This document shows, piece after piece, positions 1 to 40,484 of a stretch of 40,484 nucleotides of DNA (position 1 is its first letter; every line of letters starts with the position of its first letter). Origin of the DNA: an uncultured Bacteroidia bacterium (lineage in GTDB: Bacteria > Bacteroidota > Bacteroidia > JACCXN01). Position numbers and translations under genes: made by a program. The notes under the pieces are model-generated. The model was given only the letters and a program-made list of their open reading frames with translations. It searched no databases and was not told where the DNA came from. Where the stretch lies: the NCBI GenBank assembly GCA_937995645.1, contig CALKJP010000054.1, positions 1 through 40,484 on the forward strand, written 5' to 3'.

Positions 1-291
1 GTAAAAGTACAAAGCGATATGCGGGCACATTTAAACCCTACCCGTATGAAATTTATTGAACAATGCGCTAAAAAATTTGTAGAAGAATTAAAATGTGCTT
101 GTCCTAAATGTAATTATCCGCAATTTAAAATTAGACGAACCGAAAGAGGATTACCTTGTTATAATTGTAATAAGCCAACTCAAAGTATTAATAAGTATTT
201 TTACGAGTGTATAAATTGTAATTACTTTGAGACAAAAGAAAACGAAAAACAATTTGAAGACCCTATGTTTTGCGAATATTGTAATCCTTAA
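1..291 (+). CDS. C-terminal part of a DUF6671-like Cys-rich (zinc-ribbon-type) protein, truncated by window edge
   Basis: Frame stays open to base 1 (VKVQSDMRAHLNPTRM...); several CxxC pairs (CPKC, CYNC, CINC, CEYC); family from memory. Confidence 0.6.
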   Translation, partial: VKVQSDMRAHLNPTRMKFIEQCAKKFVEELKCACPKCNYPQFKIRRTERGLPCYNCNKPTQSINKYFYECINCNYFETKENEKQFEDPMFCEYCNP

Positions 292-308
292 CTAAATAAC
301 TCTTAACT

Positions 309-1784
309 ATGAAAACACCCATTACAATTGCCTATGGAGATGGAATTGGTCCGGAAATAATGAAAGCTACATTAAAAATTCTCGAAGCTGCAGGAGCTCA
401 ATTGAGCTATGAAGAAATTGAGATTGGAGAAAAAGTTTATTTGCAGGGAATTTCTGCAGGAATTAAAAATGAAGCATGGGATAGCTTACGTAAAACAAAA
501 GTGTTTTTAAAAGCCCCCATTACTACACCTCAGGGAAAAGGCTTTAAAAGTTTAAATGTTACTACACGTAAATCGCTTGGTTTATTTGCCAATGTAAGAC
601 CCTGCGTGTCGTATTATCCTTATGTAAAAACCAAGCATCCAAAAATGGATTTGGTAATTATTCGCGAAAACGAAGAAGATTTATATGCAGGCATTGAGCA
701 CCGCCAAACCGATGATGTTTACCAGTGTTTAAAATTAATTACACGACCGGGTTGCGAAAAAATTGTTCGCTACGCTTTTGATTATGCCCGTGCTTACGGA
801 AGAAAAAAAGTAACCTGCATGTCGAAAGATAATATCATGAAAATTACGGATGGATTATTTCACCGTGTGTTTGACGAAATAGGCAAAGAATATCCTGAAA
901 TTGAAAAAGAACATCATATTATTGATATTGGCTCTGCCTTAATTGCCGATACACCGGAACGTTTTGACGTAATAGTAACCTTAAATTTATATGGCGATAT
1001 TATTTCTGATATTGCAGCTCAGGTTGCCGGCTCTGTCGGATTAGGCGGCTCTGCCAATATTGGAGAACACTGCGCCATGTTTGAAGCCATTCATGGTTCT
1101 GCCCCTGATATAGCAGGAAGAAACATCGCCAATCCTTCAGGTATTTTAAATTCGGCTATAATGATGCTGGTTCACATAGGCCAACCGCAAGTTGCCGAAA
1201 AAATTCAAAACGCATGGTTATGTACAATAGAGGAAGGAGTGCATACCGCTGATATTTATAAAGAAGGAATTAGTTCTGTAAAAGTAGGTACACAGGAATT
1301 TGCCGATGAAGTAATTAAACGCCTTGGAAAAAAACCGCAAAAATTTGCACCTGCAAGTTATGCTTCAGATAGTGTAAAAACTATTAAAATTCACACTTAC
1401 GAGCGCAAAAAACAAAAGAAAGAAATGATTGGAGTTGATGTGTTTTTGCATTGGGATAATGGAACACCAAACGATTTGGGCTCTCAGCTTTCTAAATTAA
1501 ACGGAGATGGATTAATGTTGAAAATGATTAGTAACCGTGGGGTAAAAGTTTGGCCTGACGGACTACCCGAAACATTCTGTACCGATCATTGGCGTTGCCG
1601 ATTTGTTGCCGACACCATCAATCCTTCAAATCCGGATGATTTAAGCGGAGTAAAACCGGTTACGCATCAGCAAATATTAAACTTGCTTAACAGAGTTACC
1701 CAAGCAGGTTTTGATTTTGTAAAAACAGAAAGCCTGTGTGTATTTGATGGGCAGAAAGCCTACTCATTAGGTCAAGGAGAATAA
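309..1784 (+). CDS. icd: NADP-dependent isocitrate dehydrogenase with C-terminal extension (Thermus-type long form)
   Basis: ITIAYGDGIGPEIM, RENEEDLYAGIEHRQTDDVYQCLK, NLYGDIISDIAAQVAGSVGLGGSANIG, EAIHGSAPDIAG; about 150 aa beyond the core fold. Confidence 0.9.
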   Translation: MKTPITIAYGDGIGPEIMKATLKILEAAGAQLSYEEIEIGEKVYLQGISAGIKNEAWDSLRKTKVFLKAPITTPQGKGFKSLNVTTRKSLGLFANVRPCVSYYPYVKTKHPKMDLVIIRENEEDLYAGIEHRQTDDVYQCLKLITRPGCEKIVRYAFDYARAYGRKKVTCMSKDNIMKITDGLFHRVFDEIGKEYPEIEKEHHIIDIGSALIADTPERFDVIVTLNLYGDIISDIAAQVAGSVGLGGSANIGEHCAMFEAIHGSAPDIAGRNIANPSGILNSAIMMLVHIGQPQVAEKIQNAWLCTIEEGVHTADIYKEGISSVKVGTQEFADEVIKRLGKKPQKFAPASYASDSVKTIKIHTYERKKQKKEMIGVDVFLHWDNGTPNDLGSQLSKLNGDGLMLKMISNRGVKVWPDGLPETFCTDHWRCRFVADTINPSNPDDLSGVKPVTHQQILNLLNRVTQAGFDFVKTESLCVFDGQKAYSLGQGE

Positions 1785-1808
1785 AGCGTTATGTCAATCA
1801 TAAAAAAT

Positions 1809-1837
1809 AAAAGCTCCGAGTTTCACTCGGGGCTTTT
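1809..1837. terminator. Bidirectional hairpin terminator between convergent genes
   Basis: AAAAGCTCCGAGT-TTC-ACTCGGGGCTTTT, one G:T wobble, A/T tracts both sides. Confidence 0.8.
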
Positions 1838-1858
1838 TAAAATATTTTTAGATAAAGT

Positions 1859-2920
1859 TTATTGCTTTACAAAACGAAGTGTTTTGCTATTGCCTTCGTG
1901 TATAAGTCGAATAAAATATGCACCACTTTGTAATTTGTTAACAGGCAATATCATCATGTTTTGATTTCCATGCAGGTTTATTTGTTCGCTTGAAATAATT
2001 CGTCCTGTATAATCTAACATTTGCATTTCTGCTATATTAGATAGGGTTCCGCTTATCGTTAAAGTAATAAAATCTTTAGCCGGATTAGGGAAAAGATTTA
2101 GTTCAAATTCAACGGAATTGTATTTTATACCGGCAGGAGGTAAAGTAACCACTACCTGGTCGCAAAAAGTACAATTGCTGCCCGATGCGGTAGTAACATT
2201 CATACACACATTATATGTTCCCGGAGTATTGTAAGTGTGACTAGTAAATGGGAGCTGAGTAGTAGCAAATTGCATATCGCCAAAGCTCCAAATGTAAGTG
2301 TTGCCAAATCCAATGGGCTGTCCCAAAAAGGTAACGGTTAAATTATCGGTAGTTGCGAAAAATGAGGCAGTACAGTTAATATCTACATCTACAAGTTCGC
2401 AAGTGGTATAGGTACAAGTAGTTAAAGAGTCATACACAGTTAAGCAAACCAAATATTCTTCAGATGCTGTGTACACATGCTGTGTAAAACTTCCTGTTCC
2501 GAAATTGCCATCGCCAAAATCCCATGTATAACTCCAGCCGGGCATAAATCCGGGATTGGCTATAAAAAATGCGGTGCCGGCATTTACATTAGCTATAAAA
2601 CTTGCATTACAGCTTGGTGCGGGTAATATTACGGTTACAGAGTCGCAAAAAATATCGTAGCAACTTACTCCATCAAATACTGAAAGACAAACATAATAGG
2701 TTGCGCTTGAATCGTAGGTGTGAATTGCAGTAGCCCCTGTTCCAAAGTTGCCATCACCAAAATCCCAGTCGTATGTCCAGTTTGGATCGTTTACATCGGC
2801 TGTAAAAAACACATCAGGCTCTTGTGATGTATCATAGGTAAAAGCAGCAGAGCATTGTGCATTAAGTTGATTTGCTCCAAGAATAAGAAGAGCCAACAGT
2901 AAGAGGTAATTTTTTCCCAT
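1859..2920 (-). CDS. Secreted PKD-domain protein with T9SS type A sorting domain
   Basis: Signal peptide MGKNYLLLLALLILGANQLNAQ; repeated (T/Y)xWDFGDGNFGTG; C-term LFPNPAKDFITL...GAYFIRLIHEGNSKTLRFVKQ. Confidence 0.85.
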   Translation of the reverse strand: MGKNYLLLLALLILGANQLNAQCSAAFTYDTSQEPDVFFTADVNDPNWTYDWDFGDGNFGTGATAIHTYDSSATYYVCLSVFDGVSCYDIFCDSVTVILPAPSCNASFIANVNAGTAFFIANPGFMPGWSYTWDFGDGNFGTGSFTQHVYTASEEYLVCLTVYDSLTTCTYTTCELVDVDINCTASFFATTDNLTVTFLGQPIGFGNTYIWSFGDMQFATTQLPFTSHTYNTPGTYNVCMNVTTASGSNCTFCDQVVVTLPPAGIKYNSVEFELNLFPNPAKDFITLTISGTLSNIAEMQMLDYTGRIISSEQINLHGNQNMMILPVNKLQSGAYFIRLIHEGNSKTLRFVKQ

Positions 2921-3008
2921 TTTGATTATGTTTGTTTTTTACAAAAATAATCAAATTGTATAAATTGTTATATGCCTGATTGTATGATTTAAATCAGATA
3001 TTTAGTCT

Positions 3009-3629
3009 TTATACTAACGAAAATACATAAAGGCATTCCATGGCTATTTGCCTAGAACGTTCTTCGTATTTAGCGTCTTGAAGTGGTGTCTTGTCAAATT
3101 CCTTTGGGTCGTTATAGGTGGTACCAATTCGTAATTCTACTCCGGGAATAAAAGGGCAGTTTTGTTCTGCATCAGAACAGGTCATTATGGCTGCAAAATG
3201 TGATTTGGGATTTACATCATCATTGTAAACTTTTGAAAAACAGGTGGTGTATTCATTTTCAGCATCACCAAACCGAACGGTATAAATCGGATTTGATGTT
3301 TGAACATCGTTTGCTGTAATTTTAAAACCAACTTTTTTTAAAGTATTTATGGCATTTATATTAAAGGCGGTAGCTTCGGTACCTCCTGAAAAAGTTTTTA
3401 CATTATCAATATGGTAATAGTTGGCTGCAACAGCTGCCCATATTTGGCCTAAATGGCTTCTACGTGAGTTATGTGTACAAATATAAACTAATTGTACAGA
3501 TTCATTATTTTGAATTTTATTTTTTATATAATCGCTTAGCTTTTCTAAAAGCTGTTTTCGCGATGGAGAAATTTCATCAAATTGTTTTACCAAATTATCG
3601 CAATAATTTTTAATAGTAGAAAAAATCAT
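3009..3629 (-). CDS. arsC: Low-molecular-weight protein-tyrosine-phosphatase-like arsenate reductase
   Basis: CX5R loop VYICTHNSRRSHLGQ; MTCSDAEQNCPFIPG; last gene of the ars cluster. Confidence 0.75.
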   Translation of the reverse strand: MIFSTIKNYCDNLVKQFDEISPSRKQLLEKLSDYIKNKIQNNESVQLVYICTHNSRRSHLGQIWAAVAANYYHIDNVKTFSGGTEATAFNINAINTLKKVGFKITANDVQTSNPIYTVRFGDAENEYTTCFSKVYNDDVNPKSHFAAIMTCSDAEQNCPFIPGVELRIGTTYNDPKEFDKTPLQDAKYEERSRQIAMECLYVFSLV

Positions 3630-3633
3630 AAAA

Positions 3634-4503
3634 TTATTTTTTTAACGGTATTACTAAGAAATTGTTATTAGCTTCTTCAATAGCAGTTTTAATAACGCTT
3701 CCGGCTATTAGTTTATTAAAAAAACCTTTACCTTGCTTTCCGGCTAAAACAATATGATATTTGTTATTGTATAAAATGTTTAGAATTGTTTTTTTAACAT
3801 TTCCTTCTTCTAAAATTAGATGAACGGGTACGGTATATTTATTTTTTATGGTTTGTTCAATCTCTTTTAGTTTCTGTTCGGCAGCATTTTTATATTTTGT
3901 TGTATCTTTGTAATTTATCGAGTTAGAATCGCTGTTATTTTCAATCACATGTAGTATTTTTACAGAATTTAGATTACAATCATAATTTAGTAAAAATTTA
4001 AGTGCGTTTTCTGAAGATTCTGAAAAATCTGTTAAATAAATTAAGTCAATTCCTGATTCATTGTAATTAATAGATTGTTCTCTGTTTTTAATGATTAATA
4101 ATGGTGAAATTGTGTGATTAATGATATATGTAGCAGTACTGCCAATTATAATTCCTTTTATCAATCCAAAGCCACTGGTTCCAATTATTATAATTGATTC
4201 GGGGTTTTGAACTGCAAATTTTTCCAATTCGATATATGGTAATCCTTCTTTGATTACAATGTTGGTATCAAATCCCTTTTGAATAAGTAAATCTTTTATT
4301 TGGTCAAGTTTTTTTATCGTATTATCAATGTTTACATATTTATAAAAATTCATATATTCAACACCAAGGGCATGAAATAATGTAATTTTCTGGATATTCA
4401 AATTTTTATATAAATGCAGTTGATGTATTAGTTCTTCAGAACTTTGCGATAAATCAGTTGCTAAAATTGCTTTTTTCATAGTCGTTTTTTTTAGTATTTC
4501 CAT
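3634..4503 (-). CDS. Universal stress protein, two Usp domains; likely start at [11 protein letters not shown] (4479)
   Basis: [16 protein letters not shown]..., [27 protein letters not shown]; second half [17 protein letters not shown]... [24 protein letters not shown]. Confidence 0.8.
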
Positions 4504-5510
4504 TTATTAGCAAGGGCAACGAGTGATAACATTACCGGTACTTCTATTAAAACTCCAACAACTGTTGCTAAAGATGCTCCGGAATTTAGTCCAAATAATG
4601 AGATAGCAACGGCAACAGCCAATTCAAAAAAATTACTTGCGCCAATCATTGCTGCCGGTGCGCAAATGTTGTGCTGTAATTTTAAATAGCGTCCCAAAAA
4701 CCATGAAACAAAGAATATAAAATAGGTTTGAATGGTTAATGGAATTGCTATTAATAAGATATGAAATGGATTTTGAATAATTTTATCACCCTGAAATGCA
4801 AATAACAATATAAGTGTTGTAAGCAGTGCCAAAATTGAAACGGGTTTTAATTTTGATAAAAACACTTTGCTAAACCACTCTTCGCCTTTTGTTTTTAATA
4901 AATATCGGTTGCTTAGGTAACCTGCTGAAAGCGGAATAACTACAAATATTATAACAGAAGCAATTAATACATTGTAAGGTATTTCTATATTGGTAATTCC
5001 TAATAAAAAACGTACTATTGGAATAAAGGCAATTAATATAATTAAATCATTTACCGATACTTGAACTAATGTATAATTAGCATCGCCTTTGGTAAGATAC
5101 GACCATACAAAAACCATAGCGGTACAAGGTGCAGCACCAAGTAGTATGGCTCCGGCTATATATTGTTCTGCATCTTCGGGGCTTATCCATGCTTGATAAA
5201 GTTTAGTAAAAAAAATCCAAGCAAAAAATGCCATTGTAAAAGGTTTTATAAGCCAATTTACTATTACGGTTAATCCTAATCCTTTAAGATTTTTTGTTAC
5301 ATTTTTAATGGAAGAAAAATCAATCTGAACCATCATCGGATAAATCATCAGCCATACTAAAATAGCTACGGGAATATTTACTGTAGCAAATTCAAGATTG
5401 CTTAAAAGTTGAATACTGTTTCCTGCTATTTTTCCAATTACAATTCCGGCAATAATACATAGTGCTACCCAAAGGGTTAAATATTTTTCAAATTTTCCCA
5501 TAATTAACAA
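4491..5510 (-). CDS. acr3: ACR3-family arsenite efflux transporter
   Basis: [76 protein letters not shown]. Confidence 0.9.
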
Positions 5511-5974
5511 CAGTTACTATTAGGTGTACAACAAGAATTTGATGAACTTAAATCAGATAATCGAATTTTTATTTTTTCAGGAGGAACTCCACATTTATCG
5601 GTAGCAAGACAATTGGTGTATTTTGGATCTAATGTAAATTCAAAACCGTTATATCCTAAAGCATATTTCCCAATAGTATCGGCCTGATACTCTACTTCTA
5701 TTTCATAATCGCCCAGTCCTAATGTTTTTTCTGAAAGTTCAATGATGTTTAATAGTTTTTGAGGTGTTAGGCGGTGGTCAAAGTCGTTTGCCTCCCACAA
5801 TTGAAAATTAATTGCTTTTTCTTCTCTTACAGAGCCTCCGCAATCAATAAACTTTTTGGTTATTTCTCCTACTTCAGTTACATGAAAGTGTGATGGTACT
5901 TTAGTGCCGTTTGGTAATTTAAATTCTACTTTATCCATGCTTTTCAGCATTCCTTTTATTTCAGATAGTTTCAT
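5504..5974 (-). CDS. DUF6428-like protein with Cys-rich C-terminal tail
   Basis: Position between arsR and acr3; VKFKLPNG-like start, FDHRLTP, tail [14 protein letters not shown]; family from memory. Confidence 0.65.
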
Positions 5975-5984
5975 GGTTAGATTT

Positions 5985-6314
5985 TTAGCAACAGTTTATT
6001 TGATTTTTTAAGGTATTGGTGATGTTATTTAAGTATTCTTTTATAAAAGAAATGGTATTAGGATTTAAACAATAGCAAATACTATTGCCTTCTACACTGC
6101 CTTTTATTATTTCTGCATTTTTTAACTCTTTTAAATGTTGCGAAACCGTAGCCTGAGCAAGAGGAAGTTCATTTACAATATCGCCACATATACATGAATT
6201 TACTTTTAATAAATGTTCAATAATGGCTATTCTGGCCGGATGCCCCAATGCTTTAAATACAGATGCCATTTTGTTTTGGCGTTCATTAAATACATCGATT
6301 TTACTTATGCCCAT
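5985..6314 (-). CDS. arsR: ArsR/SmtB-family transcriptional repressor
   Basis: wHTH KALGHPARIAIIEHLL...CICGDIVNELPLAQATVSQHLKELKNAEII; C-terminal CC. Confidence 0.9.
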   Translation of the reverse strand: MGISKIDVFNERQNKMASVFKALGHPARIAIIEHLLKVNSCICGDIVNELPLAQATVSQHLKELKNAEIIKGSVEGNSICYCLNPNTISFIKEYLNNITNTLKNQINCC

Positions 6315-6327
6315 TTTTATATTTTAA

Positions 6328-6345
6328 TATCGCAATATTACGATA
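6328..6345. promoter_or_regulatory. Candidate ArsR operator
   Basis: TATCGCAATATTACGATA, 18-bp palindrome with one mismatched pair, 14 bp upstream of arsR ATG, overlapping a -7-like TAATATTG on the minus strand. Confidence 0.6.
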
Positions 6346-6439
6346 AAATTTTAAAATAAAAGAATTTACTTTGTTAAACTTAATTTAACATGCCTATTTA
6401 CAATTAGTGTCATTTTTGTTGACTTTTAAAAAATAACTT

Positions 6440-8134
6440 ATGAATTATGGTTTCTTTGATTTTTTAACGCTCATAGGCTCTTTAGGCTTGTTTTTATACG
6501 GAATGAAAATAATGAGCGATGGAATACAAAAAGTGGCAGGCGATAAGATGCGAGCCATATTAGGTGCAATGACTCGTAATCGGGTAATGGGTGTTTTAAC
6601 CGGATTATTAATTACAACCATTATACAATCTTCTTCTGCAACCACTGTAATGGTGGTAAGTTTTGTAAATGCAGGATTACTTACCTTGGCTCAGTCTATA
6701 GGAGTAATTATGGGTGCTAATATTGGAACAACTGTTACCGCCTGGATTATATCACTGTTAGGCTTTAAGGTAAAAATGATAGCTTTAGCAATTCCACTTG
6801 TTGGTATTGCTTTCCCTATGCTATTTTTTAAAAAAGATAAGCTAAAATCGTTCGGAGAATTTTTAATCGGATTTGGTATTTTGTTTATTGGCTTAGATTT
6901 TCTTAAAAATTCGGTGCCCAATTTAGAAAGCTCACCCGAAGCTTTAGAGTTTTTAAAAGATTTAACCGGTATGGGACATTTTTCTGTTTTAATTTTTATT
7001 TTCATAGGCACGATACTTACCATAGTTGTCCAATCTTCAAGCGCAGCTATGGCTCTTACTTTAGTATTATGTAATAAAGGATGGATTGGATTTGAAGCCG
7101 GGGCCGCCATTGTATTAGGCGAAAATATTGGTACAACAATAACAGCAAATTTGGCATCCTTAATAGGGAATGTGCACGCAAAGCGAGCCGCCATGTCGCA
7201 CACCTTGTTCAATATATTTGGTGTAATTTGGATGTTTTTAGTTTTTAATGTAGTGCTTCGCGGAATTGATTTATATTTAATTTCTACAGGAGCAACTTCT
7301 CCTTTTCAAGACCCAACATCAATTCCGATTGCATTGGCAATATACCATACAACGTTTAATGTAGCCAATACCTTGTTGCTAATTTGGTTTGTAAAATTTA
7401 TCGAAAAAACGGTTCAAAAAATTATACCCTCAAAAGGAGGAGAAGATGAAAAACATCATTTAGAATACATAGGTACAGGATTAATGAAAGCATATGAATT
7501 ATCTATTATTGAAGCAAAAAAAGAAGTGATAAAATTTGGCGAATTATCCAAACGCATGTTTAATATGATTCCCGAATTATTACTTGAAACTGACAATAAA
7601 AAGTTTATTGAAAAATTTGAGCGTATAAAAAAATATGAACAAATTACCGATAAAATTGAAATTGAAATAGCCAATTTTTTAGTAAAAGTATCCAAAAATG
7701 AAATTAGTGAAGAAACATCGCAACAAATAAGATCAATGCTTCGCATGAATAATAATTTTGAAAAAATTGGAGATGTATGTTATCAAATGTCAATAGCTAT
7801 TAAAAAGAAGAATGAAGAAAAAGCATGGTTTACACCAACGCAACGCGAACGCTTAAAAGAAATGTTTTTACTAATAAATCAGGCGTTTAATACTATGCTC
7901 GAAAATATTAAAGCAGAAGAAGGAAAAGCAGATATTCAAAAAGCAGTTGTAATAGAGAATAAAATAAATGACTTGCGCGATGCAATGCGCGATGAGCATT
8001 TCCGTAGCATAGAAAAAGGCGATTACAATATTAAAAGTGGCTTGTATTACAACAACCTTTATTCGTCTTGCGAAAAAATTGGTGACCATATTATGAATAT
8101 AAACGAAGCAGCTGCAGGGGTTAATTTAGAATAA
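6440..8134 (+). CDS. Na/Pi cotransporter family protein with C-terminal PhoU-like domain
   Basis: Paired QSSSATT and QSSSAAM motifs, GANIGTT / GENIGTT, PhoU-like helical C-terminus. Confidence 0.9.
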   Translation: MNYGFFDFLTLIGSLGLFLYGMKIMSDGIQKVAGDKMRAILGAMTRNRVMGVLTGLLITTIIQSSSATTVMVVSFVNAGLLTLAQSIGVIMGANIGTTVTAWIISLLGFKVKMIALAIPLVGIAFPMLFFKKDKLKSFGEFLIGFGILFIGLDFLKNSVPNLESSPEALEFLKDLTGMGHFSVLIFIFIGTILTIVVQSSSAAMALTLVLCNKGWIGFEAGAAIVLGENIGTTITANLASLIGNVHAKRAAMSHTLFNIFGVIWMFLVFNVVLRGIDLYLISTGATSPFQDPTSIPIALAIYHTTFNVANTLLLIWFVKFIEKTVQKIIPSKGGEDEKHHLEYIGTGLMKAYELSIIEAKKEVIKFGELSKRMFNMIPELLLETDNKKFIEKFERIKKYEQITDKIEIEIANFLVKVSKNEISEETSQQIRSMLRMNNNFEKIGDVCYQMSIAIKKKNEEKAWFTPTQRERLKEMFLLINQAFNTMLENIKAEEGKADIQKAVVIENKINDLRDAMRDEHFRSIEKGDYNIKSGLYYNNLYSSCEKIGDHIMNINEAAAGVNLE

Positions 8135-8396
8135 TTTTTTATTTAGGCATCAGGTATAAGTAGTCAGTAGAGAAAAGAGATTAAAGACAAAATAGCAAAG
8201 ACTACTTTAATTTTAAAATTAATAATTTGATGATTTTTATAATTTAGAATTTTCTAATCTGTAATTTTTCAATCATCCCTAATTGTTAACTTATTTTTTA
8301 CAATCGATATTTTTATTAACAATTCCTTAACTCAACAATATTACAGTTACTACATTCTTGCGCTTAGTTTTGTAAGTATCCATACAAAATACTTGC

Positions 8397-10091
8397 ATGA
8401 AATATTCCGTCTTTGATTTTCTTACTTTGGTTGGTTCGCTTGGTTTATTCCTTTTCGGGATGAAAATTATGAGCGAGGGTATTCAAAAACTTGCCGGAGA
8501 TAAGATGCGTTCTATTTTGGGAGCCATGACTCGTAATCGTTTTATGGGAGTACTTACCGGATTATTAATTACTACCGTAATACAATCTTCCTCGGCCACT
8601 ACGGTTATGGTTGTTAGTTTTGTAAATGCGGGGTTACTTACATTGGTTCAGGCAATAGGTGTAATAATGGGGGCTAATATTGGAACTACAGCTACAGCAT
8701 GGATAATTTCACTTTTAGGTTTTAAAGTTAAAATGATGGTTATAGCCATTCCAATTGTGGGCATTGGCTTTCCAATGTTGTTTTCTAAAAAAGACCAGCT
8801 AAAATCATTAGGCGAATTTTTAATTGGATTTGGGGTTTTGTTTATCGGATTAGAATTTTTAAAAAGCTCAGTACCGGATTTAGAAAGTTCACCCGAAGCC
8901 TTAGAATTTTTAAAAGATTTAACCGGCATGGGGCACCTTTCCATTATAATTTTTATTATTATTGGTTCTATACTTACAATTGTTGTACAATCCTCAAGCG
9001 CCGCAATGGCACTCACGCTTGTATTATGTAATAATGGTTGGATAGGATTTGAACAAGGCGCAGCCATTGTTTTAGGTGAAAATATAGGCACAACCATTAC
9101 CGCTAATATAGCAGCATTAATTGGAAATTCAAATGCAAAACGTGCAGCACTTTCACATACAATATTTAATTTAACGGGAGTAATCTGGATGTTTGTTGTG
9201 TTTAACTTTGCCATTAGCGCCATTGAAAATTACCTTGTTAAAAGCGGAGGAAATTCACCATTAAACGATACTACTGCAATACCTATTGCTTTATCGCTTT
9301 TTCATACTTCATTTAATGTGGCTAATACCTTTTTACTTATTTGGTTTGTAAAATATATTCAAAAAATAGTTGAGTGGGTTATTCCCTCAAAAGGCGAAAA
9401 AGATGAGCAAACGCAATTAGAATATTTTGAAAGCGGATTTATGAGTGCTTCAGAACTATCAATCTTTGAAGCAAAAAAAGAAGTATTAAAATTTGGCGAA
9501 TTAACCAAACGTATGCTTAAAATGGTAGAATCGCTACTGTTCGAAACCGATAATAAAAAATTCAATCAAACCCTAGAACGCATAAAAAAATATGAAGATA
9601 TAATTGATAGAATAGAAGTTGAAATAGCAGATTTTTTAATTAAAGTATCGCGCCACGAAATTAGTGAAGAAACATCAAAGCAAGTACGCAGCATGCTTCG
9701 CATGAATAATAATTTTGAAAAAATTGGCGATTTGTGTTATCAAATGTCTATAATAATTGAGCGCAAAAACAACGAAAAAGCATGGTTTACTCCCACACAA
9801 CGTGAACGATTAAAAGAACTTTTTCAGTTAATAGAAAAAGCATTTGATGAAATGCAAGAAAATATAAAAAAGGAAGATGAAAAAGTGCAGATTAAAAAAG
9901 CTGTGGCTATTGAACAAGAAATAAATCGTTTTAGAGATGAAATACGTGAAGAGCACTTTGCCAGCATCGAAAAAGGCGATTATAATATTAAAAGCGGATT
10001 GTATTATAACAACTTATACTCTTCACTCGAAAAAATTGGCGATCACATTATGAACATTAACGAAGCTGCTGCACGGGTAAATTTGGAGTAG
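8397..10091 (+). CDS. Na/Pi cotransporter family protein, tandem paralog of 6440-8134
   Basis: Same motifs, same length (564 aa), collinear with upstream copy. Confidence 0.9.
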   Translation: MKYSVFDFLTLVGSLGLFLFGMKIMSEGIQKLAGDKMRSILGAMTRNRFMGVLTGLLITTVIQSSSATTVMVVSFVNAGLLTLVQAIGVIMGANIGTTATAWIISLLGFKVKMMVIAIPIVGIGFPMLFSKKDQLKSLGEFLIGFGVLFIGLEFLKSSVPDLESSPEALEFLKDLTGMGHLSIIIFIIIGSILTIVVQSSSAAMALTLVLCNNGWIGFEQGAAIVLGENIGTTITANIAALIGNSNAKRAALSHTIFNLTGVIWMFVVFNFAISAIENYLVKSGGNSPLNDTTAIPIALSLFHTSFNVANTFLLIWFVKYIQKIVEWVIPSKGEKDEQTQLEYFESGFMSASELSIFEAKKEVLKFGELTKRMLKMVESLLFETDNKKFNQTLERIKKYEDIIDRIEVEIADFLIKVSRHEISEETSKQVRSMLRMNNNFEKIGDLCYQMSIIIERKNNEKAWFTPTQRERLKELFQLIEKAFDEMQENIKKEDEKVQIKKAVAIEQEINRFRDEIREEHFASIEKGDYNIKSGLYYNNLYSSLEKIGDHIMNINEAAARVNLE

Positions 10092-10141
10092 TTTTACTTA
10101 GTTGGCAGTCCGCAAAATTAGATAAAAGACATAAGAGCAAA

Positions 10142-10320
10142 GACAAAGGATATTTTGTTTGTGAATTCTCTGCGTTATTCTGCGGTTATAAAAATAGAAA
10201 ACAGAAGTAAGAAAATAGTCGTTATTGGCAAATAAGATAAACGATAAAAACAAAGACTGTATATTTGGTTGTGAGTTCACTGTGTTTTTCTGCGAATTTC
10301 TTTGCGTTCTCTGCGGTTAA
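10142..10320. repeat. Degenerate intergenic direct repeats
   Basis: gacaaaggatattttgtttgtgaattctctgcgttattctgcggtta versus acaaagactgtatatttggttgtgagttcactgtgtttttctgcg and ctttgcgttctctgcggttaa. Confidence 0.6.
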
Positions 10321-10581
10321 AAAAAGAAAGCATAAGACTGTTTATTGAAGACAGAAATTAGTCGGCAATTAGCTGTAGGCAGTAAGCAACTCCCCCTCTT
10401 GAGAGGGGAGGGGGTGTGTAAAAAATGACTGATAGAACTAATACAATAGAGAACTTATATTTTATAATATCATACACAATTCGTAAAGATTTTATATTAG
10501 TAGGCATTTATAATTTTAGCCCAAATTTGTAATTTTTAATTTACAACCAATTACAACTAATCTCAATAAGCAGCAATAAAT

Positions 10582-11064
10582 TTACTTCTGAACTACAATC
10601 GGATCAGTTTCAATTACATTACTTTTATTCAAAGCTCGGTCAACTATGTAGGCTGAATATTTAATGGTGTCATAAGGCGATGCAAAATCATAATAATAAT
10701 TTATGCGAACCATTATTTCTCCTTCCAAAGTTTTAATCTTTCCTTTTCTGCTTATATCCGGTATGCGATATTTAAAGGGTATAAGCGGTTCAATTTCTAC
10801 AAATACCCCTTCTTGTTGCTCATAATATTTTAAAAATAAATTAGCATCATAAGGCGGTATGGTATCTTCTTTTCTCAGCCCGATATCTCCATCGCCATCG
10901 GTAAATTCAAAAATTAATTTGGCAGAATCGCCTTCAGGAATAAAGGCTTTAAATTTTATAATCGGATAATCGGGGTAGTTTGGTCGCTTCATACAAGAAC
11001 TGATTATTGTTCCTGTAACAAATAAAAAAAATGCAAATCGTGCTATTTTAAAACCAATCTTCAT
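10582..11064 (-). CDS. Hypothetical lipoprotein
   Basis: N-term MKIGFKIARFAFFLFVTGTIISSC lipobox; FEFTDGDGDIGLRKED. Confidence 0.7.
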   Translation of the reverse strand: MKIGFKIARFAFFLFVTGTIISSCMKRPNYPDYPIIKFKAFIPEGDSAKLIFEFTDGDGDIGLRKEDTIPPYDANLFLKYYEQQEGVFVEIEPLIPFKYRIPDISRKGKIKTLEGEIMVRINYYYDFASPYDTIKYSAYIVDRALNKSNVIETDPIVVQK

Positions 11065-11107
11065 TCGTGTAAAATTACAAATTATCTTTCAATTGCTGTA
11101 ACTTTGC

Positions 11108-12097
11108 ATGGCTGTGTTACAAAATTTTCAAGATGTATTTTCAATTCAATCGGCTGATTTTAATAAAACGGCGATAGCACTTTTTTGTTTTCAGTTTGAA
11201 ACAAATCCACTTTACCGCGAATTTGCTGCTCAGCTAAAACGTTCACCAGACAATGTAAAACAACTGGAAGATATTCCGTTTTTACCCATCGAATTTTTTA
11301 AAACACATAAAATAGTTTGTAATGACACCGGGTTTTATGACGAGATTTTTTTAAGTAGCGGTACAACTGGGATGCAGCAAAGTCGTCATTTGGTAAAAGA
11401 CATCAATTATTATATTCATTCATTTGAACAATCATTCAGACATTTTATCGGGAACCCCGAAGAAATGGTAATAATGGCACTCTTACCTTCGTACTTAGAG
11501 CGTAATGGCTCATCATTAATTTTTATGATGGATTATTTGATAAAAAAAAGCCCTTATGCTGAAAGTGGATTTTATTTGAATAATTTGGATGAATTGGCTA
11601 TTAATTTAAAGCGATTAGATACTGAAGGCAAAAAAGTTTTGCTGCTTGGTGTTTCATTTGCATTATTGGATTTAATTGAAAAACATCAGTTTCAATTAAA
11701 TAATACCATAGTGATGGAAACAGGCGGAATGAAGGGACGAAGAAAAGAGCTGATAAGAGAAGAGTTACACCAAATTTTATGCAGAGGTTTTGGCATTGAA
11801 AAAATTTGGTCGGAATATGGTATGACCGAATTGCTTTCTCAAGCATATTCAAAAGGGGATGGTTTGTTCGAAACGCCACCCTGGATGAAAATTTTAATTC
11901 GCGATGTAAACGACCCATTCTTTTATTTGCCCAATGGCCGCACCGGAGGAATTAATGTAATTGATCTGGCCAATGTAAACTCCTGCGCTTTTATTGCTAC
12001 CAAAGATTTAGGAAAAATTTATAGTAATGGAAAGTTTGAAGTGCTCGGGCGCTTTGATAACAGCGATATTAGGGGTTGTAATTTGCTAATTGCTTAA
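11108..12097 (+). CDS. LuxE/PaaK-like acyl-protein synthetase / acyltransferase family protein
   Basis: IPFLPIEFFKTHKI, FLSSGTTGMQQSRH, VMETGGMKGRRKELIREELH, EYGMTELLSQAYS. Confidence 0.8.
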   Translation: MAVLQNFQDVFSIQSADFNKTAIALFCFQFETNPLYREFAAQLKRSPDNVKQLEDIPFLPIEFFKTHKIVCNDTGFYDEIFLSSGTTGMQQSRHLVKDINYYIHSFEQSFRHFIGNPEEMVIMALLPSYLERNGSSLIFMMDYLIKKSPYAESGFYLNNLDELAINLKRLDTEGKKVLLLGVSFALLDLIEKHQFQLNNTIVMETGGMKGRRKELIREELHQILCRGFGIEKIWSEYGMTELLSQAYSKGDGLFETPPWMKILIRDVNDPFFYLPNGRTGGINVIDLANVNSCAFIATKDLGKIYSNGKFEVLGRFDNSDIRGCNLLIA

Positions 12098-12177
12098 GGT
12101 TATTATATGTAAGTTTTTCAATTTCGAAAATTGAGTAACTATCACAATTAATCTATAGTAATTTCCATTAATTTCAT

Positions 12178-13476
12178 TTATTCAACAATAATCAAAAAAT
12201 AGTTTTTCTTTCCTTTTTGTGCCAGCAAATATTTGTTGTTTATTAAATTTGATGTTGTAACAACAAATTCAGTGTCTTCAATTTTGTTTTTGTTTAGTAA
12301 AACACCACCGCCTTGCATCATTTTTCTAGCTTCTCCTTTTGATGGAAATATGGCACAATGTGTAGCAATTAATTCAATAATATTTACACCTTTTTCTAAT
12401 TCCGATTTTTTAATATGAAACTGTGGTACACCTGAAAACACACTTAAAAAATCATTTTCAGAAAGTTTTCTAAGCGATTCTTCCGTTCCTTTTCCAAATA
12501 ATATTTCAGAGGCTTCAACCGCCATTTGGTATGCTGCTTCAGAGTGTACACGAATGGTTACATCTTTTGCTAATGCTTTTTGTAATATGCGTAAATGCGG
12601 AGCCGAATTGTGTTCTGCTTCGAGTTTTTCTATTTCTTTTTTTTCTAACAAAGTAAAAATTCGGATATATGATTTTGCGTCTTCATCGCTGGTATTTAAC
12701 CAAAACTGGTAAAATTGATAAGGCGTAGTTTTTTCAGCATCTAACCATACATTACCGCTCTCGGTTTTTCCGAATTTAGTACCATCTGCTTTTTTAATTA
12801 ATTGCGTGGTTAGTGCAAATGCTTTTCCACCGTCTTTTCTTCTAATTAATTCTGTACCTGTAGTAATATTGCCCCATTGGTCAGAGCCTCCCATTTGCAG
12901 TTTTACATTTTTTTCTTTCCACAAATGATAAAAATCGTAACCTTGTATGAGTTGATAGCTAAACTCCGTAAACGACATTCCTTCGCGCTCTTCGCCACTT
13001 ATGCGTTTTTTTACCGAATCCTTAGCCATCATGTAATTAACAGTTATGTGCTTACCTGCATCACGAATAAAATCTAAAAAGGTAAAATTTTTAAACCAGT
13101 CGTAATTATTTACTATTTCGGCAGAATTAGAACCACAGTTAAAGTCTAAAAATTTTTCAAGTTGTTTTTTAATTCCTTCTAAATTTTTTTGTAAAGTTTC
13201 TTCATCTAATAAATTTCTTTCTTGCGATTTCCCGCTTGGATCGCCTACCATACCCGTTGCACCTCCCACTAAAGCAATAGGTTTGTGTCCTGCTTTTTGA
13301 AAAAGCAAAAGTGTCATAATTTGAGCAAGGCTTCCAACGTGCAATGAGTCGGCAGTTGGGTCGAAACCAATATATCCTGAAATAATTTCACCGGAACTTA
13401 AAAGTTCTTCTGTTTCGGGCATTATATCGTGTAACATGCCGCGCCATCTTAATTCTTCAACAAAATTCTTGCTCAT
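12178..13476 (-). CDS. tyrS: Tyrosyl-tRNA synthetase
   Basis: [42 protein letters not shown]-terminal S4-like domain. Confidence 0.95.
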
Positions 13477-13614
13477 GTGTTTAATCGCTTAAGGCTGCAA
13501 ATTTATTAATTTATTGCTCTTTATAATTCTCCATAAAAAAACAAATTTTACTGTTTAATTACCTGTTTCTCCATTTGAACATATGCATATTTGTTTAAAT
13601 AATTAATAAAAAAC

Positions 13615-13622
13615 TATCTTTG
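13615..13622 (+). promoter_or_regulatory. Bacteroidota -7 element TATCTTTG, with TTTG (13590-13593) 21 nt upstream
   Basis: Matches TTTG-N19ish-TAnnTTTG; ATG lies 6 nt downstream. Confidence 0.5.
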
Positions 13623-13628
13623 AACGCT

Positions 13629-14639
13629 ATGATTTTACTAACGGGAGCTACCGGTTTTTTAGGTTCACATGTTTTATATAAACTTTTACTAAATGGCGAA
13701 AAAGTGAGGGCAATAAAACGTGCGAGCAGCTCTTTAGAAAATATTAGACGAGTTTTTGCATTTTATGGTAATGAAAATCTAAGCCTGATTGATAAAGTTG
13801 AATGGGTTGAAGCTGACTTATTAGATGTTTTTACAATTGAAGAAGCAGTTAAAAATATTGATGAAATATATCATTGTGCTGCATTGGTTTCGTTTAATCC
13901 GAAAGATAAAGAAGCGATGCTGAAAATCAATGCACGTGGCACAGAAAATCTTGTTAATACAGCATTAGAAGCAGGGGTAAAAAAGTTTTGCCATGTAAGT
14001 TCTATTGCTGCATTAGGCAGAAATACCAGCAAAGATATTGTTACGGAAACTACCTGGTGGAAACCATCGCCTAAAAATTCAGATTATTCGGTGAGTAAAT
14101 ACCGCGCAGAGCGTGAAGTGTGGCGAGCATCAGAAGAAGGATTAGATGTGGTGATTATAAACCCTTCGGTAATTATAGGCCCGGGCGATTTTACATCGGG
14201 TGCATACAAAATAATGCAGCAAGCCTATAAGGGGATTCCTTTTTATACCGATGGATCTACTGCTTTTGTAGATGTGCGTGATGTTGCAGATGCTATGATT
14301 AAGCTCATGAAATCGGATGTGAAAAATCAACGATTTATTGTTTCGGCTGCTAATATTACGTACCGAAAATTTTTCGACTTGTTGCACGATGCCTTTGGGA
14401 AAAAACGATCATTTATTAGAGCGTCAAAAAATATTGTACAAATAGTTCATTATGCAGATAAAATAAAAAGTATAATTACCGGAACCGAACATATCATTAC
14501 TGCTGATACAGTAACAGCAGTAAGCTCATCTCATTTATATGATAATGCAAAACTGATTGCACAATTGGATTTAAAATACATTAGCATTGAGCAAAGCGTA
14601 AAAGAAATGTGCGAATTATTTTTAAAGTATAAAAATTAG
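13629..14639 (+). CDS. NAD-dependent epimerase/dehydratase (extended SDR)
   Basis: ILLTGATGFLGSHVL, YHCAALVSF, YSVSKYRAEREVW; start moved from TTG 13620 to ATG 13629. Confidence 0.9.
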   Translation: MILLTGATGFLGSHVLYKLLLNGEKVRAIKRASSSLENIRRVFAFYGNENLSLIDKVEWVEADLLDVFTIEEAVKNIDEIYHCAALVSFNPKDKEAMLKINARGTENLVNTALEAGVKKFCHVSSIAALGRNTSKDIVTETTWWKPSPKNSDYSVSKYRAEREVWRASEEGLDVVIINPSVIIGPGDFTSGAYKIMQQAYKGIPFYTDGSTAFVDVRDVADAMIKLMKSDVKNQRFIVSAANITYRKFFDLLHDAFGKKRSFIRASKNIVQIVHYADKIKSIITGTEHIITADTVTAVSSSHLYDNAKLIAQLDLKYISIEQSVKEMCELFLKYKN

Positions 14640-15031
14640 CTTTCCGTTTTATCAGACACATTTTTATCAATACTTTTTTCTTGTTCTATCTCGGTTTGCT
14701 TTTTAGTAAGTTCTATCACCACATTTTCGTAAATTTTATTCAGCAAGGTGGGATTATCTAAATAAAACTGATAGCTGCTGTCGTAGCGCTCTTTAGAAAT
14801 ATTGTATTTATCGAAAATTAACTGGTATTGTTTTAAAGGATTTATTTTCATGTGTCGTCCTTCCATGCTGTATTGGTTCATTATTGCTTCTTGTATGTGT
14901 ACATCAGTTAAAATATGCACCATTGAATCTTGCGAGATAATACTATCAGGAATGCTGATTTTTTTTTGCTCTAAGGAGCAGGATAAAATCAGAAAAATAA
15001 AAAGTATAAATATGTTTTTACTTTTAATCAT
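14636..15031 (-). CDS. DUF4296-like lipoprotein
   Basis: Lipobox FIFLILSC; MVHILTDVHIQEA...Y...YDSSYQFYLDNP; family from memory. Confidence 0.7.
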   Translation of the reverse strand: MIKSKNIFILFIFLILSCSLEQKKISIPDSIISQDSMVHILTDVHIQEAIMNQYSMEGRHMKINPLKQYQLIFDKYNISKERYDSSYQFYLDNPTLLNKIYENVVIELTKKQTEIEQEKSIDKNVSDKTES

Positions 15032-15103
15032 TTTGTTTTAACAATTCTTAATTTAAACAAATCACCTATCCCTCTCAAGAGGGGATGAAAAATAGATGTT
15101 AGA

Positions 15104-16447
15104 TTAACGTTCAAACATTAATCGTTTACCTTTAAAGCTTTCATCAAAGTTGCCTTTGCAATAAACCAGATGTCCATTTACAAAAGTGTGTGTTACTTTC
15201 GATTTAAAAGTATTTCCCTCAAATGGCGACCATCCGCATTTGTATAAAATGTTATTTTTTTCAACTTTCCATGGATCGTTCGGGTTTACTAAAACCAAAT
15301 CGGCATAAAATCCCGGGCGAATATATCCACGCTTTTCAATTTGAAACATATCGGCTACATTATGACTTGTTTTTTGTACAATTTTTTCAATTGAAATTTT
15401 ACCCTGATGATATAATTCCATTAACGCATAAAGCGTATGCTGTACCAATGGTCCTCCTGATGGTGCTTCGGTATAAGGCTTTTCTTTTTCTTCAATGGTA
15501 TGGGGGGCATGGTCGGTAGCAATAACATCTATGCGATCGTCAAGTACTGCTTGTAAAATTGCATCGCGGTCGGCAGCGGTTTTTACGGCCGGATTCCATT
15601 TTATATAATTCCCCTTGGTTGCATAATCTTCATCACTAAACCATAAGTGATGGGTGCAGACTTCGGAAGTAATTTTTTTATCTTTTAATGGAATGGAGTT
15701 ATCAAATAAATCTAATTCTTCTTTGGTAGAGATATGTAAAATGTGTAATCGTGTTCCGTGTTTTTTAGCAAGTGCAACTGCATATGCCGATGATTTATAA
15801 CAGGCCTCTCTGCTTCTGATAAGTGGATGATGAGCAGCAGATAAAGCATCGCCATATATTTCTTTATATTTTTTTGCATTTTGCTTTATCATGGGGTCAT
15901 CCTCGCAATGTGTAGCGATTAATAATTTTACATGCTTAAAGATGTTTTCTAAACTTTCGGGATTATCTACCAGCATATCACCGGTAGATGAACCCATAAA
16001 TATTTTTATACCACATACGGTTTTTGGATTTACTTTTAAGAGTTCATCCAGATTATCGTTAGTAGTTCCCATAAAAAAGGAATAGTTAGCCAGCGATACT
16101 TCAGCCGCACGTGCATATTTCTGCTCAAGTTTTTCAATAGTTGTTGCACTTGGTATGGTGTTGGGCATTTCCATGTAAGAGGTAATACCTCCTGCAACTG
16201 CAGCTTTGGCTTCGGTATAAATTTCGCCTTTGTGAGTTAATCCCGGTTCGCGAAAATGCACCTGGTCGTCAATTAAACCCGGAATTAAAAATTCGCCGTT
16301 GGCATCTATAACGTGCAAAAATTCGATATCTATATTAGGAGTTTGATTATCGTAAACAGCTTCGATTTTTTCGTTATTAATAAGCACTGATCCATTAAAA
16401 ACTCTGCCTTCGTTTACTATGCGGGCATTTTTAATAAGCGTGTTCAT
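15104..16447 (-). CDS. pyrC: Dihydroorotase
   Basis: LIPGLIDDQVHFREPGLTHKGEI, MEMPNTIPS, IATDHAPHTIEEK, GGPLVQHTLYAL. Confidence 0.9.
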   Translation of the reverse strand: MNTLIKNARIVNEGRVFNGSVLINNEKIEAVYDNQTPNIDIEFLHVIDANGEFLIPGLIDDQVHFREPGLTHKGEIYTEAKAAVAGGITSYMEMPNTIPSATTIEKLEQKYARAAEVSLANYSFFMGTTNDNLDELLKVNPKTVCGIKIFMGSSTGDMLVDNPESLENIFKHVKLLIATHCEDDPMIKQNAKKYKEIYGDALSAAHHPLIRSREACYKSSAYAVALAKKHGTRLHILHISTKEELDLFDNSIPLKDKKITSEVCTHHLWFSDEDYATKGNYIKWNPAVKTAADRDAILQAVLDDRIDVIATDHAPHTIEEKEKPYTEAPSGGPLVQHTLYALMELYHQGKISIEKIVQKTSHNVADMFQIEKRGYIRPGFYADLVLVNPNDPWKVEKNNILYKCGWSPFEGNTFKSKVTHTFVNGHLVYCKGNFDESFKGKRLMFER

Positions 16448-16461
16448 GTTTTTGGAAAGAT

Positions 16462-17190
16462 TTATTTTTTAGCGGGAGTAAATTTTCTAAATCGCATGTC
16501 AATTACACCTAAAAGAGCTTCTTTAAAAATTCCTTTGCTCATTTTTGATTGTCCTTCTTTACGGTCAACAAAAGTGATGGGGATTTCCTTTAGCTTAAAT
16601 CCTAAACGATATGCGGTATATTTCATTTCTATTTGAAAGGCATAGCCAATAAATTTTATTTTATCAAGGTCTATGGTTTCGAGCACTTTTCGCTTATAGC
16701 ATTTAAAGCCTGCTGTGGTATCCATAATGTTTATCCACAAAATCATGCGCACATAAACCGATGCAAAGTAGGACATTAAAATTCTGCCAATTGGCCAATT
16801 GCTTACATTGCCACCCTTTACATAGCGAGATCCTATGGCAACATCTGCACCATCTTTAGCGCATGCATTATATAAGCGTTCTAAATCATTGGGGTTATGC
16901 GAAAAATCGCAATCCATTTCGAAAATATAATCGTAATTATGTTTTAAAGCCCATTTAAACCCGTGAATGTAAGCGGTGCCTAAGCCGAGTTTTCCTTTGC
17001 GTTCTTCAATAAATAATTTACCGGAAAATTCAGGAATAAGATTTTTTACAATTTGGGCGGTGCCATCCGGTGAGCCATCGTCAATTATTAAAAGATCAAA
17101 CGCAGTGGGTAAAGAAAAAATGGCGCGAATCATGTTCTCCACATTTTCTTTTTCGTTATAGGTTGGTATAATTACGAGGCGTTTGTCCAA
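16462..17190 (-). CDS. Polyprenol monophosphomannose synthase / GT2 glycosyltransferase
   Basis: RLVIIPTYNEKENVENMI, LIIDDGSPDGTA, EMDCDFSHNP, DTTAGFKCYKRKVLE. Confidence 0.9.
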   Translation of the reverse strand: MDKRLVIIPTYNEKENVENMIRAIFSLPTAFDLLIIDDGSPDGTAQIVKNLIPEFSGKLFIEERKGKLGLGTAYIHGFKWALKHNYDYIFEMDCDFSHNPNDLERLYNACAKDGADVAIGSRYVKGGNVSNWPIGRILMSYFASVYVRMILWINIMDTTAGFKCYKRKVLETIDLDKIKFIGYAFQIEMKYTAYRLGFKLKEIPITFVDRKEGQSKMSKGIFKEALLGVIDMRFRKFTPAKK

Positions 17191-17340
17191 AATAATTTGT
17201 TTTAGACTATGAAGGTACTACTTGTAACGTTTTTAGCAAAAAGGATTAACAAATTTTAATCGTAACCATAAGATAATATTGTATTTATGTAGGATTAATT
17301 TAGTAGATGAATTTTTGTACAACCAAAAATTCTATATTTT

Positions 17341-18177
17341 TTGAAACGTGAAGTAGATTTAGTAGTTATTTCTGATGTGCACTTGGGAACCTATGGTTGC
17401 CATGCAGAAGAACTCCTCCGCTATTTAAAAAGCATAAAGCCCAAAACATTAATTCTTAATGGCGATATCATAGATATCTGGCAGTTTAGCAAGCACTATT
17501 GGCCGGATGCTCACATGAAAGTAATTAAACAAATTGTAAGCATGATGAGCAAAGGCGTAAATGTATATTACCTTACGGGTAATCATGATGAAATGTTGAG
17601 GAAATTCAGCGATTTCAGAATGGGGACATTTCGTTTGATGGATAAAATAGTGCTCGATTTAGAGGGCAAAAAAGCATGGTTTTTTCATGGCGATGTATTT
17701 GATGTTACCATGCAACATTCTAAGTGGCTTGCAAAATTAGGAGGTTTAGGCTACGATGTTTTAATAGTGCTGAACAGGGCTGCCAATTATATCTCTGAAA
17801 AAATATTGCGAAGAGGAAAGATTTCGCTTTCAAAGAAAATTAAGAACAGTGTAAAAAGTGCGGTGTCGTTTATCAGTAATTTTGAGAAAACTGCATCGGC
17901 TATCGCCATAGAAAATAAGTATCATTACGTAGTTTGCGGGCATATACACCAGCCGGAAATAAAGAAAATAGAAACCGATAAAGGCACGGTTACTTATCTC
18001 AATTCAGGCGATTGGGTTGAAAATCTAACATCTTTAGAATATCACGATAAAGTATGGAAGTTATATACGTATAACCCTGCCGACTTACCACAGGAAAATA
18101 TTCTTGAAAGTATAGAACAGGAAATGCAACTCGAAGAAATTTTTATTAAAGAGCAGATTGAAAAATTGATGAGTTGA
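17341..18177 (+). CDS. UDP-2,3-diacylglucosamine diphosphatase-like calcineurin phosphoesterase
   Basis: VVISDVHLGTYG, LNGDIIDIW, LTGNHDEMLRK, VCGHIHQPE, TYLNSGDWVENLT. Confidence 0.85.
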   Translation: MKREVDLVVISDVHLGTYGCHAEELLRYLKSIKPKTLILNGDIIDIWQFSKHYWPDAHMKVIKQIVSMMSKGVNVYYLTGNHDEMLRKFSDFRMGTFRLMDKIVLDLEGKKAWFFHGDVFDVTMQHSKWLAKLGGLGYDVLIVLNRAANYISEKILRRGKISLSKKIKNSVKSAVSFISNFEKTASAIAIENKYHYVVCGHIHQPEIKKIETDKGTVTYLNSGDWVENLTSLEYHDKVWKLYTYNPADLPQENILESIEQEMQLEEIFIKEQIEKLMS

Positions 18178-18415
18178 AAGTTGAAATTAATAGAAACTTG
18201 TAGAGATTAATTGTTTTTGAAATTGCAGATTACAAATTGAAAAATTCCAAATTCCAAATCTAAAATTCTAAAAATCATCAACTTGAAAGAAGTCTTTTCT
18301 CTTTAATCACTTTTGTCTACTGACTACTTACGCCTAACGACTTATACCTTACTCCTAAAAATCATCAAATCTCCAAATCAGCTTATTAGCTAATTATCAA
18401 ATTAAACAATTAGAT

Positions 18416-19714
18416 TTAACTTCTCAACCCTCTGTCAAGTGCTTCTGCCAATACGGAATAGCCTTCTACGCCAATTGAAAGACGAACCAATGAATTAGTA
18501 ATACCTCTTACAATACGGTCTTCTTCAGGAACTACAGCGTGTGTCATACTTGCAGGATGTTCAATATAACTGATTACAGAACCTAAGCTAACTGCCAGTT
18601 CCATAGGGGTATCAGGGCGTGCAAAAAAGTTCATTAATTTAACTCCGGCTTCAAAACCTCCTTTTACCTCAAAAGAAATCATGGCGCCACCGTTTCGCAT
18701 TTGTTTTTTGCATAATTCATGTTGTGGATGGCTTTTTAAACCCGGATACCAAACTTTTTCGATATGCGGATGTTGCTCTAAAAATTCGGCAATGCGTTGT
18801 GCCGTTTTGCATTGATGCTCCATACGCACGCCCATTTCTTGTATTGTTAAGCTGTTTAACCACGAATCAAATGGCGATGGAGTAGGACCAAAATCTTTAT
18901 ATACAGGATAAACTTCTTTGCTGAAAAATTCGTAAGGGCCTAGTGCGGCACCTGCAATAGATGCAGAGTGTCCGTTTACATATTTGGTTAAGGAATGAAC
19001 TACTACATCTGCTCCCAAACGGAAAGGCTGCTGCAAATAAGGTGAACAAAAGGTATTATCTACAATCAATAAAATTTCTTCCTCTTCGGTGTATTTTGAA
19101 ATAGCTTCTATATCGCACATTTGCAATGTTGGATTGTCAGGCGTTTCTATAAGAACAGCAACGGTATTTTTATGTGCATCAATAGCTGCTTTTATATTTT
19201 CTGCTTTGGTAGCATCCACAAAAATAATTTCAATACCAAAACGCTTTTGTAAAAAACGCATGAACGAATCTGTACAGCCATATACATTTCCCACAATAAT
19301 AGCATCACCCGGTTGCACAAATCCCATAATAACTGTGGTAATGGCCGCCATTCCGGATGCAAAAACCAATGATGCTATGGTTGGTGTTTTTTCATCTGCA
19401 GCTAAAGCATTTTCTATAATATGCTGGCATTCTAGCTGAAACAAAACTTTTTCTAAATATTCTGTATTAGGATTTCCAAGTCGGGTATAAATCCGTGCAT
19501 AAGGTTTTTCACCGCTTGGCGAGTTGCCTACAAAGCGAGAAGCGCCATCGGCAACATCTTTAAATTTAAAGGTAGATTTCTGGTGAATGTTAGGCAATCC
19601 TGTGCCGGCACAAATAGCATTAAACTTATCGGCATCCATTTGTTTTTCCGCGCTTCGAGCGTATGCTTTTTTAAGTTTTGCCCATTCTGGCCACCAGTAG
19701 AAACGTCCTTTCAT
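18416..19714 (-). CDS. PLP-dependent Cys/Met metabolism (trans-sulfuration family) enzyme
   Basis: YTRLGNPNTEYLE, FASGMAAITT, IVDNTFCSPYLQQPFRLGADVVVHSLTKYVNGHS. Confidence 0.9.
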   Translation of the reverse strand: MKGRFYWWPEWAKLKKAYARSAEKQMDADKFNAICAGTGLPNIHQKSTFKFKDVADGASRFVGNSPSGEKPYARIYTRLGNPNTEYLEKVLFQLECQHIIENALAADEKTPTIASLVFASGMAAITTVIMGFVQPGDAIIVGNVYGCTDSFMRFLQKRFGIEIIFVDATKAENIKAAIDAHKNTVAVLIETPDNPTLQMCDIEAISKYTEEEEILLIVDNTFCSPYLQQPFRLGADVVVHSLTKYVNGHSASIAGAALGPYEFFSKEVYPVYKDFGPTPSPFDSWLNSLTIQEMGVRMEHQCKTAQRIAEFLEQHPHIEKVWYPGLKSHPQHELCKKQMRNGGAMISFEVKGGFEAGVKLMNFFARPDTPMELAVSLGSVISYIEHPASMTHAVVPEEDRIVRGITNSLVRLSIGVEGYSVLAEALDRGLRS

Positions 19715-19827
19715 GTTTTAAGTTTGTTAGGTTAATGTTGGAGTAATACTGCAAAAATAACAAGGCAAAGCGAATTGGCTAATAAAAAAATCGTCTTTAA
19801 AATGATTCTAATCATTTTTTTAATAGA

Positions 19828-20533
19828 ATGTATAAATTTTTTTTCACCAAAAAAAGTATGAGCAAGTTTAAATTATTTTCTGTTTTTGTTTTAACACTGT
19901 TTTCATTCAGTTCAGTTTTTTCTCAAAACAATGCTTATTATGGAGGGTCCGGACATTTTAGTGTTGGAACAACGTTTTTAGATTATGGTACCGTAAATAC
20001 CTATTTGCGAAGTAAACGACTTCCAGCTTTTGCATCAACCAGTTTAAATATTGGAGGTGGTGGTATGGGTATTTTTAACAGTTTTATATTAGGAGGTGAA
20101 GGAGGCCGTTACTGCTTCATCTGTTGCTAATGCAAATGGTGAAGCTACTGTTAGTGCAGGTTTTGGTATGTTTAATATAGGATATGCAATTCCGTTTAAA
20201 AAAAGCAAATTTTTAGTTTATCCATTAATTGGAATTGGTTGGGGCGGAAGCTCATTTAATGTAAAATATGCAGGAGGGCTGGAGGAGAAATACGAAGCAA
20301 CTAAATTTTTTATCAGTTCCGAGTTTAACTGTGAACTTTTTTCTATTGCTGATGAAAATGGAAAAGCCGGTTTTAAAACAGGAATCTGTATAGGGTATTT
20401 ATTCAACCCGCAAACAGAACCATGGAAAGAAGCCACACTTGGCTATACCGGTATTGCCAATACTTTTATAAACGGACCATATTTTAAAATTAAAATAGGT
20501 GGTGGTGGTATTGGATATAAGATGAAAGAATAA
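19828..20533 (+). pseudogene. Secreted/outer-membrane beta-barrel-like protein interrupted by an apparent +1 frameshift near 20098-20106
   Basis: Two overlapping frames join to one protein: MSKFKLFSVFVLTLFSFSSVFSQ...FILGGEG / EAVTASSVANANGEATVSAGFGMFNIGYAIPF...GIGYKMKE. Confidence 0.7.
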
Positions 20534-20587
20534 AAAGACACCCCAAAAATTTTGGAGGCGGTTTTTAGGTTGACTCATCTGTTAAAA

Positions 20588-22480
20588 TTACAAAGCTCCT
20601 TTTTTAATTTCTTCAACTACATTAGGGTCGAGCAGAGTAGAGGTGTCTCCTAAATTATTTACATCGCCTTCGGCAATTTTGCGTAAAATTCTACGCATAA
20701 TTTTTCCGCTGCGTGTTTTTGGTAATCCCGGTACTATTTGTATTTTATCGGGTTTGGCAATAGGTCCAATTTGTTTGTTTACAATGGCGGTAATTTCTTT
20801 CCGCAATAATTCAATATCGTTATTTTGTTTGGTAGAAATAACATAAGCGTAAATTCCTTGTCCTTTAATTTCGTGCGGATAGCCAACTACAGCGCTTTCT
20901 ACAATATCAGGATGAAGGTTTATGGCGCTTTCTACTTCGGCAGTTCCAATGCGGTGTCCGCTTACATTTATTACATCATCAACTCTTCCGGTAATTCGGT
21001 AATAGCCGTTTTCATCGCGTTTGCAGCCATCTCCGGTAAAATATAAATTGGGGTAGGTTGCAAAATAATTTTGTCGGCAGCGTTCATGGTCGCCATAGGT
21101 AGTGCGTATTATACTCGGCCATGGGAATTTTATACACAAATTTCCCTCAACTTCGTTACCTTGAATTTCATTTCCTTTATCATCTACTAAAACAGGTTGA
21201 ACTCCGGGCAGAGGTAAAGTTGCAAATCCGGGTTTAGTAGGCGTTACTCCGGCAATGGGTGAGATTAATATTCCGCCTGTTTCGGTTTGCCACCAAGTAT
21301 CTACAATGGGGCATTTTTCTTTTCCGATATGTTTATGATACCATTGCCAGGCTTCTTCATTTATAGGTTCTCCAACGCTTCCTAGCACTTTTAATGAATC
21401 TAATTTGTAGGGCTTTACATAATCCAATCCGGCTGCTTCTAAAGCGCGAATAGCTGTTGGCGCAGTGTAAAAATGGGTTACTTTATATTTGTCTATTACT
21501 TGCCAAAAGCGGCCAGCATCGGGGTAAGTTGGTACACCTTCAAAAATTACTTGTGTTGCTGCTGAAAGCAAAGGACCATAAACAATATAAGAATGTCCCG
21601 TAATCCAGCCTACATCTGCGGTACACCAGTAAATATCGTCTGCTTTATATTGAAATACATTTTGAAAACTATATGCTGTGTAAATCATATAACCACCACA
21701 AGTATGAACTACGCCTTTTGGTTTTCCGGTAGAGCCTGATGTATAAAGAATAAAGAGCATGTCTTCTGCATCCATTGTTTCTGCAGGGCATTCGGCATTT
21801 ACTTTTTGCATTTCATCTTTCCAAAGTACATCGCGTCCTTCTATCAGTTTTATATTGGAATGCGTACGCTCAAATACAATTACTTTTTTTACAGAAGGGC
21901 AAAGTTCCAATGCTTCATCAGCAACTTGTTTTAAAAGAATAATTTTTTCGCCTCTGTAAGCGCCATCTGCCGTAATTAAAATATTGCAATTGCAATCTTG
22001 TATTCTTCCCGAAAGTGAAGCTGCAGAAAAGCCTCCAAACACTACGCTATGAATAGCCCCTATACGTGCACAAGCTAACATTGCAATTATTGCTTCGGGT
22101 ATCATGGGCATGTAAATGCAAATGCGGTCGCCTTTTTTAGCGCCATTATTTTTTAATACATTGGCAAACTTGCAAACTTCGGTATATAATTGTTTGTAGG
22201 TATAGCTTGTGCTTTTTTCATTTACATTATTTGGCTCAAAAATCAGGGCGATTTTATTTCCGTTTTTTTCTAAATGACGGTCTAAGCAGTTTTCGGTAAT
22301 ATTTAATTTACCGTTAATAAACCATTTTACATTTGGTTCGGAGAAATTCCATTCCAGCACTTTATCCCATTTTTTTCTCCAAACAAAATTTTCGGCTATT
22401 TCTGCCCAGAAATTTTCAGGGTTTTCAATGCTTTTTTGGTATTCAGAATGGTATTGTTCGAGTGATTGTATGGTTTTCAT
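20588..22480 (-). CDS. acs: Acetyl-CoA synthetase
   Basis: LFILYTSGSTGKPKGVVHT, DTWWQTETGGI, YFTGDGCKRDENGYYRITGRVDDVINVSGHRIGTAEVE, KTRSGKIMRRILRK. Confidence 0.95.
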   Translation of the reverse strand: MKTIQSLEQYHSEYQKSIENPENFWAEIAENFVWRKKWDKVLEWNFSEPNVKWFINGKLNITENCLDRHLEKNGNKIALIFEPNNVNEKSTSYTYKQLYTEVCKFANVLKNNGAKKGDRICIYMPMIPEAIIAMLACARIGAIHSVVFGGFSAASLSGRIQDCNCNILITADGAYRGEKIILLKQVADEALELCPSVKKVIVFERTHSNIKLIEGRDVLWKDEMQKVNAECPAETMDAEDMLFILYTSGSTGKPKGVVHTCGGYMIYTAYSFQNVFQYKADDIYWCTADVGWITGHSYIVYGPLLSAATQVIFEGVPTYPDAGRFWQVIDKYKVTHFYTAPTAIRALEAAGLDYVKPYKLDSLKVLGSVGEPINEEAWQWYHKHIGKEKCPIVDTWWQTETGGILISPIAGVTPTKPGFATLPLPGVQPVLVDDKGNEIQGNEVEGNLCIKFPWPSIIRTTYGDHERCRQNYFATYPNLYFTGDGCKRDENGYYRITGRVDDVINVSGHRIGTAEVESAINLHPDIVESAVVGYPHEIKGQGIYAYVISTKQNNDIELLRKEITAIVNKQIGPIAKPDKIQIVPGLPKTRSGKIMRRILRKIAEGDVNNLGDTSTLLDPNVVEEIKKGAL

Positions 22481-22507
22481 AATAAGCGTATGATTTAATT
22501 TATTTTT

Positions 22508-22912
22508 TTATTTCTTTTCTTGGCATAATTCAATTAATACTCCATTGGTTCCTTTAGGGTGTAAAAAGCAGATTAATTTATTATCGGCACCATCTTTGGG
22601 CTTTTCATTTATTAGCTGGAAACCTTCATTTTTTAAACGTTCCATTTCTGCATAGATATCATCAACATCAAATGCAATATGATGAATACCTTCTCCTTTT
22701 TTATCAATAAATTTAGCAATTGGGCTTTCCGGATTGGTAGCACCAAGTAATTCAATTTTATTTTCACTTGTTTTAAAAAATGCTGTAATTACACCTTCGC
22801 TTGCTACTTCTTCTTTTTTATAACACGATGTTCCCAATAGTTTTTCATACAAATAAATCGAGCTTTCTATATCTTTTACAGCGATACCAAGGTGTTCTAT
22901 TTTGTTCATCAT
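22508..22912 (-). CDS. mce: Methylmalonyl-CoA epimerase
   Basis: IEHLGIAVKDIESSIYLYEKLLG, GIHHIAFDVDDI, FLHPKGTNGVLIELCQ. Confidence 0.9.
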   Translation of the reverse strand: MMNKIEHLGIAVKDIESSIYLYEKLLGTSCYKKEEVASEGVITAFFKTSENKIELLGATNPESPIAKFIDKKGEGIHHIAFDVDDIYAEMERLKNEGFQLINEKPKDGADNKLICFLHPKGTNGVLIELCQEKK

Positions 22913-22936
22913 AAAGTGTGTTGTTTTTAAGCATAA

Positions 22937-22962
22937 AAAAAGCCCTCTTGCGAGAGCTTTTT
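22937..22962 (-). terminator. Hairpin terminator downstream of minus-strand gene 22981-23772
   Basis: AAAAAGC-CCTC-TTGC-GAGA-GCTTTTT with one C/A mismatch and T-run in minus orientation. Confidence 0.65.
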
Positions 22963-22980
22963 ATCCATTTAAATTTGTGA

Positions 22981-23772
22981 TTATTTTTTTACAAATTGGT
23001 CAGTCTTGTTATCAAAATTAATGTAATAAATTCCTTTAGGAAGATTTGACACATCTACCATACTGGCAAACCCTTTTTTTACAATATTTCCGTAACTATC
23101 ATAAATTTCAAACATGGTTTCGCTTGAAAAAGTAATGTCTTTAGATGCTTTAATAGGAGAGAAGGTAACTTCAGGCGACATGGAGCGATATTTAGCTACT
23201 GGTGAATAGCGAGGCTTGCCGGTATAGTCAACTTGTTTTACTCTAAATTGGTTTTCACCTGAGTGAGGAGCAATTTTAAAAGAATAATCATTTGGACCGG
23301 CTGTTCCCTTTCCTTCAATTTCACCTACATTTACCCATTTATTCCAACGGAATTGTTCAACTACAAAAGTTAATTTTCCGGTTTCACCTTTTGTTTGAAG
23401 TTTTAATGTACCATCTTTGTCAACCGAAATTGAAACGGTTTCGAAGGTACTTTTAGGTTTTAAAACTTCAGGGTTTAAAACTTTTGGTTTGCAATCGTCT
23501 TTATGAGAAATTTTAACTTCTACTTTGTCGCCTAATTTTAATTGTTGTGCAGAAAAATCTATTTCAAATGCGCTGGAGTTCCATTCATCGGTTGTAACAT
23601 TTCCGTTTACACGTACTTCAAAAACGCAAAACCCCACACCGCTACCTGCAAATGGGTTTTGTATGTATAAATTTTTACCCTGATAATTTCCTTCGAGAAT
23701 TATTACGCCATTTGCATTGGCAATAAAATTTAATAAAGTCAAAAATAGTGATAAGGATAATATTTTTTTCAT
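22981..23772 (-). CDS. Secreted hypothetical protein with T9SS-like C-terminal domain
   Basis: Signal peptide MKKILSLSLFLTLLNFIANA; C-term VSNLPKGIYYINFDNKTDQFVKK. Confidence 0.7.
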   Translation of the reverse strand: MKKILSLSLFLTLLNFIANANGVIILEGNYQGKNLYIQNPFAGSGVGFCVFEVRVNGNVTTDEWNSSAFEIDFSAQQLKLGDKVEVKISHKDDCKPKVLNPEVLKPKSTFETVSISVDKDGTLKLQTKGETGKLTFVVEQFRWNKWVNVGEIEGKGTAGPNDYSFKIAPHSGENQFRVKQVDYTGKPRYSPVAKYRSMSPEVTFSPIKASKDITFSSETMFEIYDSYGNIVKKGFASMVDVSNLPKGIYYINFDNKTDQFVKK

Positions 23773-23962
23773 AGTTTTAGGGAACTATATATTTTGCTCA
23801 ATCTTTCATAATTAAGTTGCAATATTAAAATCTTCTTTCAGAAAATCAAAATAAAAACGAATAAAATTATTTTTTAGACGAATATATGTTTTTTAACTCC
23901 TTAATTTTAAACAGTTAGATTTTTACAATGTGTATTTTTAATTAATTTTTAAATTTTTCAAT

Positions 23963-23997
23963 TATTTTTGTAAATTCAAATATTTAGTATATTTGAA
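23963..23997 (+). promoter_or_regulatory. -7 element TATTTTTG followed by inverted repeat TTCAAATA-TTTAGTA-TATTTGAA (23975-23997)
   Basis: Direct sequence match; 8-bp perfect arms over the expected transcription start. Confidence 0.4.
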
Positions 23998-24009
23998 ATA
24001 CAGCTTATT

Positions 24010-25783
24010 ATGATTTTAATTAAGAAAAAAAAAACAGATTATAATTTTATCATCAATTATTTTTTCATTATCAATATACTTTTTATCATGTAAAAACGAA
24101 AGTCAAGAAAATGAAAATACGCAACAAAATACGGGTATAGGTGGTGTTGTTTATGGTGGAACTTTAAAAGTAAATGAAACGGAGCAGATTAGTTCTTTAT
24201 TTCCACATTCTTTTACTGATTTGGTTTCGAGTCATGTTGCATCTCAAATTTATGAAGGACTGGTAAAATTCAATGCTAAAGATTTATCAATTGAGCCGGC
24301 TTTAGCAGAATCATGGACGATTAGTGAAGATGGTTCTAAATATACTTTTAAACTTAAAAAAGGGGTATTTTTTCATGACGATTTATGCTTTGCAGGAGGA
24401 AAAGGGCGAGAGTTTAAAGCAGAAGATGTTAGATATTCATTTGAACGTTTAGCCACACAGCATGCTGATAATGCCATGTTTGCTGCAACAATCAAAAATC
24501 TTTTAAAAGGAGCTAATGAATATTACTTAGCATCTGTATCTAAGAAGCCCGATTTTGAATTTGAAGGCGTAAAAGTAATTGACGAATATACAGTAGAATT
24601 TAATTTAACTGCACCATCATCCTCATTTTTATATATTTTAGCCAATCCTTCTCTTTCTATATTTCCAAAAGAGGCATATGAAATGTATGGTAATCAAACT
24701 AAAACCGGAACCGGTCCCTTTATGTTTGCAAGTCATTCAAATGAGAAGTTGGTTTTGATTAAAAATCCAAACTATCATAGAAAAGATACATTAGGAAATC
24801 AATTACCATTTATAGATTCATTGGTATTTAATTTTATAAGTTCTAAAAAATCAGAATTGGAAGAATTTCAAAATGGTAATTTAGATATTATAGTTGGTTT
24901 ACCATCAGAATCAATTAAAGATGTAGTTGAAAAGCAAATAACTGATTTTCAAAATCGTCCTCCAAAATTTATTTTAGATCGTTCACCAGAGCTGGCTACT
25001 CAATATTATGAATTTAATACAGCAGTTAAGGTGTTTAAAGATAAAAAAGTTCGTCAGGCAATTTCTTATGCCATTGATAGAGATAGAATAGTTGATGAAA
25101 TTTTAAAGGGAGAAGCTTATGGCCCCGGAATTTATGGAATAACTCCCCCATCATTAAAAAATTATGATGTTACATCCATTAAAGGATACAAGCAAGATAA
25201 AGTGTTAGCACGTAAATTGCTGGCAGATGCAGGGTATCCAAATGGAAAAGGATTTCCATCTGTAAAGCTGATACTTAATAGCGGAGGATCGAAAAATGTT
25301 ATTGTGGCGCTTGAAATTCAAAAACAATTGCGTGATGTTTTAAATATTAATCTCGATTTAGAAGTAGTGCCCCTAAATGTTAAAATAGAAGAGTCTATGA
25401 TGGGGAGAGGTGATATGTTCCGTTCTGCATGGGTAGCCGATTTTCCAAGTGCAGAAAACTTTTTAATGCTCACTTATGGAAAAACAGTTCCAAAAACATT
25501 AAATGAACCATCATGGCCTAATGTGTCTCGATATGTTAATGCTCAGTTTGATGAATTATATGAAAAAGCACTGCTTACACAAAATCAAGAAGAAAAAAAC
25601 AAATTATTGATGCAAGCCGAGCAGTTAATGATGGATGACGCGCCAGTATTAGTATTATGGTATGATGAAAAATACCGATTGTATCAAGCAAGAGTAAATA
25701 ATTTCTATTCAAATCCGCTTAATTACTGGGATTTTTCAAATGTTTACCTCAAAGCCCCCGCAGTTTCGGAAGAAGAAAAATAA
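24010..25783 (+). CDS. ABC transporter family 5 (oligopeptide/nickel type) substrate-binding lipoprotein; start codon and signal peptide separated by a frameshift at an A10 tract
   Basis: QIYEGLVKFNAKDLSIEPALAESWTISEDGSKYTFKLKKGVFFHDD...; upstream in the same frame reads KKKQIIILSSIIFSLSIYFLSCKNESQEN (lipobox), in frame with ATG 24010 only if one A is removed. Confidence 0.8.
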
Positions 25784-25790
25784 CCTGAAA

Positions 25791-25823
25791 ACCTCCACAA
25801 AATCGTGGAGACTTTGTGGAGGT
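25791..25823 (+). terminator. Hairpin downstream of the SBP gene (11-bp stem, poor U-tract)
   Basis: ACCTCCACAAA-atcgtggagac-TTTGTGGAGGT. Confidence 0.5.
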
Positions 25824-25894
25824 AAATTTAGTTGTTTACAATTAGTTTTCATTCATATTTATTTCTTTTAATCCTTAATCTGAATTAATTGTTG

Positions 25895-25902
25895 TAACTT
25901 TG
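25895..25902 (+). promoter_or_regulatory. -7 element TAACTTTG upstream of typA
   Basis: Exact TAnnTTTG 24 nt upstream of ATG 25927. Confidence 0.5.
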
Positions 25903-25926
25903 CAACCTTAATTTTTTATCAGTTTT

Positions 25927-27741
25927 ATGCAAAATATTCGCAACATCGCCATTATTGCACACGTTGACCATGGAAAAACTACTTTAGTTGACAAAATTTT
26001 ACACCAGTGTAAATTATTCAGAGAAAATCAGCAAACAGGAGAATTAATACTCGATAATAACGATTTGGAAAGAGAAAGAGGCATAACCATTCTTTCTAAA
26101 AATGTATCAGTTCGATATAAAGATCACAAAATAAACATAATTGATACCCCTGGTCACTCCGATTTTGGTGGTGAAGTAGAGCGTGTATTAAATATGGCCG
26201 ATGGTGTTTTACTTTTGGTAGATGCCTTTGAAGGGCCAATGCCTCAAACACGATTTGTGTTACAAAAAGCAATACAGGCCGGATTAAAACCTGTAGTTGT
26301 AGTAAACAAAGTAGATAAACCAAATTGTCGTCCGGAGGAAGTACAAGAACAAGTTTTTGATTTGATGTTTAACTTAGGTGCAACTGAAGATCAATTAGAT
26401 TTCCCTACCGCTTATGGCTCTTCAAAACAAGGATGGATGGGCGAAGACTGGAAAAACCCAACAACAGATTTCACATATTTATTAGACCTGATAATAGATA
26501 AAATTCCTGCACCTCCACAACATAGCGGTACATTACAATTACAAATTACATCTCTGGAATATTCTAATTTTACCGGAAGAGCGGCAGTTGGAAGGATATA
26601 CAGAGGAACCATAAAAGAAGGACAACCAATATCATTGGTTAAGCGCGATGGAAGTATAATTAAAACCAGAGTGAAAGAATTATTTGTATTTGAAGGCTTA
26701 GGAAAAGAAAAAGTTACCGAAGTATCATCCGGTGAAATAGTAGCTGTTACCGGAATAGAAGGTTTTGAAATTGGCGATACCATTGCTGATTATGAAAGTC
26801 CTGAAGGTTTAAAAGCGATAGCCATTGATGAACCAACCATGAACATGTTGTTTACCATTAACAACTCTCCTTTTTTTGGTAAAGAAGGCAAGTTTGTTAC
26901 ATCGCGTCACTTACGCGACAGATTATACAGAGAAACTGAAAAAAATCTTGCCATGCGAGTAGAAGAAACAGATTCTGCTGATTCATATTTAGTATATGGT
27001 CGTGGTATTCTTCACTTATCAATTTTAATAGAAACCATGCGCAGAGAAGGATATGAATTACAAGTAGGTCAGCCTCGCGTAATATTTAAAGAAATAGACG
27101 GACAAAAATGTGAGCCAATTGAAATATTATCTATTGATGTTCCTGAAGAATATTCAGGAAAAGCCATTGAGCTGGTAAGTAAGCGTAAAGGCGAAATGAA
27201 AGAAATGACTCCTAAAGGAGATTTAATTCACCTGGAATTTGAAATTCCTTCTCGCGGTATCATTGGTTTAAGGAATAACTTACTTACAGCCACAGGAGGC
27301 GAAGCCATTATGTCGCATCGTTTTAAAGCATATGAGCCCTTTAAAGGAGAAATTCCGGGTCGAATAGCCGGTTCATTAATTTCTATGGATACCGGAACAG
27401 CCATTGAATATGCATTGGATAAATTGCAAGACAGAGGTTTTTTCTTTATAGATCCGGGAGAAGAAGTGTATGAAGGAATGGTAATTGGTGAACATACCCG
27501 TCCTAACGATTTAGTTGTAAATGTTACCAAAACAAAAAAACTAACCAATATGAGAGCATCAGGCGCTGATGAAAAAATGCGCATTGCTCCTGCAGTTAAG
27601 TTTTCATTAGAAGAAGCATTGGAATATATTCAGGCAGATGAGTATGTAGAACTTACTCCTAAATCAATTCGTTTGCGTAAAATTTACCTAAACGAAAATG
27701 AACGTAAACGCAGAGAAAAAGAATTTGCATTAGAAGCATAA
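25927..27741 (+). CDS. typA: Translational GTPase TypA/BipA
   Basis: NIAIIAHVDHGKTTLVDKIL, ERERGITILSKN, DTPGHSDFGGEVERVL, NKVDKP, PSRGIIGLRNNLLTATGGEAIMSHRF. Confidence 0.95.
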   Translation: MQNIRNIAIIAHVDHGKTTLVDKILHQCKLFRENQQTGELILDNNDLERERGITILSKNVSVRYKDHKINIIDTPGHSDFGGEVERVLNMADGVLLLVDAFEGPMPQTRFVLQKAIQAGLKPVVVVNKVDKPNCRPEEVQEQVFDLMFNLGATEDQLDFPTAYGSSKQGWMGEDWKNPTTDFTYLLDLIIDKIPAPPQHSGTLQLQITSLEYSNFTGRAAVGRIYRGTIKEGQPISLVKRDGSIIKTRVKELFVFEGLGKEKVTEVSSGEIVAVTGIEGFEIGDTIADYESPEGLKAIAIDEPTMNMLFTINNSPFFGKEGKFVTSRHLRDRLYRETEKNLAMRVEETDSADSYLVYGRGILHLSILIETMRREGYELQVGQPRVIFKEIDGQKCEPIEILSIDVPEEYSGKAIELVSKRKGEMKEMTPKGDLIHLEFEIPSRGIIGLRNNLLTATGGEAIMSHRFKAYEPFKGEIPGRIAGSLISMDTGTAIEYALDKLQDRGFFFIDPGEEVYEGMVIGEHTRPNDLVVNVTKTKKLTNMRASGADEKMRIAPAVKFSLEEALEYIQADEYVELTPKSIRLRKIYLNENERKRREKEFALEA

Positions 27742-27787
27742 AATAAAATCATGATATTTTTATTTTTGCTAACATAATATATAGTTT

Positions 27788-28351
27788 ATGAACCAAGAAA
27801 TACAAAATATTTTAAACGATACAAAAGAAAAAATGAACAAAGCATTAGTTCATTTAGAAGCAGAATTAATAAAAGTACGTGCCGGTAAAGCTAATCCGCA
27901 AATGTTGGATGGAATATATATTGATTATTACGGGGTAAATACTCCATTAAGCGGAGTAGGAACTATAAATACTCCTGATGCACGTACGCTGGTAATTCAG
28001 CCATGGGAAAAAAATATGTTGCAACCAATTGAAAAAGCTATTTTAGCTTCTAATATTGGTTTAACACCTCAAAATGACGGAGCTTTAATTCGGATTAATA
28101 TTCCACCATTAACCGAAGAGCGCAGAAAAGATTTAGTTAAACAGGCAAAAGCTCATGCCGAGCATGCAAAAGTTGGAGTAAGAACAGTGCGTAAAGATGC
28201 GAATGACGAAGTAAAGAAGTTGCAAAAAAACGGTTTGCCTGAAGATATTGCAAAAGATGCAGAAACAAAAATTCAGCAAATTACCGATCAGTTTATAGCT
28301 AAAATAGATGAACATTTAGCTAAAAAAGAAAAAGAAATAATGACGGTATAG
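27788..28351 (+). CDS. frr: Ribosome recycling factor
   Basis: KVRAGKANPQMLDGIYIDYYG, LVIQPWEKNMLQPIEKAI, PPLTEERRKDLVKQAK, RKDANDEVKKLQKNG. Confidence 0.95.
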   Translation: MNQEIQNILNDTKEKMNKALVHLEAELIKVRAGKANPQMLDGIYIDYYGVNTPLSGVGTINTPDARTLVIQPWEKNMLQPIEKAILASNIGLTPQNDGALIRINIPPLTEERRKDLVKQAKAHAEHAKVGVRTVRKDANDEVKKLQKNGLPEDIAKDAETKIQQITDQFIAKIDEHLAKKEKEIMTV

Positions 28352-28362
28352 TTTTAAAAAAA

Positions 28363-29580
28363 TTATTCCAACGCTTTTAAACTATCGGCTGCCAATTGTT
28401 GGTAGCCATTGTTTTTTGCAGCAATTTCTTTTAACAATGCTTTTGCTTTTTCATTTTTACCATTTGCTTTATAGCTTAGCGCTAAGTACCATTTAGCAGA
28501 TTCCTGAAATTTGCTATTGTTGTTTTTTGATAATGGCTCTAAATAGTTAATGGCTTTTGTATAAGATGAATTATCAAAAGCAAATACTCCTGCATAATAT
28601 TGGTATTCGTCATTATTATAATTCGTTTGTGCCAGCGAATCCATTTTTAAAAATGCAGCCTCAAAGTTTTTTCTGTTATGCAAAGCAATGGCTTGATTAA
28701 AAGGATTATTTGCATCGAAAACTGCTTTTGCAAGCGATTTATTGGCACTTTCCTTTTCCTGTTTTGTTTCATCTAATACAGCTGCAGGAAACTGTTCAGC
28801 AGAAAAATAACCTTCTGTTTTTTTCTTATTACTTTCTTCTCTCTTTGGAATATCGTGTGTTATGGTAGAGCTTGCAGATGCAGGGGTATGGCTCATTTCT
28901 AAATTATCAATAGCATTAAATCTTCCACTTGCGTTTTTAGTTAAATCATATTCTTTGTTTCCATCCGCTAATACCATTCCTGAATTAGTAGAAGCCTGTT
29001 TTTGTAATGTTGTTTCTTTCATTGGCAAATCATGCTTATTGGCAATTTCTGTTTTTTCAATGATATTTTCTAATATGCTTTTTTGTTCAGATTTTTGTTG
29101 ATCTCTTAAAGTATAATTCGGAAAAATTGTTTGAGGGGCTGGAGCACTTTTTGCTTCAGCAGCTTCTTCGCTGTTGGCGCTATTCTCGGTAGCTTTTATA
29201 ATATCTGTTGGAACTTTAGTGTTCTTAAAAGTTTGTTCACTCACTACGCGACCTTCATCCAGCTTTAGCATTTTATTATAAATCCCGAAACTTATTAAAA
29301 TAAGTACAGATGCAGCTGCTGCCAGTATAACTTTGCTTTGAAAAGGAATAATTTTTCGATTGCTTGAATTTTGATATTTTCTACGAACAGCATGTTCTAT
29401 ATCCCTAATATTTTTGTCTCTGTTTAAACTAAGTCGTAGTCCATCAACGGCATCAGCCAAAACCGGATCTTCTTCAATGGCTTTTGCAAAATCCATTCGT
29501 TCTTTTGCAGGCAAGCCACCTCTTATAAAAGCCAATAGTTTTTCTTTTGTTGGCATGGTATGTTGTGATTTGTTTACCAT
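28363..29580 (-). CDS. Membrane protein, putative anti-sigma-like N-terminus with TPR-like C-terminal region
   Basis: Downstream of and overlapping the ECF sigma gene; one TM (KVILAAAASVLILISFGIY); AIALHNRKNFEAAFLKMDSL...YYAGVFAFDNSSYTKAINYLEPL. Confidence 0.6.
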   Translation of the reverse strand: MVNKSQHTMPTKEKLLAFIRGGLPAKERMDFAKAIEEDPVLADAVDGLRLSLNRDKNIRDIEHAVRRKYQNSSNRKIIPFQSKVILAAAASVLILISFGIYNKMLKLDEGRVVSEQTFKNTKVPTDIIKATENSANSEEAAEAKSAPAPQTIFPNYTLRDQQKSEQKSILENIIEKTEIANKHDLPMKETTLQKQASTNSGMVLADGNKEYDLTKNASGRFNAIDNLEMSHTPASASSTITHDIPKREESNKKKTEGYFSAEQFPAAVLDETKQEKESANKSLAKAVFDANNPFNQAIALHNRKNFEAAFLKMDSLAQTNYNNDEYQYYAGVFAFDNSSYTKAINYLEPLSKNNNSKFQESAKWYLALSYKANGKNEKAKALLKEIAAKNNGYQQLAADSLKALE

Positions 29581-30224
29581 TGTTTTTTACGCATTATGTT
29601 CCACAGATTTCTTTTCCCGTTTTGCAAATAACTTTTCACCTGTTTTAAATCATAGCCTGTAATTGTTGCTACATCCTGATAACTTTTTTCTTCAATATAA
29701 AAAAGTTTAATACAAATTCTCTGTTCGTTGTTTAGTTGTTCTATTGCTAATTCTAACTGTTGTAATTGCTCTTCATTTTCATTGGTATTAGTTAGATGCA
29801 TTTCTTCGGCCATTTCCATAAAAAGCTGTTCACTTTTTTGCCATTTATCAGATATTTTGTTTTTATTTTTTTCAGAACGTAATTGCATAAGGCAGTAATT
29901 GCGAGTTACAGAATGAAGCCAGGAAGAAAAATTACTTATTTCATAATTATGTATTTCTTGCATTACTTTTTCAAAAACTTCCATAACGGCATCTTTACTT
30001 TTTTCTTCATCTTTCAGATATTTCATACAAATACCATATACTAAGTAAGTGTAGCGTTCAAATAATATACCCATACATTCCTTGTCATCGCTTTTTTTAA
30101 AGCGATTTATCAGACTACTATCAGCTTCTTTAGTTTTATTTTTGCGGAATAAAAACAATATTATTTTATTGATTCTCAAAAATACATTATTTGATAAAAT
30201 ACGAATTATTAAATAAATAAACAA
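29574..30224 (-). CDS. ECF-family RNA polymerase sigma factor; true start probably downstream of 30224
   Basis: ECMGILFERYTYLVYGICMKYLKDEEKSKDAVMEVFEKV, NFSSWLHSVTRNYCLMQLR, LNNEQRICIKLFYIEEKSYQDVATITGYDLKQVKSYLQNGKRNL. Confidence 0.85.
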   Translation of the reverse strand: MFIYLIIRILSNNVFLRINKIILFLFRKNKTKEADSSLINRFKKSDDKECMGILFERYTYLVYGICMKYLKDEEKSKDAVMEVFEKVMQEIHNYEISNFSSWLHSVTRNYCLMQLRSEKNKNKISDKWQKSEQLFMEMAEEMHLTNTNENEEQLQQLELAIEQLNNEQRICIKLFYIEEKSYQDVATITGYDLKQVKSYLQNGKRNLWNIMRKKQW

Positions 30225-30274
30225 GTAGAACTTGAATTTTTAAGGTTTTAAAAAGATTTCTAACTTGCACACGT

Positions 30275-33200
30275 ATGTTTAAACACCATTTAAATAAATT
30301 CTTATCGGCAATTTATTTTGTTGCAATTTCCCTTGTTGTTTTTGGCCAAAACAATACCATAAAGTTTACCCGTATTTCATTAAAAGAAGGCTTATCGCAA
30401 AGTACCGTAAATTCTATATTACAGGATAAACGTGGGTTTATGTGGTTTGCTACTCAGGATGGATTAAACAGATACGATGGATATACTTTTACCGTATTTA
30501 AGCATAGTTTGCAGGATACTAATTCTATTTCCAATAACTTTATACATGCTATTGTAGAAGATGTTTATGGAAATATTTGGGCTGCTACTGATGCAGGTTT
30601 AAATTGTTACAATCCCGAAACACAAAAGTTTACCAGATACTTTGCTCAGCCAAATAATAAAAATTGGCTGGGAAGTAATACCATTCATGCCTTGGCTGCA
30701 GATAAAAACGGAAATATTTGGGTAGGAACCGCTGATGCCGGATTATACTATTTTGATGTAAAAGCAAAATTGTTTAAAGCATACAAATCTGATTTTTCTG
30801 ATTCTACAATTAGCAGTAATGCCATTCAATCGTTATTTATAGATAAAAATGAAAATCTTTGGATTGGTACAGTTGGCGGTGGTTTAAATTTTTTCGACAG
30901 TAAATACAGAAAATTTAAAGTTTATCAAGAAAATGGTAAAGAAACATCCATTAGCAATAATTTAATCTGGTCGGTAATTCAGGATTCTGAAGGTTTTATT
31001 TGGGTAGGAACAAACGATGGATTAAATAGGTTGGATATAAAAAGTCAAACAATTAAGCATTTTAAAAATAAACCCGGAGATGTTTTTTCATTAAGCAATA
31101 ATGTTGTAAAAAGTATTTTAGAAGATAATTTAGGAAATATTTGGGTGGCTACATCAGGAGGTTTAAATCGTTTAAATAAAGCAACAGCAACATTTACCCG
31201 TTTTCAGCATCAGCCTTATATACAATCCAGTTTATCGAATGATAATTTGTTTTCACTTTATCAGGATAGAACGGGTATCATGTGGGTTGGAACCAACAAA
31301 GGAATAAGCAAGTTCGATAACACCAAACAAAATTTTATTCATTACAGAAATATTCCTTACGAAGAAAATACCATTAATAACGATGTAATATGGAGTATTT
31401 ATGAAGATTCGCAGGGCATTTTGTGGGTTGGTACTGAAGAGGGTTTAAACAGAATAGACCGTAAACAATTTAAAGTAAAGCACTATAAACATGGTGCATC
31501 AAAACGTAATGTAAAGTATAACGAGTATATATTTTCTTTGTTTGAAGATAGCGATGGAGTGCTATGGGTAGGAACCGATGCCGGATTATATACATTTAAC
31601 AAATCAGCCGAAAAATTTAATCTTTTTAAAACCGTAGCGAAAGAACTTTCGCCATTAGAAGAAAAACGTGTGTATTATATTTTTGAAGATACAAACAAAA
31701 ACTTATGGGTTGGTACTAAAGAAGGCCTATACATTATTGATAAATCAAGAAAAAATATTCAACATTTTATAAATAATCCAGACGATAGCTTATCAATAAG
31801 CAATAATATTATAAGAGTAATTATAAAAGACAAAAATGATAATATTTGGATTGGCACAAATGGAGGGGGCCTAAACAAAGCTATTGTAATTGAAAAAGAG
31901 GGAGAAATTAATGTTCATTTTAAATCTTATCAGGCAGCAAAGGGAAGTATTAACAACAATATTATCTTAAGTATATACGAAGACAAAAACGGATTCTTCT
32001 GGATAGGAACTTATGGAGGAGGCTTAAATCGCTTCGATCCATCTACCGGTTCGGCTGAAGCATTTACCGAAAAAAACGGATTGTCGAACGATGTAGTTTA
32101 TAGCGTTTATTCCGATTCAAAAAGTAATTTATGGATGAGTACCAATAAAGGTATTTCCATGTTCAATCCTAAAACACGACAATTTTCCAATTACTTTGAA
32201 AACGATGGCTTACAAAGTAATGAGTTTAATATTGGTGCACATTTTCAAAGTAAAAAAGGCGAATTGTTTTTTGGAGGAATAAATGGATTTAATTGTTTTT
32301 TCCCTGATAAAATTTCTATAAATACCATACCTCCACAAGTTGTATTAACCAACTTTCAAATTTTTAACAAACCCATTTATCCCGGAGATAATTCACCACT
32401 TAAAAAATCAATTTCAGAAACCGAAGAATTAGTGCTTTCATACAAAGATGATGTTATAACATTTGAATTTGCCGCCTTGCATTATTCCTCACCTGAAGCA
32501 AACCGCTATGCTTATATGATGGAAGGATTTGATGAAGGCTGGAACTATGTGGATACCAGAAGACAGGCAAGTTATACTAATCTGGATCCCGGCACTTATA
32601 CATTTAGAGTAAAAGCATCTAACTCAGATGGAGTATGGAACGAAAATGGTGTTTCACTAACCGTTATTATTACTCCACCATTTTGGATGCGCTGGTGGTT
32701 TAGAATAGCATTTATTTTAGGCGCAATTGGAATTGTTTTTTACTTCTATCGTAGAAGAATAAATCGCATAAGCAGCCAGAAAAAATATCTGGAAAAATTA
32801 GTGCGCGAGCGCACCATGGAGGTTGTACAACAAAACGAAAAAATTCGCAAGCAAAACGAATTGCTCGAAAAAGAGAAAGAAAAAGTAGAAAAATTACTTT
32901 TAAATATACTCCCACAAGAAACCGTTGAAGAGCTTAAAAGTAAAGGCAAAGCATCACCACGTAGCTACCGTATGGCATCTGTAATGTTTACCGATTTTAA
33001 AGGATTTACCCAGCGTGCAGAATCTATGCGTCCACAAGAACTGGTAGATGCGCTCGACAGATACTTTATAAAGTTTGATGAAATTATTATGAAATATGGA
33101 TTAGAAAAAATAAAAACTATTGGCGATTCATACATGTGTGCCGGAGGGGTACCTATTAGAAACCGAAGCAATCCGATAGATATCGTTTTGGCAGCCTTAG

Positions 33201-34195
33201 AAATACAACGATACATGAAACAAATGCAAGAAGAAAGTATTGCAAAAGGCGAAAAACCATGGGAATTAAGAATAGGTATTCATACCGGCGAAATAATTGC
33301 AGGGGTAATAGGGATAAAACGCTTTGCCTATGATATATGGGGAGATACCGTAAATGTTGCAAGTAGAATGGAAATGCAAGGCGAAGTAGGTAAAGTAAAT
33401 ATATCAGGTGCAACTTACGAACTTATTAAAGATTATTTTGAATGTACATACAGAGGTAAAGTTCCTGCCAAAAATAAGGGCGAAATCGATATGTATTTTG
33501 TAGAAAAAATACGTCCTGAATTATCTGAAAATGGCGATGGAATAATACCAAATGATACATTTAGAGCCAACATGGCTACCAACTTGTATTATCGAATTAA
33601 TTATAGAAAAGCCGAGCAGTTTATATTAAAGAAATTAGAGCGAGAGCTTCCAAAAGATTTATACTATCATGGTTTACATCATACCATTGATGTACGCGAT
33701 GCTGCTGAACGTATTGGCAAAGCAGAAGGAGTAGAAGGAGAAGATATGCATATACTTAAAACAGCTGCCATGTTTCACGATGCCGGTTTTGTAAAACAGT
33801 ATTTTAAAAATGAACCGATAGGAGTGGAAATGTGTAAAGAAATTCTTCCTCAATTTGGGTACAGTCCGGAGCAAATAGAGGCTATTGAAAAAATGATTAT
33901 GGCAACACAAATCCCTCAAAATGCACAAACCCTACTTGAAAAAATTATTTGCGATGCCGATTTGGATTATTTAGGAAGAGAAGAAGATTTCTTTAAAATT
34001 GCAGATACACTTAAAATGGAGCTAATGGCTCGCGGCAAAGTAAGCAGCGATAAAGAATGGGATGCTATACAGATTGCCTTTTTGGAAAAGCATACCTATT
34101 TTACAGATTATTCAAAAAAATACCGTCAACCGGTTAAAGAAAAGCATATTGAAATGATTAAAAAACGATATGCAGAAAATAATTATAAATCATAA
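30275..34195 (+). CDS. Multidomain sensor: two-component-regulator propeller repeats, Y_Y_Y, TM, coiled coil, class III adenylyl cyclase, HD phosphohydrolase domain
   Basis: About 14 xxWxGTxxGLxxxx repeats; TYTFRVKASNSDGVWNE; TM WWFRIAFILGAIGIVFYFY; MFTDFKGFTQRAE, EKIKTIGDSYM, YDIWGDTVNVASRME; HGLHHTIDV...MFHDAGF...CDADLDYLG. Confidence 0.9.
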   Translation: MFKHHLNKFLSAIYFVAISLVVFGQNNTIKFTRISLKEGLSQSTVNSILQDKRGFMWFATQDGLNRYDGYTFTVFKHSLQDTNSISNNFIHAIVEDVYGNIWAATDAGLNCYNPETQKFTRYFAQPNNKNWLGSNTIHALAADKNGNIWVGTADAGLYYFDVKAKLFKAYKSDFSDSTISSNAIQSLFIDKNENLWIGTVGGGLNFFDSKYRKFKVYQENGKETSISNNLIWSVIQDSEGFIWVGTNDGLNRLDIKSQTIKHFKNKPGDVFSLSNNVVKSILEDNLGNIWVATSGGLNRLNKATATFTRFQHQPYIQSSLSNDNLFSLYQDRTGIMWVGTNKGISKFDNTKQNFIHYRNIPYEENTINNDVIWSIYEDSQGILWVGTEEGLNRIDRKQFKVKHYKHGASKRNVKYNEYIFSLFEDSDGVLWVGTDAGLYTFNKSAEKFNLFKTVAKELSPLEEKRVYYIFEDTNKNLWVGTKEGLYIIDKSRKNIQHFINNPDDSLSISNNIIRVIIKDKNDNIWIGTNGGGLNKAIVIEKEGEINVHFKSYQAAKGSINNNIILSIYEDKNGFFWIGTYGGGLNRFDPSTGSAEAFTEKNGLSNDVVYSVYSDSKSNLWMSTNKGISMFNPKTRQFSNYFENDGLQSNEFNIGAHFQSKKGELFFGGINGFNCFFPDKISINTIPPQVVLTNFQIFNKPIYPGDNSPLKKSISETEELVLSYKDDVITFEFAALHYSSPEANRYAYMMEGFDEGWNYVDTRRQASYTNLDPGTYTFRVKASNSDGVWNENGVSLTVIITPPFWMRWWFRIAFILGAIGIVFYFYRRRINRISSQKKYLEKLVRERTMEVVQQNEKIRKQNELLEKEKEKVEKLLLNILPQETVEELKSKGKASPRSYRMASVMFTDFKGFTQRAESMRPQELVDALDRYFIKFDEIIMKYGLEKIKTIGDSYMCAGGVPIRNRSNPIDIVLAALEIQRYMKQMQEESIAKGEKPWELRIGIHTGEIIAGVIGIKRFAYDIWGDTVNVASRMEMQGEVGKVNISGATYELIKDYFECTYRGKVPAKNKGEIDMYFVEKIRPELSENGDGIIPNDTFRANMATNLYYRINYRKAEQFILKKLERELPKDLYYHGLHHTIDVRDAAERIGKAEGVEGEDMHILKTAAMFHDAGFVKQYFKNEPIGVEMCKEILPQFGYSPEQIEAIEKMIMATQIPQNAQTLLEKIICDADLDYLGREEDFFKIADTLKMELMARGKVSSDKEWDAIQIAFLEKHTYFTDYSKKYRQPVKEKHIEMIKKRYAENNYKS

Positions 34196-34210
34196 TTTAA
34201 AACACCTATT

Positions 34211-34256
34211 TATCACTAAAAAGCCCTCCAAATTTTTGGAGGGCTTTTTAGTGATA
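34211..34256. terminator. Bidirectional terminator, 46-bp near-continuous palindrome
   Basis: TATCACTAAAAAGCCCTCCAAA-TT-TTTGGAGGGCTTTTTAGTGATA: perfect 22-bp arms between convergent genes. Confidence 0.9.
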
Positions 34257-34267
34257 CTCATACAAAT

Positions 34268-35092
34268 TTAAGAACCTAATATTCCTCCTGAAACGGTAAC
34301 TTGAATTGGATTTACACAAAGCACAGGAATTTGCGGATCGTTCGTTAAAATATGTTGTTCGTCTGATGAACCTAAAAAGTCAGGAACACCAGCCGCATCC
34401 GGATCGTTTACTATTGCAATTAAATCAGCATTGATGGATGCTGCATATCGAATGGTAAGTTTGGTAAAATTTCCTTTATCTTCAGAAATTACAATTTCAT
34501 ACGGAATATTCTGCTCTTTCAAGAATCTTTCGGTAAATGCAACATTTCTTTTTACTGCATTACTCAAAAACTCATCATCTTCTTTTGGGGCAAATACATA
34601 TACTTTTGAACCAAAATATTTAGCTAAATATGCCGTAGAATCAAGCTTTTGCTTGGTTTCTTTCGACATATCCATGGGCAATACTATTTTCTCGTATCCA
34701 TCTGAAATGCTTTTTTCTTGTACCACAATAAATGGAACATTAGAGTTAGTAATAACCTTTATAGCGTTGCTTCCTGTTAAGTGCTGAATTCCTCTTACTC
34801 CATGAGTCCCCATAATAATAAGTTTTGCACCAATTTCTGCGGCTACATCCCCAATATCATCAAAAATATTACCTACACGTGCAATAATATTAACTGTTAC
34901 ATCATGTTTTGCTCTAGTATCTTCTGCAATTTTGTTTAATTTCTCTTTTGCAGCATCAATGGCGTTTTGTTTAGCTACTATGTGCAACAGGTTTATTTCT
35001 GCCCCCAGCTTTTTAGCTAATACAATTGCATGATTCAAGGCACAATCTGCTACTTTGGTAAAATCGGTTGGAACTAAAATTACATTTTTCAT
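34268..35092 (-). CDS. Universal stress protein (two Usp domains)
   Basis: NVILVPTDFTKVADCALNHAIVLAKKLGAEINLLHIV, LIIMGTHGVRGIQHLTGSNAIKVI, VPFIVVQE. Confidence 0.85.
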   Translation of the reverse strand: MKNVILVPTDFTKVADCALNHAIVLAKKLGAEINLLHIVAKQNAIDAAKEKLNKIAEDTRAKHDVTVNIIARVGNIFDDIGDVAAEIGAKLIIMGTHGVRGIQHLTGSNAIKVITNSNVPFIVVQEKSISDGYEKIVLPMDMSKETKQKLDSTAYLAKYFGSKVYVFAPKEDDEFLSNAVKRNVAFTERFLKEQNIPYEIVISEDKGNFTKLTIRYAASINADLIAIVNDPDAAGVPDFLGSSDEQHILTNDPQIPVLCVNPIQVTVSGGILGS

Positions 35093-35140
35093 ATAGGCTT
35101 TAAAGTTTTTATTTTATATAAAAAACTATGATTTAGCTGA

Positions 35141-35171
35141 CAAAAGTAGTGATTTTAATTATGCCAACAAA
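35141..35171 (-). promoter_or_regulatory. Canonical Bacteroidota promoter TTTG-N19-TACTTTTG for the Usp gene
   Basis: Plus-strand CAAAAGTA (35141-35148) and CAAA (35168-35171) with exactly 19 nt between. Confidence 0.65.
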
Positions 35172-35174
35172 AAA

Positions 35175-35207
35175 GGGTTAGTATTTTGAATTTCAAAATA
35201 CTAACCC
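35175..35207 (-). terminator. Hairpin terminator downstream of 35269-35457
   Basis: GGGTTAGTATTTTGAA-T-TTCAAAATACTAACCC, perfect 16-bp arms; minus strand followed by TTTTTT. Confidence 0.8.
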
Positions 35208-35268
35208 GATACAGCTAAAAACTAAACTTTTGTAGCTTAAAGAGAATAATTGTAATAAGATTTAATTT

Positions 35269-35457
35269 TTAGTGTTGAGCTTCTTTATCGCCTGAACCAT
35301 AAAGGTACATGCAAAAAAATGTGCCAAACAGCGTTATTAAAAACATAATTAATCCCTTAATTCCTGTTGAACTTTCCATTTCTAAATATCCCCAGCGAAA
35401 AGGGAATAAAATGATTAAAAACATAATGGTAACTGCTGCTATTTTTCTCGTATTCAT
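35269..35457 (-). CDS. Small hypothetical membrane protein (two predicted TM)
   Basis: 62 aa, IAAVTIMFLIILFPFRWGY and GLIMFLITLFGTFFCMYLYG; between oriented neighbours with its own terminator. Confidence 0.55.
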   Translation of the reverse strand: MNTRKIAAVTIMFLIILFPFRWGYLEMESSTGIKGLIMFLITLFGTFFCMYLYGSGDKEAQH

Positions 35458-35479
35458 AATTTAAAAATTTAAATTAGTA

Positions 35480-35890
35480 TTATGCTTGTTCATGATAATC
35501 CTGTTGTTCTTCCGTTTCAATAGGAGCGCTCATTTCTTTCCCTTTCATATTTTGTTGATTTAGCGTCCACGAATCGGTTGTGGTTGTTTGCAACCAGTTT
35601 TCACCCGATTTTCTAAAAATTTGTACCGATAAACCGAATACCTCCTGAAATAACATTTCCAGTTGATTTACCTGCATATCGCCATCAATACTTATGATAC
35701 CGTTTTTATCTTTATGTCGTATGTCCTTTATTAATTCATCTACATGGTGCATTTCACTTAATGGTGATGCTTCGCCTGCTGCATGGGGCTTTTTAAAAAA
35801 ACTGATTTTTAAATAAGGGAAACGCTTATTAAAAGCTTTTTGAATTTCTCCTACTGTTTTTGTTTCGTTAATTACTAGTTCCATAAACAA
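35480..35890 (-). CDS. Hypothetical protein
   Basis: 136 aa ORF, coding-like composition, promoter-like CAAAAATA (minus TATTTTTG) at 35907-35914. Confidence 0.6.
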   Translation of the reverse strand: MFMELVINETKTVGEIQKAFNKRFPYLKISFFKKPHAAGEASPLSEMHHVDELIKDIRHKDKNGIISIDGDMQVNQLEMLFQEVFGLSVQIFRKSGENWLQTTTTDSWTLNQQNMKGKEMSAPIETEEQQDYHEQA

Positions 35891-35958
35891 TTGTTTAAAT
35901 TAATTTCAAAAATATATTGCTTATATGGCTATAAAAATGACGAAAATCAGGTATTTGA

Positions 35959-35972
35959 TTGATTTATATCAT
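35959..35972. promoter_or_regulatory. FNR/CRP-family-like box TTGATTTATATCAT
   Basis: TTGAT-N4-ATCAt (one mismatch to TTGATN4ATCAA) between divergent genes. Confidence 0.45.
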
Positions 35973-36036
35973 AATTCATTATTGTGTCGCATTATACTTT
36001 TGCGGTAAAGATTTACAATCCATTTAAATAATAATT

Positions 36037-36420
36037 ATGAAAACAGCAGAAATTAAAATGCCGGAATTACACCAATTACATAAAGAGTGGGCAAACAAAT
36101 TAAACTTTTACAGAGACGATATTAAATCGCTTGAAAAAAGAATAGAAGAAATAGCATCGAAATATACCGCTAAGGAAGTTTTAGCTATGATTGAGCATTT
36201 CCAAAATCAGATTAAAATTCAACGTAACGAAATGGATATTTTGATGCACGATATTAATGCAGAAGAAAAAGAATTACAGGATAATATTAGTGATAATCCA
36301 ACTGCATGGGATCATAGAAAAGCTGCACATACAAGCATTAATGAGCGCATGATAATATTCGAAAAACTTTTTGCCGATATGCGAAGAGAATTAATTGGAT
36401 TTGCGGCAAAATATATGTAG
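36037..36420 (+). CDS. Hypothetical coiled-coil protein
   Basis: 127 aa helical ORF; -7-like TACTTTTG at 35995-36002; followed by strong terminator. Confidence 0.65.
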   Translation: MKTAEIKMPELHQLHKEWANKLNFYRDDIKSLEKRIEEIASKYTAKEVLAMIEHFQNQIKIQRNEMDILMHDINAEEKELQDNISDNPTAWDHRKAAHTSINERMIIFEKLFADMRRELIGFAAKYM

Positions 36421-36437
36421 TAGTAGTTTTTGTTTTA

Positions 36438-36473
36438 TTGAAAAAAGGCTTGCAATTGCAAGCCTTTTTTCAA
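36438..36473. terminator. Bidirectional terminator, 36-bp perfect palindrome
   Basis: TTGAAAAAAGGCTTGCAA|TTGCAAGCCTTTTTTCAA between convergent genes. Confidence 0.9.
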
Positions 36474-37081
36474 ACCCCGTATATCAAAATAAATTCACTT
36501 AAAAATCCGGTAACAAAACCTGCAAGTACTTGCATGGGATTATGCGCATTTAAACGTAAGCGCGAACTTGCCACTAAACCTGAAATAAAAACTAATAGAA
36601 TAATAAATAAAAACATATCGGTTTTAAATCGTAGCGAAATTCCCATAATTGCTCCTAATAGTCCACCAATGCCTACCATATGAGCGCTTATTTTCCATAC
36701 TAAATTTACAATTAAACATATTACAACAGCCAAAGATGCTCCAAGTATCATAAGCATAAGCATGGGAGGTAGCGGTGTTTTTTGTAAAATAAAATAGGTT
36801 ATCATGTAAAATACGGCTGTAAGTAAGTAGGGTATTCTTCTTTCCTGTATTTGATGCATGTGCAAACTGTTAATCCATCCTTTTTTTAGCATGTAATACG
36901 ATATTAAAGCCGGAACTAATGCTGTGTTCAAAAATATTAATCCTAAAATGATTCTTTTAAATTCAGGAGTCAGCGAATACGAAAAATAACTGCCGGAATT
37001 TAGAATAATTAAGCTGCCGATAAATGGCATTAATACAGGATGAAAAATGTAAGAAATAATTTTGGCAAGTTGTAGGCCCAT
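36470..37081 (-). CDS. PAP2-like integral membrane protein
   Basis: Multiple TM; KISAHMVGIGGLLGAIMG, ASSRLRLNAHNPMQVLAGFVTGFLSEF. Confidence 0.7.
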   Translation of the reverse strand: MGLQLAKIISYIFHPVLMPFIGSLIILNSGSYFSYSLTPEFKRIILGLIFLNTALVPALISYYMLKKGWINSLHMHQIQERRIPYLLTAVFYMITYFILQKTPLPPMLMLMILGASLAVVICLIVNLVWKISAHMVGIGGLLGAIMGISLRFKTDMFLFIILLVFISGLVASSRLRLNAHNPMQVLAGFVTGFLSEFILIYGV

Positions 37082-37085
37082 ACAA

Positions 37086-38558
37086 TTAAAGTTCTTTTCT
37101 TAAGCGGGCAACAGGAATGTTTAATTGCTCCCGATATTTGGCAACGGTTCTGCGGGCAATATTGTAGCCTTTATCATTAAGTATTTTCATTAATGCATCA
37201 TCGGTTAGCGGCTTGCGTTTATTTTCGGCATCAATGCAATCTTGTAAAATTTTTTTTACTTCACGAGTTGATACTTCTTCGCCTTTATCGGTTGAAAGGG
37301 ATTCGGAAAAGAAGTATTTAAGTGGAAAGGTTCCGTATTCTGTTTGAACATATTTGCTGTTAACCACTCGCGATATAGTTGAAATATCTAAGCCGGTAAT
37401 ATCGGCAATGTCTTTTAATATCATGGGTTTTAATCGGGTTTCATCGCCTTCTAAAAAATAATCTTTTTGATAATCAAAAATAGCTTTCATGGTAAGCATC
37501 AGTGTGAGCTGGCGTTGTTTAATGGCATCGATAAACCATTTGGCTGATTCTATTTTTTGTTTTACAAAGTTGGCTGCTTCTTTAGATGATTTATCTGCGC
37601 TTTTAGAATACGATTCGAGCATTTCTTTATAGGCCTTACTGATTTTTAATTCGGGTGCATTTTTGCTGTTGAGGCTTAATTCTAAATTGCCATCATGGTT
37701 GGTAATGATAAAATCAGGGATTATTTCAATTCCGTTTGTTTTATTATTAGATCCGGCAACTCCGGGTTTAGGATTAAGTTTTAAAATTTCATTTATGGCT
37801 CCTTTTAATGCGTCTTCTTCAATTTCGAGTTTTTTTGCAATTTTATCATAGTGTTTTTTAGTAAACTCTTCGAAGTGGTGTTCAATAATTTCTGTAGCTA
37901 TTTTGGTATCATAAGTTTTAGGACTTTTGCGTTTTAATTGAATTAATAAACATTCTTGCAAATTGCGAGCTCCAACTCCGGCAGGTTCAAAATCCTGAAC
38001 ATCTTTTAATACTTCTAATACTTCTTTTTCGGTACAATTTATATTTTGAGTAAAAGCTAAATCATCAACTAATGCAGAAATATCTCTGCGTAAATAGCCA
38101 TCATCATCAATATTGCCAACAATTGTTTCAGCAATGATAAATTGTTTTTCATCAAAATTTTTTAAGCCAATTTGTGCGTATAGATTATCTTGAAGTGTTG
38201 TGCCGACAGTAAAAGGAATGTCTTTTTTTTCTTCGTCTGGTGATGTATTGTTGGCATTTAGTTTGTATGAAGGTACTTCATCATCATCAAAATACAAATC
38301 GAAATCAAAATCATCTCTGGAGTTATCTTGATTGCGTTCGTTTTCAAATTCATCATTGTTTGAAGGGATATCATCTGCTTCAGATGAATTATTTTCATCA
38401 TAATCTTCCGGACCTTCTTCCAGTGCCGGATTTATTTCCAATTCTTCTTTTATGCGCTGCTCCAGCATAATGGTGGGCACCTGCAATAGTTTCATCAGCT
38501 GTATTTGTTGCGGAGACAGCTTTTGTAACATTTTTTGTTGAAGTGATTGCTTAAGCAT
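37086..38558 (-). CDS. rpoN: RNA polymerase sigma-54 factor
   Basis: QKLSPQQIQLMKLLQVPTIMLEQRIKEELEINPALEE; DIADITGLDISTISRVVNSKYVQTEYGTFPLKYFFSE; NIARRTVAKYREQLNIPVARLRK. Confidence 0.95.
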   Translation of the reverse strand: MLKQSLQQKMLQKLSPQQIQLMKLLQVPTIMLEQRIKEELEINPALEEGPEDYDENNSSEADDIPSNNDEFENERNQDNSRDDFDFDLYFDDDEVPSYKLNANNTSPDEEKKDIPFTVGTTLQDNLYAQIGLKNFDEKQFIIAETIVGNIDDDGYLRRDISALVDDLAFTQNINCTEKEVLEVLKDVQDFEPAGVGARNLQECLLIQLKRKSPKTYDTKIATEIIEHHFEEFTKKHYDKIAKKLEIEEDALKGAINEILKLNPKPGVAGSNNKTNGIEIIPDFIITNHDGNLELSLNSKNAPELKISKAYKEMLESYSKSADKSSKEAANFVKQKIESAKWFIDAIKQRQLTLMLTMKAIFDYQKDYFLEGDETRLKPMILKDIADITGLDISTISRVVNSKYVQTEYGTFPLKYFFSESLSTDKGEEVSTREVKKILQDCIDAENKRKPLTDDALMKILNDKGYNIARRTVAKYREQLNIPVARLRKEL

Positions 38559-38676
38559 AAAAGAGATATTGATTTTCTAATATAAAAATTTCAAGAATAA
38601 TGCCAAAGTGAATTCTTGATTAATTATTTAGATTGCTTCAGCTCAATTAATTAAGATGTAGCAATGATGGTAATTG

Positions 38677-40068
38677 TTAAAACTCTGCATTTTTAGGCGT
38701 ACGCGGGAATGGTATAGCATCGCGCACATTGGTCATTCCGGTAACAAATAAAACCAAACGCTCAAAGCCTAATCCAAATCCGCTGTGTACACAGGTTCCG
38801 AATTTGCGGGTTTCTAAATACCACCACAAACTTTCTTCATGTATGCCCATTTCCTTTACACGATTGTATAATTTATCGTAATTTTCTTCTCGCTGCGAAC
38901 CGCCAATTATTTCGCCTACATAAGGAAACAAAATATCCATGGCGCGAACTGTTTTGCCATCATCGTTTTGTTTCATGTAAAAGGCTTTTATGTCTTTTGG
39001 ATAATCGGTAATGATAACCGGTTTACCAAAATGCTCTACCAGGTAATTTTCATGTTCTTTTTGCAAATCGGCTCCCCATGCTGGTTTAAATTCAAATTTC
39101 TTTCCGCAGTTTTCTAATATTTCTACCGCTTTGGTATAGGTACAACGTTCAAAATTGCTGTTGGCAACAAGGTTTAAGCGATTCAGTAATTCTTTGTCGT
39201 ACATATTGTTTAAAAATTCCAAATCATCCTTACATTTTTCTAAGGCATAAGAAATAACATGTTTTAGCAGCGCTTCGGCAGTATCCATGTTGTCGTTAAT
39301 GTCGTAAAATGCCATTTCCGGCTCAATCATCCAAAACTCGGCTAAGTGGCGTGGCGTATTGGAATTCTCCGCACGAAAGGTTGGTCCAAAGGTATAGATA
39401 AGTCCTAATGCCAGAGCGCCCAGTTCTCCTTCCAGCTGACCGGAAACTGTTAAGTTGGTTTCTTTACCAAAAAAATCTTCAGCATAGTTTATGCTTCCAT
39501 CAGGATTTTTAGGAGGGTTTTCTATATTCAATGTTGTAACACGGAACATTTCTCCTGCTCCTTCTGCATCTGAACCCGTAATAATTGGAGTATGCAGGTA
39601 GAAAAAACCTCTGTCGTTAAAAAACTGATGAATAGCAAAAGCTAAATGATGACGTATGCGCAATACCGCTCCAAAGGTATTGGTGCGCGGACGCAAATGT
39701 GCTATTTCTCGTAAAAATTCAAGGGTATGGCCTTTCTTTTGTAAAGGATATGTTTCCGGGTCGGCTGTTCCGAAAACTTCAATTTTTTCTGCTAAAATTT
39801 CTACACTTTGACCTTGCCCCTGCGAACGAACCAGTTTGCCGGTTATGCCCACACAAGCGCCAGTTGTAACAGGCTTAAGCGCTTCTTCGCTAAAGTTGGT
39901 CATATCTACCACTGCCTGTATGTTGTGTATGGTAGAGCCATCGTTTACGGCAATAAATGCTACGTTTTTATTGCCACGTTTGGTACGCACCCATCCTTTA
40001 ATGGTTACCTCTGTATCTATGGGTTGCTCCGTAAGTAATTGTTTAATTTTTGGTCTGCTCGTTTCCAC
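38677..40068 (-). CDS. asnS: Asparaginyl-tRNA synthetase
   Basis: [98 protein letters not shown]. Confidence 0.95.
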
Positions 40069-40225
40069 GTTTTTGTATTTTTTTAAGTATGCAAACCTAC
40101 TAGAAATTTGTGTTACTTACAATTGCTTGAAAAAATCAATAACAATGTAAATTTTGAAATTCCGAAAATTTTTATAAATTCGTTTTAAAATTACCGCTTA
40201 TGAATACACATTCACACACTTCAGG

Positions 40226-40264
40226 CAACGTACAACGTACAACGTACAACGTACAACGTACAAC
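40226..40264 (+). repeat. Heptanucleotide tandem repeat (CAACGTA)5 plus partial CAAC
   Basis: Five exact 7-bp units at 40226-40260. Confidence 0.97.
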
Positions 40265-40303
40265 AATTTTTTAAAAAGAAGTAAAATTACAACATGGCTG
40301 CTT

Positions 40304-40484
40304 ATGCTTACAATACTGTTCAGCAGCAATTATCTTTATTCGCAGGGCAACAACTGGAAATTAGACGGGAATAATAACGGCAGCAGCAGTACCTTTTTAG
40401 GAACTACCAATAATGCTCCCATAATTTTTAAGACAAACAACCAAACTCGACTTAGCATTTCAAACATAGGTAATTTTACTTTTC
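40304..40484 (+). CDS. N-terminus of a secreted protein, truncated by window edge; true start may be ATG 40200 in another repeat-length state
   Basis: Frame reads (LKRSKITTWLL)MLTILFSSNYLYSQGNNWKLDGNNNGSSSTFLGTTNNAPIIFKTNNQTRLSISNIGNFTF, signal-peptide-like. Confidence 0.65.
   Translation, partial: MLTILFSSNYLYSQGNNWKLDGNNNGSSSTFLGTTNNAPIIFKTNNQTRLSISNIGNFTF

Follow-up and report, generated by a model that had tools for sequence, protein, structure and literature searches.

Can a single bacterial receptor both make a cyclic nucleotide and destroy it? The question is raised by a gene within the 40,484-nucleotide stretch of DNA analysed here (the window), from an uncultured Bacteroidia bacterium, which joins a sensor, a class III nucleotide cyclase and an HD domain in one chain (Table 1). 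We consider it probable that the product is a one-component receptor which synthesizes cAMP and has a cyclic-nucleotide phosphodiesterase (PDE) of its own. This reading builds on direct observations: the domains, their intact catalytic residues, the conservation of the fusion and the genomic linkage of the HD family to cyclases.

Table 1. Features of the receptor gene and of its tail-to-tail neighbour (window coordinates).
Feature	Position	Strand	Evidence
Whole receptor gene, 1306 aa, ATG	30275..34195	+	Uninterrupted single frame; Pfam; PDB matches
Putative signal peptide (MFKHHLNKFLSAIYFVAISLVVFG)	30275..30346	+	Read from sequence
14 Reg_prop blades (two 7-blade beta-propellers), predicted periplasmic sensor	30359..32344	+	Pfam; blade spacing; PDB 4a2l
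Y_Y_Y domain, aa 737-799	32483..32671	+	Pfam E 1.2e-20
Putative transmembrane helix, aa about 806-828	32690..32758	+	Read from sequence
Coiled coil plus LLLNILP element resembling a cyclase transducer, aa 833-896	32771..32962	+	Read from sequence
Class III adenylyl cyclase domain, aa 897-1077	32963..33505	+	Pfam E 9.8e-51; six catalytic residues intact
HD phosphohydrolase domain plus helices specific to the family at its N- and C-terminal ends, aa 1108-1301	33596..34177	+	Pfam HD; AF2; conservation
Universal stress protein (Usp) gene in tail-to-tail orientation to the receptor	34268..35092	-	Pfam Usp 4.5e-24; synteny

The chain runs from a putative signal peptide through two seven-bladed propellers, a Y_Y_Y domain, a putative transmembrane helix and a signalling helix into the cyclase and the HD domain. 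This is the order given in the original prediction, and every Pfam match along it (Reg_prop, Y_Y_Y, Guanylate_cyc and HD) lies above its curated cut-off. Pfam places Reg_prop on 13 stretches (E 1.3e-70), while the motif count gives 14 blades, at residues 56, 102, 149, 195, 243, 290, 336, 383, 430, 477, 525, 576, 619 and 665. This spacing of about 47 residues implies two propellers of seven blades each and bears out the roughly 14 repeats that had been proposed; a further blade motif at residue 131 is off-register and was excluded from the count. The coiled coil expected between membrane and cyclase could likewise be seen. The closest solved relatives of the front half are the Bacteroides sensors of the hybrid two-component (HTCS) type, 4a2l (E 3.9e-134) and 3v9f. 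Although the sensor half fits, the chain contains no HisKA, HATPase_c, receiver or AraC HTH domain by Pfam at E 0.1, and we reject HTCS membership because the kinase output is absent; the proposal that a cyclase replaces the kinase proved correct.

The cyclase domain scores 172.4 bits against PF00211, for which the cut-off is 21.9, and its nearest solved proteins are mammalian and mycobacterial cyclases. The metal-binding (D907 and D951), purine-binding (K947 and D1020) and transition-state residues (N1027 and R1031) are all present, and each is retained in 75 to 79 of 79 non-redundant HD-fused relatives, the main exception being the transition-state arginine in four proteins of 520-534 amino acids. 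Each position of the purine pair is kept in 78 of the 79. We take this lysine/aspartate pair to be of the adenylate type; by residue type the suggested specificity for ATP appears right, and the domain, the sole PF00211 match in its own genome (86% complete), is predicted to make cAMP. It would be very improbable, in our judgement, that the cyclase produces a different nucleotide (cGMP, or cCMP or cUMP as in Pycsar) and that the HD domain removes that product instead. The PADLOC PycC model does match the cyclase at 2e-18, and divergent HD relatives are fused to PycTM, but such a PycC match is obtainable from any class III cyclase, and both the type of the purine pair and its conservation point to adenylate. 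Moreover, no PycTM or PycTIR domain was found among the neighbouring genes scanned, on which ground membership of a Pycsar system was rejected.

The HD domain is recognized by PF01966 at amino acids 1134-1229 (E 3.2e-6), and this match, together with the H...HD...D metal ligands, places it in the HD phosphohydrolase superfamily. Across the 149 HD sequences compared, stand-alone genes included, conservation is complete at H1132, H1136, H1168, D1169 and D1227 and stands at 99% for D1229. The claimed retention of H...HD...D extends to the relatives, and because the metal residues and the upstream histidine are invariant or 99% conserved, the site looks catalytic. Such conservation is what catalysis predicts, and it argues against the improbable alternative that the domain is an allosteric sensor or regulatory module, which would bind cAMP, AMP or a metal and regulate the cyclase by feedback with no appreciable turnover. 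That role would nonetheless suit the fixed position of HD directly after the cyclase and its fusion, elsewhere, to other regulatory outputs.

The structure prediction that had been called for gave a confident model of the HD domain (AF2 pLDDT 93); the cyclase-HD pair, modelled from single-sequence input without an alignment, reached a pLDDT of 41, too low to be of use. Foldseek returned YpgQ with ADP as the top match, with PDE4 and PDE5 next, and in the profile search small HD hydrolases lead (2pq7, YedJ and YpgQ), class I PDEs coming afterwards. YpgQ is a nucleotide pyrophosphohydrolase which converts (d)NTP to (d)NMP and PPi. These rankings speak for an HD domain that tunes the cyclase indirectly by hydrolysing some other phosphate substrate, for instance a (d)NTP to (d)NMP and PPi, a cyclic dinucleotide or (p)ppGpp. 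We regard this as unlikely, since the near-perfect co-occurrence with class III cyclases and the fusions to cNMP-binding and PycTM domains, both described below, point to cyclic mononucleotides.

No specific NCBIfam model was found for the receptor HD, the generic PF01966 being the only model over its cut-off, and the domain is part of an uncurated subfamily. Membership of the class I PDEs was rejected, as PF00233 does not match the receptor HD at E 0.01 and gives weak matches in 2 of 28 relatives, and an HD-GYP c-di-GMP phosphodiesterase was rejected as well, there being no GYP in the sequence of this HD domain of about 195 amino acids. The family motif YH[GSN]xxHTxDV, with its tyrosine and both histidines conserved, resembles the class I PDE motif YHNxxHAADV seen in the alignment, though a comparable spacing may also be present in further families of HD proteins. 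A QxxF element (Q1266 conserved in 94%, F1269 in 98%) was compared, in sequence alone, with the purine-binding glutamine and clamp phenylalanine of the class I enzymes. The best PDB match of a divergent family member was a PDE4, at a non-significant E of 0.05 in a single-sequence search.

The architecture is a recurrent one. A scan of species genomes returned 80 loci, among them 28 other complete genes (1266-1356 amino acids) that encode sensor, cyclase and HD as a single frame. Since a census of family and order covered 3 species only, samples of the class and phylum were used. Hand counting in the class sample put cyclase and HD in one frame in about 52 of 295 genomes; in about 30 of the 295, from seven family codes, this frame spans 1249-1354 amino acids (also a hand count, matched by size). 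The architecture census that had been suggested thus reveals a design conserved across many genera of Bacteroidota and not a single oddity. In other chains the cyclase-HD unit is preceded by a TPR sensor (L022), a transmembrane segment only (L027, L029 and L032), a receiver (L170), a kinase-AAA-GAF array (L218) or an unassigned N-terminus (L160 and L161). HD can also form a separate frame, whose opening follows that of the cyclase at a distance of 3 to about 110 bases (L035-L037, L039-L042 and L044-L047); at a few other loci too it is a gene of its own just after the cyclase, and it is absent from some propeller-cyclase chains (L050). On the HD tree, fusion to a cyclase accounts for 7 changes, a count without direction, which indicates that the fusion state changed several times; we report the number of changes and do not claim independent origins. 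Apparent N-terminal extensions before HD at L178 and L179 look like GC-rich read-through and were excluded from the fusions.

The link between HD family and cyclases extends to whole genomes. Among the 295 genomes of the class, 153 have strong HD members (E 1e-55 or better, a line set after the scores were seen), and 151 of these have PF00211 and 2 lack it; a class III cyclase is present in 28 of the remaining 142 and missing from 114, which gives an odds ratio of 307 on raw genome counts not corrected for descent. As an internal control, genomes in which all HD members are weaker gave an odds ratio of 1.03, showing no association; the weaker members fetched are mostly HD-linker-PycTM proteins. 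For 40 stand-alone HD genes, a cyclase gene lies within about 2.2 kb in 9 and none occurs in the fetched stretch in 31. HD is further fused to cNMP_binding together with a SpoIIE phosphatase or a histidine kinase-receiver (L163, L164, L168 and L173; E down to 1e-22, the L164 fusion being assigned by sequence only). A divergent branch carries PycTM, the transmembrane effector of Pycsar (L180, L181, L205, L208, L210, L212 and L214), in genomes both with and without a PF00211 cyclase. Across 297 genomes of the phylum, PF00233 had no match over its cut-off, and PF02112 had none in the receptor's genome. As side observations, HD is joined to a YitT/DUF2179 membrane protein at L174-L177 (by Pfam for L175, from sequence for the others), and L171 and L172 are TPR proteins of 863-880 amino acids with HD at the C-terminus and a TIR-like start read by eye.

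The Usp gene next to the receptor has counterparts by synteny in about ten relatives, which belong to several families; there too it lies tail to tail, 32-234 bp away. Three cNMP-binding proteins are encoded in the receptor's genome, and by eye no canonical cAMP-type cassette was found in them. Divergent from the receptor lies a sigma-70-type gene with regions 2 and 4 (29574-30224, minus strand), followed by a 405-residue open reading frame without a Pfam match, perhaps an anti-sigma factor (28363-29580, minus strand). Elsewhere in the window, two tandem duplicate genes of 564 amino acids (6440-8134 and 8397-10091, plus strand; 77% identical) resemble, by eye, a Na/Pi-cotransporter-like membrane protein.

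In the reading which we favour, the two periplasmic propellers and Y_Y_Y would sense an extracellular ligand as HTCS sensors do, and the signal would pass through one transmembrane helix and the coiled coil to reach the class III cyclase, a homodimer that would produce cAMP, presumably from ATP. The C-terminal HD domain would be a metal-dependent cyclic-mononucleotide phosphodiesterase whose likely substrate, cAMP, is removed as AMP. Because close relatives of the HD domain are almost always found in genomes with such cyclases, the receptor may both make and destroy its signal. Having both activities on one chain could produce a local, fast-resetting pulse or, if they are reciprocally controlled, a switch by which the ligand governs synthesis and breakdown. 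That the HD domain degrades cAMP or another nucleotide, as had been proposed, is likely on strong genomic support: fusion, adjacency, co-occurrence and the cNMP-binding and PycTM fusions. In favour of the phosphodiesterase assignment we counted the intact cyclase, the conserved HD site, the varied cyclase fusions, adjacency, co-occurrence, the cNMP_binding fusions, the lack of PF00233 in the phylum sample and of PF02112 in the receptor's genome, the PDE4 and PDE5 fold matches and the PDE-like motif. Against it we counted the small HD hydrolases as best fold and profile neighbours, YpgQ nearest, the failure of PF00233 to match, the 31 of 40 stand-alone HD genes without a nearby cyclase, the HD-PycTM proteins in genomes without PF00211 and the lack of an identified cAMP effector. 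More tentatively, and with slightly greater doubt than confidence, we suggest that the HD family is an unrecognised bacterial class of cyclic-mononucleotide PDEs, a standing partner of cyclases in Bacteroidota both in cis and in trans, and that in the receptor the ligand reciprocally switches cAMP synthesis and breakdown.

Signalling by cAMP is little described in Bacteroidota, and a 2005 census (PMC1183210) reported no adenylate cyclases in the four genomes of Bacteroidetes available at the time. In the open-licence literature, judged by title and abstract, we found no description of the architecture or of HD-linked cAMP PDEs in Bacteroidetes, and no experiment on the propeller-cyclase-HD design; the parts are known, and the combination and the link between HD family and cAMP are nowhere found described in that literature. 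With no class I PDE over the cut-off, the HD family offers a directly testable candidate for the route of cAMP removal in the phylum. If our reading is true, a complete circuit from ligand to messenger, on and off, resides in one chain, under a sensor head of the kind that HTCS use for polysaccharides.

Several known systems resemble parts of the receptor. The Bacteroides HTCS (4a2l and 3v9f) share its 14-blade Reg_prop double propeller and Y_Y_Y sensor, but they continue into HisKA, HATPase, receiver and DNA-binding output where the receptor has cyclase and HD. Membrane receptor guanylyl cyclases such as natriuretic peptide receptor 1 match in sequence and likewise have an extracellular sensor, a single transmembrane helix and a class III cyclase, whereas the window's receptor has a propeller sensor, adenylate-type residues and an added HD domain. 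YpgQ (5dqw) and the small HD hydrolases akin to it are closest to the receptor HD in fold, at 18-20% identity, but are stand-alone enzymes, and to our knowledge they have not been linked to cyclases. Rel/SpoT and GGDEF-EAL proteins offer a formal likeness to the opposing activities predicted for the receptor chain. Finally, MpCAPE of Marchantia combines a class III adenylyl cyclase with a cyclic-nucleotide phosphodiesterase, the activity predicted for the receptor HD, and both activities were measured on that one chain (PMC5159850). MpCAPE is a plant protein with an N-terminal class I PDE and no propeller, whereas the receptor is bacterial and ends in a member of a small HD family; MpCAPE shows, however, that a cyclase and a phosphodiesterase on a single chain can each be active.
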